NCBI RefSeq assembly: GCF_019711655.1
Contig: NZ_JAIGNU010000004.1
Span: 1-64,000 of the forward strand
Source: Qipengyuania mesophila
GTDB taxonomy: Bacteria; Pseudomonadota; Alphaproteobacteria; Sphingomonadales; Sphingomonadaceae
DNA length: 64,000 nt
Reading direction: 5' to 3'
Each line of letters begins with the position of its first letter. Positions within the stretch are counted from its first letter, which is position 1. The position numbers and the translations under genes are program-made. The notes under the pieces are model-generated. The model did no database searches. It was not told the origin of the DNA and worked only from the letters and a program-made list of their open reading frames with translations. This document shows, in pieces, positions 1 through 64,000 of this stretch.

Positions 1-74
1 GGTGACCCGTACGGGAATCGAACCCGTGTTTCAGCCGTGAAAGGGCCGCGTCCTAACCGCTAGACGAACGGGCC
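1..74 (-). tRNA. tRNA-Glu (anticodon TTC), copy 1, clipped at the window edge
   Basis: Read on the minus strand the sequence folds as a tRNA. The 5' acceptor strand GGCCCGT pairs with ACGGGTC, the anticodon loop is CTTTCAC (anticodon TTC, glutamate), and the T-arm carries GGTTCGATTCC. The discriminator A and two C of the CCA end are present; the last A would lie just before base 1. It is identical to the second copy about 120 bases away. Confidence 0.95.
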
Positions 75-121
75 ACAGCCGTGGCACTTTTGTGCGGATT
101 GCAAATGCAATACCGCCACCG

Positions 122-196
122 TGGTGACCCGTACGGGAATCGAACCCGTGTTTCAGCCGTGAAAGGGCCGCGTCCTAACCGCTAGACGAACGGGCC
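122..196 (-). tRNA. tRNA-Glu (anticodon TTC), copy 2
   Basis: This is a 75-nt tRNA on the minus strand with genomically encoded CCA, a seven-pair acceptor stem (GGCCCGT/ACGGGTC, one G-T pair) and the anticodon loop CTTTCAC. It is base-for-base identical to copy 1, and about 47 bases separate the two. The pair looks like a tandem duplication that raises tRNA-Glu dosage. It is probably co-transcribed with the upstream copy. Confidence 0.96.
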
Positions 197-280
197 ACAC
201 CCGCTGAGCGGGTCGGTGGCGTGGCGGGCCAATTAGGCGTGGGGCTGCGAGGCGTCAAGCCTCGAATGCACGCAATTTCG

Positions 281-2059
281 TCAATCGGCCCAAGCGGCGT
301 CTTCGAGGTGCAACTCCGCCTGCGGGCGGCTGCCCCAATCGTCGATCTTCACGCGTCCGGCGAGCCACAGCCGGCGGCCGCGCGCGCCGTGCAGCAAGGC
401 CTGGCCCATGTCGCTCTCCGCGGCGCGGAAGGCGATGCCCTTGAAGCTCTTGCCGTCGTCGCCCGCAGCGATCAGCCGGACGTGGTCGGTGCCGACGATA
501 TCGCATTTGACCAGCCGTACGGGGCCGACTGCCACGCGCGGTCCGGGCCAGCCGACGCCGTAGGGGCCGGCGCCTTCGAGCGATTCGACCAGTTCTGGCG
601 TCAGACCGCCCGGCGCGACCGCCAGGTCGAGCGCCATCTCACGGCCTGCCGAGGCGCGCGCGACCTGCGCTTCGAGCGTCGTGTCGAGCCATTCGGCGAG
701 GTCTTCGATCCGCTCGCTCGCGACGGTCAGGCCCGCCGCCATGGCGTGGCCGCCGCCCGCGACGAGCAGGCCCTCGTCGCGCGCACGGATGATCGCGGCA
801 CCAAGATCGACGCCGGCGATCGAACGTCCCGAGCCCTTGCCGGTCTCGCCGTCGAGCGCGACGACAAGCGAGGGCTTGCCGGTCTTCTCCTTGATCCGTC
901 CGGCGACGATGCCGATGACGCCCGGGTGCCAGCCTTCGCCGGCGAGCAGATGCACCGCGCGGTTGTGCTGCGCGGCGAGCTGCTCCTCCGCGGCTTCCTG
1001 CACCTCCGCTTCGATCGCGCGGCGTTCCTCGTTGAGCGCGGAAAGCTGCGCCGCGATCTCGCGGGCCTCCTCCGGGTCCTGCGTGGTCAGCAGGCGGACG
1101 CCGAGCGTCGATTCGCCGACCCGTCCGCCGGCATTTATCCGCGGTCCGAGCGCGAATCCGAGATCGGAACAGGCGGGCGCGCGCTTCAGGCGGCTCGCAT
1201 CGATCAGCGCGGCCATGCCGATACTCTCACGCCGGGCCATGACCTTGAGCCCCTGCGCCACGAAGGCCCGGTTGAGCCCGTGGAGCGCGGCGACATCGGC
1301 CACCGTCCCCAGCGCCACGACATCGAGCAGTGCGAGCAGGTCGGGTTCCTTGCGCCTTTCGAAATAGCCGCGCTCGCGCAGCGTGCGAACGAGCGCGATC
1401 GCGAGCAGGAAGGCGACCCCGACCGCGGCGAGATGGCCGTGCGATGCGGCTTCGTCCTCCTCGTCGAGGCGGTTGGGATTGACCAGCGCCACGGTCTTGG
1501 GAAGCTCGGCAGCGCATTTGTGGTGATCGACCACGATCACGTCGATTCCGGCATCATGCGCCATGGCCAGCGCCTCGTGCGCCATCGCCCCGCAGTCGAC
1601 CGTCACGATCAGGCTCGAGCCCTGTTCGCCGAGCCTGACGAGCGCCTCGCCCGAAGGGCCATAGCCTTCGAGCAATCGATCGGGGATATAGTAGCCAGCC
1701 TCGACCCCGAGATCGCGCAGCAGGCGGATCAGCAGTGCCGAGCTGGTCGCACCATCGACGTCATAATCGCCGTAGATGGTGATCGTCTCGCCTGCGATGA
1801 CCGCTTGCGCGATGCGGTCGGCGGCAGCGTCCATATCGCGGAACAGCGAAGGGTCGGGGAGGAAATTTCGCAGCGTCGGCCTGCGGTGGCGCTCGATATC
1901 ATCGGGCGCGACGCCGCGCGACAGCAGCAGCTGGCGGACGATGTCGTCGCCGAGCGCCTGGCCGTTGCCGAGTTCCATATTGCCGCCGCGCCAGCGCCAG
2001 GCGCGCCCGGTGAGCGACTGCGAAACGCCGAAGACGTGCGAGAGGGCCTGCGATGCCAT
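281..2059 (-). CDS. recJ: Single-stranded-DNA-specific exonuclease RecJ
   Basis: RecJ degrades single-stranded DNA 5' to 3' in recombination and repair, using Mn/Mg in a DHH-phosphoesterase core. The protein is 592 residues, the usual size. Visible motifs are DYDVDG at residues 98-103, VDCG near 154-157, VDHH at 177-180, the GPRINAGGR segment, and a C-terminal DHHA1 motif GGGHAMAAG. The reading frame stays open upstream to 2323, but the ATG at 2059 gives the N-terminus expected of the family (GVSQSLTGR near residue 11). The gene is divergent from the flavodoxin-like gene, with about 80 bases between starts, and lies just after the tRNA-Glu pair. Confidence 0.95.
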   Translation of the reverse strand: MASQALSHVFGVSQSLTGRAWRWRGGNMELGNGQALGDDIVRQLLLSRGVAPDDIERHRRPTLRNFLPDPSLFRDMDAAADRIAQAVIAGETITIYGDYDVDGATSSALLIRLLRDLGVEAGYYIPDRLLEGYGPSGEALVRLGEQGSSLIVTVDCGAMAHEALAMAHDAGIDVIVVDHHKCAAELPKTVALVNPNRLDEEDEAASHGHLAAVGVAFLLAIALVRTLRERGYFERRKEPDLLALLDVVALGTVADVAALHGLNRAFVAQGLKVMARRESIGMAALIDASRLKRAPACSDLGFALGPRINAGGRVGESTLGVRLLTTQDPEEAREIAAQLSALNEERRAIEAEVQEAAEEQLAAQHNRAVHLLAGEGWHPGVIGIVAGRIKEKTGKPSLVVALDGETGKGSGRSIAGVDLGAAIIRARDEGLLVAGGGHAMAAGLTVASERIEDLAEWLDTTLEAQVARASAGREMALDLAVAPGGLTPELVESLEGAGPYGVGWPGPRVAVGPVRLVKCDIVGTDHVRLIAAGDDGKSFKGIAFRAAESDMGQALLHGARGRRLWLAGRVKIDDWGSRPQAELHLEDAAWAD

Positions 2060-2138
2060 GGGGCCACCATAGACTCTGGCTGTGGGCGGTGAAAGTTGCG
2101 CCGATTGACAATCGACAGGCGTGGCCGATGCTGGAGGC

Positions 2139-2624
2139 ATGTCCACGGGCCCACTCCTGATCGTCTGGCATAGTCGCACCGGGGCGAGCGAGCAACTGGC
2201 CGCCGCCGCCGCCGAGGGCGCGGGATCAGGCGCTCGCCTGCTGCGCGCCGGTGAAACCACGCCCGACGATTTGCTCGCTGCCGGCGGGTACTTGTTTTGC
2301 TGTCCCGAGAACCTCGCCAGCATGAGCGGCGAGATGAAGGAGATGTTCGACCGCTGCTATTACCCCGTGCTCGGGCGGATCGAGGGCCGGCCCTATGCCT
2401 CGGCGATCGCCGCCGGGTCGGACGGCGAGGGGGCGCAGCGGCAGATCGACCGGATTGCGACGGGCTGGCGCCTGAAACGCGTGACCGATCCGTGGATCGT
2501 CATGATGCACGCGCAGGAACCGGCGGAAATCCTCGCCGCAAAGACCATCGACGGCGACGATCGCGAAAAGGCGAGCGAACTCGGCGCGGCGCTGGCCGAA
2601 GGTATCGCCCAAGGGATATTCTAG
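2139..2624 (+). CDS. Flavodoxin-like / NAD(P)H-dependent reductase family protein
   Basis: This is a protein of about 161 residues. Its N-terminus (LLIVWHSRTGASEQLA) matches the FMN phosphate-binding loop of flavodoxin-like folds: beta strand, then a T/S-rich turn, then helix. The following YLFCCPENLASMSGEMKEMFDR segment resembles the second FMN contact loop of WrbA/NADPH-reductase-type proteins. The partner is unknown. The start is uncertain: the ATG at 2139 has GGAGG almost touching it, so the in-frame GTG at 2121 is a real alternative. It is cytoplasmic, with no signal peptide, and divergent from recJ. Confidence 0.75.
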   Translation: MSTGPLLIVWHSRTGASEQLAAAAAEGAGSGARLLRAGETTPDDLLAAGGYLFCCPENLASMSGEMKEMFDRCYYPVLGRIEGRPYASAIAAGSDGEGAQRQIDRIATGWRLKRVTDPWIVMMHAQEPAEILAAKTIDGDDREKASELGAALAEGIAQGIF

Positions 2625-2656
2625 TATTGCCTCCGATTTCGAGCGAAGAGCCCGCT

Positions 2657-3523
2657 ATGGCTCGACGCGCCCGTGCATTGCCGCCAGATATGATGGTCTG
2701 GAGGATGGCGGACAGGGTGACGGTACAAGGACGAAGCGGCGCACAGGTGAGACCGGCTCGGTCCGGCCTGATGCTGGTATTCGATCGCGGTGCGAGGCCA
2801 GATCGCACAGCGGTGGCGACGGCGCTTGCCGCCATTCCCCGCGTTGCGATCAGCCACGACCCGGCGACACTTGCCGGTCCTACGCATGCCGCCAGTCCCT
2901 TGGCGGCGCCCGAAGACATGACACGGTGGCTCGAACTTCTGGTCGACGGGCTGACCGTCGATCTGGTCGGGTTGGCTCCCGGACCCGCCTTGGACGAGCC
3001 CGATGTCGCCTATCGCTACAACTGCGAAATCGGCGAGCCAGGTGGTAGGGAGGCAGTCGGTTTGTTTCCCGGTCCGCATATCGCAGCGGGAGCAAGCAGC
3101 ATGCCGATCCTGCGCACGCTCCTCGGTCTCGGTGCGGATCTTGCGGATACGCTCGATGGGCTTCGAGCAGTGTGCTGGGGACCGGCGCGTTCTGCGATCG
3201 CGCCACAATTCTTCGTTCGGACCATCAGGGCATGGCTGGACGACGGGCCGTTTCCCGCGCTTGGCCTTCTCGGCCTGCATTTCGACGAGGGCGGCACGCT
3301 GACTAGCGAGGGCCTAGCCTTCTTCACGGGCTACGAGCTGGCGGTCGATCCCGCACTGACCGCCGACCGCGCGGCGGCCATGCGCCTAACGGTGCGGGTG
3401 GTGCACGAACTGGTTGGGGCGGAGCTGCCCGAGGTGCGTCACGAATTCGTGACCGACGAGGGTTTGCCGCTTGCGCTCGAACCCGATCCTTCCGCGCGGC
3501 TGATCAGGATCGGGCCTCTCTAG
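2657..3523 (+). CDS. Conserved hypothetical protein, possibly DUF4261-like
   Basis: A cytoplasmic protein of 288 residues that I do not recognise with certainty. The stretch WGPARSAI followed by a region rich in LGLLGLHF and LAFFTGYEL is reminiscent of DUF4261-type proteins, which have no known activity. There is no signal peptide, membrane segment or clear catalytic motif. ATG 2657 was chosen because the protein-like composition begins there; an in-frame ATG at 2705 is possible. It follows the flavodoxin-like gene by 32 bases and is 5 bases upstream of the AHH gene, so the three may be one transcript. Confidence 0.65.
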   Translation: MARRARALPPDMMVWRMADRVTVQGRSGAQVRPARSGLMLVFDRGARPDRTAVATALAAIPRVAISHDPATLAGPTHAASPLAAPEDMTRWLELLVDGLTVDLVGLAPGPALDEPDVAYRYNCEIGEPGGREAVGLFPGPHIAAGASSMPILRTLLGLGADLADTLDGLRAVCWGPARSAIAPQFFVRTIRAWLDDGPFPALGLLGLHFDEGGTLTSEGLAFFTGYELAVDPALTADRAAAMRLTVRVVHELVGAELPEVRHEFVTDEGLPLALEPDPSARLIRIGPL

Positions 3524-3528
3524 GCGGC

Positions 3529-4062
3529 GTGGGCGAGGGGGGACTTCCTGCGGCCTGCGGGGATCGGCCCCGATTGCCATTCCGAGCGGTCAACCGGCGC
3601 GGGACGCCGCAGCACGACCCAGCGCTCCAGCGCCACCATCTCCTGCCGCGGCAATTGCTCGGGCAGCCTTGTTTCGGCTTGCTGTTCGACGCACTTGGCC
3701 GGGAAAGGATCGGTTTCGACGACTTTCGCCGCAATGGCCTGCTTCTGCCCGCTCGTGAGGAGGCGGCGCGGCGGCTAGCCCTGCCGCTGCATCGCGGTCC
3801 GCATCGCGCCTACAACCAGATGGTCATCGATCGCGTCGGTCGGATCGAACGGCAGTGGTCGCGCCAGAGCCTTGCCCAGCCGCGCCATGCGGCCGAAACC
3901 GCGCTGATGCGCCTGGCGCTGCTTCAGCGGGCTTTGCGCCAGCGGTTGATCGACGAGCGCCAGCCGTTGCGGCTCAGTCGCAAGGACCCGCTCGGACAGG
4001 GGATGGACTTCTCGGAGCTCGACGCCATGGCGGAATTCCTCTGGGGCGCGACCTCCGCCTAG
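3529..4062 (+). CDS. AHH-type (HNH/Endo VII superfamily) nuclease-like protein
   Basis: This protein of up to 177 residues has the AHH signature. An RHHLLPRQLL block lies near residue 35, followed by FDDFRRNGLLLP and LPLHRGPHRAYN, which supply the conserved histidine pair and later histidines of the HNH/Endo VII superfamily. AHH domains are best known as toxin tips, but here the domain is essentially the entire protein, with no delivery domain, signal peptide or obvious immunity partner. The GTG at 3529 is the most upstream start; a TTG at 3574 would give an N-terminus closer to what I expect for sphingomonad homologues. The role is unknown. Confidence 0.75.
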   Translation: MGEGGLPAACGDRPRLPFRAVNRRGTPQHDPALQRHHLLPRQLLGQPCFGLLFDALGRERIGFDDFRRNGLLLPAREEAARRLALPLHRGPHRAYNQMVIDRVGRIERQWSRQSLAQPRHAAETALMRLALLQRALRQRLIDERQPLRLSRKDPLGQGMDFSELDAMAEFLWGATSA

Positions 4063-5027
4063 GCGATGGCCTTGGCCAGCGCTTCCTTCGCCGCGACATA
4101 TTCGCGCTCGAGCCGGGCAACGGTGGCTTCGACCGGCGCGGTCTCGGTCACCGTGCCGATGCCCTGGCCCGAACCCCAGATGTCCTTCCACGCCTTGGCC
4201 TTGGTGTTGCCGCCGCTGCCGAAGTTCATCTTGCTCGGATCGCTGACCGGCAGATTGTCGGGATCGAGCCCGGCGCCCTCGATGCTCGACCGCAGGTAAT
4301 TGCCGTGCACGCCGGTGAAGAGGTTGGTGTAGACGATACCGTCTGCGCGGCCTTCGACGATCGCCTGCTTGTAGCGTTCGTCGGCATTGGCCTCGGTCGC
4401 CGCGATCCAGGGCGAACCGATATAGGCGAAGTCCGCCCCCAGTGCCTGCGCCGCGAGGATCGAGCGACCGTGCGCAATTGAGCCCGACAGCGCGACCAGC
4501 CCGTCGAACCAGCTGCGGATTTCCTGCATCAGAGCGAAGGGGCTGAGCACGCCGGCATGACCGCCGGCACCCGCGGCGACAGGGATGAGGCCCGTTGCGC
4601 CCTTTTCGATCGCCTTGTGCGCGAAGCGGTCGTTGATCACATCGTGCAGGGTGATGCCGCCCCAGGAATCGACGGCTTGGAAGATGTCCTCGCGTGCGCC
4701 GAGCGAGGTGATCACCATCGGCACCTGCCACTTGGCGCAAGTGCCCATGTCGGCCTCGAGCCGGTCGTTCGACTTGTGGACGATCTGGTTGACCGCATAG
4801 GGCGCCGCAGGGCGATCGGGATTGTTGCGATTGTGCGCCGCCAGTTCCTCGGTGATCTGGTGGAGCCACTCGTCGAGCTGGCTCTGCGGACGCGCGTTGA
4901 GCGCGGGGAAGCTGCCGACGATGCCCGCCTTGCACTGCGCGATGACCAGCTCGGGCCCGGAGACGATGAACAGCGGCGAGCCGATGACCGGCAGGCGCAG
5001 TCGGTCGAAAGGGGCGGGCAGGGGCAT
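4059..5027 (-). CDS. Nitronate monooxygenase / NAD(P)H-dependent flavin oxidoreductase family protein
   Basis: A 322-residue TIM-barrel FMN protein of the 2-nitropropane dioxygenase family, which oxidises nitronates or reduces quinones. It opens with LRLPVIGSPLFIVSGPELV, and it has the glycine-rich phosphate-binding stretch VAAGAGGHAG and, later, ALGADFAYIGSPWIA. The start ATG at 5027 is the one directly preceding the family N-terminus, although the frame is open further upstream. Its 3' end overlaps the 3' end of the convergent AHH gene by 4 bases. The physiological substrate cannot be read from sequence. Confidence 0.88.
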   Translation of the reverse strand: MPLPAPFDRLRLPVIGSPLFIVSGPELVIAQCKAGIVGSFPALNARPQSQLDEWLHQITEELAAHNRNNPDRPAAPYAVNQIVHKSNDRLEADMGTCAKWQVPMVITSLGAREDIFQAVDSWGGITLHDVINDRFAHKAIEKGATGLIPVAAGAGGHAGVLSPFALMQEIRSWFDGLVALSGSIAHGRSILAAQALGADFAYIGSPWIAATEANADERYKQAIVEGRADGIVYTNLFTGVHGNYLRSSIEGAGLDPDNLPVSDPSKMNFGSGGNTKAKAWKDIWGSGQGIGTVTETAPVEATVARLEREYVAAKEALAKAIA

Positions 5028-5109
5028 GCGGCAATCTCCGTTGCGTTTCGAAACCGGTGGAGGCTTATGGGGGCAGGGGCGGCTTGTCGAGCGTGACGTT
5101 ACGTAACGC

Positions 5110-6159
5110 TCAGCCGGTCGAAAGCAGGTGCTCGATGTCGTAGATCCGCGCGGCCGTGCCGGCGAACAACGCGTGTTTTTCGTCCGCGCTGTGCCCCGAG
5201 GCGAGCCGCTTGAAAGCGTTCCACAGCACGGGGTAGCTCGCGCCCCAGCGATCGACCGGATAGTTCGATTCGAACATCGCGCGGTCGGCTCCGAAAGCCT
5301 CGATGCAGGTTTCCACATAGGGCCGCCACAGGCCTGCCAGGTGCTCCGATCCCATGCCCTTGGCCGGGCCTTCCGCGGGCAGTCCGCAGAAGGCCATGGC
5401 CAGGCCGCCGAGTTTGACCGCGACATTGGGGCATTCGGCGATGGCATGGATCGACCGGCGCCAAGTATCGAAGCGCTCGTGCAGCCGACCGCAATAGCTG
5501 GCGATGCCCAGCGGCGTCCCGCAATGGTCGAGCACGATCTGCTGGTCGGGGAAAGCCTTGGCGAGATCGAGCACGTCGCCGAGTTGCGGCTCGAGCAGCC
5601 AGGCGTCGAAGCTCAGGCCGTACTCGGCATAGGCGGCAAAGCCGGCGCGGAACGCGTCCGAACCATAGAGTCCTTCGGGCGCATGAAAGGGAGGACCGAG
5701 CACTTCGGGATCGGCATCCCAGGCCGCGGCATGACGAATGCCCTTGAACCGTCCGTTGCCCGCTGCAACCAGCGCTTCGACCACCGGCCTCACCGCATCG
5801 CCGAGCGTCAGATCGGCATGGCCGACGATCGCGGCGCAGGGGCGATAGTCGCCATAGAGTCCGCTCGCCCCCTGCGCGGCGACGCCATTGACGAATTCGA
5901 CCTCGCCCACCGGCTTCATCGCCTCGTCGCGGCCGGCGTCGTAGAAGGCGCCGCACTCCATGAACACCGTGCCGACTACCTTGTGGCCCGAATGCGTGTC
6001 GGCGTGGAGCGCGTCAAAGGTGTAGTAGGAGGCGCCCGCGATCGCCTCGAGGAAATCGTGGCGCGGTTCGGGAAAGGAAGGCAGCAGCGGGCGCAGGTCC
6101 CACAAATGATGGTGCGGGTCGATGATCGGCAGATCGGGTTCGAGAATTTCTTCGGTCAT
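5110..6159 (-). CDS. Amidohydrolase family protein (TIM-barrel, amidohydrolase-2 type)
   Basis: A 349-residue metal-dependent hydrolase. The N-terminal IIDPHHHLWDL is the HxH metal-binding motif of the amidohydrolase-2 family (PDC hydrolase / uronate isomerase-like). IVLDHCGTPLG in the middle and MFESNYPVDRW near the end supply the later histidine and acidic ligands. Relatives hydrolyse lactones and decarboxylate aromatic acids. It precedes the nitronate monooxygenase-like gene on the same strand by about 80 bases and could share its transcript. The substrate is unknown. Confidence 0.87.
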   Translation of the reverse strand: MTEEILEPDLPIIDPHHHLWDLRPLLPSFPEPRHDFLEAIAGASYYTFDALHADTHSGHKVVGTVFMECGAFYDAGRDEAMKPVGEVEFVNGVAAQGASGLYGDYRPCAAIVGHADLTLGDAVRPVVEALVAAGNGRFKGIRHAAAWDADPEVLGPPFHAPEGLYGSDAFRAGFAAYAEYGLSFDAWLLEPQLGDVLDLAKAFPDQQIVLDHCGTPLGIASYCGRLHERFDTWRRSIHAIAECPNVAVKLGGLAMAFCGLPAEGPAKGMGSEHLAGLWRPYVETCIEAFGADRAMFESNYPVDRWGASYPVLWNAFKRLASGHSADEKHALFAGTAARIYDIEHLLSTG

Positions 6160-6474
6160 CGGCGGCGCTCTCCCTTCGCTCCTTCAACGCGATTCCGGCC
6201 TGTGTGACCGGATGCGGCGATGGAACACGGGGAGGGCATGGCTGACAAGGTTAATCTCGCGGCGGGGGCCCGCCATTTCGGAAGGTCTGTTCCGAACATC
6301 CTGAAATACCGCCGAAATCCCACTGCTCCGACGACGTGGCGGCACGGCTTGGCGTCGCGTCGGGCGACGGCCTTTCCAAAATCCTAATGGTCACCTAAGT
6401 AGCTGCACGGAGGCGATTTCCCGACTCCCGTTAACCTTGCCGAGGTACCTGTTTACCACGAAACGGGGAGTCCA
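6160..6474. other. Intergenic region of 315 bases between divergent genes
   Basis: This region separates the start of the amidohydrolase (minus strand) from the diguanylate cyclase (plus strand) and must hold both promoters. I find no convincing ORF, RNA gene or long repeat. A purine-rich GGGGAG lies 5 bases before the ATG at 6475 and serves as its ribosome-binding site. Confidence 0.6.
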
Positions 6475-8289
6475 ATGACGCATCCAATGTGGCGCATTGC
6501 CACCTATGGCGCAGTATTTTTCGGCGTCACCTCCTTTACTATCTTCTGGACGCGCTTCGCCGGCGGGCTGGCGCTCGTCTGGCTGGGATCCGCGATCGGC
6601 GCCGCGCTGTTTCTCGCGCTCCCACGTGCGCGCCATCCGCTCGCTGCAGCGATCCTGATAGCCCTCAGCACGCTTGCGACGAGCCTGTTCGGGTTCGGTC
6701 CCACCTGGGCTTTTCCGCTCGCATTGGTCAATATCTTCGAAGCCTGGTTCATCGCCTGGCTGCTGGTGCGGTTCCGGCCTGAGCGCGACTATGTAGACAG
6801 CGCCGCCGGCATCGTTAGCCTCGGTTTTTTTGCTGGGCTCATAGGGCCGGCTACCGCCGCAATTCCGGGTGCCATCATCGTAAGCCAGATCGTCGGCGGG
6901 AATTTGGCGACTCACGCCCTGTCGTGGCTGGTCGGTCATGGCCTCGGTACCATGCTGGCGATGCCGCTCGCGCTGCTGCTGCAATCTTACCGGCGGCTCA
7001 ATTTTGCGCCCTTGCGCGAAGCCGGTCGCACATTGCCCTTTGCGGGCTTGATGCTGCTGAGCATCGGCATCTCTGCTATCGCATTTTTTCAGTCGACCTT
7101 CCCGTCGCTCTTCTTCCCGGTGGTTCCGCTGGTGCTCGCCAGCTTCCGCTTCGGACGGTTCGGAGCTTCGGTCGTTGTGCTTCTGATCTCGATGGCGGCA
7201 GCGGCTTCGCTCGGCATGGAGATTGGAGTTTTCGCCGAACTCGAGATTCCCCTGTGGCAAAAGGCCCTGTTCGTACAGTTCTACCTAGCCACGCTGTTGC
7301 TCATCTCTCTGCCCCTGGCCGTGGCGCTCAAGCAGCGACAGCGCTTTCTCGAGGAACTAATCGATCGCGAAGCCATGCAGCGGCTGATCGCCGACCATTC
7401 GGACGATGCATTGCTGCACCTCGATCAGCACGGGACAATTCGCTTTGCGTCTCCTGCGTCCGCGCGCCTGAGCGGCCGGGAAAGCACCGACGGCATGCAT
7501 CTCGGCGCATTCTTCAGCGATTTCGACAAGCAAGTGGTGTCGGATGCGCTGGACGCCGCTGCCGAATCCCCCGGACGTACAGAGATCGTCGAGCGTTCGG
7601 TGGAACGCGATGGCAAGACGAAGTGGCTCGAAGCCAAGCTCCGGGCGATCGAATCCTCGAAACAACAAACCTCGGCCTACGTCGTCACCATCCGCGACGT
7701 GACCGATCGCAAGCTCGAAGAAATACAGGCTTCGTTCGAAGCGCGCACCGATGCCCTGACCGGCCTGCCGAACCGTCGAGCCTTCCTCGACGAGTTGGAA
7801 GGAAGGCTCGACGTGGCCGAGAAGCAACCCTTCGCCTTTGCCCTGATCGATCTCGATCACTTCAAGCGCGTCAATGATGCCTACGGTCACTCGGTGGGCG
7901 ATTCCGTCCTCAAGGAGGTCGCCGAAATCATGCGCGACAGCACCAATCAGGACTGCTTCTTCGCCCGGCTCGGCGGGGAAGAGTTCGGGATGATTGCGGT
8001 CGGCCCCGCGCTGGAATCCTCGGCGATCATTTCCGAACGGCTGCGGCGCACCATCCAGCAGCATGCCATGACCGACGTCAATGGCGGGAGTTTCTCGGTC
8101 ACGGCGAGCATCGGCATTGCGGTCATCGGCGAACGCTGTAGCACGTCGATGGCCATGCAGGCGGCCGATGGCCCGCTCTATTCGGCCAAAGCCTCGGGCC
8201 GCAATTGCGTTCGTCACGCCCAGGATCTGAAGCGGTTTGCCCAGATCGACGAGCCGCCGCGGAATAAGCCCATCGCTGCCGCCAACTAG
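6475..8289 (+). CDS. MASE1-PAS-GGDEF diguanylate cyclase
   Basis: This 604-residue inner-membrane protein probably makes cyclic di-GMP from two GTP. Residues 1 to about 290 form an eight-plus-helix hydrophobic MASE1-type sensor. A PAS-like segment follows (about 295-420, starting at LIADHSDDALLHLDQHG). The GGDEF domain then starts at DALTGLPNRRAF, contains LIDLDHFKRVNDAYGHSVGD, and has the catalytic GGEEF at residues 500-504. The I-site RxxD expected just upstream is absent (NQDC at that position), so product feedback may be missing. An alternative ATG lies four codons downstream. Confidence 0.93.
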   Translation: MTHPMWRIATYGAVFFGVTSFTIFWTRFAGGLALVWLGSAIGAALFLALPRARHPLAAAILIALSTLATSLFGFGPTWAFPLALVNIFEAWFIAWLLVRFRPERDYVDSAAGIVSLGFFAGLIGPATAAIPGAIIVSQIVGGNLATHALSWLVGHGLGTMLAMPLALLLQSYRRLNFAPLREAGRTLPFAGLMLLSIGISAIAFFQSTFPSLFFPVVPLVLASFRFGRFGASVVVLLISMAAAASLGMEIGVFAELEIPLWQKALFVQFYLATLLLISLPLAVALKQRQRFLEELIDREAMQRLIADHSDDALLHLDQHGTIRFASPASARLSGRESTDGMHLGAFFSDFDKQVVSDALDAAAESPGRTEIVERSVERDGKTKWLEAKLRAIESSKQQTSAYVVTIRDVTDRKLEEIQASFEARTDALTGLPNRRAFLDELEGRLDVAEKQPFAFALIDLDHFKRVNDAYGHSVGDSVLKEVAEIMRDSTNQDCFFARLGGEEFGMIAVGPALESSAIISERLRRTIQQHAMTDVNGGSFSVTASIGIAVIGERCSTSMAMQAADGPLYSAKASGRNCVRHAQDLKRFAQIDEPPRNKPIAAAN

Positions 8290-9968
8290 GTCTTCTCGAA
8301 GGCCGAATTTGCGGCGCTCAACACCGCCCGGACGCTGGCCGTGGCGATGTCTTCGTCGATCCCGCAGCCCCAGATCGTCCGGCTATCCACTGTACGGCAT
8401 TCGAGATAGGCAGCGGCGCGGCTGTCACGGCCGGTGGTCAGCGCGTGCTCGGTGTAGTCGACCACTTCGAGACTGAGCCCGAATGCATTCTCGAGGGTCG
8501 TCAGCACGCTGGAGATCAACCCGTTGCCGCGTCCCGAGACGGTCTGTTCCTGGCCGTCGACTGCGATGGTTCCGGTGAACAGGCGCGTGCCGTCGCTGGC
8601 GCGGCGCTCCTCGTAATCGACCAGCTGGAAATGCTTGGGGTGCGTCTGGACGTGGTAGGCGCTCTTGAAGGCGCTCCAGATGTCCGCAGCGTTGAGTTCG
8701 CGGCCGAGCTCGTCGGCCATTCGCTGGACGTGAGGACTGAAATCGGCCTGCATCTTCTTGGGCAGCTTGAGCCCCTGGTCCTGTTCGAGCACCCAGGCGA
8801 AGCCGCCTTTGCCCGACTGCGAATTGACGCGGATGACCGCTTCGTAACTGCGCCCCAGATCAGCGGGATCGATTGGCAGGTAGGGTACGCGCCAGTGCGG
8901 ATCGTTCTGCGTCTCGAGCGCAGCAAAGCCCTTCTTGATCGCATCCTGGTGGCTACCCGAAAAGGCGGTGTAGACCAGCTCGCCGCCATAGGGATGGCGC
9001 TGGTGTACGGGCAGTTCGTTGCAGAACTCCACCGTCTCGATGACGCGGTCGATGTCAGAGAAGTCGAGCCGTGGATCGACCCCTTGCGTGTACATGTTGA
9101 GCGCCATGGTCACCAGGCAGCAATTGCCGGTGCGTTCGCCATTGCCGAACAGGCAGCCCTCTACCCGGTCGGCGCCCGCCATCAGCGCCAGCTCCGCGGC
9201 CGCCACTCCGGTGCCGCGGTCGTTGTGGGTGTGGAGGCTGATCACCGCGCTCTCGCGGTTGGGCAGGTTGCGGATGAAATATTCGACCTGGTCGGCGTAG
9301 ATATTGGGCGTCGCCGCCTCGACCGTGGCAGGCAGGTTGAGGATGATCGGATGCTCGGGCGTGGGCGCGAGCACTTCCATCACCGCCTCGCAAACCTCGA
9401 GTGAGAAATCGAGTTCGGCGGTCGAGAAGGTCTCCGGCGAATACTGGAAATGCCAGTCGGTGCCGGGCTGCTTGCCCGCCTCATCGCGCATGACCTTGGC
9501 GCCGTGGACCGCGATATCGCGCACCTGATCCCGCGTCATGCCGAATACGACCTCGCGCCAGGCGGGGCTCACCGCATTGTAGAGGTGGACGATCGCCGCC
9601 CGCGCGCCGGTGAGGCTGGCGAAGCTGGTGCGGATGAGGTCTTCGCGGCTCTGGGTGAGCACCTGCACCAGCACGTCGTCGGGCACGCGGCCCGATTGCA
9701 CGAGGCCGGAGATGAAATCGAACTCGGTAGCGCCCGCGCTGGGAAAGCCGACTTCGATTTCCTTCACGCCCACTTCGACGAGCAGGTCGAAGAAGCGGGT
9801 CTTCTTGTGCGCATCCATCGGATCGACGATCGCTTGGTTGCCATCGCGCAAGTCCGTCGAAAGCCAGCGCGGCGGCGCGGTGATGGTGCGCGTGGGCCAT
9901 TGCCGGTCGCTCAAGGGGACCTGCGGAAAGGGCGAATATTTGCTGCTCGGGTCGCGGAGCATGGGCAT
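8286..9968 (-). CDS. leuA: 2-isopropylmalate synthase
   Basis: LeuA condenses acetyl-CoA with 2-ketoisovalerate, the first committed step of leucine synthesis. The 560-residue length and the N-terminus (YSPFPQVPLSDRQWP, then STDLRDGNQAI) indicate the long type-2 form. DLRDGNQ supplies a metal ligand and catalytic residues, LHTHNDRGTG holds the HxH metal pair, and the C-terminal about 130 residues form the leucine-sensing regulatory domain. The 3' end overlaps the convergent cyclase gene by 4 bases. About 80 bases upstream lies a leucine-rich 16-codon ORF with alternative hairpins, described separately, which suggests attenuation. Confidence 0.96.
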   Translation of the reverse strand: MPMLRDPSSKYSPFPQVPLSDRQWPTRTITAPPRWLSTDLRDGNQAIVDPMDAHKKTRFFDLLVEVGVKEIEVGFPSAGATEFDFISGLVQSGRVPDDVLVQVLTQSREDLIRTSFASLTGARAAIVHLYNAVSPAWREVVFGMTRDQVRDIAVHGAKVMRDEAGKQPGTDWHFQYSPETFSTAELDFSLEVCEAVMEVLAPTPEHPIILNLPATVEAATPNIYADQVEYFIRNLPNRESAVISLHTHNDRGTGVAAAELALMAGADRVEGCLFGNGERTGNCCLVTMALNMYTQGVDPRLDFSDIDRVIETVEFCNELPVHQRHPYGGELVYTAFSGSHQDAIKKGFAALETQNDPHWRVPYLPIDPADLGRSYEAVIRVNSQSGKGGFAWVLEQDQGLKLPKKMQADFSPHVQRMADELGRELNAADIWSAFKSAYHVQTHPKHFQLVDYEERRASDGTRLFTGTIAVDGQEQTVSGRGNGLISSVLTTLENAFGLSLEVVDYTEHALTTGRDSRAAAYLECRTVDSRTIWGCGIDEDIATASVRAVLSAANSAFEKT

Positions 9969-10010
9969 CGGAACTCTCGGGTCTTGCGAAGGTCTGGGTT
10001 GGAAATCGGT

Positions 10011-10063
10011 CCCTTGGGCGCTCAGCGCACCCGTGCAGGCACGCCAGCTATCACGCCCAAGGG
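10011..10063 (-). promoter_or_regulatory. Candidate attenuator pairing region of leuA
   Basis: Two perfectly complementary 10-mers lie at 10054-10063 (minus strand CCCTTGGGCG, inside the last codons of the leader ORF) and 10011-10020 (minus strand CGCCCAAGGG). The downstream 10-mer can instead join a local hairpin at 10016-10032 (stem GG-GCGC/GCGC-CC with one bulged T, loop TGA). The two pairings exclude each other, as in classic amino-acid attenuators. No strong U-tract follows the local hairpin, so whether it stops transcription or blocks translation is open. Confidence 0.55.
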
Positions 10064-10101
10064 CGTGTAAGTCGCAGGATAAGGCCGAGCTCTTTGTGCA
10101 T
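10051..10101 (-). CDS. Candidate leuA leader peptide (16 residues)
   Basis: This 16-codon ORF reads MHKELGLILRLTRPWA. Four of residues 5-11 are leucine (codons CTC, CTT, CTG, CTT) and one is isoleucine, as expected of a leader peptide that senses charged leucyl-tRNA. It ends 82 bases before the leuA start. No Shine-Dalgarno is apparent, but a plausible promoter would start transcription almost at the ATG, giving a leaderless leader ORF as is known for trpL of Sinorhizobium. The last codons overlap one arm of an RNA pairing described separately. The call is inference from codon content and position. Confidence 0.6.
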   Translation of the reverse strand: MHKELGLILRLTRPWA

Positions 10102-10108
10102 GACGCTT

Positions 10109-10137
10109 GCTATGCTGGCCCGGCGCAGGGTTGTAAA
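10109..10137 (-). promoter_or_regulatory. Candidate promoter of the leuA leader
   Basis: The minus strand shows TTTACA (10132-10137), a 17-base spacer and CATAGC (10109-10114). Initiation about seven bases on would fall at or next to the A of the leader-peptide ATG at 10101. The boxes are imperfect matches to the sigma-70 consensus. Confidence 0.4.
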
Positions 10138-10193
10138 GCAAAACAGTCTTGGGCATCGCGAGAAATTATATTTCACGTTCGACGGGAGAAAGC

Positions 10194-10616
10194 ATGGCTG
10201 ACGGGCATTCGCTGTATGAAACGATGGGACTGGTGCGGATCGTTTCGACCGATCCCGAAGGCCGCGCCAGCCTCGAATACGAGGCGAAGCGCGAACAGTG
10301 CCATTCGGGCGGGGTTGTGCAGGGGGGCTTCATCAGCGGGTGGATCGATGCCGCGATGGCGCATGCGGCGATGGCCAGGAACGGACAGGGTATCGTACCG
10401 ATGACGCTGGAGCTGAAGGTCAGCTTCTTTGCGCCGACACGGCCGGGACTGGTGGTTGCCGAAGCCTGGGTCGAGCGCCACGGCAAGCGCACGAGCTTCT
10501 ACGAGGGGCATTTGAAGGATGCGAACGGGACGGTGCTGGCCAAGGCGACCAGCACGATCCTGCTCGCCGACGTGTCGCGCGTGGTCGAGGCATCGCGAAA
10601 GGCGACCGGAGGATAG
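10194..10616 (+). CDS. PaaI-family (hot-dog fold) thioesterase
   Basis: A 140-residue single hot-dog-fold protein of the PaaI/YbgC type, which hydrolyses acyl-CoA thioesters. The CHSGGVVQGGFISGWIDAAM block is the conserved nucleotide/active-site helix region, and LELKVSFFAPTRPG is the typical central strand. The ATG at 10194 is preceded by GGGAGAA at good spacing, so this start is preferred to the in-frame ATG at 10149. Its stop lies 2 bases before the next ATG, so it is very likely co-transcribed with the epoxide hydrolase. The substrate is unknown. Confidence 0.88.
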   Translation: MADGHSLYETMGLVRIVSTDPEGRASLEYEAKREQCHSGGVVQGGFISGWIDAAMAHAAMARNGQGIVPMTLELKVSFFAPTRPGLVVAEAWVERHGKRTSFYEGHLKDANGTVLAKATSTILLADVSRVVEASRKATGG

Positions 10617-10618
10617 CG

Positions 10619-11746
10619 ATGGGCGAGATCAGACCGTTCGAACTGGATATTCCCGAAGACGAACTCGTCCGCCTCGCGGACCGGCTCGACCGGACGCGCT
10701 GGCCCGAGCAGGAACCGGTCGCCGACTGGTCGCAGGGCACGAGGCTCGCGGCGCTGAAGGAACTCGTCGCCTATTGGCGGATCGAATACGACTGGCGGCG
10801 CTGCGAGGCGAAGCTCAACGCAATCGGCCAGCACGTCACCGAGATCGACGGGCTCGATATCCATTTCCTCCACAAGCGCTCTTCGCGCCCGGACGCGCTG
10901 CCGCTGGTCATCACGCATGGCTGGCCGGGGTCGGTGGTCGAGTTCCTAGGGATTATCGACGAGCTGGCCGAGCCCTCGGACTCCGAGGCGCTGGCCTTCC
11001 ATGTCGTCGCGCCCTCGCTGCCTGGGTACGGCTTCTCGCAAAAGCCTTCCTCCACGGGCTGGGGCGTCGAGCGGATCGCGCGCGCATGGGCGGAGCTGAT
11101 GCAGCGGCTCGGCTATGCGCAATGGGTCGCGCAGGGCGGTGACTGGGGTGCGGCGGTGACCACCGCGATCGGCCAGCTCGCGCCCGCAGGGTGCCGGGGT
11201 ATCCACCTCAATATGCCGATCGGGCGTCCCGGTCCGGAGGATATGGCGAGCAAGGATCCCAAGGTCCTCAAGGCCCTGCAGGCGCTCGGCTTCTATCAGG
11301 AATGGGATTCGGGCTATTCGAAAGAGCAGAGCACGCGGCCGCAGACGATCGGCTACGCGCTGGTGGATTCGCCAGTGGGGCTCGCGGCGTGGATTCTCGA
11401 AAAAATCCATTGCTGGACCGACAACGACGGGTCGCCCTGGGATGCGCTGTCGATGGACCAGGTGCTCGACGATATCATGCTCTACTGGCTGCCGGCGACA
11501 GGGGCCTCCGCCGCACGGCTCTATTGGGAAAGCTTCGCCAAGTTCGGCGCTGGGACGGTTGCAATCCCGTCCGGAGTGAGCGCGTTCCCGAAGGAGATCC
11601 TGCCCGCGCCGCGCGCATGGGTCGAACGGACGCTCACCAATCTGGTCTATTGGAACGACCTCGACAAGGGCGGCCACTTCGCCGCCTGGGAGCAGCCCGA
11701 GCTGTTCGTCGGCGAGCTGCGCGCCTGTTTCGCGCGGATGGCCTAG
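10619..11746 (+). CDS. Epoxide hydrolase (alpha/beta-hydrolase with EHN N-terminal domain)
   Basis: A 375-residue protein with the epoxide hydrolase N-terminal region (FELDIPEDELVRLADRLDRTRWP) followed by an alpha/beta hydrolase core. HGWPGS at residues 100-105 is the oxyanion-hole loop. The nucleophile is Asp175 in GGDWGA, and the C-terminal GGHFAAWEQPEL carries the catalytic histidine. It opens an epoxide to a diol through an ester intermediate. The gene follows the thioesterase by 2 bases and overlaps the 3' end of the convergent FMN dehydrogenase by 4 bases. The natural epoxide is unknown. Confidence 0.92.
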   Translation: MGEIRPFELDIPEDELVRLADRLDRTRWPEQEPVADWSQGTRLAALKELVAYWRIEYDWRRCEAKLNAIGQHVTEIDGLDIHFLHKRSSRPDALPLVITHGWPGSVVEFLGIIDELAEPSDSEALAFHVVAPSLPGYGFSQKPSSTGWGVERIARAWAELMQRLGYAQWVAQGGDWGAAVTTAIGQLAPAGCRGIHLNMPIGRPGPEDMASKDPKVLKALQALGFYQEWDSGYSKEQSTRPQTIGYALVDSPVGLAAWILEKIHCWTDNDGSPWDALSMDQVLDDIMLYWLPATGASAARLYWESFAKFGAGTVAIPSGVSAFPKEILPAPRAWVERTLTNLVYWNDLDKGGHFAAWEQPELFVGELRACFARMA

Positions 11747-12891
11747 CGCCAGCGCAGGCGGTCGGGTGTGAGCTGGTCGACCGAGGTGACGCCCATAAGC
11801 CGCATGCCGCGCTCGATTTCTTCCTTGAGGATGCCGATCGCGCGCTCGACTCCCGGCTGCCCCGCCGCAGCGAGCGCATAGAGGTAAAGTCGACCGCCCG
11901 AGGCGGCGGTTGCACCTGCCGCGAGGCTCTTGAGCACATGCGTTCCGCGCCCGACGCCGCCGTCGAGTACGATCTCGATTTCGCCGCCCACCGCGTCGAC
12001 GATCTCGCGCAACTGGTCAAAGGGCGCGCGGCTGCCGTCCAATTGCCGTCCACCATGGTTCGAGATCCAGATCGCATCGGCCCCGATCTCGACCGCACGG
12101 CGCGCATCGGCGGCGCTCATGACGCCCTTCAGCGCGAAGGTTCCGCCCCAGTCCTGCCGGATGCGCGCGGCGGTGTCCCAGTCCATGCCCGTATCAAGCA
12201 TGGTGTTGAAATAGTCCTGGATGCTGACTGCCTTGCCGGTCCCTTCCTGCACGTGGCCGTCGAGATTGGGCAGGCGGAACTTGGGCCCGAAGACATAGTC
12301 GAGCGTCCAGCGCGGCCGCGTCGCGTAGCTCCACAGCGCGCTGGCGGTGAAACGGGGCGGGGTGGTGAAGCCCGACCGCAGGCAGCGTTCGCGCTTGCCC
12401 GAAACGATCGTGTCGACCGTCAGCGCGAGCGCATCGAAGCCCGCCGCCTGGCAGCGTTCAATCATGCTGGCGTTGAGTCCCTTGTCCTTGTGGACGTAGA
12501 GCTGGAACAGTTTCGGGCCGCTCGTCAGCGCGGCGATCTCCTCGATCGAATGCGTCGCAAGGCTCGAGATCCCGAACCACACACCGAATTTCTCCGCCGC
12601 CTGCGCCACCGCACGCTCGCCATCGCGGTGGAAGGCACGCTGGAGAGCAGTGGGGCTGAGCAGGAGCGGCAGCGCACTCTTGCGGCCCATGATCGTGCAG
12701 GAGGTGTCGATCTCCGCCACGCCGGCCAGAACATCGGGCACGAGATCGACTTCGTCGAAGGCGCTGGTGTTGCGCGCCTTGGTGATCTCGTCGTCGGCGG
12801 CTCCATCGATGTAGTCGAACACGGGCCAAGGCAGCCGCTGCCGGGCGAGTTTTCGGAAGTCGTCAATATTGTGGCAGTCGGTCAGCCTCAT
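11743..12891 (-). CDS. lldD: FMN-dependent alpha-hydroxy-acid dehydrogenase (L-lactate dehydrogenase type)
   Basis: A 382-residue TIM-barrel flavoprotein of the glycolate oxidase / LldD family, which oxidises L-2-hydroxy acids such as L-lactate to 2-keto acids. The N-terminus DFRKLARQRLPWPVFDYIDG is typical. SNHGGRQLDGS holds the catalytic histidine and arginine, and VLDGGVGRGTHVLKSLAAGA is the FMN phosphate site. LldD itself is one possibility among close paralogues, so the symbol is tentative. It overlaps the upstream DUF6151-like gene by 4 bases, indicating co-transcription of the three genes from 13822. Confidence 0.88.
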   Translation of the reverse strand: MRLTDCHNIDDFRKLARQRLPWPVFDYIDGAADDEITKARNTSAFDEVDLVPDVLAGVAEIDTSCTIMGRKSALPLLLSPTALQRAFHRDGERAVAQAAEKFGVWFGISSLATHSIEEIAALTSGPKLFQLYVHKDKGLNASMIERCQAAGFDALALTVDTIVSGKRERCLRSGFTTPPRFTASALWSYATRPRWTLDYVFGPKFRLPNLDGHVQEGTGKAVSIQDYFNTMLDTGMDWDTAARIRQDWGGTFALKGVMSAADARRAVEIGADAIWISNHGGRQLDGSRAPFDQLREIVDAVGGEIEIVLDGGVGRGTHVLKSLAAGATAASGGRLYLYALAAAGQPGVERAIGILKEEIERGMRLMGVTSVDQLTPDRLRWR

Positions 12892-13475
12892 GCGCGCCCC
12901 AGAGCGTGTTTTTCCGCCTGCGTCAGCTGGCGTGGTTTTGCGATCGGCTCAAGCGTCTCCGGATCGAACAGGGCGCTGCGGCGACGATCGCCGCTGAGGA
13001 TATCCTTGATCATGCGCGGGAAGAAGCGGCGCATCAGGCGGTTCATCGATAGCGGCTTGAGACCGCTGGTGTCGCCCGTCGCGTCGCCGATGAAGAGGTG
13101 GCCCAGCGGCTCACCGAGGCTTGCCCGCGCTGCCGCGTCGCAATTGGCGAGCAGCGTCGTGACATAAGGGATCCGCCCGTTGCGGTAGGTGTTGAACAGC
13201 GGCGTGTCGCAACAGCTCGCGTACCAGCGCAGCGTCGGCCCTTCGGTCATGTGCAGCTCGGCGAGCCTTTCGCGGCCCCGATCGATCCGCATCCGGGCGC
13301 AGCGCGACTGGTAGAGCGCGGTCCCGCCATGGGCATCGAGTAGGCGCGCTTCGTGGCCGAAATGGCGGACGAGGTCGCGGCAGTCGGTGCAGTGGCACAC
13401 GACATAATCGCCCTCGGCAGCGGTTGCCTTCTCGATCTCGCCAGCCACGGCGCCGCATTCGCAGGCAAATCTCAC
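12888..13475 (-). CDS. DUF6151-type zinc-binding protein of unknown function
   Basis: A 195-residue protein. CECG at residues 5-8, CHCTDC near residue 27 and a later ASCCDTPL give the cysteine pattern of glutathione-dependent formaldehyde-activating (GFA)/CENP-V-like zinc proteins, which DUF6151 resembles. No signal peptide or membrane helix is present. Its ends overlap both neighbours by 4 bases (DUF2200 upstream, FMN dehydrogenase downstream), so the three are translationally coupled. The function is unknown. Confidence 0.75.
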
Positions 13476-13822
13476 GGCTTGCGCAGGATCTTGGCCATCG
13501 GCCTGCCCTTGGCCAGCTCGTCGATCAGCTTGTCGAGATAGCGGATCTCGCGCATCAGCGGCTCTTCCACTGTCTCGACCTGGACGCCGCAGACCTTGCC
13601 TGTGATGAGCTTGCGGTCGGGGTTCAACGGCGCATCGCCGAAGAACTCGGTGAAAGTGGTGTCCTGATCGACATGGCGGTCGAGGTCGTCCTGAGAGTAG
13701 CCGGTGAGCCAGCGGATGATCTCGTCCACCTCCTCGCGCGTGCGGCCCTTCCGCTCCGCCTTGGCGATGTAGGCGCGATGCACGCCCGCGAAGGGCATGG
13801 CGTAGATGCGGTGTCCGGCCAT
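13472..13822 (-). CDS. DUF2200 family protein
   Basis: A 116-residue cytoplasmic protein with the DUF2200 pattern. [16 protein letters not shown] at the N-terminus and [22 protein letters not shown] in the middle strongly resemble that small family, whose function is not known. The ATG at 13822 gives the family N-terminus; the frame is open 16 codons further. It leads a tight three-gene run with the DUF6151 and FMN dehydrogenase genes, 13 bases after the ilvC stop. Confidence 0.85.
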
Positions 13823-13835
13823 GCCCTTCGAGCTA

Positions 13836-14972
<1,137 letters not shown>

Positions 14973-14978
14973 TCAAAG

Positions 14979-15494
14979 TCAGTCGGACGCGGTCCCGCGC
15001 ATCATGCCGACGATCCCCGAGCGGCCGACCTCGACGAGGCCGAGCTCGCGCATCAGGGCGATGAAACTGTCGATCTTTTCCGGCGCGCCGGTCAGTTCGA
15101 AGACGAAACTCTGCGTGGTGGTGTCGACCACATTCGCGCGGAACAGTTCGGCGATGCGCAGCGACTCGACGCGGTTGTCCCCCTTGCCAGCAACCTTCAC
15201 CAGCGCCAGCTCGCGTTCGACATGCGCGCCCTCCTCGGTCAGGTCGATGACCTTGTGCACCGGCACGAGGCGTTCGAGCTGCGCGCGGATCTGGTCGATC
15301 ACCGGTTCGGGGCCCTTGGTGACAATGGTGATCCGGCTGATCGCATGGTCTTCCGAAATGTCGGCCACGGTCAGGCTGTCGATATTGTAGCCGCGCGCGG
15401 TGAACATGCCGGTGATCTTGGCGAGGATGCCCGGTTCGTTGTCGACGATGACATTGAGGACGTGCCGTTCGCTGGCCTGCTGGGCGATCTTCAC
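14979..15494 (-). CDS. ilvH: Acetolactate synthase, regulatory small subunit
   Basis: IlvH binds the IlvB catalytic subunit and confers feedback inhibition by valine. The protein is 171 residues, beginning VKIAQQASERHVLN, with an N-terminal ACT domain (NVIVDNEPGILAKITGMF) and a C-terminal regulatory domain ending near the SGIVGMMRG motif. I chose the GTG at 15494 because AGGAG precedes it at good spacing and the GTG overlaps the TGA of the upstream small ORF (GTGA), a coupling arrangement. An in-frame GTG at 15512 is the alternative. Confidence 0.95.
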   Translation of the reverse strand: MKIAQQASERHVLNVIVDNEPGILAKITGMFTARGYNIDSLTVADISEDHAISRITIVTKGPEPVIDQIRAQLERLVPVHKVIDLTEEGAHVERELALVKVAGKGDNRVESLRIAELFRANVVDTTTQSFVFELTGAPEKIDSFIALMRELGLVEVGRSGIVGMMRGTASD

Positions 15495-15790
15495 GGAGTC
15501 CGCTCCTGCCACACCGGCTCGAACATGCGCCCGTCGCCATCGTAGTCGCGCAGGAAATCGCGCCCGCGCCGAACCGCCTCGAAATTGTCGGTCTGGCGGC
15601 TCAGGTCGAGCCGGTCGGGTAGCAGCGTCCAGACCTCGTCGTCCTGCTTCTCGGCGACTTCCATGCCGATGAAACGATGGCCATCTTCCTCGAGCCAGTC
15701 GAGCACCTGTTCGGCATCGCTGCGACTGAACCAGCGGCGCCGTTCCGCGCGCTCGGAAAATTCGGTCGGGATCGCGCTATGCATGCCCAT
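15491..15790 (-). CDS. Small conserved hypothetical protein between ilvB and ilvH
   Basis: A charged, cytoplasmic protein of 99 residues with no domain I can name. It is rich in W, R, D and E (RRRWFSRSDAEQVLDWLEEDG, then WTLLPDRLDLSRQTDNFEAVRRGRDFL). Its ATG overlaps the ilvB stop (TGATG) and its stop overlaps the ilvH start (GTGA), so it is translated within the acetolactate synthase operon. A second ATG lies two codons downstream. A role in the enzyme's assembly or control is possible but is only inferred from position. Confidence 0.8.
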   Translation of the reverse strand: MGMHSAIPTEFSERAERRRWFSRSDAEQVLDWLEEDGHRFIGMEVAEKQDDEVWTLLPDRLDLSRQTDNFEAVRRGRDFLRDYDGDGRMFEPVWQERTP

Positions 15791-17541
15791 CACACCAGTG
15801 CCTTCGCTTCGTCGTCCATCGTCCCCTCGACCAGGTCGCCGTAGAGCAGCATGTCGGTATGCGCCGCTCCGCTGGGGATCATCGGGAAACAGTTCGCTTC
15901 CTTCGCCACCTGGCAATCGACCATCACCGGTCCGTCATGCGCGAGCATGGCTTCGATCCCGGCATCGAGCTGGCTTTCGTCTTCGATCCGGATGCCCTTC
16001 CAGCCATAGGCTTCGGCAAGCTTCACGAAGTCCGGCAAGGAATCGCTGTAACTGTTTGAATAACGGCTTTCATAGGTCAGCTCCTGCCACTGGCGAACCA
16101 TGCCCATATATTCGTTGTTGAGGATGAAGACCTTGACCGGCAGGCGGTACTGGCTCGCCGTCCCCAGTTCCTGGATGTTCATCTGGATGCTGGCTTCGCC
16201 TGCGATGTCGATCACCAGCCGACCGGGATTACCGAGCTGCGCGCCGATCGCCGCGGGAAGGCCGTAACCCATGGTGCCGAGGCCGCCGCTGGTGAGCCAC
16301 CGGTTGGGCGCAGAGAAGCCGAAATATTGCGCCGCCCACATCTGGTGCTGGCCGACTTCGGTGGTGATGATGGGATCGCGGTCCTGCGTCAGCGCGAAGA
16401 GACGTTCGATGCTCTTCTGTGGCATGATCAAGTCGCTTCCGCGGTCGGGATAGGCGAGGCAATCGCGTGCCTTCCAGCCGAGGATACGCGCCTTCCATTC
16501 GGAGAGGTCCTGTGGCTTGCGACCGCCCCAGCATTCGAGCAGCTGGTCGAGCACATGCGCGCAGTCGCCGACGATGCCGAGATCGACGGGGACGATCTTG
16601 TTGATGCTCGCCCGGTCGATGTCGATGTGGACCTTCTTTGCTTCGGGCGCGAAGGCATCGAGCCGTCCGGTAACCCGGTCGTCGAACCGCGCACCCACTG
16701 CGATGATGAGGTCGGCGCGGTTCATCGCCATATTGGCTTCGTAGGTGCCGTGCATGCCGAGCATGCCGAGCCAGTCGGGATGGTCGGCCGGGAAAGCGCC
16801 GAGGCCCATCAGCGTGCTGGTGACCGGGGCGCCGGTGGCGTGCTGCAGTCTGCGCAACAGCTCGGAAGCGCGGGGCCCGGCATTGATCACCCCGCCGCCG
16901 GTATAGAACACTGGGCGCTCGGCTGCGGCGAGCATGGCCACGGTCTCGGCGATCTCGTCGGCCGCGCCGACCATACGCGGCTGGTAGCGATGCGAGGGGA
17001 GGGGCCTGTCGTCCTGCGCGTCCCAGCTCGCGAGCGCGATCTGCACATCCTTGGGGATGTCGACAACCACCGGGCCGGGGCGACCGGTGGTGGCTATGCG
17101 AAAAGCCTCCTCGATCGTTGCGCCGAGGCGCTCGGGGTCCTTCACGAGGTAATTGTGCTTGGTACAGTGACGCGTCAGACCGACCGTATCGGCTTCCTGG
17201 AAGGCGTCGGTGCCGATCAGCGCGGTCGGCACCTGCCCGGTAATCACCACCAGCGGGATCGAATCCATATAGGCGTCGGCGATGCCGGTGACCGCATTGG
17301 TCGCGCCGGGGCCGCTGGTGACGAGCACCACGCCGGGCTTGCCGGTCGATCGGGCATAGCCTTCGGCGGCATGCGCCGCACCGGCTTCGTGGCGCACGAG
17401 GATGTGGCGGATTTCTTTGTCGGCAAAGAGCTCGTCATAGATCGGCAGCACTGCGCCGCCGGGATATCCGAAGACGAATTCGACATCCTGCCGCTTGAGG
17501 CATTCGATCAGGATTGCAGCGCCGCTGCGCTCGGTACTCAC
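15790..17541 (-). CDS. ilvB: Acetolactate synthase, catalytic large subunit
   Basis: IlvB is a thiamine-diphosphate enzyme that makes acetolactate from pyruvate, the first step to valine and leucine. The protein is 583 residues. [17 protein letters not shown], the catalytic Glu in [16 protein letters not shown], and a TPP-binding region ending in [12 protein letters not shown] are all present. The acidic TPP-motif residue appears as GEAS rather than GDGS. The start is the GTG at 17541, which has GGAGG 6 bases upstream; an in-frame ATG at 17634 is less likely. It leads ilvB-small ORF-ilvH-ilvC. Confidence 0.96.
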
Positions 17542-17581
17542 ACCAACCTCCGACCCGTTCGGGGCTCTGAAAGACACAAAT

Positions 17582-17614
17582 CGGCCCGGCGCTGGGGTCT
17601 GGAGCGCCGGGCCG
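17582..17614 (-). promoter_or_regulatory. Perfect 12-bp hairpin in the ilvB leader
   Basis: Arms 17582-17593 and 17603-17614 are exact inverted complements (CGGCCCGGCGCT/AGCGCCGGGCCG) around a 9-base loop. On the ilvB strand the hairpin is followed by a moderately T-rich run (ATTTGTGTCTTT), so it could be a leaky terminator or attenuator. A TTGACC box, 17 bases and TATTTC lie just upstream on the same strand, near 17630-17655. No leader peptide is evident. Confidence 0.6.
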
Positions 17615-17648
17615 ACTGGTTCGGAAATAGGCATTGTGAATTACGCGG

Positions 17649-18602
17649 TCAAGCGTTGTGGTGAAATAAAGAAACAAAATAATCGCACTCACCGATAGAT
17701 TTGTTATCAACGCGTGGCCAGTCATCGGGGGGCTGGTTGCGGAACCAGGTATATTGCCGCTTGGCATATTGCCGGGTCGCGGTCTGGCCCGCGGCGATGG
17801 TCTCGTCGCGCGACATCTCGCCGCGAAGCAGGGCCGCGACCTCGGGTACGCCGATCGCACGCATGACCGGAAGTGTGGGGTCGAGATCGCGCGCGATCAG
17901 AGCCTCGACCTCCTCCAGCGCGCCTTTGTCGAGCATGATCTCGAAACGCAGGTCACAGCGTGCGTAGAGCCATTCGCGCTCGGGCAGCAGAACCAGCGGG
18001 TGGAGCGCGATCTTGGAAGCAATTCCACCCGTCTGCCGGTCCTGCCAGTGGACCATGGGCTTGCCGGTCGAGCGGACCACCTCGAGCGCGCGCGCCATGC
18101 GCTGAACGTCGCGCGGGCCGAGCCGGCCGGCAGCCTCGAAATCTTCTTCCAGCAGGCATTCGCGCAGTTCTTCGGCGGAAAGAGCGCGCACCGCCTGGCG
18201 TATCTCGGGATCGATCGCTGGGATGGGGGATATCCCGTCGAGCAGCGTACGCATGTAAAGTCCCGTCCCGCCGCACAGGATCGGCACGCCATCGCGAGCG
18301 TGGACCTCGGCGATGGCGCGCTTGGCCGCGTCGGCCCAGTCGGCGGCGGAGCATGCTTCGACTCCGTCCCATGTGCCGAACAGCCGGTGCTCGACCCCGC
18401 GCATCTCTTCTTCACTCGGCCGCGCGGAGAGCACGCGCAGGTCGCGGTACACCTGCTGGCTGTCGGCGTTGATCACCACGCCAAGCCGACCATCACCGGC
18501 AAGCCTCTTCGCAAGGCGCACAGCGAGATCGCTCTTGCCGCTCGCGGTCGGCCCTGCAATGAGCGCGACCGGCTTATTTTCGGGAGATTTCCTGGTGCTC
18601 AT
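17649..18602 (-). CDS. miaA: tRNA dimethylallyltransferase
   Basis: MiaA adds a dimethylallyl group to A37 of tRNAs that read U-starting codons. The protein is 317 residues. The P-loop [20 protein letters not shown] is near the N-terminus, with [25 protein letters not shown] and the C-terminal [13 protein letters not shown], all family signatures. The ATG at 18602 lies inside the 5' end of divergent serB, so the coding starts overlap by 8 bases; longer starts such as 18623 would overlap more. The TTGACC box of a candidate ilvB promoter overlaps its stop codon. Confidence 0.93.
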
Positions 18603-19488
18603 TGCCCGGCTGATAGCAGACATGGACGCGGTGGAAACACGCCTCGAAGCCGCCATGGCCGCTGCATCGCAAGCGGACATGCCCGTGGCCATGGCGGGGA
18701 TGCTCGATTTCTGCAGCGACGTGCTCCAGCTCTCGCTCCCGCACGGCGACCGGGCGGGCCTCTCCGCCATCCTCGACGAAAATTTCGGCGACTGCGACCT
18801 GCTGATCGCGGATCACGCGATCGAGGTGCCCCGACTCTTCGTCTCGGACATGGATTCAACCATGATAGGGCAGGAATGCATCGACGAGCTCGCCGATTTC
18901 GCGGGAATCAAGGAGCAGGTCGCAGCGATCACCGAACGCGCGATGCTCGGCGAGCTCGACTTCGAAAGCGCGCTCAAGGAGCGCGTCGGGTTGCTCGAAG
19001 GGCTCGAGGAGGAGGCGATCGACCGCTGCCTGAGCGAGCGAATCCGCCCCGTCGACGGCGCACGGACGCTTGTCGCGACGTTGCGCAGCAAGGGCTGCCG
19101 CACCGTGCTCGTGACCGGCGGTTTCCATCATTTCGCCGACCCGGTTGCCGAATCGCTGGGCTTCGAGCGCGTGGTGGGCAATCGCCTCGCCGTCGCCGGC
19201 GGCAAGCTGACCGGTGGGCTCGCAGGACCGGTCAGCGACGCTTCGACCAAGCTCGCCACGCTGGTCGAGGAGCGCGACAGCCTGGGCGAGGGCGCGCGGG
19301 TGCTGGCGACCGGCGACGGGGCCAACGACATCCCGATGATGGAGGCGGCCGATTACGGCATCGCCTATCGCGCCAAGCCCAAGGCGCGCGCGGCGGCCGC
19401 CGGGCGCATCGCGGGCCGTGACCTGACCGCCGTGCTCAAGCTGTTCGGCATCCCGCAAAGCGAATGGGTCGAGGACTTCCCCGGCTGA
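18595..19488 (+). CDS. serB: Phosphoserine phosphatase
   Basis: SerB removes phosphate from O-phospho-L-serine in the last step of serine synthesis. It is a 297-residue HAD-superfamily protein. The catalytic motif [18 protein letters not shown] is near residue 85, motif II is VTGGF, and motif III/IV is [21 protein letters not shown]. The N-terminal about 80 residues are the usual ACT-like extension. The GTG at 18595 has GGGAG at 8-base spacing. The 5' end overlaps the divergent miaA start. Confidence 0.95.
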
Positions 19489-19545
19489 CGGCTTGGCGCG
19501 CATTTCCAATTGCGCGATGTCGGTTTCTGTTAAAGACTGACGTCT

Positions 19546-20394
19546 ATGAGCAAAAGCATGGCTAGCAGCGCACCCGCCCTCTCCGGTTCCGACACCGCCC
19601 GCGACGGGACCCCGCTGCGCCATCCGCGGCGCCCCAAGGCGCGCTACCGCCCGCTGACCGCGCTCAAGCACTTCCGCGAGCTGCTCAAGGACAAGGAAAA
19701 CACCGCCGAGGTCTTCAAGATCTACGACGCCCTTCCCTCGGGCAAATTCATTCCCCGCGTGCGCGCGCTGACTCTGAGCCAGCACGGCGAGGCGCTGCGC
19801 GCGAGCGAGCCTTTCCTCCCGACGATCCTCGACGATCACACGGCACTGCGCCGCCTGCCCGAAGGCTCGGTGGGGCATGCCTATTGCGATTTCATGGAAC
19901 GCGAAGGGCTGTCCGCCGCGGGCTTGGTCGAGGAGTTCGCCAAGGCCGGCCGACCGACCTACGACGATCTCATCCAGTGGTTCGGGTTCCGCCAGCGCGA
20001 TACCCACGACCTGATGCATGTGCTGACCGGCTACGGCCGCGATGCGCTGGGCGAGCAATGCGTGCTGCTGTTCACCCACGGACAGTCGCCGAGCCAGGGC
20101 CACCTGCTGCTCGGCTATGCCGGTTCGCTCCATCTCAAGAAGCTGGTCAGGAGCGAGGCGCCGGTGATGAAGGCGGTGCGCCAGGCACATCGCACCGGCA
20201 AGGCTTGCCCGCCGCTGGTCGGCCTGTCGGTCCGCGAGCTCCTCGCCAAGGACCTGCAGCAGGCCCGCGCCGAGCTGAACATTCCCGAGCCGCACTGGTA
20301 TCGCGAATGCCACCGCGTCTGGCGCGAGGAGGGGATCGACCCCTACGACCTGCTCGCGCCACGCGCCGACACGGAGATGGCTGCGGCCGCCTGA
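19546..20394 (+). CDS. Coq4-family ubiquinone biosynthesis protein
   Basis: A 282-residue homologue of eukaryotic Coq4, which in mitochondria supports C1 decarboxylation/hydroxylation of the ubiquinone ring. The zinc-type motif HDLMHVLTGYGRDALGE (HDx2Hx11E) is intact near residues 164-180. The last third (PEPHWYRECHRVWREEGIDPYDLL) is also typical of bacterial members. The first about 40 residues are low-complexity and basic. It stands alone, 57 bases after serB and 3' to 3' with the nitroreductase gene. Its exact reaction in bacteria is inferred from the family. Confidence 0.88.
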   Translation: MSKSMASSAPALSGSDTARDGTPLRHPRRPKARYRPLTALKHFRELLKDKENTAEVFKIYDALPSGKFIPRVRALTLSQHGEALRASEPFLPTILDDHTALRRLPEGSVGHAYCDFMEREGLSAAGLVEEFAKAGRPTYDDLIQWFGFRQRDTHDLMHVLTGYGRDALGEQCVLLFTHGQSPSQGHLLLGYAGSLHLKKLVRSEAPVMKAVRQAHRTGKACPPLVGLSVRELLAKDLQQARAELNIPEPHWYRECHRVWREEGIDPYDLLAPRADTEMAAAA

Positions 20395-20396
20395 GG

Positions 20397-21068
20397 TCAG
20401 AGCCAGCTGGCGATCTGCTCCAGCGGCTTCTTGTTCAGCGCATGGGCCGGCACCGTCGCATCATCTGCTGGGTGCCCGACTACGACGACCATCAGCGGCT
20501 TTTCGTGATCGGGTCTTCCGCAGATTTCGCGCAGGAAGCCCATCGGCGAGGGCGTGTGGGTCAGCGTTGCCAGGCCCGCCTCGTGGAGCGTCGCGATCAG
20601 GAGCCCGCAGGCGATTCCGACGCTCTCGGTGACATAGTAATTCTGCGTCTTGCCATCCTCGGCGATCCCGCCCTTGCGCTGGGCGAAGACCACGATCAGC
20701 CAGGGCGCGGTCTCGAGGAAGGACTTGTCCTCGTCGGTGCCGAGCGGGGCGAGCGCTTCGAGCCATTCCGCGCTCGCCTTGCCAGCGTAGAAACTGCGTT
20801 CTTCCTCCTCGGCCGCCTCGCGGATCGCGCGCTTCTTCTCGGGTGAGGCAACGACCGCGAAATGCCAGGGCTGGTGGTTGGCGCCATTGGGTGCGGTGCC
20901 CGCAGCCTCGATTGCCGCCTCGATCACTTCGCGCGGCACCCGCTTGTCGGAGAAATATCGGCAGGTACGGCGCTCCTTCAGCCGGTCTCGCATCTCCTGA
21001 GCCAGGGCAATGCTCATGGCTTCCGGGATGCTGGGGAGCGAATAGGGGACGGTCTCGTGGTCGCGCAT
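20397..21068 (-). CDS. Nitroreductase family protein (FMN, IYD/BluB-like)
   Basis: A 223-residue flavin enzyme. [17 protein letters not shown] near residue 30 is the N-terminal FMN-phosphate motif of nitroreductases, followed by [15 protein letters not shown]. The middle insert ([22 protein letters not shown]) resembles the active-site lid of iodotyrosine-deiodinase-like members. It may reduce nitro, quinone or halogenated aromatic substrates. The start is uncertain, since an ATG 17 codons downstream would also preserve the domain. Confidence 0.88.
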
Positions 21069-21095
21069 GAGACCGTCCCTAACGCATGCGGGCCT

Positions 21096-21473
21096 TCAAT
21101 GCGACGCGGTCAGGTGGGTATCTCCGGTGCGCGCATTGTAGAACAGTTCGAAGTGCCAATCCTCGCACAGGTCGAGCCCGTCCCAGATGGCCTCCTCGCC
21201 ATCGTCATAGACGACCTTGAGGTCCCAATCGCAGGTGTTCTCGGAGCGCCTGAAATCCACCTCGAATTCCTGCCCGTCCTCGAGCACGTCCCAGTCGAGC
21301 ACATCCTCTTCCCAGCTGCGCGAGGATGCGGGCGAAATGTAGATTTCGGAAATCGTGTAGCCGGTCGAGTTCACAAGCGTGATGTTCTCGTACATTTGCG
21401 CGATGGCCGCGCTCGTGGCGCCGACTGCTAACGCCGCGCCCGCGCAAAGCTTCAGCCATATCCGATTGGTCAT
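21096..21473 (-). CDS. Exported small protein of unknown function
   Basis: A 125-residue protein with a clear Sec signal peptide (KLCAGAALAVGATSAAIAQ, cleavage near residue 25). The mature part is acidic and rich in W, D and E, with two cysteines (ENTCDW and DLCEDW) that could pair in the periplasm, and a beta-rich pattern. No motif allows a function. It is 27 bases upstream of the nitroreductase gene on the same strand. Confidence 0.75.
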   Translation of the reverse strand: MTNRIWLKLCAGAALAVGATSAAIAQMYENITLVNSTGYTISEIYISPASSRSWEEDVLDWDVLEDGQEFEVDFRRSENTCDWDLKVVYDDGEEAIWDGLDLCEDWHFELFYNARTGDTHLTASH

Positions 21474-21550
21474 GTCGACATCTCCCCCGCCGATGAGCGA
21501 CCCGGGCCGATCCTAGGTGCCAATCGCGGGGGCGGAAAGACGAATTCGGA

Positions 21551-21958
21551 TCAGCGCAATTCCTTGCGGATGACCAGCTTCAAGCCCGACCAGACGTCGT
21601 CCACCGCGCAGACCTTGGTATCGACGAGGCCGAGCGGGAGGCAGACCTCGCGGATCGTGTCCTCGGTGATATCGGTCGGGACCTTCGACGCCTTCTTGGG
21701 CCAGCTGACCCACACATGCCCGTCGCGTGCCATCGTTTCGCGCAAAGCCGCGAGTTTCGCTTCCATCGCGCTTCGCTCGGTCACGAAGATATGCGCAGCA
21801 TCGGGCCGCTCTTCAGGGCCGGCGACGAAGATCAGTTCGAGCGCATATTCGCCGATCTCGTCCTGCACGCTTTCGGGCATGGCATCGAACCACACGCGCT
21901 GACCGTCGCGCAGGCTGAGCTTCTTGGCCAACGGAGTGGCGGAATATCCCGCCGCCAC
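21551..21958 (-). CDS. DUF3052 family protein
   Basis: A 135-residue cytoplasmic protein. The N-terminal GYSATPLAKKLSLRDGQRV and the core VWVSWPKKASKVPTDITED match the small DUF3052 family, often annotated only as hypothetical. There is no catalytic signature. It begins 3 bases after the purL stop, so it is almost certainly co-transcribed with purL, although a link to purine synthesis is not established. Confidence 0.85.
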   Translation of the reverse strand: MAAGYSATPLAKKLSLRDGQRVWFDAMPESVQDEIGEYALELIFVAGPEERPDAAHIFVTERSAMEAKLAALRETMARDGHVWVSWPKKASKVPTDITEDTIREVCLPLGLVDTKVCAVDDVWSGLKLVIRKELR

Positions 21959-21961
21959 TGT

Positions 21962-24208
21962 TCAGGCCTCCATCCACTCGGCGAAGAAGCTGCGGTGCGC
22001 GGCGCGCATCGCTTCTACCGTGTTGCCGAACAGCGTGTCGCCTCCGGTCTTGCCGATCCGGCGGAAACCGATCGAGGCCGTCTCGTCGTTCTCGGTACCC
22101 TTGGCAAGCGCCTCGTTGAGCGCCTGCGTGTCGGGAACGGTCACCACGTAGCGCCCCTGATCTTCGCCGAACCACCATGCGGCCTTCGAGTATTCCTCGT
22201 TCCACTCGACTTCGGCGCCGATACCGCCAGCCATTGCCATTTCGGCGAGTGCCATGGCCAGACCGCCGTCGGAGACGTCATGGACCGCGCTGACGAGACC
22301 GTCGGCAATGAGCTGCAGTACGATCTTGCCCGCGTTCTTTTCGACCGTGAGATCGGTCGGCGGAGTGCGGCCCTCGTCGCGGCCATGGATTTCCGAAAGC
22401 CACAACGACTTGCCGAGGTGCGAGCGCTCGGGATCCGCCGTTGCCCATTCTTCGGCGTGGATGAGATAGATCGCTTCGCCTTCGGCCTTGAACGGCATGG
22501 TCATCATGTGATCGTAGTCGTCGATCAGGCCCACGCCGCCGATGGCCGGTGTGGGCAGGATGGCACTGCCGCCGCCGGTCGCCTTGCTCTCGTTGTAAAG
22601 GCTGACGTTGCCGCTCACGATCGGGAAATCGAGCACCTTGCACGCACGGCCCATGCCCTCGAGCGCATGGACGAACTGGCTCATGATTTCGGGCCGCTGC
22701 GGATTGCCGAAATTGAGGCAGTTGGTCACCGCCAGCGGCCGCGCGCCGACCGCGCAGAGATTGCGATAGGCTTCGGCGATCGCCTGCTTGCCGCCTTCAT
22801 AGGGATCGGCATGGACATAGCGCGGCGTGCAGTCGGTGCTGATCGCCAGCGCCTTCTTCGTGCCGTGGACGCGGACCACGCCCGCATCGCCGCCAGTCTG
22901 CAGCGTGTCCGCGCCCACCTGGCTGTCGTACTGCTCCGCAATCCAATTGCGCGAGGACAGATTGGGCGAGGCGAGCAGCTTCATCAGGTCGCCGCCGACA
23001 TCGTCGGTGTCGGGGCGCTCGGTCATCGGCTTGATGCCCGCCCAGGCGGTGTAGTCTGCCTTCGAGAGGTAGGGGCGGTCGTATTCGGGCGCGTCGGCGG
23101 CAAGCGGGCCGAGCGGGATGTCGCAGACAACCTCGCCGTCGAATTCGAGCACCATGTGACGCGTGTCGGTGACTTCGCCGATCACCGCGAAATCGAGCTC
23201 CCACTTCTCGAAGATGGCCTGCGCCATCGCTTCCTTGCCGGGCTTCAGCACCATGAGCATGCGCTCCTGGCTTTCGCTCAGCATCATCTCGTAGGGAGTC
23301 ATGCCCTCTTCACGGCACGGCACCTTGTTCATGTCGAGCCGGATGCCCGCCTTGCCGTTGGTCGCCATTTCGACACTGGAGGAGGTCAGGCCCGCAGCGC
23401 CCATGTCCTGGATCGCGACGATCGCGTCGGTCGCCATGAGCTCGAGGCAGGCCTCGATCAGCAGCTTCTCGGTGAAGGGATCGCCGACCTGCACGGTGGG
23501 GCGCTTGGCATCGGCGTCTTCCTCGAAGTCGGCAGAGGCCATGGTTGCGCCGTGGATGCCGTCGCGGCCCGTCTTCGAGCCGACATAGACGATCGGATTG
23601 CCGACGCCGGTGGCGGCCGAATAGAAGATCTTGTCGGCATCGGCGACGCCGACGGTCATAGCGTTGACCAGGATATTGCCGTCATAGGCGGGGTGGAAAT
23701 TGGTCTCGCCCGCGACGGTCGGCACGCCGACGCAATTGCCGTAGCCGCCGATTCCCGCGACCACGCCCTGGACGAGGTGCTTCATCTTGGGGTGGTCGGG
23801 TCGCCCAAAGCGCAGCGCGTTGGCGTTCGCCACCGGGCGCGCACCCATGGTGAAGACGTCGCGCAGGATCCCGCCCACGCCGGTCGCCGCGCCCTGGTAG
23901 GGCTCGATATAGCTCGGATGGTTGTGGCTCTCCATCTTGAAGATGGCGGCCTGGCCGTCACCGATGTCGATCACGCCGGCATTCTCGCCCGGGCCGCAAA
24001 TCACCCAGGGCGCCTCGGTCGGAAGCTTCTTCAGGTGCAAGCGCGAGCTCTTGTAGCTGCAGTGCTCGGACCACATGACCGAAAAGATGCCCAACTCGAC
24101 CAGATTGGGCTCGCGACCCAGCGCGTGCAGGACGCGGTCGTACTCTTCGGGGCTGAGGCCGTGCTGTTCGACGACTTCGGGGGTGATCGCGGATTCGACT
24201 GTTGCCAT
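21962..24208 (-). CDS. purL: Phosphoribosylformylglycinamidine synthase II
   Basis: PurL makes FGAM from FGAR, ATP and ammonia in purine synthesis. At 748 residues it is the small form that works with separate PurS and PurQ, which are not in this window. Visible motifs are [25 protein letters not shown], the catalytic HNHPSYIEP and DMGAAGL, with two AIR-synthase-type halves in order. The start gives an N-terminus [16 protein letters not shown] typical of the family. It runs into the DUF3052 gene downstream and lies 10 bases after a membrane-protein gene. Confidence 0.97.
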
Positions 24209-24218
24209 GCGCGCGCGC

Positions 24219-24899
24219 TTAGCGCCGCACGCTCGCTACCGCCAGTCCCACCTTGTTTTTATGCCACCGCGTCGTCTGCACCCAGAAGGCCAGAGCGGTG
24301 AGGATGGCGTAGCCGAGCAGGGCCAGCAGATACATGCCCACGCCCGCCTGTTCCGGCTTGGCGCCGAACCAGTCGATCGCCTGGAACAGGAGCAACGCCA
24401 CGAGCAGGATCAGCGGAGGAACCAGCGGCCCCTTCGTGCGGCGGATGTAGTAGCAATAGGCCAGCAGCACGAGACCGATCTCGAGAGGCATTTCGATCGA
24501 TGGGTGGTTCCACAGTCCGAAACCATAGCGGGTCTCGCCACCGGCGATGGTCAGGTCTGGACGATGCACGAGCAGGTCGAGCAGCCAGTGGCTCACCACT
24601 ACGATCGCGCCCCATGTCGCGGCCACGGGATTCCGCGTGACGATCCACACGACCATGCCGAAGCCGAGGGCCCAGAGGGCGCTGGCCAGCAGGCTGTGAG
24701 TGTAGGGCATGTAATAGAGGTCTAGCGGGTTCATCGCGGTGATCCCCGGCACCAGTCGCACCTTCTCGATCCCGACGATCGCCAGCGTGAAGAAGACCCA
24801 ATCGATGAATTGCGCGGCGAAGAAGAATGTGCCCAGCTTCGGCGCCTCGTCGGTGATGCCGCGGGCCGCGAAGGCGGGGGCGAAATGGCCGATGAACAT
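24219..24899 (-). CDS. Integral membrane protein, possibly YdjM-like metal-dependent hydrolase
   Basis: A 226-residue protein with about five to six hydrophobic segments. The N-terminal [12 protein letters not shown], the loop [12 protein letters not shown] and [17 protein letters not shown] carry histidines and an aspartate in the spacing seen in YdjM-type putative membrane-bound hydrolases. Activity is unproven for that family. It is 10 bases before purL and 3 bases after the DUF2177 gene, in the same direction, so it sits in an apparent operon. Confidence 0.72.
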
Positions 24900-24902
24900 C
24901 GC

Positions 24903-25298
24903 TCAGCCAATCCTCTCTGCAGCGAAGGTCGCCGCACTCGCGGCGATTGCGGTGGCGAAGGCTCCCCAGGCGATATCGGCCAGCGTAACTGTTGTGGACC
25001 AGTCGCGCAGGGTCGTCTGGTTGGTGAGGTCGTAGGTCGCATAGCAGATCGCGCCCAGCAGTGCCCCGTTGAGAGCGGCGGCGCCGACCCCGCCCGCGAG
25101 ACCCGGCCGCACGGCGAACCAGACTATCGCGGCGATATAGGCGGCGTAGAAGGCCAGCGCGGGGACGAGGCGGAACTCGTCCGCCAGCAGCTCACCAAGC
25201 CGGGGGCGATAGAAATTGGGCCCGGCCCAGTTCAACCACACAGCGTCGAGCCCGCCGAATACGAGTGCGGCGACCACGACGGCTACAATCCACGTCAT
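24903..25298 (-). CDS. DUF2177 family membrane protein
   Basis: A 131-residue inner-membrane protein with four predicted helices. [25 protein letters not shown] and [18 protein letters not shown] are hallmark segments of DUF2177, a family without known function. It starts the leftward run DUF2177, membrane hydrolase-like, purL, DUF3052 and is divergent from xseB. Confidence 0.87.
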
Positions 25299-25362
25299 AT
25301 TGCCCGTCCCCCTTTTGGGTTTACTTGACCGCGCGCAGGCGGGCCGTCAATGCTTGCCCGCG

Positions 25363-25620
25363 ATGGCAGAGGAACAGTCACAGATCCCCGAAATGAGCTT
25401 CGAGCAGGCGTTGCGCGAGCTCGAAGGCGTGGTCCGCCGGCTCGAAAGCGGCGACGTGCCGCTCGACGAGAGCATCGATCTCTACGAACGCGGCGAAGAT
25501 CTGCGCAAGGCCTGCCAGGCACGGCTCGATGCAGCGCAGGCGCGGATCGAAAAGATCGTCCAGGGAGCGGACGGCAAGCCTGCGGGCACCGAACCCTTCG
25601 ACGCGGACAACCCCGCGTGA
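25363..25620 (+). CDS. xseB: Exodeoxyribonuclease VII small subunit
   Basis: XseB is the small subunit of exonuclease VII, which degrades single-stranded DNA with XseA (not in this window). The 85-residue length is typical, and [20 protein letters not shown] followed by [18 protein letters not shown] is the family core, a helical hairpin. The ATG at 25363 fits the family start. Its stop overlaps the GTG of ispA (GTGA), the usual xseB-ispA coupling. Confidence 0.95.
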
Positions 25621-26525
25621 GCGTGATGACGGCGATGCCCGATCTGCTTGGCGATGCCTTCGAACGGATCCAGGACGAAGTCGACAGTGCCTTCGACGCC
25701 TTCCTGCCCGTGCCGCAGGATACACGGGCGCGGCTGGTCGAGGCGATGCGCTATGCGGCGATCGGCGGGGGCAAGCGCGTGCGGCCCCTGCTGGTGGTCG
25801 CCACGGCGGAGCTTTACGGCGTCAATCGCGACGCGGCGGTCAACGCCGGCTGTGCGATCGAGGCGATCCATGCCTACTCGCTGATCCATGACGACTTGCC
25901 CTGCATGGACGACGACGAATTGCGCCATGGCAAGCCGACGCTGCACCGCAAGTTTGACGAGGCGACCGCGGTGCTGGCGGGTGACTGCCTCCATGCGCTC
26001 GCTTTCGACATCCTGACCCAGCCGGATACCAGCTCCGATCCCTTCGTGCGCGCCGAACTGGTCGCGACGCTCGCGCGCGCCAGCGGTCACGAGGGTATGG
26101 CCGGGGGGCAGATGATGGACATCGTGTCCGAGCAGCAGGCCTACGACCTGCGGCAGATCACCCGCCTCCAGCAGCTCAAGACGGGTGCGCTACTCGCCGC
26201 CAGCGTCGAGATGGGCGCGGTGCTCGGTCGCATCCCGCCCGAGGGGCGCACGCATCTGCGCGCCTATGCCCGCGACATCGGGCTCGCCTTCCAGATCGCC
26301 GACGATTTGCTCGATGTCGAAGGCGACGAGACCAAGGCGGGCAAGGCGCTGCGCAAAGACGCGGGGCAGGGCAAGCAGACCTTCGTCACGCTGATGGGCG
26401 CCGAACAGGCGCGCGCGCAGGCGGAAATGCTGGTCGAACAGGCGGGGCGGCACCTGGCCGGCCATGGCGAGGACGCACGGCTGCTGGTCGAGCTGGCGCA
26501 ATTCATCGTCAGGAGGGACCACTGA
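25617..26525 (+). CDS. ispA: Farnesyl diphosphate synthase (polyprenyl synthetase)
   Basis: IspA condenses IPP with DMAPP/GPP to farnesyl diphosphate, the precursor of ubiquinone, undecaprenyl lipids and carotenoids. The protein is up to 302 residues. IGGGKRVRP, the first aspartate-rich motif [17 protein letters not shown] and the second DDLLD are intact. Starts at GTG 25617, GTG 25623 and ATG 25626 are all possible; 25617 is taken for its overlap with the xseB stop. Its own TGA overlaps the coaD ATG by one base. Confidence 0.94.
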
Positions 26526-27034
26526 TGGCCAAGCGAATCGGCATCTACCCGGGAACCTTCGACCCGATCACGCTCGGCCACATGGACATCATCGAGCGCG
26601 GCGCGAAGCTGGTCGACGAGCTCATCATCGGTGTTACCACCAATATCGCGAAATCGCCGATGTTCGACGACGACGAGCGGATCGCCATGGTCGAGCGCGA
26701 GGTCGCCAAGATCGAATGCGACTCCATTCGCGTGGTCGGTTTCAATTCGCTGCTGATGGATTTCGCCGAGCAGATGAATGCCGGCATCGTCATCCGCGGA
26801 ATCCGCGGGGTGACCGATTTCGAATACGAGTACCAGCTGACCGGCATGAACCGGCAGCTCAACGACCGGATCGAGACCGTCTTCCTGATGGCGGATGTCG
26901 AACTGCAGCCGATCGCGAGCCGGCTGGTCAAGGAAATCGCGCTCTACGGCGGGCCGATCGACAAGTTCGTCACCCCCAAGGTGCGCGAGGATGTCGAGGC
27001 CCGGGTCCGCGAGCAGGGCCGCAAGGGCGGTTGA
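26525..27034 (+). CDS. coaD: Pantetheine-phosphate adenylyltransferase
   Basis: CoaD adenylates 4'-phosphopantetheine to dephospho-CoA. The protein is 169 residues. IGIYPGTFDPITLGHMDII contains the nucleotidyltransferase TxGH motif, and RGIRGVTDFEYEYQLTGMN is the phosphopantetheine-binding region. It is translationally coupled to ispA (TGATG), giving the operon xseB-ispA-coaD, and is followed after 77 bases by the cyclophilin gene. Confidence 0.96.
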   Translation: MAKRIGIYPGTFDPITLGHMDIIERGAKLVDELIIGVTTNIAKSPMFDDDERIAMVEREVAKIECDSIRVVGFNSLLMDFAEQMNAGIVIRGIRGVTDFEYEYQLTGMNRQLNDRIETVFLMADVELQPIASRLVKEIALYGGPIDKFVTPKVREDVEARVREQGRKGG

Positions 27035-27111
27035 GGACCGCTGCCAACCTATTCATTGAACGGACAGTCACCCCTCGTTAGACGGTCCGCCATCCAGGAC
27101 ATTGCTACGGA

Positions 27112-27819
<708 letters not shown>

Positions 27820-27856
27820 CTTTTCATCGCGCCGCACCCGGACTAGGGGCGGCGCG

Positions 27857-28885
27857 ATGAAAGTCGACCTTTTCGATTTCGAACTGCCGCCCGAACGGAT
27901 CGCGCTGCGCCCGGCGCGGCCGCGCGATGCGGCGCGCATGCTCGTGGTCCGGAGCGATGGCCCGTTCGAGGATCGCGGCGTGCGCGATCTGCCGCAGCTG
28001 TTGCGCGCGGGCGACGTCCTCGTCTTCAACGACACGCGCGTCATCCCGGCACAGCTCGAAGGGCGTCGCGGCGAGGCGAAGATCGGCGCGACGCTGCACA
28101 AGCGCATCGATCTGCGGCGCTGGCAGGCCTTCGTCCGCAACGCCAAGCGGCTGCGCGTCGGCGATGTCGCCGAATTCGGCGGCGGGGTCACCGCAGTGGC
28201 CGAGGAGCGTCTGCCGGACGGCAGTGTCGTGCTCTTCTTCGAGGGCGAGGAACCGGTCGAGGTGCTGCTCGAACGCGCCGGGCGCATGCCGTTGCCGCCC
28301 TATATCGCGGGCAAGCGCGACACCGACGAGCGCGACCGCGAGGACTACCAGACCATGTTCGCGGCAGAGGACGGCGCCGTTGCCGCGCCGACTGCTGCGC
28401 TCCATTTCACACCCGAGCTGATCGCGGCGCTCGATGAGGCGGGCATCGGCAGCGAGACGCTGACGCTGCATGTTGGGGCGGGGACTTTCCTCCCGGTCAA
28501 GGCCGACGATACCGACGACCACGCGATGCATGCCGAATGGGGCCGGATCGAACCCGAGACAGCCGAACGCCTGAATGCCGTAGGCGGGGCCGGGGGCAGG
28601 GTGATCGCGGTCGGTACGACCAGCCTGCGCCTGCTCGAAAGCGCGACGGGCGAGGATGGCGTGATCCGTCCCTTCGCGGGCGACACCGCCATCTTCATCA
28701 CGCCGGGATACCAATTTCGCGCAGTCGACGGGCTGATGACCAATTTCCACCTGCCCAAGTCGACGCTGATGATGTTGGTGAGCGCGCTGATGGGGCGCGA
28801 GCGGATGATGGCGGCCTACAACCACGCTATCGCGGAGGAATACCGCTTCTACAGCTACGGCGATTCGTCGCTACTGCTACCCTGA
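27857..28885 (+). CDS. queA: S-adenosylmethionine:tRNA ribosyltransferase-isomerase
   Basis: QueA transfers the ribose of SAM to preQ1-modified tRNA to make epoxyqueuosine. The protein is 342 residues. The N-terminus [21 protein letters not shown], then [26 protein letters not shown] and [21 protein letters not shown] are all family signatures. It lies 37 bases after the cyclophilin gene. Its 3' end overlaps the convergent TetR gene by 9 bases. tgt, for an earlier step of the same pathway, lies about 5 kb downstream. Confidence 0.96.
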
Positions 28886-29452
28886 CTGCGGGAACAGGCT
28901 GCGCGTATCGAGCATCCGCTCGATCAGGGCGTCGTCGGCCGGAATCCTCCCGTCGAGCATGAGCATGGCGAGGCCATGCGCGATCGACCAAGCTTGCAAC
29001 GCCAGCGTCTCCGCCTTCTCGGGATCGCCCGCCAGCGCGCGCGTGTTGGCGGTGAGCAATTCACGCGCGGGGTCGGCGTGCCCAGCATGCTCGATCGGTT
29101 CGCCTTGCGTGAACATCAGCCGGAACAGCGCGGGATGCGCTAGCGCGAAGCGGACGTAAGCGCGCCCGGTTTCTGCAAAGCCCGCGCTTCCACCGCCGAC
29201 CTTTGCGGCTGCCTCGGCCTGCTCCTGGCCGAGCAGTTGCAATCCTTCGAGCGCCAGCGCCTTGTCGAGCGCATGCTTGTCAGGGAAGTGGCGATAGACT
29301 GCCGTGGGCGAGACGCCGACGGCCCGGGCCAACTCGCGCAGCGACGGCGCCTTTCCCTCGGCACCCTCCAGCGCCGACAGGCCGGCTGCGAGCAGGGCGT
29401 CGCGCAAATTGCCGTGATGATAAGCTTCATTCGATGTTGACACTGTTATCAT
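28877..29452 (-). CDS. TetR-family transcriptional regulator
   Basis: A 191-residue repressor-type protein. The N-terminal helix-turn-helix is [20 protein letters not shown] near residues 36-55, preceded by the [12 protein letters not shown] helix common in TetR proteins with a C-terminal WHG-like domain. The rest is helical ligand-binding sequence. ATG 29452 was chosen; an in-frame GTG at 29443 is possible. It is divergent from the carotenoid oxygenase gene with 45 bases between starts, so it probably controls that gene, itself, or both. Confidence 0.9.
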
Positions 29453-29464
29453 TGACCCTATGTT
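29437..29464 (+). promoter_or_regulatory. Candidate promoter of the carotenoid oxygenase gene
   Basis: TTGACA (29437-29442), a 16-base spacer and TATGTT (29459-29464) form a good sigma-70-type promoter 33 bases before the ATG at 29498. It overlaps the start of the divergent TetR gene. The surrounding AT-rich stretch has imperfect half-sites (TGTTGACA, TGTTTACA) that could be an operator, but no clean palindrome is visible. Confidence 0.5.
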
Positions 29465-29497
29465 TACAGCGTTCACTTTAACCGGAGCGAGTCGGTC

Positions 29498-30928
29498 ATG
29501 GCAAGTGTCATCGAGAAAACCATCCGCAAGGCAGTCACCCCGGCGATCCAGGCCGTGGCCAGTTTCAACCGCTCGCGCCTGCCCGGGGCGAAGGACAATC
29601 CGTTCCTGAAAGGCGTGCATACGCCGCTGACCGAGGAATTCACTCTCGACCAGCTCGAAGTGACCGGCAGCATCCCGCCCGAACTCGACGGGCGCTATGT
29701 CCGGATCGGTCCGAACCCCTTTGGCGAAGGAAGCAAGGGCCACCACTGGTTCATCGGCGACGGCATGGTCCACGGCGTGCGTCTGCGCGATGGCAAGGCC
29801 GAATGGTATCGCAACCGGTACATCCGCTCGCGCGATCTCGAGGGGAAGGGTGGCCCCGCCGCCGTTGGCGGCCCCCGCCGCGGCTTCGGCGATACCGTCA
29901 ACACCAACGTGCTCGATATAGGCGGCAAGATCATGGCGTTGGTCGAAGCCAGCAGCTTTCCCGTCGAACTCGACGGGAATCTCGACAGCGTCGCCTATTC
30001 CGACTTCGGCGGCGGGCTGACCGGATCCTTCACCGCTCATCCGCACCAATGCCCGACGACCGGCGAATTCCACGCCATTTGCTACGACGGTACGTCGGCC
30101 GATACGATCCGCCACGTGGCTCTCGACAGCACGGGCCGCGTGCTGCGCGAGACGTCGATCGCCGTTCAGGACGGGCCCTCGATCCATGATTGCGCGCTGA
30201 CCGAGAATTACGTCGTCATCCTCGACCTGCCGGTGACCTTCTCGATGCAGGCGCTGATTGCTGGACACAAGTTCCCCTATCGCTGGAACCGCGAACACCG
30301 CGCCCGCGTCGGCCTGCTGCCGCGTGACGGATCGGGCGACCAGGTTGTCTGGCACGAGGTCGATCCCTGCTACGTCTTCCACGTCGGCAACAGTTTCGAG
30401 GACGAGTCCGGCCGCGTCGTGATCGACCTCTGCGCCTACGAGACGATCTTCGACGGCGAGATGGCGGGGCCCTATGGCAAGTCGCTCGGGCTCGAACGCT
30501 GGACGCTCGACGGCAGCGGCGGGAAGGTCGTGCGCGAAACGCTGGACGCGTCGGGACAGGAATTCCCGCGCCCCGACGAGCGCTATTTCACCCGTGCCTA
30601 TCGCTATCTCTGGGCGATGGGACTGCCCGAGGACGGCGACCTTGAATTCGTCGCGCCTATGCCGCTCTACCGTCACGATCTCGCCACGGGCGAGCGTGCG
30701 CAGCGCGATTTCGGCGAGGGCCGCATCCCGGGCGAGTTCGTCTTCGTTCCGCGCAGCGCCGATGCGCCCGAGGGAGACGGTTGGGTGATGGGCTATGTCA
30801 TCGATCGCAAGGAAGGCACCAGCGCTCTCGAGATCCTCGATGCGATGAGCCTCGATCCGGTCGCATCGGTCCATGTCCCGCATCTCATCCCGCCGGGCTT
30901 CCACGGCAACTGGATCGCCGCTAGCTAG
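29498..30928 (+). CDS. Carotenoid oxygenase family protein
   Basis: A 476-residue non-heme iron dioxygenase of the carotenoid/stilbene cleavage family. RYVRIGPNPFG is the early family motif. The four iron-binding histidines can be placed in FTAHPHQCP, GPSIHDCAL, CYVFHVGNSFED and the terminal PPGFHGNW. The substrate could be an apocarotenoid or a stilbene/lignin-type phenylpropene; the sequence does not decide. It is divergent from a TetR regulator and 6 bases ahead of an ABC transporter gene, which suggests a regulated oxidation/export unit. Confidence 0.92.
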   Translation: MASVIEKTIRKAVTPAIQAVASFNRSRLPGAKDNPFLKGVHTPLTEEFTLDQLEVTGSIPPELDGRYVRIGPNPFGEGSKGHHWFIGDGMVHGVRLRDGKAEWYRNRYIRSRDLEGKGGPAAVGGPRRGFGDTVNTNVLDIGGKIMALVEASSFPVELDGNLDSVAYSDFGGGLTGSFTAHPHQCPTTGEFHAICYDGTSADTIRHVALDSTGRVLRETSIAVQDGPSIHDCALTENYVVILDLPVTFSMQALIAGHKFPYRWNREHRARVGLLPRDGSGDQVVWHEVDPCYVFHVGNSFEDESGRVVIDLCAYETIFDGEMAGPYGKSLGLERWTLDGSGGKVVRETLDASGQEFPRPDERYFTRAYRYLWAMGLPEDGDLEFVAPMPLYRHDLATGERAQRDFGEGRIPGEFVFVPRSADAPEGDGWVMGYVIDRKEGTSALEILDAMSLDPVASVHVPHLIPPGFHGNWIAAS

Positions 30929-30934
30929 GAGGGC

Positions 30935-31872
<938 letters not shown>

Positions 31873-31876
<4 letters not shown>

Positions 31877-32637
31877 TTTCCTGGCGCTCGACCTGGTCGA
31901 TCTACACGCGCGAGCTGATGCGTTTCCTGCGCACCGCCTTCCAGTCGGTGCTCGCACCGGTTCTGACCACCTCGCTCTATTTCATCGTCTTCGGCGCGGC
32001 CATCGGAGGGCGCATGCCCGATCTCGGCGGAGTCGACTATGGCGCCTTCATCATCCCCGGCCTGCTGATGCTCACCCTGCTCGGCGAGACCACCAGCAAT
32101 TCCAGTTTCGGCATCTACATGCCGCGCTTCACTGGGACGATCTACGAATTGCTCAGCGCGCCGGTCGGCGTCGCGGAAACGCTGCTCGGCTTCGTCGGCG
32201 CGGCGATGACCAAGAGCCTGATCCTCGCGACGATCATCCTCGTCACCGCGCGGCTGTTCGTCGACTATTCGATCGCGCACCCGTTGCTGGCGCTGGTCTA
32301 TATCATGCTGGTCGCCGCGGCCTTCAGCCTGTTCGGCTTCATCCTCGGCATCTGGGCCGACAATTTCGAAAAGCTCGGCATCATCCCGATGCTCTTCCTC
32401 ACCCCGCTGACCTTCCTTGGCGGGACGTTCTACTCGATCAAGATGCTGCCCAAGCCGTGGGACACCATCGCGCTGGCGAACCCGATCGTCTACCTCGTCA
32501 GCGGGCTGCGTTGGACCTTCTATGGCAAGGCCGATGTCGACATCGGCCTGAGCTTCGCGATCACGCTCGGCTTCCTTGCCGCATGTATCGCGGTGATTGC
32601 ATATATCTTCCGCACGGGTTGGCGCCTGCGCGCCTGA
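31873..32637 (+). CDS. ABC-2 type transporter permease
   Basis: A 254-residue inner-membrane protein with six predicted helices and the ABC-2 family layout: [21 protein letters not shown] at the N-terminus, and the conserved [22 protein letters not shown] with [20 protein letters not shown] near the end. It pairs with the preceding ATPase through a 4-base overlap. Such pairs export lipids, polysaccharides, drugs or pigments; nothing here fixes the cargo. Confidence 0.93.
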
Positions 32638-32694
32638 CCCCACGCATACGATTGCGGGTTGGCGTGCAGGCGCACAAGCCGCTAGGCGCGTGTG

Positions 32695-34769
<2,075 letters not shown>

Positions 34770-34794
34770 GGCCATCCTGCGATAGGCTGGGGCA

Positions 34795-35556
34795 ATGGAA
34801 AATAAGTCCCAGCAACTCGTCGTGCCCGCGAAATGGGGCCTGCCCTATGCGGAGGACGAGATGAAGCCGGTCGTCAAGCGCGAACAGACCTATATCGTCG
34901 CCTTCGCGGTGCTCACCATCATCGCCTGGCAGACCAGGATCGGGACGATGGCGCTGCTGCCGTTCACCCTGCTGTCGACCTGGTGGCACGAAATGGCGCA
35001 CGGCCTCACCGCCACCCTGCTCGGCGCGAATTTCGAGCGCCTCGTGATCTTCGCCGACGGGTCGGGCTTTGCCGAGCATTCGGGCGGGCTTTGGGCCGTC
35101 GGGCAGGCGATCGTCGCCGCGGCAGGCCTGCTCGGCCCGAGTGTGGCCGGCTGCGCGATGATCGTGGCCTCACGTTCGCGCCGGGCGACCCGGCTGGCGC
35201 TGCTCGCCCTCGCCACCGCGCTGCTCGTGACCGCGCTGATCTGGGTCCGCTCGGTGACGGGCTGGATCGTCCTGCCCGCCTTTGCCGCGGCGGCGCTCTA
35301 CATCGCCGCGCGCGGAAGCGCGAAATGGCAGCGGATCGCGGTCGAGTTCCTCGGTGTGCAGGGTGCGGTCGCGGTCTACCAGGACCTCGGCTACCTGTTC
35401 AGCCCGGGTGCCGTGGTCGGCGGGCATGTCGCCCTTTCGGACACTGGGCGCATCGCCGATGCGCTGTTCCTGCCCTACTGGTTCTGGGGTGGGGCGATCA
35501 CGATCGCAATCGTGGCGATGGTGTGGAAGTCGCTGCAGGTCGCCGGGCGATATTGA
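34795..35556 (+). CDS. M50B-type membrane metalloprotease-like protein
   Basis: A 253-residue protein with about six membrane helices. The zinc-protease motif HEMAH at residues 65-69 lies in a hydrophobic segment (LLSTWWHEMAHGLTATLLGANF), as in site-2-type proteases of the M50B group. There is no PDZ domain, so it is not RseP-like. A possible third ligand lies in YQDLGYLFSPGA. It follows tgt by 25 bases. Substrates are unknown. Confidence 0.82.
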   Translation: MENKSQQLVVPAKWGLPYAEDEMKPVVKREQTYIVAFAVLTIIAWQTRIGTMALLPFTLLSTWWHEMAHGLTATLLGANFERLVIFADGSGFAEHSGGLWAVGQAIVAAAGLLGPSVAGCAMIVASRSRRATRLALLALATALLVTALIWVRSVTGWIVLPAFAAAALYIAARGSAKWQRIAVEFLGVQGAVAVYQDLGYLFSPGAVVGGHVALSDTGRIADALFLPYWFWGGAITIAIVAMVWKSLQVAGRY

Positions 35557-35659
35557 ATTCGATTGCTCGAATTTCGACGGAATTAGTTATCCTATGCGGT
35601 TGCGCTGCGAATAAGCTTTGCTAATCTTCGACCGACTTGGAAATGAGGGGTCGAAATTC

Positions 35660-37654
35660 ATGAAAAAGCTATTCACCGGCGTCGCCGCCGTGTCCTTTTG
35701 CGCGCTTGCTTCGTCGGTTTCCGCCGGCACAGTGGAGGAAGATGCGACGGCATTCGGCGCACGCCAATCGATCTTCCATGCAAGCCTGTCCCCTTCGGGC
35801 AAGAAGCTGGCCTATGTCGGTACCGTCGGGGCCGGGGGAGAGGCGCTCTACACGGTCGATCTGGAAGCGGGAACGCCGCCCAAGCGGGCGCTGGCAGCGC
35901 TCGACCCCATGAGTGACCTTTCCTATTGCAACTGGATTACCGAAGAGCGGCTCGTCTGTCAGACGATCCTGCGTCGCAAGGACGATTCCATCGGTCGGTA
36001 TATCGCTGCCAGCAGGATGATCTCGGTCAACGCCGATGGCACCGATCCCAATGTGATCGAGGGCCGCAAGTCGATGCGCGCCTACGGCAATATTTACTTC
36101 GGCGGAGGCATCATCTCACTAAATGCCGAAGGAGAAGAATCGTCGGTCCTCGTGACGCGCGGTTACGTGAAGGAATCTTCGCTCAACACCCGTCTAGCCA
36201 ACCAGGCTGAAGGTTTGGGCGTTGTGTCGCACGATGTCGTCACAGGCAAGGAACGGCCGGTCGAGGCCCCCGACAAGGATGCCTTCGAATACATCGCAGA
36301 CGATGCGGGGATCGTGCGGATCAAGGGCACCCTCAACAGCAACCCGCGTGGCTACGCGCAGGACACGCTCGCCTATTTCTATCGCGAGCAAGGAAGCAAG
36401 CGCTGGAATCCGCTCTCTCGTGCCGAAATCGATAGCCAGACGATCGATGGCTTCGAACCTTACGCCGTCGATTCTGCGACCAATGCCGCCATCGGTTTCG
36501 ACAACGATGACCGCGGGTTCAAGACGCTTTACGCGATCTCGCTAGACGGCACCCTCGCGCGCAAGGAACTCCTCGCCGCCGAAGGTGCGGATGTCGATTC
36601 GCTCGTGACAATCGGACGGCGCCAGCGCGTGATCGGTGCGAGCTATGCCACTGAAAAGCGCCTGGTGAAGTACTTCGACCCGGCATTTCGCGACTTGGCT
36701 GGCGCATTGAGTGGCGCTCTGCCCGGCAAGCCTGCTGTGAGCTTCGTCGGTGCCAGCGAGGACGAGCGGCAGGTGCTTCTTGTCACGGGTTCGGATGTCG
36801 ACCCCGGCATGCTCTACAAGTTCGATCGCGACACGAACCAGCTCAATCCTCTCCTGCCGATCCGCGAGACGACCGAAGGGCACAAGCTTGCCGAAATGAA
36901 GCCTGTCGTATTCCCCGCTGCCGACGGAACGCAGATACCGGGTTACCTGACGCTGCCCGTGGGCTCGACCGGCAAGAACCTGCCTGCGATCGTCCTGCCG
37001 CACGGAGGCCCTTCCGCGCGCGACGAGTGGGGCTTCGACTGGCTGGTGCAGTTTTTTGCCGCGCGCGGCTATGCAGTCCTTCAGCCCAATTTCCGGGGAT
37101 CTACGGGCTATGGTGCCGAATGGTTCGGCAAAAATGGGGTCAAGGCATGGCGGACTGCGATCGGCGACGTGAACGACGCTGGCAGGTGGCTGGTGTCGCA
37201 AGGCATTGCCAAGCCCGACAAAATGGCGATCGTGGGCTGGTCCTATGGCGGGTACACCGCTCTCCAGTCGCAAGTTGTCGATGCTGACCTCTACAAGGCG
37301 GTGGTGGCGATCGCCCCGGTCGCGGACTGGCGCCAGTATCTCGAAGAGGAGCGCACCACCTCGAACTATCGCCTCGTCCAGAAGTTCGTCGGCGACGGGC
37401 CGTATCTCGAGCAAGGTAGTCCCATGCGCAATGCGGCCGCTTTCGAGGCTCCGGTGCTCCTGGTCCATGGAACTGCGGACAACAATGTCGATGTCGAACA
37501 GTCGCGCAACATGGAAGACGCCCTGCGCGCTGCGGGCAAGCCGGTCGAATTTCTCGAGTTCGAAGGACTGGCGCACTCGCTTCACGACGGAGCCGCGCGC
37601 AAGCAGATGCTCGTGAAGATCGATAGCTTCCTGTCAGCCAACCTCGGATCCTGA
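35660..37654 (+). CDS. Exported S9-family (prolyl oligopeptidase-type) peptidase
   Basis: A 664-residue periplasmic serine peptidase. A Sec signal peptide (KKLFTGVAAVSFCALASSVSA) is followed by a beta-propeller-like domain to about residue 400 and then an alpha/beta hydrolase domain. The nucleophile is Ser528 in GWSYGGY, the acid Asp607 in HGTADNNVD, and the base His639 in GLAHSLHD. Relatives cleave dipeptides or acyl-peptides. The ATG at 35660 is preferred over 35618 because the signal peptide begins there. A terminator follows at 37683. Confidence 0.93.
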   Translation: MKKLFTGVAAVSFCALASSVSAGTVEEDATAFGARQSIFHASLSPSGKKLAYVGTVGAGGEALYTVDLEAGTPPKRALAALDPMSDLSYCNWITEERLVCQTILRRKDDSIGRYIAASRMISVNADGTDPNVIEGRKSMRAYGNIYFGGGIISLNAEGEESSVLVTRGYVKESSLNTRLANQAEGLGVVSHDVVTGKERPVEAPDKDAFEYIADDAGIVRIKGTLNSNPRGYAQDTLAYFYREQGSKRWNPLSRAEIDSQTIDGFEPYAVDSATNAAIGFDNDDRGFKTLYAISLDGTLARKELLAAEGADVDSLVTIGRRQRVIGASYATEKRLVKYFDPAFRDLAGALSGALPGKPAVSFVGASEDERQVLLVTGSDVDPGMLYKFDRDTNQLNPLLPIRETTEGHKLAEMKPVVFPAADGTQIPGYLTLPVGSTGKNLPAIVLPHGGPSARDEWGFDWLVQFFAARGYAVLQPNFRGSTGYGAEWFGKNGVKAWRTAIGDVNDAGRWLVSQGIAKPDKMAIVGWSYGGYTALQSQVVDADLYKAVVAIAPVADWRQYLEEERTTSNYRLVQKFVGDGPYLEQGSPMRNAAAFEAPVLLVHGTADNNVDVEQSRNMEDALRAAGKPVEFLEFEGLAHSLHDGAARKQMLVKIDSFLSANLGS

Positions 37655-37682
37655 TCGGGTCCGGGCAGGGCCCAACGAGGAA

Positions 37683-37714
37683 GGGCGGCTCCGCGAGGGG
37701 CCGCCCGTTTCTTT
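37683..37714 (+). terminator. Rho-independent terminator after the S9 peptidase gene
   Basis: A GC-rich stem (GGGCGGC/GCCGCCC) with a 10-base loop is followed by GTTTCTTT, 29 bases after the peptidase stop. Confidence 0.75.
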
Positions 37715-37745
37715 ATCGCTGTCATAGAGGCTTGGCGGGCGAGCG

Positions 37746-37916
37746 CTAGGTCGATGCTTTTTCGCGGAATTCCAGCACGGTGCCGCGATAGGCAATGAAG
37801 TTGCCGGCAGCATCGAGATAGCCCGCCCCAATGGCGTTGGCGCGCGCCTGGGCATCGCCGAGGCTGGGATACCATTTTCCGCGCCGGTTGGGTGTGATGA
37901 AGCGATATTGGGTCAT
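37746..37916 (-). CDS. Small hypothetical protein (56 residues)
   Basis: A 56-residue basic, soluble ORF starting at ATG 37916. The sequence (MTQYRFITPNRRGKWYPSL, then DAQARANAIGAGYLDAAGNF) reads as a compact alpha/beta fold, and the composition is unlike a shadow frame. It lies between two terminators, antiparallel to the S9 peptidase and downstream of rpsD. The frame is open to 37982 upstream. I do not recognise the family. Confidence 0.6.
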   Translation of the reverse strand: MTQYRFITPNRRGKWYPSLGDAQARANAIGAGYLDAAGNFIAYRGTVLEFREKAST

Positions 37917-37983
37917 GGCCAAATGTGAACTGTGGATATCGATCCGCGTTCCCGCCAAATCTTTGAAAAATAACATAGACATG

Positions 37984-38012
37984 AAAAAAAGGCGGCCCCG
38001 CGAGGGACCGCC
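37984..38012 (-). terminator. Rho-independent terminator of rpsD
   Basis: On the minus strand a 9-bp stem (GGCGGTCCC/GGGGCCGCC, loop TCGC) is followed by seven T, starting 27 bases after the rpsD stop. The plus strand also ends in a T-run, so it may work in both directions. Confidence 0.85.
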
Positions 38013-38038
38013 CTTTTTCTGTGTCGCTGCCGTGAGGC

Positions 38039-38653
38039 TTAGCGCGAGTAGAACTCGACCACGAGGTTCGGTTCCATGGTGACCGGGTAGGGCACTTCGT
38101 CGAGCTTCGGCACGCGGGTGAAAGTCACCTTGTCGTTGCCGTCGGGCGCGACGTAGTCGGGAATGTCACGCTCGGGCAGGCTCTGCGCTTCGATGACCAG
38201 TGCCATTTCCTGCGCCTTCTTGCCGAGCGAAACGACGTCGCCGACCTTGACGCGGGCCGAGGCGATGTTGGTCTTCACGCCGTTGAGGAAGATGTGACCG
38301 TGGCTCACGATCTGACGCGCGGCGAAGATGGTCGGCGCGAACTTGGCGCGGTAGACGACCATGTCGAGGCGCTGTTCGAGCAGGCCGATCAGGTTCTGAC
38401 CGGTGTCGCCCTTCATGGCCGATGCTTCCTTGTAGGTGCGCTTGAACTGCTTCTCGGTCACGTCGCCGTAGTAGCCCTTGAGCTTCTGCTTGGCGCGCAG
38501 CTGCAGACCGAAGTCCGACATCTTGCCCTTGCGGCGCTGGCCGTGCTGGCCCGGGCCGTAGGAACGCTTGTTGACGGGGCTGTTCGGGCGACCCCAGATG
38601 TTTTCACCCATCCGGCGGTCGAGCTTGTACTTGGCGCTGGTGCGCTTCGTCAT
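38039..38653 (-). CDS. rpsD: 30S ribosomal protein S4
   Basis: S4 binds 16S rRNA early in small-subunit assembly. The protein is 204 residues, beginning [20 protein letters not shown], with the S4 RNA-binding domain ([31 protein letters not shown]) at about residues 90-150. The gene stands alone, with its own terminator, as is common for rpsD in alphaproteobacteria. The 5' region contains an inverted repeat at 38693-38732 that could take part in autoregulation, as S4 does in other bacteria. Confidence 0.97.
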
Positions 38654-38692
38654 GGTATTTCCTTCAATTTGCAGGACTGCCCCTGTGGCAGC

Positions 38693-38732
38693 CATCGAAC
38701 CCGGCATCGCACCACCGAACCTGGGTTCGATG
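38693..38732. repeat. Inverted repeat in the rpsD upstream region
   Basis: CATCGAACCC (38693-38702) and GGGTTCGATG (38723-38732) are perfect complements around a 20-base loop, about 40 bases upstream of the rpsD ATG on its transcript strand. Confidence 0.6.
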
Positions 38733-38857
38733 CGGCTACCGCTTCACCGGGGTGCGGGGCCAATTCGCGAAGGCGCGCCAATAGCAGTATCGCGCGCTTC
38801 GTCAAGGGTGAAGATAGGTGCTCGACAAGCACGCCCAAGCGGGGCAGGGCGCGCGCC

Positions 38858-39175
38858 ATGAGCGACGATTTCAAGCTACCCGACGATTGCATCGATATGC
38901 GCGAAGTGCGCATGGGCGTGGACCGGACCGACCGCGAGCTGATGGAAATGCTCGACCGGCGCTTCGGCTACATGCGCGCAGCCGCCCGCATCAAGACCGA
39001 CCGCAATGTCGTGCGCGACGAGGCGCGCAAGGCCGAAGTGATCGAGAATGCCCGCGCGGATGCGGAGGGGCGCGGTCTTCCTGCCGCGAAGATCGCGCAG
39101 ATATGGGACGACCTGGTCGAAACCTCGATCGCCTACGAACTCGTCGAGTGGGACCGCCTGCGCGACCCCGACTAA
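38858..39175 (+). CDS. Chorismate mutase, AroQ type
   Basis: A 105-residue all-helical protein that fits the AroQ/PchB fold and converts chorismate to prephenate (phenylalanine/tyrosine branch). DMREVRMGVDRTDRELMEMLDRRFGYM gives the N-terminal helix with the conserved IDxxDxxLxxLLxxR-like pattern, and AAARIKTDRNVVRDEARKAEV supplies the later basic residues. It is a stand-alone gene, divergent from rpsD. Isochorismate-pyruvate lyase activity is a less likely alternative. Confidence 0.88.
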   Translation: MSDDFKLPDDCIDMREVRMGVDRTDRELMEMLDRRFGYMRAAARIKTDRNVVRDEARKAEVIENARADAEGRGLPAAKIAQIWDDLVETSIAYELVEWDRLRDPD

Positions 39176-39181
39176 GGGCGC

Positions 39182-39478
39182 TCAGCCCTGGCGGGTGTTG
39201 CCCGTTGCGCTGCGTTCTTGCCGTTCGCGAGCGGCGTCACCGGCCATTTCCTGCTCGAGGCGCCAGGCGGCATTGGTCTTGCAGACCTTCTTGCCCATGA
39301 TGCGCGTGCCGGCCGGCGGAGGCTGGCGCTTGCAGACGATGGTCGCAGGATCGTCCGCCCTCGCGTCGCTCTCGTCGATGATCTGGGCACGCTCCTGATC
39401 CAGCGCCGATACGGCAGACGCGGGGAGCGCCGCCATCAAAGCCGCGCCGAATGCGAGGAAAAATGTCGAGTTCTTCAT
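39182..39478 (-). CDS. Small secreted two-cysteine protein, paralogue 1
   Basis: A 98-residue protein with a signal peptide (STFFLAFGAALMAALPASA), an acidic linker and the block IVCKRQPPPAGTRIMGKKVC, which places two cysteines 16 residues apart and is followed by KTNAAWRLEQE. A basic, Q/E-rich tail completes it. The next two genes encode the same architecture. AGGAGG lies 6 bases before the ATG at 39478. It is probably periplasmic with a disulfide. The family is a sphingomonad-type hypothetical with no known function. Confidence 0.82.
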   Translation of the reverse strand: MKNSTFFLAFGAALMAALPASAVSALDQERAQIIDESDARADDPATIVCKRQPPPAGTRIMGKKVCKTNAAWRLEQEMAGDAARERQERSATGNTRQG

Positions 39479-39556
39479 ACTCACCTCCTGCGGGGACTAT
39501 ATCACAGCGTGGCCGAAACGTGAAAAATTCACGCTTCAGCCATCGGTCGCCGGGAT

Positions 39557-39850
39557 TTAGCCGCTCGTGCGCGTGTTACCGGTGCCGCTGCGATCCTGGT
39601 TTTCGCGGGCTGCCTGAGCGGCAGCTTCCTGCTCCAAGCGCCATGCAGCGTTGGTCTTGCAGACCTTCTTGCCGCCCATGCGCGAACCGACCGGCGGGGG
39701 CAGGCGCTTGCAGCGGACCGTTGCGTCATCATTGGCCTTGGCGTCGTCTTCACCGACGACCACGCCCTTTTCGCCGGCCATTGCCGACGCGGCGGGGACA
39801 AGAAACAGGGCAGCGGCGCCGGCTGCGAAAGCAATATTGAAGCTCTTCAT
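39557..39850 (-). CDS. Small secreted two-cysteine protein, paralogue 2
   Basis: A 97-residue paralogue of its neighbour at 39182-39478. The signal peptide is IAFAAGAAALFLVPAASA, the linker is GEDDAKANDDA, and the conserved block is RCKRLPPPVGSRMGGKKVC followed by KTNAAWRLEQE. The conserved block and tail are nearly identical to paralogue 1, while the signal peptide has diverged, pointing to a fairly recent tandem duplication. AGGAGG lies 6 bases before the ATG. Each copy has its own leader and possible promoter. Confidence 0.82.
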   Translation of the reverse strand: MKSFNIAFAAGAAALFLVPAASAMAGEKGVVVGEDDAKANDDATVRCKRLPPPVGSRMGGKKVCKTNAAWRLEQEAAAQAARENQDRSGTGNTRTSG

Positions 39851-39954
39851 AAATCCTCCTGTTGATCCGCTTACCACCCTATGTGGTAAAGCTGAACCCC
39901 AAATGGACGGGCGACCGACGGACCATGTCGGTCGACGATTGTTCCGGTCATGGG

Positions 39955-40266
39955 TCAGCCTCGATTACGGATCAGGCCCATGCGCTCGGTGTCGCGCATC
40001 TCTTCCTTCGTGTTCTCTTCCCATTGCTTCCACTGGAATAGGGTGAGGCATACGCGGCGGCCGGGAATGCGGGTGCCCACGCGCGGAGCCAGATTTCGGC
40101 ACTCGATTGCTTCGTCGTCGCGCTCTTCCGCAGCGTTCTCGTCGGAGGCCTGCTGGATATCCGCTTCGACAGCAACGGGATCCGTCATGTCTGCTTGCTG
40201 AGCGACGACAGACGGCGCAAGCGATACAGAAATGATGGCGATGAGGGCAAGGGCGCGAGTATTCAT
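39955..40266 (-). CDS. Small secreted two-cysteine protein, divergent paralogue 3
   Basis: A 103-residue exported protein with signal peptide ALALIAIISVSLAPSVVAQ, an acidic linker and ECRNLAPRVGTRIPGRRVC followed by LTLFQWKQWEE. The C-x16-C spacing and the GTRI.G..VC pattern match its two downstream neighbours, but the rest is diverged. AAGGAG precedes the ATG at 40266. A 19-base palindrome lies 31 bases upstream of the start. The function is unknown. Confidence 0.8.
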   Translation of the reverse strand: MNTRALALIAIISVSLAPSVVAQQADMTDPVAVEADIQQASDENAAEERDDEAIECRNLAPRVGTRIPGRRVCLTLFQWKQWEENTKEEMRDTERMGLIRNRG

Positions 40267-40296
40267 GAAGAATCTCCTTCGCCTGCAGGATACACT

Positions 40297-40315
40297 ATTG
40301 TATTCGAATAACAAT
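40297..40315. promoter_or_regulatory. Near-perfect palindrome upstream of paralogue 3
   Basis: ATTGTATTCGAATAACAAT is a 19-base palindrome with one extra central-side A (ATTGT-ATTCGAAT-A-ACAAT), in an AT-rich pocket of an otherwise GC-rich region, 31 bases before the ATG. It may be a repressor operator overlapping the promoter. Confidence 0.45.
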
Positions 40316-40328
40316 CGCGTCCAGGTTT

Positions 40329-41057
40329 TTACTTGCGCGGTTCGCGTTCGAGTGCGGACAGAACCCCTCGAAGGGTGCGTACTTCTAGGTGATTCCAGCC
40401 CGGCTTGGTGAGCACGCCCCTCAGGGTGCGTCGCGTCGCCTCCCGGCGGGTTTCGGGCAGGTAGTAGCCCTTGGGATCGAGCATGCCTTCGAGATGGGAA
40501 ATCAGGCCGTCGAGCTCTTCCTGCGGGGCGGGCGGCAGGAGATCCTCCTGCGTGGGCTGCACCAGCTGTTCGTGCTTCGACCATTCATAGGCGCACAGGA
40601 TGACGGCCTGGGCGAGGTTGAGTGACCCGAATTCGGGATTGATCGGAACCGTCAGGATGGCCCGGGCCAGCGCAACGTCCTCGGTTTCAAGGCCGGAGCG
40701 TTCGGGACCGAACAGGATGGCGCTGCGCCCCGGTTGGCTTGCCATTTCCCGGCTTGCTTCCTCGGGCGTCAGGACCGGCTTGGTCACCCCGCGCTTGCGC
40801 ACGGTGGTGGCATAGACATGCGCGCAATCGGCCACAGCTTCGGCGGTAGAGGAATAGACCGTGGCCCGCTCCAGCACGATGTCCGCACCGGAGGCGGCGG
40901 GGCCGGCCGAAGGATTGGGCCAGCCATCGCGTGGCTCGACCAGGCGCATCTCGGTGAGGCCGAAATTGAGCATGGCGCGCGCCGCCTTGCCGATGTTTTC
41001 GCCCAGCTGCGGCCGGATGAGGACGATTGCGGGTTTGCGCAGGTCAGCCGCGCTCAT
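40329..41057 (-). CDS. trmJ: tRNA/rRNA 2'-O-methyltransferase of the TrmJ type
   Basis: A 242-residue SPOUT-fold methyltransferase that likely methylates the ribose at tRNA position 32 using [37 protein letters not shown] and [23 protein letters not shown] are the three SPOUT motifs that form the knotted SAM site. The start ATG lies within the last codons of nrdR (14-base overlap), so the two genes are coupled. Other TrmH-like RNA targets cannot be excluded. Confidence 0.9.
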
Positions 41058-41514
41058 GGGCCGCCGCTTCCTGCACCGTGCTCGCGAATTCCTCGAAGTC
41101 GCGCGCTTCGCTGAAGTCGCGATAGACGCTGGCGAAACGGATGTAGGCGACGCTGTCGAGGCCTTTCAGACCGTCCATCACCATTTCGCCGATGCGTTGC
41201 GACGGGATCTCGGCTTCGCCGGCGGTCTCGACCTGCCGCTGGATGCCCGAGACGAGCTGGTCGATCCGCTCCTGCGGCACGTCGCGCTTGCGACAGGCGA
41301 GTGAGATCGACTGTTCGAGTTTGCCGCGATCGAAGGCTTCGCGTCGGTCGCCGCTCTTGACGACGGTCACCTCGCGCAGCTGAACGCGCTCGAATGTGGT
41401 GAAGCGCGCGCCGCAGCTCGAACATTGCCGCCGACGGCGGATCGAGGTCGAATCCTCGGTCGGACGACTGTCCTTTACCTGGCTGTCGTCATGGGCGCAG
41501 AACGGGCAGCGCAT
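41044..41514 (-). CDS. nrdR: Transcriptional repressor NrdR
   Basis: NrdR is an ATP-cone regulator that represses ribonucleotide reductase genes when dATP is high. The protein is 156 residues. The zinc ribbon cysteines are C3, C6, C31 and C34, followed by an ATP-cone ([20 protein letters not shown]) and [13 protein letters not shown]. It lies downstream of glyA, as in many alphaproteobacteria, here with two small membrane-protein genes inserted between them. Confidence 0.96.
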
Positions 41515-41739
41515 TTAGTCCCTGATGCGCTTGTAAAGCGCGTAGCCGCCGCCCGCGAGACCGCCGATCAGCGGACCGACGACGGGCACGAACAGGCCGG
41601 CGGCAGCGCCGACCGCGGCGCCCTTGAGCACTGGCTTGGTCGACGGATGGTCGAGCCCGCCGTGGAGCATGTCGCTCAACTCGCCCTTGGCATCGGGGAA
41701 CAGGTCGCGATCCTGATTGCGGGGTTCGCGGTCATCCAT
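41515..41739 (-). CDS. 74-residue small membrane protein, copy A
   Basis: A 74-residue protein. A hydrophilic acidic N-terminal half ending in DHPSTKPVLKGAAVGA is followed by one long glycine/alanine-rich hydrophobic segment (LFVPVVGPLIGGLAGGG) that could form a hairpin, and a basic end (ALYKRIRD). It is a paralogue of the gene at 41836-42060. Its stop abuts the nrdR start. The function is unknown. Confidence 0.78.
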   Translation of the reverse strand: MDDREPRNQDRDLFPDAKGELSDMLHGGLDHPSTKPVLKGAAVGAAAGLFVPVVGPLIGGLAGGGYALYKRIRD

Positions 41740-41835
41740 ATGTCTCGTCCTTATGTGGCTGGAAAGTAACGCGCATTCACGCCCGGAAGTATCCGGTGCC
41801 AGCTCTAAAGCGAATATTTCGAATTGGGAAGTCGT

Positions 41836-42060
41836 TCAGGGCCGCAGGCGCTTGTACAGCATGAACCCCGCGCCCGCGACGAGACCTATCGGCCAGGTCA
41901 CCACAGGCAGAATCCCGGCGGCAATCGCGCCCACCGCAGCGCCGGTCAGCACCGGCTTGGTTGAGGGATGGTTCATCCCTTCCCTCGCCATACCCTTGAT
42001 CTCGTTTCCAGCGTCGGAAATCAGGTCGTGATCCTGGTGGTTGGGTTCGTGCTCGTCCAT
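41836..42060 (-). CDS. 74-residue small membrane protein, copy B
   Basis: The same length and layout as copy A: an acidic start (MDEHEPNHQDHDLISDA), the shared block NHPSTKPVLTGAAVGA, a Gly/Ala-rich hydrophobic segment and the basic end MLYKRLRP. Roughly half the residues are identical between the copies by eye. It starts 11 bases after the glyA stop and is probably co-transcribed with glyA. Confidence 0.78.
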   Translation of the reverse strand: MDEHEPNHQDHDLISDAGNEIKGMAREGMNHPSTKPVLTGAAVGAIAAGILPVVTWPIGLVAGAGFMLYKRLRP

Positions 42061-42071
42061 CGTTCGTCTCC

Positions 42072-43385
42072 TCAGCGCCCGGGATAGACGGGGAAGGCCG
42101 CGCAGAGTTCGGCCACCTTGCCGCGCACCTGCTCTTCGACCTGCCCGTCGCCTTCGGGGCCGTTGCGCGAGAGACCGTCTACCACTTCGCAGATCAGCGC
42201 GCCAATCTTTCGGAATTCGTCGGGGCCGAAGCCGCGCGTGGTACCGGCAGGCGTGCCGAGGCGGATGCCGCTGGTCACGAAGGGGCTGCGCGTGTCGTAG
42301 GGGATGCCGTTCTTGTTGCAGGTCAGCCAGGCGCGATCGAGCCCGGCTTCGGCCGCCTTGCCGGTAACGTCCTTGGGCGTCAGGTCGACGAGCATCGAAT
42401 GGTTGTCGGTGCCGCCCGAAACGACACGCAGGCCATTGGCCTCGATCCCTTCGGCCAGCGCGCGCGCGTTCTCGACCACGCGGCTGGCATAGTCTTGGAA
42501 ATCGGGGCGCAGTGCCTCGCCGAAGGCGACTGCCTTGGCGGCAACGACATGCATCAACGGTCCGCCCTGCATGCCGGGGAAGACGGCCATGTTGATCGGC
42601 TTGGTCAGCTCCGCGTCGTCCCACAGGATCACGCCCGAACGCGGGCCGCGCAGGCTCTTGTGCGTGGTGGTGGTGACGACATGGGCGTGCGGGAAGGGCG
42701 AGGGATGCGCTCCCCCGGCGACGAGACCGGAAATGTGGCTCATGTCGACCATCAGGTATGCGCCGACCTCGTCGGCGACCTTGCGGAAAGCTTCCCAGTC
42801 CCACACGCGCGAATAGGCAGTGCCGCCGGCGATGATCAGCTTGGGCTGGTTGGCCTTGGCGATTGCCATGACCTCATCCATGTCGATCAGCTCGTCGTCC
42901 TTGCGGACACCGTAGCTTACCGGATTGAACCACTTGCCGCTCATGTTGACCGGCGAACCGTGGGTCAGGTGGCCGCCCGAATTAAGATCGAGGCCCATGA
43001 AGGTATCGCCCGGCTGCAGAAGCGCGAGGAACACCGCCTGGTTCATCTGGCTGCCCGAGTTGGGCTGGACGTTGGCGAATTGGCAGCCGAACAGTTGCTT
43101 GGCGCGTTCGATCGCCAGCGTTTCGACCACGTCGGCATAGTCGCAGCCACCGTAGTAGCGCTTGCCCGGGTAGCCCTCGGCATATTTGTTGGTGAAGACA
43201 CTGCCGGTGGCTTCGAGGACTGCCGTCGAGGCGATGTTCTCGCTCGCGATCAGTTCGATCTTGTCCTGCTGGCGTGCGAGTTCCTTGCGAATCGCGCCGT
43301 AAATCTCCGGATCGGCCTCGGCGAGCGTATCGTGCCAGAAACGGTCCATCGGGCTGCGGTTGGTCGATGCGGGCTGGGTAGCCAA
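42072..43385 (-). CDS. glyA: Serine hydroxymethyltransferase
   Basis: GlyA is a PLP enzyme that converts serine plus tetrahydrofolate to glycine plus methylene-THF. The protein is 437 residues. [30 protein letters not shown] and [13 protein letters not shown] are family marks. [16 protein letters not shown] carries the Schiff-base lysine. It begins 1 base after the rpiB stop, giving rpiB-glyA-(two small genes)-nrdR-trmJ, a conserved alphaproteobacterial order apart from the small genes. Confidence 0.97.
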
Positions 43386-43386
43386 G

Positions 43387-43824
<438 letters not shown>

Positions 43825-43993
43825 GGGCTGCCTCATAGGCGAGGGCTGACGAATCCTCCACCCGGAAGTCGCAAATTGCCACAAGCGAATGCTGGACAAT
43901 TCCCGGGTGCAGGCGCAGCACCCGTTGCGGGCGGCTGCGGCGCGCGGATCGCAGGGGCGGGACGGCGCGAGTCGCTGCGTGGGGAGTTGGATC

Positions 43994-44758
43994 ATGAAAA
44001 GACTGTTCAAGCGATTCGTCGCAGCCGTCGTGCTGTCCCTTTCGTTGTTCGCGGTCCCTGCTTCGGCGCAGGCGACCCGTACCTGGGTTTCGGGGGTCGG
44101 CGACGATGCCAATCCCTGTTCCCGCACGGCACCGTGCAAGACCCTTGCAGGAGCGATCTCGAAGACCGCCGCGGCGGGCGAGATAAACATCCTCGACCCT
44201 GCCGGCATTGGCTCGGTGACCATCACCAAGTCGATCACCATCCAGGGCGAGGGAACATTGGGATCGATCCTTGCCAGCGGGACCAATGGCATCATCATCA
44301 ACGCTGCGACCACCGACCGGGTGGTGATCCAGAATATCGAGATCGAAGGCTTCGGCGGGAGCTGCGTTTCGGGAATCAAGATCCTCAGCGCCAATCAGGT
44401 CTCGGTGATCAACACCACGATACTCGCCTGCCAGAATGGCATCGAGGTCGCCAATACCAACGATTTGATGATGACGATCGATCAATGCGAATTCATCGAC
44501 AATACGGGCTATGGCATCAATTATACCACCAGCGTCGGCCGATCGCGGGCTTGGGTGACACGCAATGTCTTCGCCTTCAACGATCTCGCCCAAGTGCGGA
44601 TGAACGGCCCGCAGCAGAAGATGAGCATCGACGACAACAAGTTCGCCGGCCCCTCCGGCACCTTCGTTCTCAACAACAACGCGCAGCTCACGTCCTACGG
44701 CAACAACCTGTTCGATGATGTTCCGCCGACGGGTTACCAGCTCAAGCAGCAGAACTAG
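43994..44758 (+). CDS. Exported right-handed beta-helix protein
   Basis: A 254-residue protein with a signal peptide (FVAAVVLSLSLFAVPASAQ) and a mature region that starts RTWVSGVGDDANPCSRTAPC, the usual opening of DUF1565/parallel beta-helix proteins. Repeated short strands rich in N, I and V (VVIQNIEIEGFG, VSVINTTILACQNGIEV) fit the coils of a pectate-lyase-like helix. No lyase active-site pattern is evident, so it may bind rather than cleave glycans. ATG 43994 was chosen as the signal-peptide start. Confidence 0.83.
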   Translation: MKRLFKRFVAAVVLSLSLFAVPASAQATRTWVSGVGDDANPCSRTAPCKTLAGAISKTAAAGEINILDPAGIGSVTITKSITIQGEGTLGSILASGTNGIIINAATTDRVVIQNIEIEGFGGSCVSGIKILSANQVSVINTTILACQNGIEVANTNDLMMTIDQCEFIDNTGYGINYTTSVGRSRAWVTRNVFAFNDLAQVRMNGPQQKMSIDDNKFAGPSGTFVLNNNAQLTSYGNNLFDDVPPTGYQLKQQN

Positions 44759-44765
44759 CAAGAAA

Positions 44766-44796
44766 AAGCCGCCCGGTCGCATGTGGACCGGGCGGC
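44766..44796 (-). terminator. Terminator between rpoD and the beta-helix gene
   Basis: An 11-bp perfect stem (GCCGCCCGGTC/GACCGGGCGGC, 7-base loop) is followed on the minus strand by a T-run (TTTTTCTT), 32 bases after the rpoD stop. On the plus strand the tail is weaker (TTCGTCATT), so it mainly serves rpoD. Confidence 0.85.
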
Positions 44797-44828
44797 TTCG
44801 TCATTACTGTGGCAAGGCGGCTGGCGCC

Positions 44829-46844
44829 TTACTGATCGAGGAACGACCGCATCTTGCGGCTGCGGCTCGGGTGCTTGAGTTTGCGCAGCGCCTTGGCTTC
44901 GATCTGGCGGATACGTTCGCGCGTAACCGAGAACTGCTGGCCGACTTCCTCGAGCGTGTGGTCGGTGTTCATGCCGATGCCGAAGCGCATGCGCAGCACG
45001 CGTTCCTCGCGCGGGGTGAGGCTGGCGAGGACGCGGGTGACCGTTTCCTTGAGGTTCGCCTGGATCGCCGCGTCGACCGGGATGATCGCGTTCTTGTCCT
45101 CGATGAAATCGCCGAGGTGGCTGTCTTCCTCGTCGCCGATCGGCGTCTCGAGACTGATCGGCTCCTTGGCGATCTTCATCACCTTGCGCACCTTCTCGAG
45201 TGGCATGGAGAGCTTCTCCGCCATCTCTTCGGGAGTCGGTTCGCGGCCCTGATCGTGCAGGAACTGGCGGCTGCAGCGGACCAGCTTGTTGATCGTTTCG
45301 ATCATGTGGACCGGGATGCGGATGGTGCGCGCCTGGTCGGCGATCGAACGGGTGATCGCCTGCCGGATCCACCAGGTGGCGTAGGTGCTGAACTTGTAGC
45401 CGCGGCGGTATTCGAACTTGTCGACCGCCTTCATCAACCCGATGTTGCCTTCCTGGATCAGGTCAAGGAACTGCAACCCGCGGTTGGTGTACTTCTTCGC
45501 GATCGATATCACGAGGCGGAGGTTCGCCTCGACCATTTCCTTCTTGGCGATGCGCGCTTCGCGCTCGCCTTTCTGGACCATGTTCACGATGCGGCGGAAT
45601 TCCTCCAGCGCCATGCCGGTCTGGCTGGCGATGTCGGAGATCTCGGCGCGGATGCGCTCGACGGCTTCGGCTTCCTTCTCGGCGAAGGCGGCCCATTTCT
45701 TGTCCTTCTTGGCGCGGTCCTTGAGCCAGCTGTCGTCGAGCTCGTTGCCGATATAGGCGTCGAGGAAGTCGAGGCGCTTGACCTTGTGGCGCTCGGCCAG
45801 ACGCAGCATCTGGCCGCCAAGAGCGGTCAGGCGGCGGTTGAAGGCGTAGAGATTGTCGACCAGGAACTCGATCTTGGTCGCGTGGAACTGGACGCTTTCG
45901 ACCTCGGCGGTGAGCTGTTCCGACAGCGCTTCGTATTTCTTTTCCTTGGCCGCGCTGAAGGTTTCGCCCTTGGCCATGAGCTCGACGCGCTCCTTCTGGA
46001 GCTTCTCGAACTTGCCGAACAGGTCGGTGATGCGCGCGAAGCGTTCGATGGCGTCGGGCTTGAGGGCCGCCTCCATCTGCGCGAGCGACATCGTGTTGTC
46101 CTCGTCGTCGTCATCGTCGCTCTTGGACGAGCCTTCCTCGCCGTCCTCACCGTCTTCGTCGGAATCCTCGTCTTCGTCATCGTCGCGGATCGAGGGGCCG
46201 GCAGTTTCTTCCGAAATCTCGCCGTCGTCGTCTTCCTCTTCCTCCGCCATCTTCTCGGGCGGGGGTTCCTTCGATAGCATGGCGTCGAGATCGAGAATCT
46301 CGCGCAGTTGCATTTCCTCGGCGTTGAGCGCCTCGGACCATTGGATGATGGCATGGAAGGTGATCGGGCTCTGGCACAGGCCCATGATCATCATGTCGCG
46401 GCCGGCCTCGATGCGCTTGGCGATGGCGATTTCACCCTCGCGGCTGAGCAGTTCGACCGCGCCCATTTCGCGCAGGTACATGCGCACGGGGTCGTCGGTG
46501 CGCTCGCCGGTGGCGGTCTTCTTCGCAGCTGCAGCCGCGGTCGTCTTCTTGGTTTCCTTCTTGCCGTCGGCGGCCTCGATTTCCTCGACCTCTTCGGCTT
46601 CTTCGGCGGCGGCCTCGGCCTCTTCGTCGCTCTCGACGATCTGCACGCCCATGTCGGACAGGGCCGACTGGATGTCCTCGATCTGGTCGGAGCTCATCTC
46701 GCCCTGCGGCAGCGCATCGTTGAGCTCGTCATAAGTGACGTAGCCGCGCTTCTTCGCCTTCGCGAGGAGCTTCTTCACCGATGCCTCATTGAGGTCGATC
46801 AGGGGAGCGTCGCCGTCGTCCTTGGTCTTCGACTTGGTGGCCAT
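44829..46844 (-). CDS. rpoD: RNA polymerase housekeeping sigma factor (sigma-70)
   Basis: RpoD directs RNA polymerase to most promoters. The protein is 671 residues, longer than the 613 of E. coli. Region 1.1 is at the N-terminus ([20 protein letters not shown]) and region 1.2 is [12 protein letters not shown] very acidic non-conserved insert lies around residues 195-245. Region 2 ([19 protein letters not shown]), region 3 ([10 protein letters not shown]) and region 4 with [20 protein letters not shown] complete it. It lies 51 bases downstream of dnaG. Confidence 0.98.
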
Positions 46845-46895
46845 GGGGTCTTCAGTCCAGTCTTTGTCTTGTCCACGGGCCGCGCACCCGGGGGA

Positions 46896-48743
46896 TCATG
46901 ATTCCGATTCGCCGATCGCTGCCGCTTTCCTGCGCCCGAAACGCTTCAACCGCTCGTTCAGTGCCAGCAATCGCTCGCGCAATCGGGTCTGTTCGGCGAT
47001 GGAGCCTTCCGGATCGCGCTCGAAACGCGCCGTGGCTGCGGCGAGCGCAGCCTCCAGCGCAGGTCTTTCGACCAGCAACGAAACGGCCTCGGCCAGATCC
47101 TCGCGCGCATCACCCGGGTCGGTGCCTTCATCGAGGAAGGCGAAATGAGCTTTTTCCGGTGGGGCGGGAAGGCCTCGTTCGAGCGATATGGTCGATTGAG
47201 CGGACAAATCAAGCGTCTCGGCCGCTTCGAGCAGCAAATCGATCGCGGAACCGACATTTTGGTCACGCCGGGCGAGGTCGCCGAGCGCCTCTTCGTGGCG
47301 CAGGATCTGGTCGGGAAAGCGGACGAGACCGGCGATCACCGCGCGAGTGAGCGCGTCGCGCGCGCCGCCCTGCATCGCACGGGTCAGGCTCGCACGAGCC
47401 TCGGGGGTGAGCGCAGGAGCGGGCTGACGGAAATTGCCCTTCTTCCAGTCGCCACGGGGCTGGAACTCGCGTGGGGGGCGGGGCGGGAAGGCGAGGGCGG
47501 AAAAGCGTTCGAGCAGTTCGCGCTTGTAGAGCGCGCGGATATCGGGGTGCTGGATGGCCTCGACATGATCGAGCAGCCGCGCCTTGAGCCCGGCCTTGTC
47601 CTCGGGCGTATCGAGTGGCGCGGCGGCCTTTTCGAATTCCCACAGCATGTCGAGCAGGCTCGCGGGCCGTGCCAGCAGCTCCTCGATCGCGGCTACGCCC
47701 TTCTCGCGGATCAGGTCGTCGGGGTCCTTGCCCGCGGGCATGCGCACGATCGCGAGCGAATGCGCCGGGCGAAGCATCGGCAGCACGCGGGCGATCGCGC
47801 GCATCGCGGCGCGCTGGCCGGCATTGTCGCCGTCGAAACACAGGATCGGGCGTTCGACCTGGCGCCACAGCAGTTCGATCTGGTTCTCAGTCAGTGCGGT
47901 GCCGAGCGGAGCGACCGCCTCGCGAATGCCTGCATTGGCGAGCGCGATCGCGTCCATATAGCCCTCGACAACGATCATCCGCCCGCTCTGCCGCGCGGCG
48001 GGAGCGGCGCGATGGAGGTTGTAGAGCGTGCGCCCCTTGTCGAACAGCGGGGTGTCGGGGCTGTTGAGGTATTTCGGCTTGCCCTCGGGATCGAGCACGC
48101 GGCCGCCGAAGGCGATCACGCGCCCGCGCATGTCGTGGATCGGCAGCATCAGACGGCCCCGGAACCGGTCGTAGGGCTCCTTGTCCTCGACCGAGATGCG
48201 CATGCCGGATTCGATCAGCATCGGCTCGTCGAATTTGCCGAGCGCACGCTTGAGCGCCTGGCGGTCCTCGGGCGCGTAGCCGAAGCCGAATTCGCGGATC
48301 GTCGCGTCTGAAAAACCGCGCCGGCCGAGATAGGCGCGCGCCTGCGCGCCGTCGGCCGACTTGAGATTGCCGACGAACCAGTCCTGCGCCGCCGCGGTCA
48401 CATCGTGCAGGCTCGCGCGCTTCTCCGCTCGCTGCGCGGCGCGCGGATCGGGGGCGGGAACCTCCATCCCGGCCTCCGCCGCCAGTTCCTTCACTGCATC
48501 CATGAAGGGCATGCCGCGCTGGTCAGTCAGCCAGCGGATCGCATCGCCATGCGCCTCGCAGCCGAAGCAGTGGTAGAAGCCCTTCTCGTCATTGACGTAG
48601 AAGCTCGGCGTCTTCTCGTTGTGGAAGGGGCAGCAGGCCTTGAACTCGCGGCCCGCCTTGGTCAGCCGCAGGGTACGACCGATCACTGCGGACAGCGTGG
48701 TCCGCATGCGCAATTCGTCGAGCCATTGGGGAGACAGGGCCAT
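46896..48743 (-). CDS. dnaG: DNA primase
   Basis: DnaG makes RNA primers for replication. The protein is 615 residues. The CHC2 zinc finger is CCPFHNEKTPSF to YHCFGCEAHGDAIRW (residues 36-70). The catalytic region includes a toprim domain starting at RMIVVEGYMDAIAL and continuing to LCFDGDNAG. The C-terminal helicase-binding domain is weakly conserved. The start codon sits in an 8-bp hairpin, described separately. It is part of the yqeY-lipoprotein-dnaG-rpoD run. Confidence 0.96.
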   Translation of the reverse strand: MALSPQWLDELRMRTTLSAVIGRTLRLTKAGREFKACCPFHNEKTPSFYVNDEKGFYHCFGCEAHGDAIRWLTDQRGMPFMDAVKELAAEAGMEVPAPDPRAAQRAEKRASLHDVTAAAQDWFVGNLKSADGAQARAYLGRRGFSDATIREFGFGYAPEDRQALKRALGKFDEPMLIESGMRISVEDKEPYDRFRGRLMLPIHDMRGRVIAFGGRVLDPEGKPKYLNSPDTPLFDKGRTLYNLHRAAPAARQSGRMIVVEGYMDAIALANAGIREAVAPLGTALTENQIELLWRQVERPILCFDGDNAGQRAAMRAIARVLPMLRPAHSLAIVRMPAGKDPDDLIREKGVAAIEELLARPASLLDMLWEFEKAAAPLDTPEDKAGLKARLLDHVEAIQHPDIRALYKRELLERFSALAFPPRPPREFQPRGDWKKGNFRQPAPALTPEARASLTRAMQGGARDALTRAVIAGLVRFPDQILRHEEALGDLARRDQNVGSAIDLLLEAAETLDLSAQSTISLERGLPAPPEKAHFAFLDEGTDPGDAREDLAEAVSLLVERPALEAALAAATARFERDPEGSIAEQTRLRERLLALNERLKRFGRRKAAAIGESES

Positions 48744-48760
48744 AAGGTCGCAGACCTTAT
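48742..48760 (-). promoter_or_regulatory. Hairpin covering the dnaG start codon
   Basis: On the dnaG strand ATAAGGTC, TGC and GACCTTAT form a perfect 8-bp stem with a 3-base loop; the final AT of the stem is the first two bases of the ATG at 48743. The AAGG inside the 5' arm is the only visible Shine-Dalgarno-like sequence. The structure could limit primase translation. Confidence 0.5.
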
Positions 48761-48839
48761 CGCTCCGGCCTTCCCGCCGCTAGCCGATGGTCGAACGCTC
48801 CACAGGCTTATACCCGCATGTTACGCGCTTGGGAGAGTG

Positions 48840-49577
48840 TCACCCCTTCGCCGGGGGAGCCTCACAGGCATTGGTCGCGCCCGCTGCCTGGCCGGGATAG
48901 GGGCCGCTGCCCGTCGCCTGCGTGTAGTTTGCCGTGATTGCATAGGCTTCTGCAGGGCCAGCCGGGGGCACGGTCGATTGCCACCAGAAGGTCAGCGGTT
49001 CGGCCTGTTCCCACTGGTCGCCGCCGTCACCCGCGCTCACGGTCCACACCAGCGCGCCTTTGTCGCAGGTGACGACGACATCGGCCTTGGGTCCGATCGC
49101 CGCCATGGCCTCGTCCTTCGAATAGCCCGCCGCGCCGGTGAAGCCCGTCGCCGGGCGGGTCATGCGGAAGACGGTCGCGCGCTCGATGTCGGAGGAATCA
49201 TTGCCCTCGCCGCTCCCGCTGTCGTCTTCATTGTCCTCGCCTGGGTAGACCACGTGGACATAGGTATAGACCGTGCCCTCGGGCGCCTTCGCCGGGTCGC
49301 AGGTCTTCATGCCGGCAGGGCAGGCGACGAAGCTGCGCATGTCGGCGAAATTGCCTTCAGGGTTCGACAGCGCGCTTTCGACCTCCTCGCCCTGCGGCCC
49401 GACGATCTTCGCGCCGAGCTGCAAGTCGAGGAAATCGCCCGCCTCGATCTGGCGCGCCAGCGCCTCGGCCTCGCCGTCGCTTACCGCCACATCGAGATCG
49501 GTAGGCGGCTCGTCGGCATCGCTGCCGCAGGCGCCGAGCGCGAGAACGAGGGGGAGGGCGACGGCGATACGGTTCAT
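48840..49577 (-). CDS. Lipoprotein of unknown function
   Basis: A 245-residue protein with a type II signal peptide and lipobox (ALPLVLALGAC, Cys at residue 17). The mature part is acidic with a D/E/S/G-rich linker in the middle and several tryptophans near the end (LTFWWQSTVPP). Four more cysteines may form disulfides. No enzymatic motif is visible. Its ATG overlaps the yqeY stop by 4 bases, so it is coupled to yqeY, and it is 96 bases upstream of dnaG. Confidence 0.78.
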   Translation of the reverse strand: MNRIAVALPLVLALGACGSDADEPPTDLDVAVSDGEAEALARQIEAGDFLDLQLGAKIVGPQGEEVESALSNPEGNFADMRSFVACPAGMKTCDPAKAPEGTVYTYVHVVYPGEDNEDDSGSGEGNDSSDIERATVFRMTRPATGFTGAAGYSKDEAMAAIGPKADVVVTCDKGALVWTVSAGDGGDQWEQAEPLTFWWQSTVPPAGPAEAYAITANYTQATGSGPYPGQAAGATNACEAPPAKG

Positions 49578-50026
49578 GACAGCGCTTCCTTTACCAGCCC
49601 GCTGGCCTTGGTCATGTCGAGAGTAGCGCCGTGGCGGGCCTTAAGTTCCCCCATTACGCGGCCCATGTCCTTCATTCCCTCGGCGTTGAGGTCGGCCTTG
49701 ATCGCGGCGATGGCGGTGCGGGTTTCGTCCTCGCTCATCTGTTTCGGCAGGAATTCCTCGATCACCGCGAGCTCGGATTTTTCCTTGTCGGCGAGTTCCT
49801 GGCGCCCGCCGTCCTCGTACATCTCGATCGACTCGCGGCGTTGCTTGGCCATCTTCATCAGTACGTCGGTGACGAGCTCGTCGTCTTCCGGCTTTGTGTC
49901 CGACGTGCGCAGCTCGATGTCGCGATCCTTGATCTTGGCCCCGATCAGGCGGAGCGCGGCGGTGCGATCCTTGTCCTTTGCCTTCATGGCGGTGACGGTC
50001 TCGGCCTGGATTTTTTCGCGCAGCAT
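49574..50026 (-). CDS. yqeY: YqeY / GatB-like domain protein
   Basis: A 150-residue helical protein of the YqeY family, related to the tRNA-binding tail domain of GatB. LREKIQAETVTAMKAKDKDRTAALRLI opens it, and VIEEFLPKQMSEDETRTAI and MKDMGRVMGELKARHG follow. Its role is uncertain, possibly tRNA-related. The position upstream of dnaG-rpoD and divergent from carA is widely conserved in alphaproteobacteria. Confidence 0.92.
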   Translation of the reverse strand: MLREKIQAETVTAMKAKDKDRTAALRLIGAKIKDRDIELRTSDTKPEDDELVTDVLMKMAKQRRESIEMYEDGGRQELADKEKSELAVIEEFLPKQMSEDETRTAIAAIKADLNAEGMKDMGRVMGELKARHGATLDMTKASGLVKEALS

Positions 50027-50175
50027 TGGGATTCCCGATGGTTGGTGTCTGGAGTTCGCAGCCCATTTAGAACAGTGCGGCGATAAGCCAAGGGTTCCGC
50101 TTGACGGGAATCGCTGGGGTCCCTAGCGGCTGGGACTTAGCACACATCGCTGGAAACCTTTTACCCGGAGCGCCC

Positions 50176-51354
50176 ATGGCCCTGTCCGCATCTTCGCACG
50201 CGCAACCCAAAGGCGCGACCGGAGTCCTCGTACTTGGCGACGGCACCGTCATCTGGGGCAAGGGCTTCGGCGCCAGCGGCAGCGCGGTGGGCGAAGTCTG
50301 CTTCAACACCGCGATGACCGGCTACCAGGAGGTGATGACCGATCCCTCCTACGACAGCCAGATCGTCACCTTCACCTTCCCGCATATCGGCAATGTCGGC
50401 GCGAACGAGGAAGACCACGAGAGCCGCGGGCTCGGCGCGGTCGGCTGCGTCGTGCGGCAGGAAGTGACCGCGCATTCGAATTTCCGCGCGCAGAACGAAT
50501 TCGTCGAATGGATGCGCGAGCACGGCAAGATCGGCCTCTCGGGTGTCGATACGCGCGCGCTCACCCGCCGCATTCGCCTGTCGGGCGCGCCCAATGCGGT
50601 GATCGCGCACAGCCCGCGCGGGGAGTTCGACCTCAAGGCGCTCAAGCAGCAGGCCGCCGAATGGAGCGGGCTCGAAGGGCTCGACCTCGTCCCCGGCGTC
50701 ACCCGCAGCGAACGCGAGGACTGGCGCGGCGGCCACTGGCAGCTCGGCTTCGGCTATACGAACGGCGGTGCAGAGAAGCCGCACGTCGTTGCAATCGACT
50801 ACGGCGCGAAGGACAATATCTTCCGCAATCTCGTGAAGGCGGGTGCGAAGGTCACCGTGGTGCCCGCGCGCAGCTCGTTCGACGAGATCATGGCGCTCAA
50901 GCCCGACGGCGTGTTCCTCTCCAACGGTCCGGGCGATCCGGCGGCGACCGGCGAATATGCCGTGCCGGTGATCAAGGCGCTGCTCGACAACGACGTACCG
51001 CTGTTCGGCATCTGCCTCGGCCACCAGATGCTCGGCCTCGCGGCCGGCGCGAAGACTGCCAAGATGTTCCAGGGCCACCGCGGCGCCAACCACCCTGTCC
51101 AGCGTGTCGGGGAAGGGTGGGGCGACAGTACCGGCCTGGTCGAGATCACCAGCATGAACCACGGCTTCGCGGTCGATGTCGACACGCTGCCGCCCGAGGT
51201 CGAACAGACCCACGTCTCGCTGTTCGACGGCACCAATTGTGGGATTTCGATCAAGGGTAAGAAGGCCTTCGGCGTCCAGTACCACCCCGAAGCGAGCCCC
51301 GGCCCGCAGGACAGCTTCTACCTGTTCGAGAAGTTCGTGGGGATGTTGGGGTGA
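50176..51354 (+). CDS. carA: Carbamoyl-phosphate synthase small subunit
   Basis: CarA hydrolyses glutamine and channels ammonia to CarB for arginine and pyrimidine synthesis. The protein is 392 residues. The N-terminal domain contains NTAMTGYQEVMTDPSYDSQIV. The C-terminal class I glutamine amidotransferase has the nucleophile in LFGICLGHQMLGLAAG and the His-Glu pair in FGVQYHPEASPGP. The ATG at 50176 is preferred to the earlier 50101 because it lies next to CCCGGAG. It is divergent from yqeY. Its stop overlaps the next GTG. Confidence 0.97.
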   Translation: MALSASSHAQPKGATGVLVLGDGTVIWGKGFGASGSAVGEVCFNTAMTGYQEVMTDPSYDSQIVTFTFPHIGNVGANEEDHESRGLGAVGCVVRQEVTAHSNFRAQNEFVEWMREHGKIGLSGVDTRALTRRIRLSGAPNAVIAHSPRGEFDLKALKQQAAEWSGLEGLDLVPGVTRSEREDWRGGHWQLGFGYTNGGAEKPHVVAIDYGAKDNIFRNLVKAGAKVTVVPARSSFDEIMALKPDGVFLSNGPGDPAATGEYAVPVIKALLDNDVPLFGICLGHQMLGLAAGAKTAKMFQGHRGANHPVQRVGEGWGDSTGLVEITSMNHGFAVDVDTLPPEVEQTHVSLFDGTNCGISIKGKKAFGVQYHPEASPGPQDSFYLFEKFVGMLG

Positions 51355-51613
51355 GAGGAACGATTGCCTTCGTGTTTCTGCTCGGAGCCTGCAGCTCAGT
51401 ATCACCTGACAATGCTAGGAAATGCGGAGTGACGGAGTATCAACTTCGCGAGGCAATCGACGCAGCCGCTCTACAAGAGCCATATACAAGCCGCCGGATC
51501 GGCAACTGTGATCTACTGAACGACGACGCAGGCAACGTTTCAGTCATCACGCCGGAAATTAGACAAAAAGTTGAGCAAATGATCGCTCGCGAGAAGACTG
51601 AGGCAAATAACTA

Positions 51614-51614
<1 letters not shown>
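51351..51614 (+). CDS. Small lipoprotein encoded between carA and carB
   Basis: An 87-residue protein with a short type II signal peptide ([14 protein letters not shown], Cys at residue 14) and a small soluble part with two more cysteines ([10 protein letters not shown] and [10 protein letters not shown]). The GTG start overlaps the carA stop (GTGA), and its TAA shares a base with the carB ATG, so it is embedded in the operon. A hand count over 240 bases gives about 52% GC, clearly below its neighbours. The family and function are unknown, and the gene may be a late insertion. Confidence 0.78.
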
Positions 51615-54940
<3,326 letters not shown>

Positions 54941-54968
54941 CAGAACACACGACACCGCTCCCCCAGAC

Positions 54969-55013
54969 ATTCGAACCGATTGGGTTCCGCACTTCGGCGG
55001 ACCGGGTTCGAAT
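54969..55013. repeat. Inverted repeat in the carB-greA intergenic region
   Basis: ATTCGAACC (54969-54977) and GGTTCGAAT (55005-55013) are perfect complements about 27 bases apart, with further partial pairing inside. It lies 43 bases before the greA ATG and could be a terminator-like or regulatory fold, although no T-run follows. Confidence 0.55.
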
Positions 55014-55055
55014 TGTCCCGGGAGACCGGTTGGAACAGGAAGGACAAGGGGTCCT

Positions 55056-55523
55056 ATGGAAAAAGTGCCGATGTTGGCCGAGGGCTACGAGAAGCTCACG
55101 GCGGACCTGAAGATCCTGCGTGCCGAACGCCCCAAGATCGTCGATGCGATCGAGGAAGCGCGCGCGCATGGCGACCTTTCGGAAAACGCAGAATACCACG
55201 CCGCCAAGGAACGCCAGGGCCAGGTCGAAGCCATGATCGGCGAGCTGGAGGACAAGATCAGCCGCGCGCAGATCATCGATCCGACCACGCTGAGCGGCGA
55301 CAAGGTGATCTTCGGCGCGACCGTCACCCTGCTCGACGAAGACGACAAGCCGGTGCGCTACCAGATCGTCGGCCAGACCGAGGCAGATGCCTCGAAGGGG
55401 CGGATCAGCTACAATTCGCCGATCGGGCGGGCGCTGATCGGCAAGCAGATCGAGGAAGAGGTCGAAGTGACCGTCCCCTCGGGCGACAAGTTCTACCTGA
55501 TCGACAAGATCGAATTCATCTGA
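55056..55523 (+). CDS. greA: Transcription elongation factor GreA
   Basis: GreA rescues backtracked RNA polymerase by stimulating cleavage of the nascent RNA. The protein is 155 residues. An N-terminal coiled coil ([21 protein letters not shown]) carries the tip acids in [17 protein letters not shown], and the C-terminal domain includes [14 protein letters not shown] and ends [18 protein letters not shown]. The ATG at 55056 gives the family start; the frame is open further upstream. It is 115 bases downstream of carB and 3' to 3' with the acetyltransferase. Confidence 0.96.
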
Positions 55524-56004
55524 TCCGTTTTTCCATCGCCCAATTGTGGATCGGGACCTCCCGACCCTCGTGGGCGATGGTGAACTCGCGCTTCTTCGTC
55601 GCAACGTAACCCGCCCGCTCGAATGCCGGGCGGGCAAGATCGCTCGCCTCGGTGTAGAGGCGCTGCACACCCAGAGCCGCCGCATGCGCCTCGGCCGTCG
55701 CCAGCAATTGCGTGGCGAGCCCCCGGCGCGTGTGCTCAGGATGGTTGTAGAGGTGGTCGAGATGCCCGTCGGGCTCGATCAGCACATAGGCGACCGGCCT
55801 GTCCTCCGCATCGGCGGCGACGAAGATCGCATGGCCCGCAGCGACGCGCTCCCGGAACCTTTCGGGTCCGGGATGGCGCGCCGACCATGCGGCAACCTGT
55901 TCGGGCGAATAGGCGTGTGGGCCGATTTCTGCGATGGCCGCCGCGTTCACCGCGGCGAGGGCCTCGGCATCGGCGTCGCAATAGGGCCTGATCGAATAGG
56001 CCAC
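55516..56004 (-). CDS. GNAT-family N-acetyltransferase
   Basis: A 162-residue acetyltransferase. [16 protein letters not shown] is the N-terminal helix pair, [27 protein letters not shown] carries the R-R-G-L/A acetyl-CoA loop of GNAT motif A, and [19 protein letters not shown] is the C-terminal motif B region. The acceptor is unknown. It overlaps the convergent greA 3' end by 8 bases. Confidence 0.9.
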
Positions 56005-56011
56005 CGCGGAA

Positions 56012-56242
56012 TTATGCGCCCGGATCGAGCAGCTTGTGCAGGTGGACGATGACGTATTTCATCTCTGCATCGTCGACCGTGCGCTGGGCATTCGAGCGCC
56101 ACGCATCCACCGCGAGGTCGTAGCTGCTGAACACACCGGCGACGTGGATGCTCTCGGGATCGGCGAAGGTCACGCTGCGCGGATCGGTGACGCGGCCGCC
56201 CATGACCAGGTAGAGCGTCTGCTTGCTCTCTTTTTCTTCCAT
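56012..56242 (-). CDS. DUF4170 family protein
   Basis: A 76-residue cytoplasmic protein of the small DUF4170 family. YLVMGGRVTDPRSVTFADP and VFSSYDLAVDAWRSNAQRTVDDAEMKYVIVHLHKLLDP fit its pattern of an alpha/beta fold with a conserved W and TVDxA segment. No activity is known. ATG 56242 was chosen over the upstream in-frame ATG at 56287. It lies just upstream of the acetyltransferase gene on the same strand. Confidence 0.82.
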   Translation of the reverse strand: MEEKESKQTLYLVMGGRVTDPRSVTFADPESIHVAGVFSSYDLAVDAWRSNAQRTVDDAEMKYVIVHLHKLLDPGA

Positions 56243-56350
56243 CGGATGTCTTTCGCTCGGGGGAGGGGAGGATTGGCTGCGCCACATAGCGAAAGCGGCG
56301 CAACAGGCAAGCCTGTCGCGCCGCTACGGCAGGTCCCGTTTCGGGAGATG

Positions 56351-56881
56351 TCAGTGCGTCAGGCGGGTGCGCAATGCGCGATAGGCGCGGCTGCCCTTGC
56401 GCCCGGCCTTGCGTCCCGAGGCGCGCAGCGCGTCGCTCGCCGTATCGAGCTTGTAGGCGGCGTCGCGCCGCAGTCCCCGCGCGGTGGTGGCGGCGCTGTC
56501 ACCGAAGTCCTCGAACCGGTCGCCGGCATATTGCGCGCCGTCCATCAGGCCGTCGATCATCCGCGCGCCATAGGCCAGCGCGGCATCGGTCGCGAGACCG
56601 GCGAAGACGCCGCCGCGTCGGCCGAGGCGACGGCCCTTGCGCGTCATCGCACCGGCGGCAAGGCCGAGCACGAGCACACCACCGACAACCGCCAGCGGAT
56701 GCTTGCGGGTGAAATCGAGCGCGGAGTCGGCGACGTCTTTCGCCTGATCTGCGAGGCTGCGCTGTTCATTGCGCTGCTCGCCGGCTTCGATCCGGGCGCG
56801 GAGTTGATCGCGCTTCTCCGAATCGCTCAGCTTGCTGTCGGCGCTGATCGGGGTGACATTGCTTTCGGCTGCATCGGCCAT
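56351..56881 (-). CDS. Membrane-anchored hypothetical protein (stress cluster)
   Basis: A 176-residue protein. A charged helical N-terminus (residues 1-60, with a SDSEKRDQLRARIEAGEQRNE coiled-coil-like stretch) leads to one membrane segment (PLAVVGGVLVLGLAAGAM), an arginine/glycine-rich turn and a long basic tail. The layout resembles ElaB/YqjD-type anchor proteins. It is the last gene of the leftward cluster 58348 to 56351 and lies 60 bases after its upstream neighbour. Confidence 0.7.
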   Translation of the reverse strand: MADAAESNVTPISADSKLSDSEKRDQLRARIEAGEQRNEQRSLADQAKDVADSALDFTRKHPLAVVGGVLVLGLAAGAMTRKGRRLGRRGGVFAGLATDAALAYGARMIDGLMDGAQYAGDRFEDFGDSAATTARGLRRDAAYKLDTASDALRASGRKAGRKGSRAYRALRTRLTH

Positions 56882-56941
56882 GGTACTCTCCGGAAAAATG
56901 TGTTCGTGCGATCAACGAATTTCGGCGACACGATGTTCCGA

Positions 56942-57250
56942 CTATTCGGCCAGATCGTCCTCGTCCTGCTCTTCGGGTGTAAAGCCGAGCAATTCGAAGA
57001 TCGGGTTGCGCGCGAACCAAACTACCACCGCGGCGAGCAGTGCGGCGAGCGCGCCCTTGTTGTCCTCGGCCATGTCCATGGCTTCGTCGTAGAGATCGGA
57101 GGCGCCGTCCATCACGCGATCCATCGCCCGCTCGGCGATGGTCTTGTGCGTGAAATCGGCCTTGAGATGCTCGATGTCGGCTTCGACCAGCGCGCGTGCG
57201 GAATCGCGCAGGTGCCGGTCTTCGATCATGCGCGCGCGGCGGGTGCTCAC
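56942..57250 (-). CDS. Small membrane protein of unknown function (stress cluster)
   Basis: A 102-residue protein. A basic start (MSTRRARMIEDRHLRDSARAL) is followed by an amphipathic helical region, a single hydrophobic segment (GALAALLAAVVVWFARNPIF) and an acidic end (EEQDEDDLAE). Its start overlaps the upstream holin-like gene's stop by 4 bases, so it is coupled to it. No domain is recognised. Confidence 0.75.
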   Translation of the reverse strand: MSTRRARMIEDRHLRDSARALVEADIEHLKADFTHKTIAERAMDRVMDGASDLYDEAMDMAEDNKGALAALLAAVVVWFARNPIFELLGFTPEEQDEDDLAE

Positions 57251-57681
57251 GATGGGTCCTCCTCGTCGAAGGCACCGCGAATATCGTCTATGCGGCTCTT
57301 GAGCAGGCGCAGGAGGATCACACCAGCAATGACGAGCACCACCGTGACCAGCGCGGTCGCGCCCCAGGCACCGATGATCGGGACCAGCGCGATCACCAGG
57401 CCGACGGTCGCGGCGATGAGGGCGAGGTGGAGCACGCCGAAGGCCCCGAGGCCGAAGCCAATCGCACCCTTGGCGCGGTTGGCGATGAATCCGGTGCGGC
57501 TCTTCTGGAACCGCAGTTCGGCCTCGGCATAGGTCTTGCCGTCCTCGATCAGCGCCAGGACGTCGTCGGTCAGCGAATATTCGTGACCGTCGTCGCCCTG
57601 CGGATCGGGAGCCTCGTGCTCGTCAGGCAGATCGAGCGGGCCGGCGAAATCGTCCGTACGCTCGGATTCGTCGTCCCGCAT
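57247..57681 (-). CDS. Phage-holin-family (YqjE-like) membrane protein
   Basis: A 144-residue protein with an acidic N-terminus (about 45 residues), a helical linker (DDVLALIEDGKTYAEAELRFQKSR) and two adjacent membrane helices (FGVLHLALIAATVGLVIAL and ALVTVVLVIAGVILLRLL). The order matches Actinobacterial holin-X/YqjE-type proteins, which are not true phage holins. It lies 22 bases downstream of the YqjD-like gene. Confidence 0.82.
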   Translation of the reverse strand: MRDDESERTDDFAGPLDLPDEHEAPDPQGDDGHEYSLTDDVLALIEDGKTYAEAELRFQKSRTGFIANRAKGAIGFGLGAFGVLHLALIAATVGLVIALVPIIGAWGATALVTVVLVIAGVILLRLLKSRIDDIRGAFDEEDPS

Positions 57682-57703
57682 TCAGTCCCCCGTGGCAGCT
57701 CGT

Positions 57704-58348
57704 TCAGCGCGAGCTGCGGAATAGACGCGAAAACATGAAGCCGACAAGCGCCGCGATGCCGAGTGCCTTGCCCGGGCTCTTGCGGACGAATTCACGGCCG
57801 TCCTCGACCAGGTCGTCGACGCTCTTTTCGTCGAGCCTGGTGGCATAGCCGTCGAGCGACTTGGAGGCGCTTCGGGCGTAGTCGCCGTATTTGGCGCCCA
57901 GCTTTTCGTCGACCTGATAGGCATTGTCGCTGACCAGGCGGCTGAGCGAGCGAAGGCCTTCGCCAGCCTTGACCTTGCCTTCGACGGCCAGTTCGCGGCC
58001 CTTGATCTTGGCTTCCTCGCCATAAGCCTTGGCGTCGGTAACCCAGTCCTCGCCCTTGCCCTTGGCCTGGTCGCGATAGGCGACGGCGCGGTCGCGGCCT
58101 TCGGCCTTCAGCGCGGCGGCACCGGCCTTGGCTTCTTCCAGCGCAGCGTTGAAGCGCGACTTGGCTTCGGAGCGGTTGTCGGTGGTGGCAGTGGTCTTGT
58201 CGGTCACGGGAACGGTCTCCTTGGCTGCGCTCGTCGATGCCGCGGCTTTGCGCGGCGTCTTGGCGGAAGTGGATTTCTTCGCTGCGGGTTTCTTGATTGC
58301 GGTGGTCTTGCGCTTCTTTGGCGCGCCACCGGAAGTTGTCTCTGCCAT
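57704..58348 (-). CDS. ElaB/YqjD (DUF883)-like protein with a histone-like N-terminus
   Basis: A 214-residue protein. Residues 1-50 are Lys/Ala/Thr-rich (KKRKTTAIKKPAAKK type) like histone H1 tails. The middle is a long charged helix (EAKAGAAALKAEGRDRAVAY, then KGRELAVEGKVKAGEG). A C-terminal glycine-containing membrane segment (SPGKALGIAALVGFMFSRLF) follows, with the GKALG pattern of DUF883. Related E. coli proteins tether ribosomes to the membrane in stationary phase; that role is only inferred here. It heads the cluster. Confidence 0.8.
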   Translation of the reverse strand: MAETTSGGAPKKRKTTAIKKPAAKKSTSAKTPRKAAASTSAAKETVPVTDKTTATTDNRSEAKSRFNAALEEAKAGAAALKAEGRDRAVAYRDQAKGKGEDWVTDAKAYGEEAKIKGRELAVEGKVKAGEGLRSLSRLVSDNAYQVDEKLGAKYGDYARSASKSLDGYATRLDEKSVDDLVEDGREFVRKSPGKALGIAALVGFMFSRLFRSSR

Positions 58349-58413
58349 GCTCTTCGTCCTTGCCCTCGGTCAATCTCGAATAGGCGATTTCGCCTTCCAT
58401 GGTGCAACGCAAC

Positions 58414-58442
58414 TTGCACACCAATGTTCCGGCGCATAGAGC
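58414..58442 (+). promoter_or_regulatory. Candidate promoter of eno
   Basis: TTGCAC (58414-58419), 17 bases and TAGAGC (58437-58442) lie 68 bases before the eno ATG, in the region divergent from the YqjD-like gene. Confidence 0.4.
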
Positions 58443-58473
58443 GCTGCGGACTCCCCATCTGGGGGTGTTTTAG

Positions 58474-59799
<1,326 letters not shown>

Positions 59800-59912
59800 C
59801 CATCGACCGGACGGTCTCGCGCGTCGATCAGTGGCACTGGTCGGCGTGCGCTCCTGCGCCTATCACCCGCGCGTTCAACTGAGGGCGCGGATCGCGCCGT
59901 GGGAGTAGCCTG

Positions 59913-61991
59913 ATGAAAAACCGCCTGATCGCCGCGCTCTTGCTCGGCACCGCCGTCGCCACGATGGGGCCGGTAGCGTGCCAGCAGCTCGGCGAGGATA
60001 CGCAGCTTGCCGCCGGAACCGAGCTGGGCATCCGCACCGACTGGATGGACACTTCGGTCAAGCCCGGCGACGATTTCTTCCGTTTTGCAAACGGTGGGTG
60101 GTTCGACAAGACTGAGATCCCGGCCGACCGTTCCAACGTCGGCGGGTTCTTCATCGCCGACCAGCAGACCGAGAAGAACCTCGCCGCGCTTATCGACGAG
60201 ATCGTGAAGTCGGAACCCGAGCAGGGCAGCGACGCCTATCGCGTAAAGACCTTCTACCAGGCCTTCCTCGACACCGAGGCGATCGACGCGGCCGGGCTGA
60301 AGCCGGTCGAGGCCGACCTCGCGCGGTTCGACAAGATCGCCGACAAGAAGGCGCTCGCGCAGGTGCTCGGCAGCCAGGTCCGTGCCGACGTCGATCCGCT
60401 CAACGCGACCAATTTCGAGACCGAGAACCTCTTCGGCGTGTTCGTCACGCAGGCGCTCAAGGGCGGCGAGGTGGTGCCTTACATCCTTCAGGGCGGGCTC
60501 GGCATGCCCGAGCGCGAATACTATCTCTCGCGCGACGAGAAGATGGCCGGGCTGCGGACCGCCTACAAGAGCTACATCGCCGATCTGCTCGAGGCGGCGG
60601 ATGTCGCCGATGCGGAGATGAAGGCGGCGCGCATCTACGATCTCGAGATGAAGATTGCGCAGGCTCACGTCAGCCGCGAGGACAGCGACGACTGGACCAA
60701 GGCGAGCACGCTGTGGACGCAGTCGGACTTCGCCAGCAAGGCGCCCGGGCTCGACTGGAACGCCTTCTTCAAGGCGGCCGAGCTGGACGGGTTCGAGACC
60801 TTCGACGCCTATCACCCTGCGGCGATCACCAAGCTCTCCGCGCTGGTGGCATCCGAGCCGCTCGAGGCATGGAAGGACTGGCTGGTCTTCCACCAGATCA
60901 ATGCCAACACCGCCGTGCTACCGAGCAAGCTCGATAACCTCCATTTCGCCTTCTACGGCAAGAAGCTGTTCGGGCAGGAAGAACAGCGCAGCCGCGACAA
61001 GCGGGCGCTTTCTGCCATCAACGCCTACATGGGCGACGAACTGGGCAAGCTCTATGTCGAGAAATACTTCCCGGCACGGGACAAGACCGACATCCAGGGC
61101 ATGGTCGACAACATCAAGGCGGCCTTCGCCAAGCGCATCGATGCGCTCGACTGGATGGCCGAGGAGACCAAGGCCGAGGCAATCAAGAAGGTCGAGACGA
61201 TGGAAGTCGGTGTCGGCTATCCCGACCAGTGGCTCGACTATTCCTCGCTCACGGTGAAGCCGGGCGATGCCTATGCCAATGTCCAGGCAGCGGAGAAGCT
61301 GCGCTATTCGCAGCAGCTCGCCAAGATCGGCAAGCCGCTCGACAAGCGCGAGTGGTGGATGAATGCGCAGCTGGTCAACGCGGTCAATCTGCCGGTCCAG
61401 AACGCGCTCAACTTCCCCGCCGCGATCCTCCAGCCGCCGTTCTACGATCCCAAGGCCGACGCCGCCTTCAACTACGGCGCGATCGGCGCGGTGATCGGGC
61501 ACGAGATCAGCCACAGCTTCGACAACAACGGTGCCGCCTTCGACAGCACGGGCGCCATGCGCAACTGGTGGACCGATGCCGACAAGGCCAAGTTCGACGA
61601 GGCGGGCAAGGCGCTGGCGGGTCAGTTCGACCAGTACGAACCCTTCCCGGGCCTGCATGTCAGGGGCGATCTGACGCTGGGCGAGAACATCGCCGACGTC
61701 GCCGGCCTGTCGGCCGCCTACGACGCCTACCGCGCCTCGCTCAACGGAAAGGAAGCGCCGGTGATCGACGGCTATACCGGCGACCAGCGCTTCTTCATTG
61801 CCTATGCGCAGGCCTGGGCGAGCAAGTATCGCGAGGAGGCGCTGCGCCAGCGTATCGCCACCGACGGGCATGCGCCGGGCCAGTACCGTGCGCTCACTGT
61901 CCGCAATCTCGACGCGTGGTACAAGGCCTTCGACGTCAAGGAAGGCGACAAGCTCTACCTCGCGCCCGAAAAGCGCGTGAAGGTCTGGTAG
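59913..61991 (+). CDS. M13-family zinc metalloendopeptidase, exported
   Basis: A 692-residue neprilysin/PepO-type peptidase. The N-terminus is an export signal (RLIAALLLGTAVATMGPVAC) and may be a lipoprotein signal with an atypical lipobox. Zinc is bound by the HEISH motif at residues 530-534 (VIGHEISHSFDNNG) and by the glutamate of ENIADVAGL. INAQLVNAVNLPVQNALNFPAAIL is the substrate-binding NAxY-like region, and the terminal RVKVW replaces the usual CxVW. It likely degrades peptides in the envelope. Confidence 0.92.
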   Translation: MKNRLIAALLLGTAVATMGPVACQQLGEDTQLAAGTELGIRTDWMDTSVKPGDDFFRFANGGWFDKTEIPADRSNVGGFFIADQQTEKNLAALIDEIVKSEPEQGSDAYRVKTFYQAFLDTEAIDAAGLKPVEADLARFDKIADKKALAQVLGSQVRADVDPLNATNFETENLFGVFVTQALKGGEVVPYILQGGLGMPEREYYLSRDEKMAGLRTAYKSYIADLLEAADVADAEMKAARIYDLEMKIAQAHVSREDSDDWTKASTLWTQSDFASKAPGLDWNAFFKAAELDGFETFDAYHPAAITKLSALVASEPLEAWKDWLVFHQINANTAVLPSKLDNLHFAFYGKKLFGQEEQRSRDKRALSAINAYMGDELGKLYVEKYFPARDKTDIQGMVDNIKAAFAKRIDALDWMAEETKAEAIKKVETMEVGVGYPDQWLDYSSLTVKPGDAYANVQAAEKLRYSQQLAKIGKPLDKREWWMNAQLVNAVNLPVQNALNFPAAILQPPFYDPKADAAFNYGAIGAVIGHEISHSFDNNGAAFDSTGAMRNWWTDADKAKFDEAGKALAGQFDQYEPFPGLHVRGDLTLGENIADVAGLSAAYDAYRASLNGKEAPVIDGYTGDQRFFIAYAQAWASKYREEALRQRIATDGHAPGQYRALTVRNLDAWYKAFDVKEGDKLYLAPEKRVKVW

Positions 61992-62013
61992 TCGATCGGA
62001 GACCGGGCGCGGG

Positions 62014-62265
62014 TCAGTCCTGCGCCCGGTTCTTCGGATGGAACCAGTACTGCCACACGCCCCAGGCGTTGATCAGCAGCAGCACGCCGTTCATCGCTGC
62101 GAGCGGGAGGGCGTCGCTCGTCAGCCCGATGTAGATCCACAGCGCAGAGACCGCACAGAACAGCACGAAACCCCAGGCGGTTGCGCGGCGCCCCAAGTCG
62201 AAGGCGATCATCGCTGCGGCCAGCACGGTGCCGATCGAAGTGATCCATTCGAGCGGCCCGTTCAT
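62014..62265 (-). CDS. Small membrane protein of unknown function
   Basis: An 83-residue protein with three hydrophobic segments (WITSIGTVLAAAMIAFDLG, WGFVLFCAVSALWIYIGL and LAAMNGVLLLINAWGVWQYW) and a charged end (HPKNRAQD). The layout resembles small YgaP- or PnuC-like transmembrane proteins, but I cannot assign it. It stands alone between convergent and divergent neighbours. Confidence 0.75.
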   Translation of the reverse strand: MNGPLEWITSIGTVLAAAMIAFDLGRRATAWGFVLFCAVSALWIYIGLTSDALPLAAMNGVLLLINAWGVWQYWFHPKNRAQD

Positions 62266-62343
62266 TCTCGTCTCTCCTGCATGATTGTCAGGACGCGTGG
62301 CTCTCGCTAGCGTTCCGGCAATTGCTCTTTGCGGGAGAGGGGC

Positions 62344-63393
62344 TTGGCGGATTTTCCGGGCCATCCGGACGAGGTGAGCGCTGCGTGGCTCGGCGAGCAG
62401 CTGGGCGCGCGCGTCGACGCGGTCCGCTGGGAGCCGATCGGCACCGGCCAGGTAGGCGACAGCGTACGCTTCCACCTCGACGGCACGGGCGTGCCAGCGA
62501 CATTGGCGGGCAAGTTCGCCGCCGCCGACCCTGCCAGCCGCGGCACGGCGGCCATGTTCGGCCTCTATCGCAAGGAAGTGGAATTCTACCGGCAGGTCGC
62601 GCCGCTGCTCGACGTCCGCGTACCCAAGGTCCATTTTTCGGCGGTTGACGAGGCCGGGGTCGAATTCATCCTGTTGTTCGAGGACATGGGGCCGGCGCGG
62701 CAGGGCGACCAGATCCGCGGCTGCGGCATTGCCGATGCGCGTGCGGCGATAAGGCAGGCGGCGGCGATCCACGCGCCGAGCTGGGAGCGGAACGAGCTGA
62801 TCGAGGCCGCGTGGATCGCCCCGCTGCCCGATCTGCGCGAAAGGCTCGGCGCCATGTATCCGCAGGCGCAGGCGATCTTCCGCGAACGCTATGTCGACAC
62901 GCTCGAACCCGAATTCATGCTTCTGTGCGAAGAACTTGCCGAGGCGAGCTCGCACTGGTTCGAACGCGGCGAGCCGCCGCAATGCGTGGTCCATGGCGAT
63001 TTCCGCCTCGACAACATGCTGTTCGACATTCGCGGGGGGGCGGAACCCATTGCCGTGCTCGACTGGCAGACGGTGGCGGTGGGCAGGCCGATGACCGATG
63101 TCGGCTATTTCATCGGCTGCGGCGTGGGCGAAGCTCTGTGGCGCGACCACGAGGAGGAATTGCTCGAGCTGTGGCGCACCGAGATGCAGGCGCGCGGCGT
63201 TGCGCTGGAGCGCGAAGAGATTGAGCGCGACTACCGTCTCGGCATCCTGCACGGGGTTTCGACGGCGGTCTTCAGCGCGGCCTTCGTCGAGCGGACCGAG
63301 CGCGGCGATGCCAATTTTCTGTCGATGGCGCGCGGGGCCTGTTCGCTGGCGCTGGCGCGCGATAGTATCGGTGCACTGAAGGAGACGATCTAG
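62344..63393 (+). CDS. Phosphotransferase family protein (aminoglycoside-phosphotransferase / EcKinase-like)
   Basis: A kinase-like protein of about 349 residues. VVHGDFRLDNMLFD contains the catalytic aspartate and Mg-binding Asn of the APH fold, and AVLDWQTVAVGRPMTDVGYF the DFG-equivalent aspartate. FILLFEDMGPARQGDQ is the hinge region. The substrate is unknown; relatives act on small alcohols, steroids or acyl-CoA pathway intermediates rather than drugs. TTG 62344 has GGGAGAGG upstream; TTG 62329 and GTG 62374 are alternatives. Its stop overlaps the next GTG. Confidence 0.85.
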   Translation: MADFPGHPDEVSAAWLGEQLGARVDAVRWEPIGTGQVGDSVRFHLDGTGVPATLAGKFAAADPASRGTAAMFGLYRKEVEFYRQVAPLLDVRVPKVHFSAVDEAGVEFILLFEDMGPARQGDQIRGCGIADARAAIRQAAAIHAPSWERNELIEAAWIAPLPDLRERLGAMYPQAQAIFRERYVDTLEPEFMLLCEELAEASSHWFERGEPPQCVVHGDFRLDNMLFDIRGGAEPIAVLDWQTVAVGRPMTDVGYFIGCGVGEALWRDHEEELLELWRTEMQARGVALEREEIERDYRLGILHGVSTAVFSAAFVERTERGDANFLSMARGACSLALARDSIGALKETI

Positions 63394-64000
63394 TGGTTTT
63401 GAGCCGCGGTGACGATTATCCGATCCACCAGACACCGGAGCCGGTCGCCTATGCCGGCACCGACCGCAATTTCTACGACCGCTATTTCTTCAACGGCTAT
63501 GCCCCCGACGGCAGCGGCTTCTTCGCGGTCGCGCTGGGCATCTACCCGCATCTCGACGTGATCGATGCGCATTTCAACGTCGTCCGCGACGGAGTGCAGC
63601 ACTGCATCCATGCCAGCACCGAGCTGGGGATGGAGCGGATGGCGATGGCAGCGGGCCCGATCTCGGTCGAGATCATCGAGGCGCTCCATATCCTGCGGAT
63701 CCGGCTCGAGCCATGCGAGGGGATGGCGGCGGACATCACCTTTACCGGGCGGGCCTTCCCGATCGAGGAGCCGCGCTTCACCCACCGCATCGGCCCGCGC
63801 GCCTTCATGGACTACACGCGCCTGACACAGAACGGCGGATACGAGGGCTGGATCGAGGTCGACGGAGATCGCCGTGACCTGGCCGATGGGACGATGGGCA
63901 CGCGGGACCGGAGCTGGGGCGTGCGACCGATCGGTGCGCGCGACATGCAGCCGATGCCCGGACACACATTGCCCGGCTTCTTCTGGCAGTGGACGCCGGT
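63393..64000 (+). CDS. Conserved hypothetical protein, truncated by the window end
   Basis: An open frame of 202 codons running off the window. It begins at GTG 63393 overlapping the upstream TAG; TTG 63399 is an alternative. The start region reads VLSRGDDYPIHQTPEPVAYA, followed by FYDRYFFNGYAPDGSGFFAV, and RDRSWGVRPIGARDMQ lies near the visible end. The WGVRP block and beta-rich pattern resemble DUF7064/CrtC-like lipocalin-type proteins found near such phosphotransferases, but I am not certain. The function is unknown, and coupling to the kinase is likely. Confidence 0.7.
   Translation, partial: MVLSRGDDYPIHQTPEPVAYAGTDRNFYDRYFFNGYAPDGSGFFAVALGIYPHLDVIDAHFNVVRDGVQHCIHASTELGMERMAMAAGPISVEIIEALHILRIRLEPCEGMAADITFTGRAFPIEEPRFTHRIGPRAFMDYTRLTQNGGYEGWIEVDGDRRDLADGTMGTRDRSWGVRPIGARDMQPMPGHTLPGFFWQWTP

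Follow-up and report, generated by a model that had tools for sequence, protein, structure and literature searches.

The leuA gene of Qipengyuania mesophila is preceded by a short, leucine-rich reading frame, which raises the question of whether this leader controls leuA and, if it does, by what mechanism. The locus lies on the reverse strand of the stretch of DNA analysed here, which is 64,000 nucleotides long and is called the window below; the coordinates of its features are collected in Table 1. The initial annotation had described a 16-codon leucine-rich leader ORF upstream of leuA, and the ORF, its coordinates, and its leucine codons were all confirmed. Read from 10101 to 10051, the ORF encodes the peptide MHKELGLILRLTRPWA followed by a stop, with the leucine codons CTC, CTT, CTG, and CTT at codons 5, 7, 9, and 11. 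The downstream gene encodes a LeuA protein of 560 residues that scores above the TIGR00970 cut-off, and this protein was used as the query for homologues in relatives. Among 37 genomes of the same genus, including that of the window, 33 were examined, the others either having no LeuA match (G004 and G006), a 27% match (G001), or a truncated gene (G013). The typical feature of an amino-acid leader, a short ORF rich in leucine codons immediately 5' of leuA, was found in all 33 loci, where the leader ended in LRL(T/S/I/M)RP(W/R)A-stop and the distance from its stop to leuA was 77 to 87 nt. In 147 leaders, 329 of the 1095 variable-part codons (30%) were for leucine, against 277 of about 3,055 codons in seven genes of the window, which supports the claim of a leucine leader. 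In this set of 147, the CGA codon, the CUU or CUA codon, and the following A were fixed by the selecting motif, and the unconstrained counts for these positions are those from the 100 family loci and 28 class-wide loci given below.

Table 1. Features of the leuA leader region in the window
Feature	Position	Strand	Details
-35-like box TTTACA	10132..10137	(-)	103/161 unique leaders have T at -36 from the ATG, and 103/161 at -35
-10-like box CATAGC	10109..10114	(-)	7 nt ahead of the leader ATG; A at -12 in 106/161
Leader ORF	10051..10101	(-)	16 codons + UGA; no visible GAG-type SD ahead
Outer leader strand GAGCUC	10087..10092	(-)	Codons 4-5, including Leu codon 5; partner 9971-9976; minimum-energy fold and swap test
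Inner leader strand	10072..10079	(-)	Codons 8-10, including Leu codon 9; partner 9982-9989; fold and complement enrichment
Arm A	10053..10063	(-)	Last base of Arg codon 13, Pro, Trp, and Ala codons, first stop base; fold and covariation
Inner hairpin B:B'	10023..10045	(-)	Between A and A'; fold; loop MFE mean z -1.6 in 95 representatives
Arm A'	10011..10021	(-)	Pairs with arm A; fold and covariation
UCGCA-containing partner of 10072-10079	9982..9989	(-)	Fold and complement enrichment
GAGUUC, partner of 10087-10092	9971..9976	(-)	Overlaps the presumed leuA SD GAGAG (9974-9978); minimum-energy fold
leuA, 2-isopropylmalate synthase, TIGR00970 (leuA_yeast) type	8286..9968	(-)	793.1 bits; cut-off 697.4

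Folded singly, the leader was ordinary: 67 of 200 shuffles were as stable as the region 9966–10110, and 26 of 200 were as stable as 9960–10101. The case therefore depends on comparison. For the comparison within the family, a relaxed element was defined as a CTN codon followed three codons later by CCN, together with a stem in which 9 or more of the 10 positions pair, and this element was present upstream of leuA in all 100 fetched same-family loci with the window's LeuA type (33 from the same genus and 67 from LeuA homologue matches). Applied to controls, the same search gave 23 hits in 500 shuffles and 6 in 100 reverse complements, and in these sequence comparisons it is conservation that raises the element above chance. 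Although the search demanded only CTN, the leucine codon three before the proline was CUU in 91 loci and CUA in nine, codons that together account for only 14 of the 277 leucine codons in the seven window genes. It was directly preceded by CGA in 100 of 100 loci and followed by an A in 99 of 100, the residue encoded there varying, and the residue before the proline was arginine in 99. The codon after the proline was UGG in 72 loci, UAG in 22, CGG in four, and UAA and CAG in one each. An earlier, strict motif had missed all 17 low-identity loci (L034–L050) and four same-family loci (L054, L057, L087, and L106). The latter were recovered by the relaxed test, and the covariance model R1 matched two of the 17 missed stretches (in genomes G045 and G048), so the strict expression undercounts. 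The near-invariance of CGA CUU A (10068–10074 (-) in the window) is not accounted for by the pairings found.

Two complementary 10-mers had been reported in and after the leader, and their perfect match was verified: arm A (CCCUUGGGCG, 10054–10063) is complementary to arm A' (CGCCCAAGGG, 10011–10020), the letters CCCTTGGGCG and CGCCCAAGGG at these positions being exact reverse complements. Pairing of A with A' at 9 or more of 10 positions occurred in 212 of 215 strict-motif loci, a set that includes motif-picked loci and is not deduplicated; the remaining three had 6, 7, and 8 pairs. The arms change in a compensatory manner among the relatives. In the 212 loci, the sixth pair was G-C in 138, A-U in 73, and G-U in one, and the fourth was U-A in 179, C-G in 26, U-G in five, and C-A in two, while in L025, from the same genus, the arms read CCCCCGGG and CCGGGGG, so that the peptide has Arg for Trp and the pairing is retained. 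In an alignment of 39 sequences, 97.4% of the arm cells were paired, the covariation score exceeded those of all 500 shuffles, and 32 cells carried double changes against 9.8 in the shuffles (0 of 500 as high). Two coarser counts in the same alignment were not above chance, namely the pairs with a double change (3 against 2.2, 159 of 500 shuffles) and the further pair types (8 against 9.5, 500 of 500). When the arms of different loci were swapped, A matched its own A' far better (z -15.2; 0 of 3000 permutations as good; 123 representatives). A local hairpin at 10016–10032 had also been proposed as an alternative to A:A'. The sequence is there (GCGC-TGA-GCGC at 10018–10028), whereas its role as a switch partner found little or no support: the permutation fraction for this B':A' hairpin was 0.034 for the whole set; split by type, it was 0.0115 for the 43 representatives of the UGG-type group and 0.82 for the 52 of the UAG group. 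The hairpin was rejected as an antagonist of A:A'. The inner hairpin B (mean z -1.6) is better conserved than the local hairpin, which is at best weakly conserved. With the local hairpin weak or absent, the competitor of the pairings would therefore be the ribosome itself.

The leader ORF also pairs, by computation, with the region preceding leuA. In the minimum-energy fold of the window, leucine codon 5 is paired with part of the presumed SD GAGAG, and the leader's 5' end is base-paired to the UG of the leuA AUG. The duplex energy between the leader and the pre-leuA region was -19.0 for a locus's own partner and -15.3 for swapped partners (135 representatives), and the corresponding values outside the family were -24.3 and -21.3, with a leader-by-spacer z of -5.2 (44 loci). 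Among 123 representatives, the own-versus-swap signal was z -13.1 for the leader with the SD region (0 of 3000 permutations as good) and -5.4 for the leader with the upstream spacer. No signal was obtained for the leader with the inner loop (z +1.0) or the leuA coding start (z -1.2), nor for the spacer with A (z +2.2) or A' (z +1.7), and the loop gave weak values with the spacer (z -2.9, 4 of 3000) and the SD region (z -1.7, 158 of 3000). These swap tests retain shared ancestry, and the negative controls share that ancestry too. Along the sequence, pairing to the leader in 83 short-spacer loci peaked between -21 and -7 of the leuA start, at 0.39–0.53 for own and 0.20–0.26 for swapped partners, with no gain of own over swapped at or after the start codon. 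The difference was smaller in 40 long-spacer loci (0.41–0.45 against 0.26–0.41 at -18 to -10), a possible reason being the similarity of their SD regions to one another.

Matching changes in the two strands point in the same direction. Among the 85 of 162 loci that have both a CGG in the leader and a CCG near the SD, the dinucleotide before the former matched the one after the latter in 38 and did not in 47, against a mean of 13.3 and a maximum of 26 in 2000 permutations; CU, AU, and AA in the leader corresponded to AG (14), AU (12), and UU (8) near the SD. Perfect complements of six or more bases between the core codons and the spacer were enriched (59 loci of 196, where 17.8 were expected) without being the rule, and the wobble-matched GTCGnA cases (14 matched of 25) were too few to carry weight. 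Computationally, pairing of the leuA SD within the leader is thus supported. In three long-spacer relatives (L090, L101, and L228), an extra hairpin with CUUGCC stands just before the SD GCGATAAGG upstream of leuA and perhaps forms a second control layer.

The pairing of the leader with the SD bears on the level at which leuA might be controlled. In transcription attenuation, A:A' would stop transcription when leucine is ample, either as an intrinsic terminator whose U-tract is poor or through Rho, with the C-rich spacer as its target. The A:A' stem, long and GC-rich, spans the leader stop, Rho loading is conceivable on a spacer of 37% C and 20% G, and transcription attenuation of ilv operons is described for Caulobacter (PMC4117421). 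However, Ts made up a fraction of 0.175 of the 9 nt following A' and 0.166 of the rest of the spacer, and a consensus scan of 9900–10300 in the window found no intrinsic terminator. An intrinsic terminator with a U-tract was rejected, since only 3 of 162 spacers contained five or more Ts in eight positions, and transcription attenuation does not explain the pairing of the leader with the SD. We regard it as unlikely. Because the U-tract is absent and the leader ORF pairs with the leuA SD, the mechanism is best read as translational. The initial annotation had proposed a leucine-responsive attenuator and left its mechanism open; the leucine leader and the covarying arms bear out the proposal in part, and the open part can now be given this translational reading.

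We consider it probable, from the sequence comparisons and the folding models, that the leader is a leucine-responsive translational attenuator of leuA in which the leader ORF itself would be the anti-SD strand. Transcription would begin with the A of the leader AUG or close to it. Once A' has been synthesized, A:A' and the inner hairpin would close, a step supported by the covariation, and would place the SD region of leuA beside the leader ORF, whose codons, several of them for leucine, would then pair with it, as the swap tests and covariation support. The sensing of leucine, the stalling, and the release of the SD we infer: with leucyl-tRNA scarce, a ribosome halted on the leucine codons would cover the strand and free the SD, allowing leuA to be translated, and with leucine ample, the ribosome would end at the stop codon in or just after arm A and depart, letting the RNA refold and mask the SD. 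In the models, the mean accessibility of the SD window was 0.44 for the free RNA, 0.56 and 0.52 with a ribosome on the first and second conserved leucine codons, and 0.46 with a ribosome on the leader stop codon; the swap controls gave 0.50 for the free RNA and 0.55 and 0.53 for the two leucine codons. With a ribosome on the second leucine codon, 53% of 123 loci gained more than 0.05 in accessibility and 19% lost; in the swap controls, 36% gained. The modelled masking is therefore moderate, and the effect of stalling on the SD in silico is modest. Such modest changes, and the fact that any translation of the leader would open the pairing, would also fit a leader whose translation merely keeps the leuA SD open and senses no leucine. 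This we judge to be quite improbable, given the leucine content of the variable leader codons and the use of CUU or CUA three codons before the proline in every one of the 100 family loci, where the search had demanded CTN rather than these two codons.

Having found the element throughout the family, we looked at its spread in the class. A motif scan of a genome collection, which selects on the motif itself, gave at least 119 stretches, 80 of them with names. The matches listed were mostly records of Sphingomonadaceae and of Acetobacteraceae or Rhodospirillales, and they also included metagenome bins with other or broader names (e.g., Mesorhizobium, Actinobacteria, and Acidobacteria). In 112 of the 119 listed stretches, tblastn found leuA within 350 nt downstream, of the window's type in 86 and of a second, distant type in 26. 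Among the other seven, three (L156, L180, and L210) have a LeuA1 signature downstream, the stored DNA of three (L122, L125, and L224) ends before leuA could appear, and one (L149) has neither the partner arm nor leuA. The distant LeuA type passed TIGR00973 in the four cases tested (L131, L143, L120, and L244). The covariance model matched at least 31 of 385 genomes of the class, 26 of them outside the family, a lower bound owing to strict filters, and leuA lay within 500 nt in all 25 fetched loci outside the family.

When LeuA1 genes were taken as the starting point, 44 of 90 upstream regions across the class carried the element by either of two criteria (28 each), both set after the hits were known, and 46 did not; among the controls, 4 of 900 dinucleotide-shuffled sequences scored, as did 2 of the 90 reverse complements. 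Four loci with the codon motif and 7 of 9 stem pairs (L297, L304, L309, and L353) were scored as misses. The 90 regions were drawn from 102 listed matches, the other 12 being second copies, some rows of the same genus, one other row, and truncated matches; two of these 12 (G515 and G548) have R1 matches. The stop codon followed immediately after the proline codon, within arm A, in 39 of the 44 class-wide loci. In the 28 loci found with the criterion that fixes no codon there, the codon three before the proline was CUU in 27 and the next base A in 27, with CGA ahead in 14. Of the 118 genomes searched in the order, 36 matched at E<=0.01; the window's family accounts for 31 of these and other families for five. 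In a search of the phylum, six of 150 genomes matched, all of the window's family, and the 20 non-matches listed were all of the same class, so this search says little about other classes.

These class-wide data also bear on the peptide. TnaC is a peptide-specific arrest leader, and the LRLxRP ending could mark a leader of that kind or a peptide that acts in trans, as the initial annotation had suggested. Within the family, the constant CGA arginine codon (100 of 100) and the arginine before the proline (99 of 100) would suit such a role. Across the class, the residue before the proline is variable (R, C, N, S, V, G, D, H, or F in the 44 loci), CGA is present in only half of the leaders found without demanding it (14 of 28), and the codon after CUU or CUA keeps its first base although its residue varies. 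On both sides of the proline the ending varies across the class, and peptide-specific arrest is disfavoured. The suggestion of action in trans likewise found no support, since the C-terminal W is replaced by R or a stop while compensating changes keep the RNA pairing. We give an arrest or trans-acting peptide hardly any credence.

TTTACA and CATAGC boxes pointing at the ATG of the leader, with a possible leaderless start, had been noted earlier, and both boxes were found as described, 17 nt apart. In 161 unique leaders, the promoter-like positions suit leaderless initiation (Table 1), with a C at -1 of the ATG in 115. GAG occurred at -18 to -4 of the leader ATG in 14 of the 161, against 107 of 161 leuA starts; AGGA, GGAG, GAGG, and AAGG did not separate the two (17 against 23 of 161). 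A scan with an E. coli-type consensus found no promoter at the leader. According to PMC8407463, most of the alphaproteobacterial sigma-70 promoters analysed lack a T at -7, and the CATAGC box, which has no final T, agrees with this. Judging from the promoter-like positions, +1 probably coincides with the A of the leader AUG or lies close to it, so that the leader may be leaderless. Within the one genus (L001–L033), the same leader occurs in two promoter contexts, TTTACA...CATAGC and CTTG...TTGCGCAATGCA, the latter with a palindrome TTGCGCAA that may be a regulator site.

Several known systems resemble this leader in part. The enteric leu leader (Rfam RF00512) is a leucine-codon leader before leuA. 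The leader in the window differs from it in having no intrinsic terminator and no match in Rfam 15, where neither this leader nor those of ten relatives reached the gathering score and one weak hit fell far below the threshold. In ermC-type drug-inducible translational attenuators, a ribosome stalled in the leader ORF frees the SD; here, the leader ORF itself pairs with the SD, and the signal would be leucyl-tRNA. The trpL leader of Sinorhizobium (PMC10117765) is a tryptophan attenuator that also yields a small RNA, its leader ORF being leaderless and read from the first AUG of the transcript. Both are alphaproteobacterial leader ORFs upstream of a biosynthetic gene, and the present one, too, may be read from the first AUG of its transcript.

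The actinobacterial LEU element, also upstream of leuA, is the nearest described system; its source (PMC1262725) presents it as a pseudoknot that shares its base stem with an alternative hairpin. From what is given there, the two have in common that the leucine-codon run of the leader ORF pairs with the SD of leuA and that no terminator is given. Since the LEU element shares this base stem, the present leader is classed with ribosome-mediated attenuation. The leader in the window, unlike the LEU element as presented there, has a nested A:A' stem over the leader stop and an inner hairpin B, and it is possibly leaderless. As for the pseudoknot, the loop signals here were the weak ones above (z -2.9 with the spacer, -1.7 with the SD region), set beside the LEU element by description alone. 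The authors of PMC1262725 were sceptical that translation of the leader is the signal and suggested instead that a protein binds the element.

A search of the open literature, by titles and the starts of abstracts, found no description of an alphaproteobacterial leuA leader of this kind, and a subscription paper could contain one. A much broader reading, which we advance tentatively as possible rather than probable, is that the element represents a regulator spread across the alphaproteobacterial class and not described before: a leaderless ORF beginning with the very first nucleotide of the mRNA would serve as leucine sensor and as anti-SD strand at once. In such a regulator, 70S initiation at the start of the transcript and leucyl-tRNA would jointly gate leuA, and the element would have outlived a swap to a distant LeuA type and resemble the actinobacterial LEU element through homology or convergence. 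If true, a translational switch for leucine biosynthesis would exist in a large bacterial class, one distinct from the enteric attenuator and absent from Rfam 15, and leaderless translation would be tied to amino-acid sensing. It would also suggest that a regulatory RNA was kept while its enzyme was exchanged, and would reopen the question of the LEU element, namely whether leader translation is the signal when leucine codons pair with the SD of leuA, with covariation measurable here.

Branched-chain amino-acid leaders also occur elsewhere in the same class as the leader in the window, alphaproteobacterial ilv attenuators reportedly having been treated by Vitreschak in 2004. PMC4117421 presents them as attenuating the transcription of acetolactate synthase genes, and its text contains neither "isopropylmalate" nor "leucine". 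The window has an acetolactate synthase ORF of its own, and at 17540–17634 (-) its start is probably later than the first ATG; its best family matches begin at residues 29–42, and GGAGG precedes an in-frame GTG. The stretch before this GTG contains a strong GC hairpin and then ATTTGTGTCTTT. This could represent either an N-terminal extension or a further attenuator. At the edge of the window, two adjacent tRNA genes (3–74 and 125–196 (-)) have identical Rfam scores.
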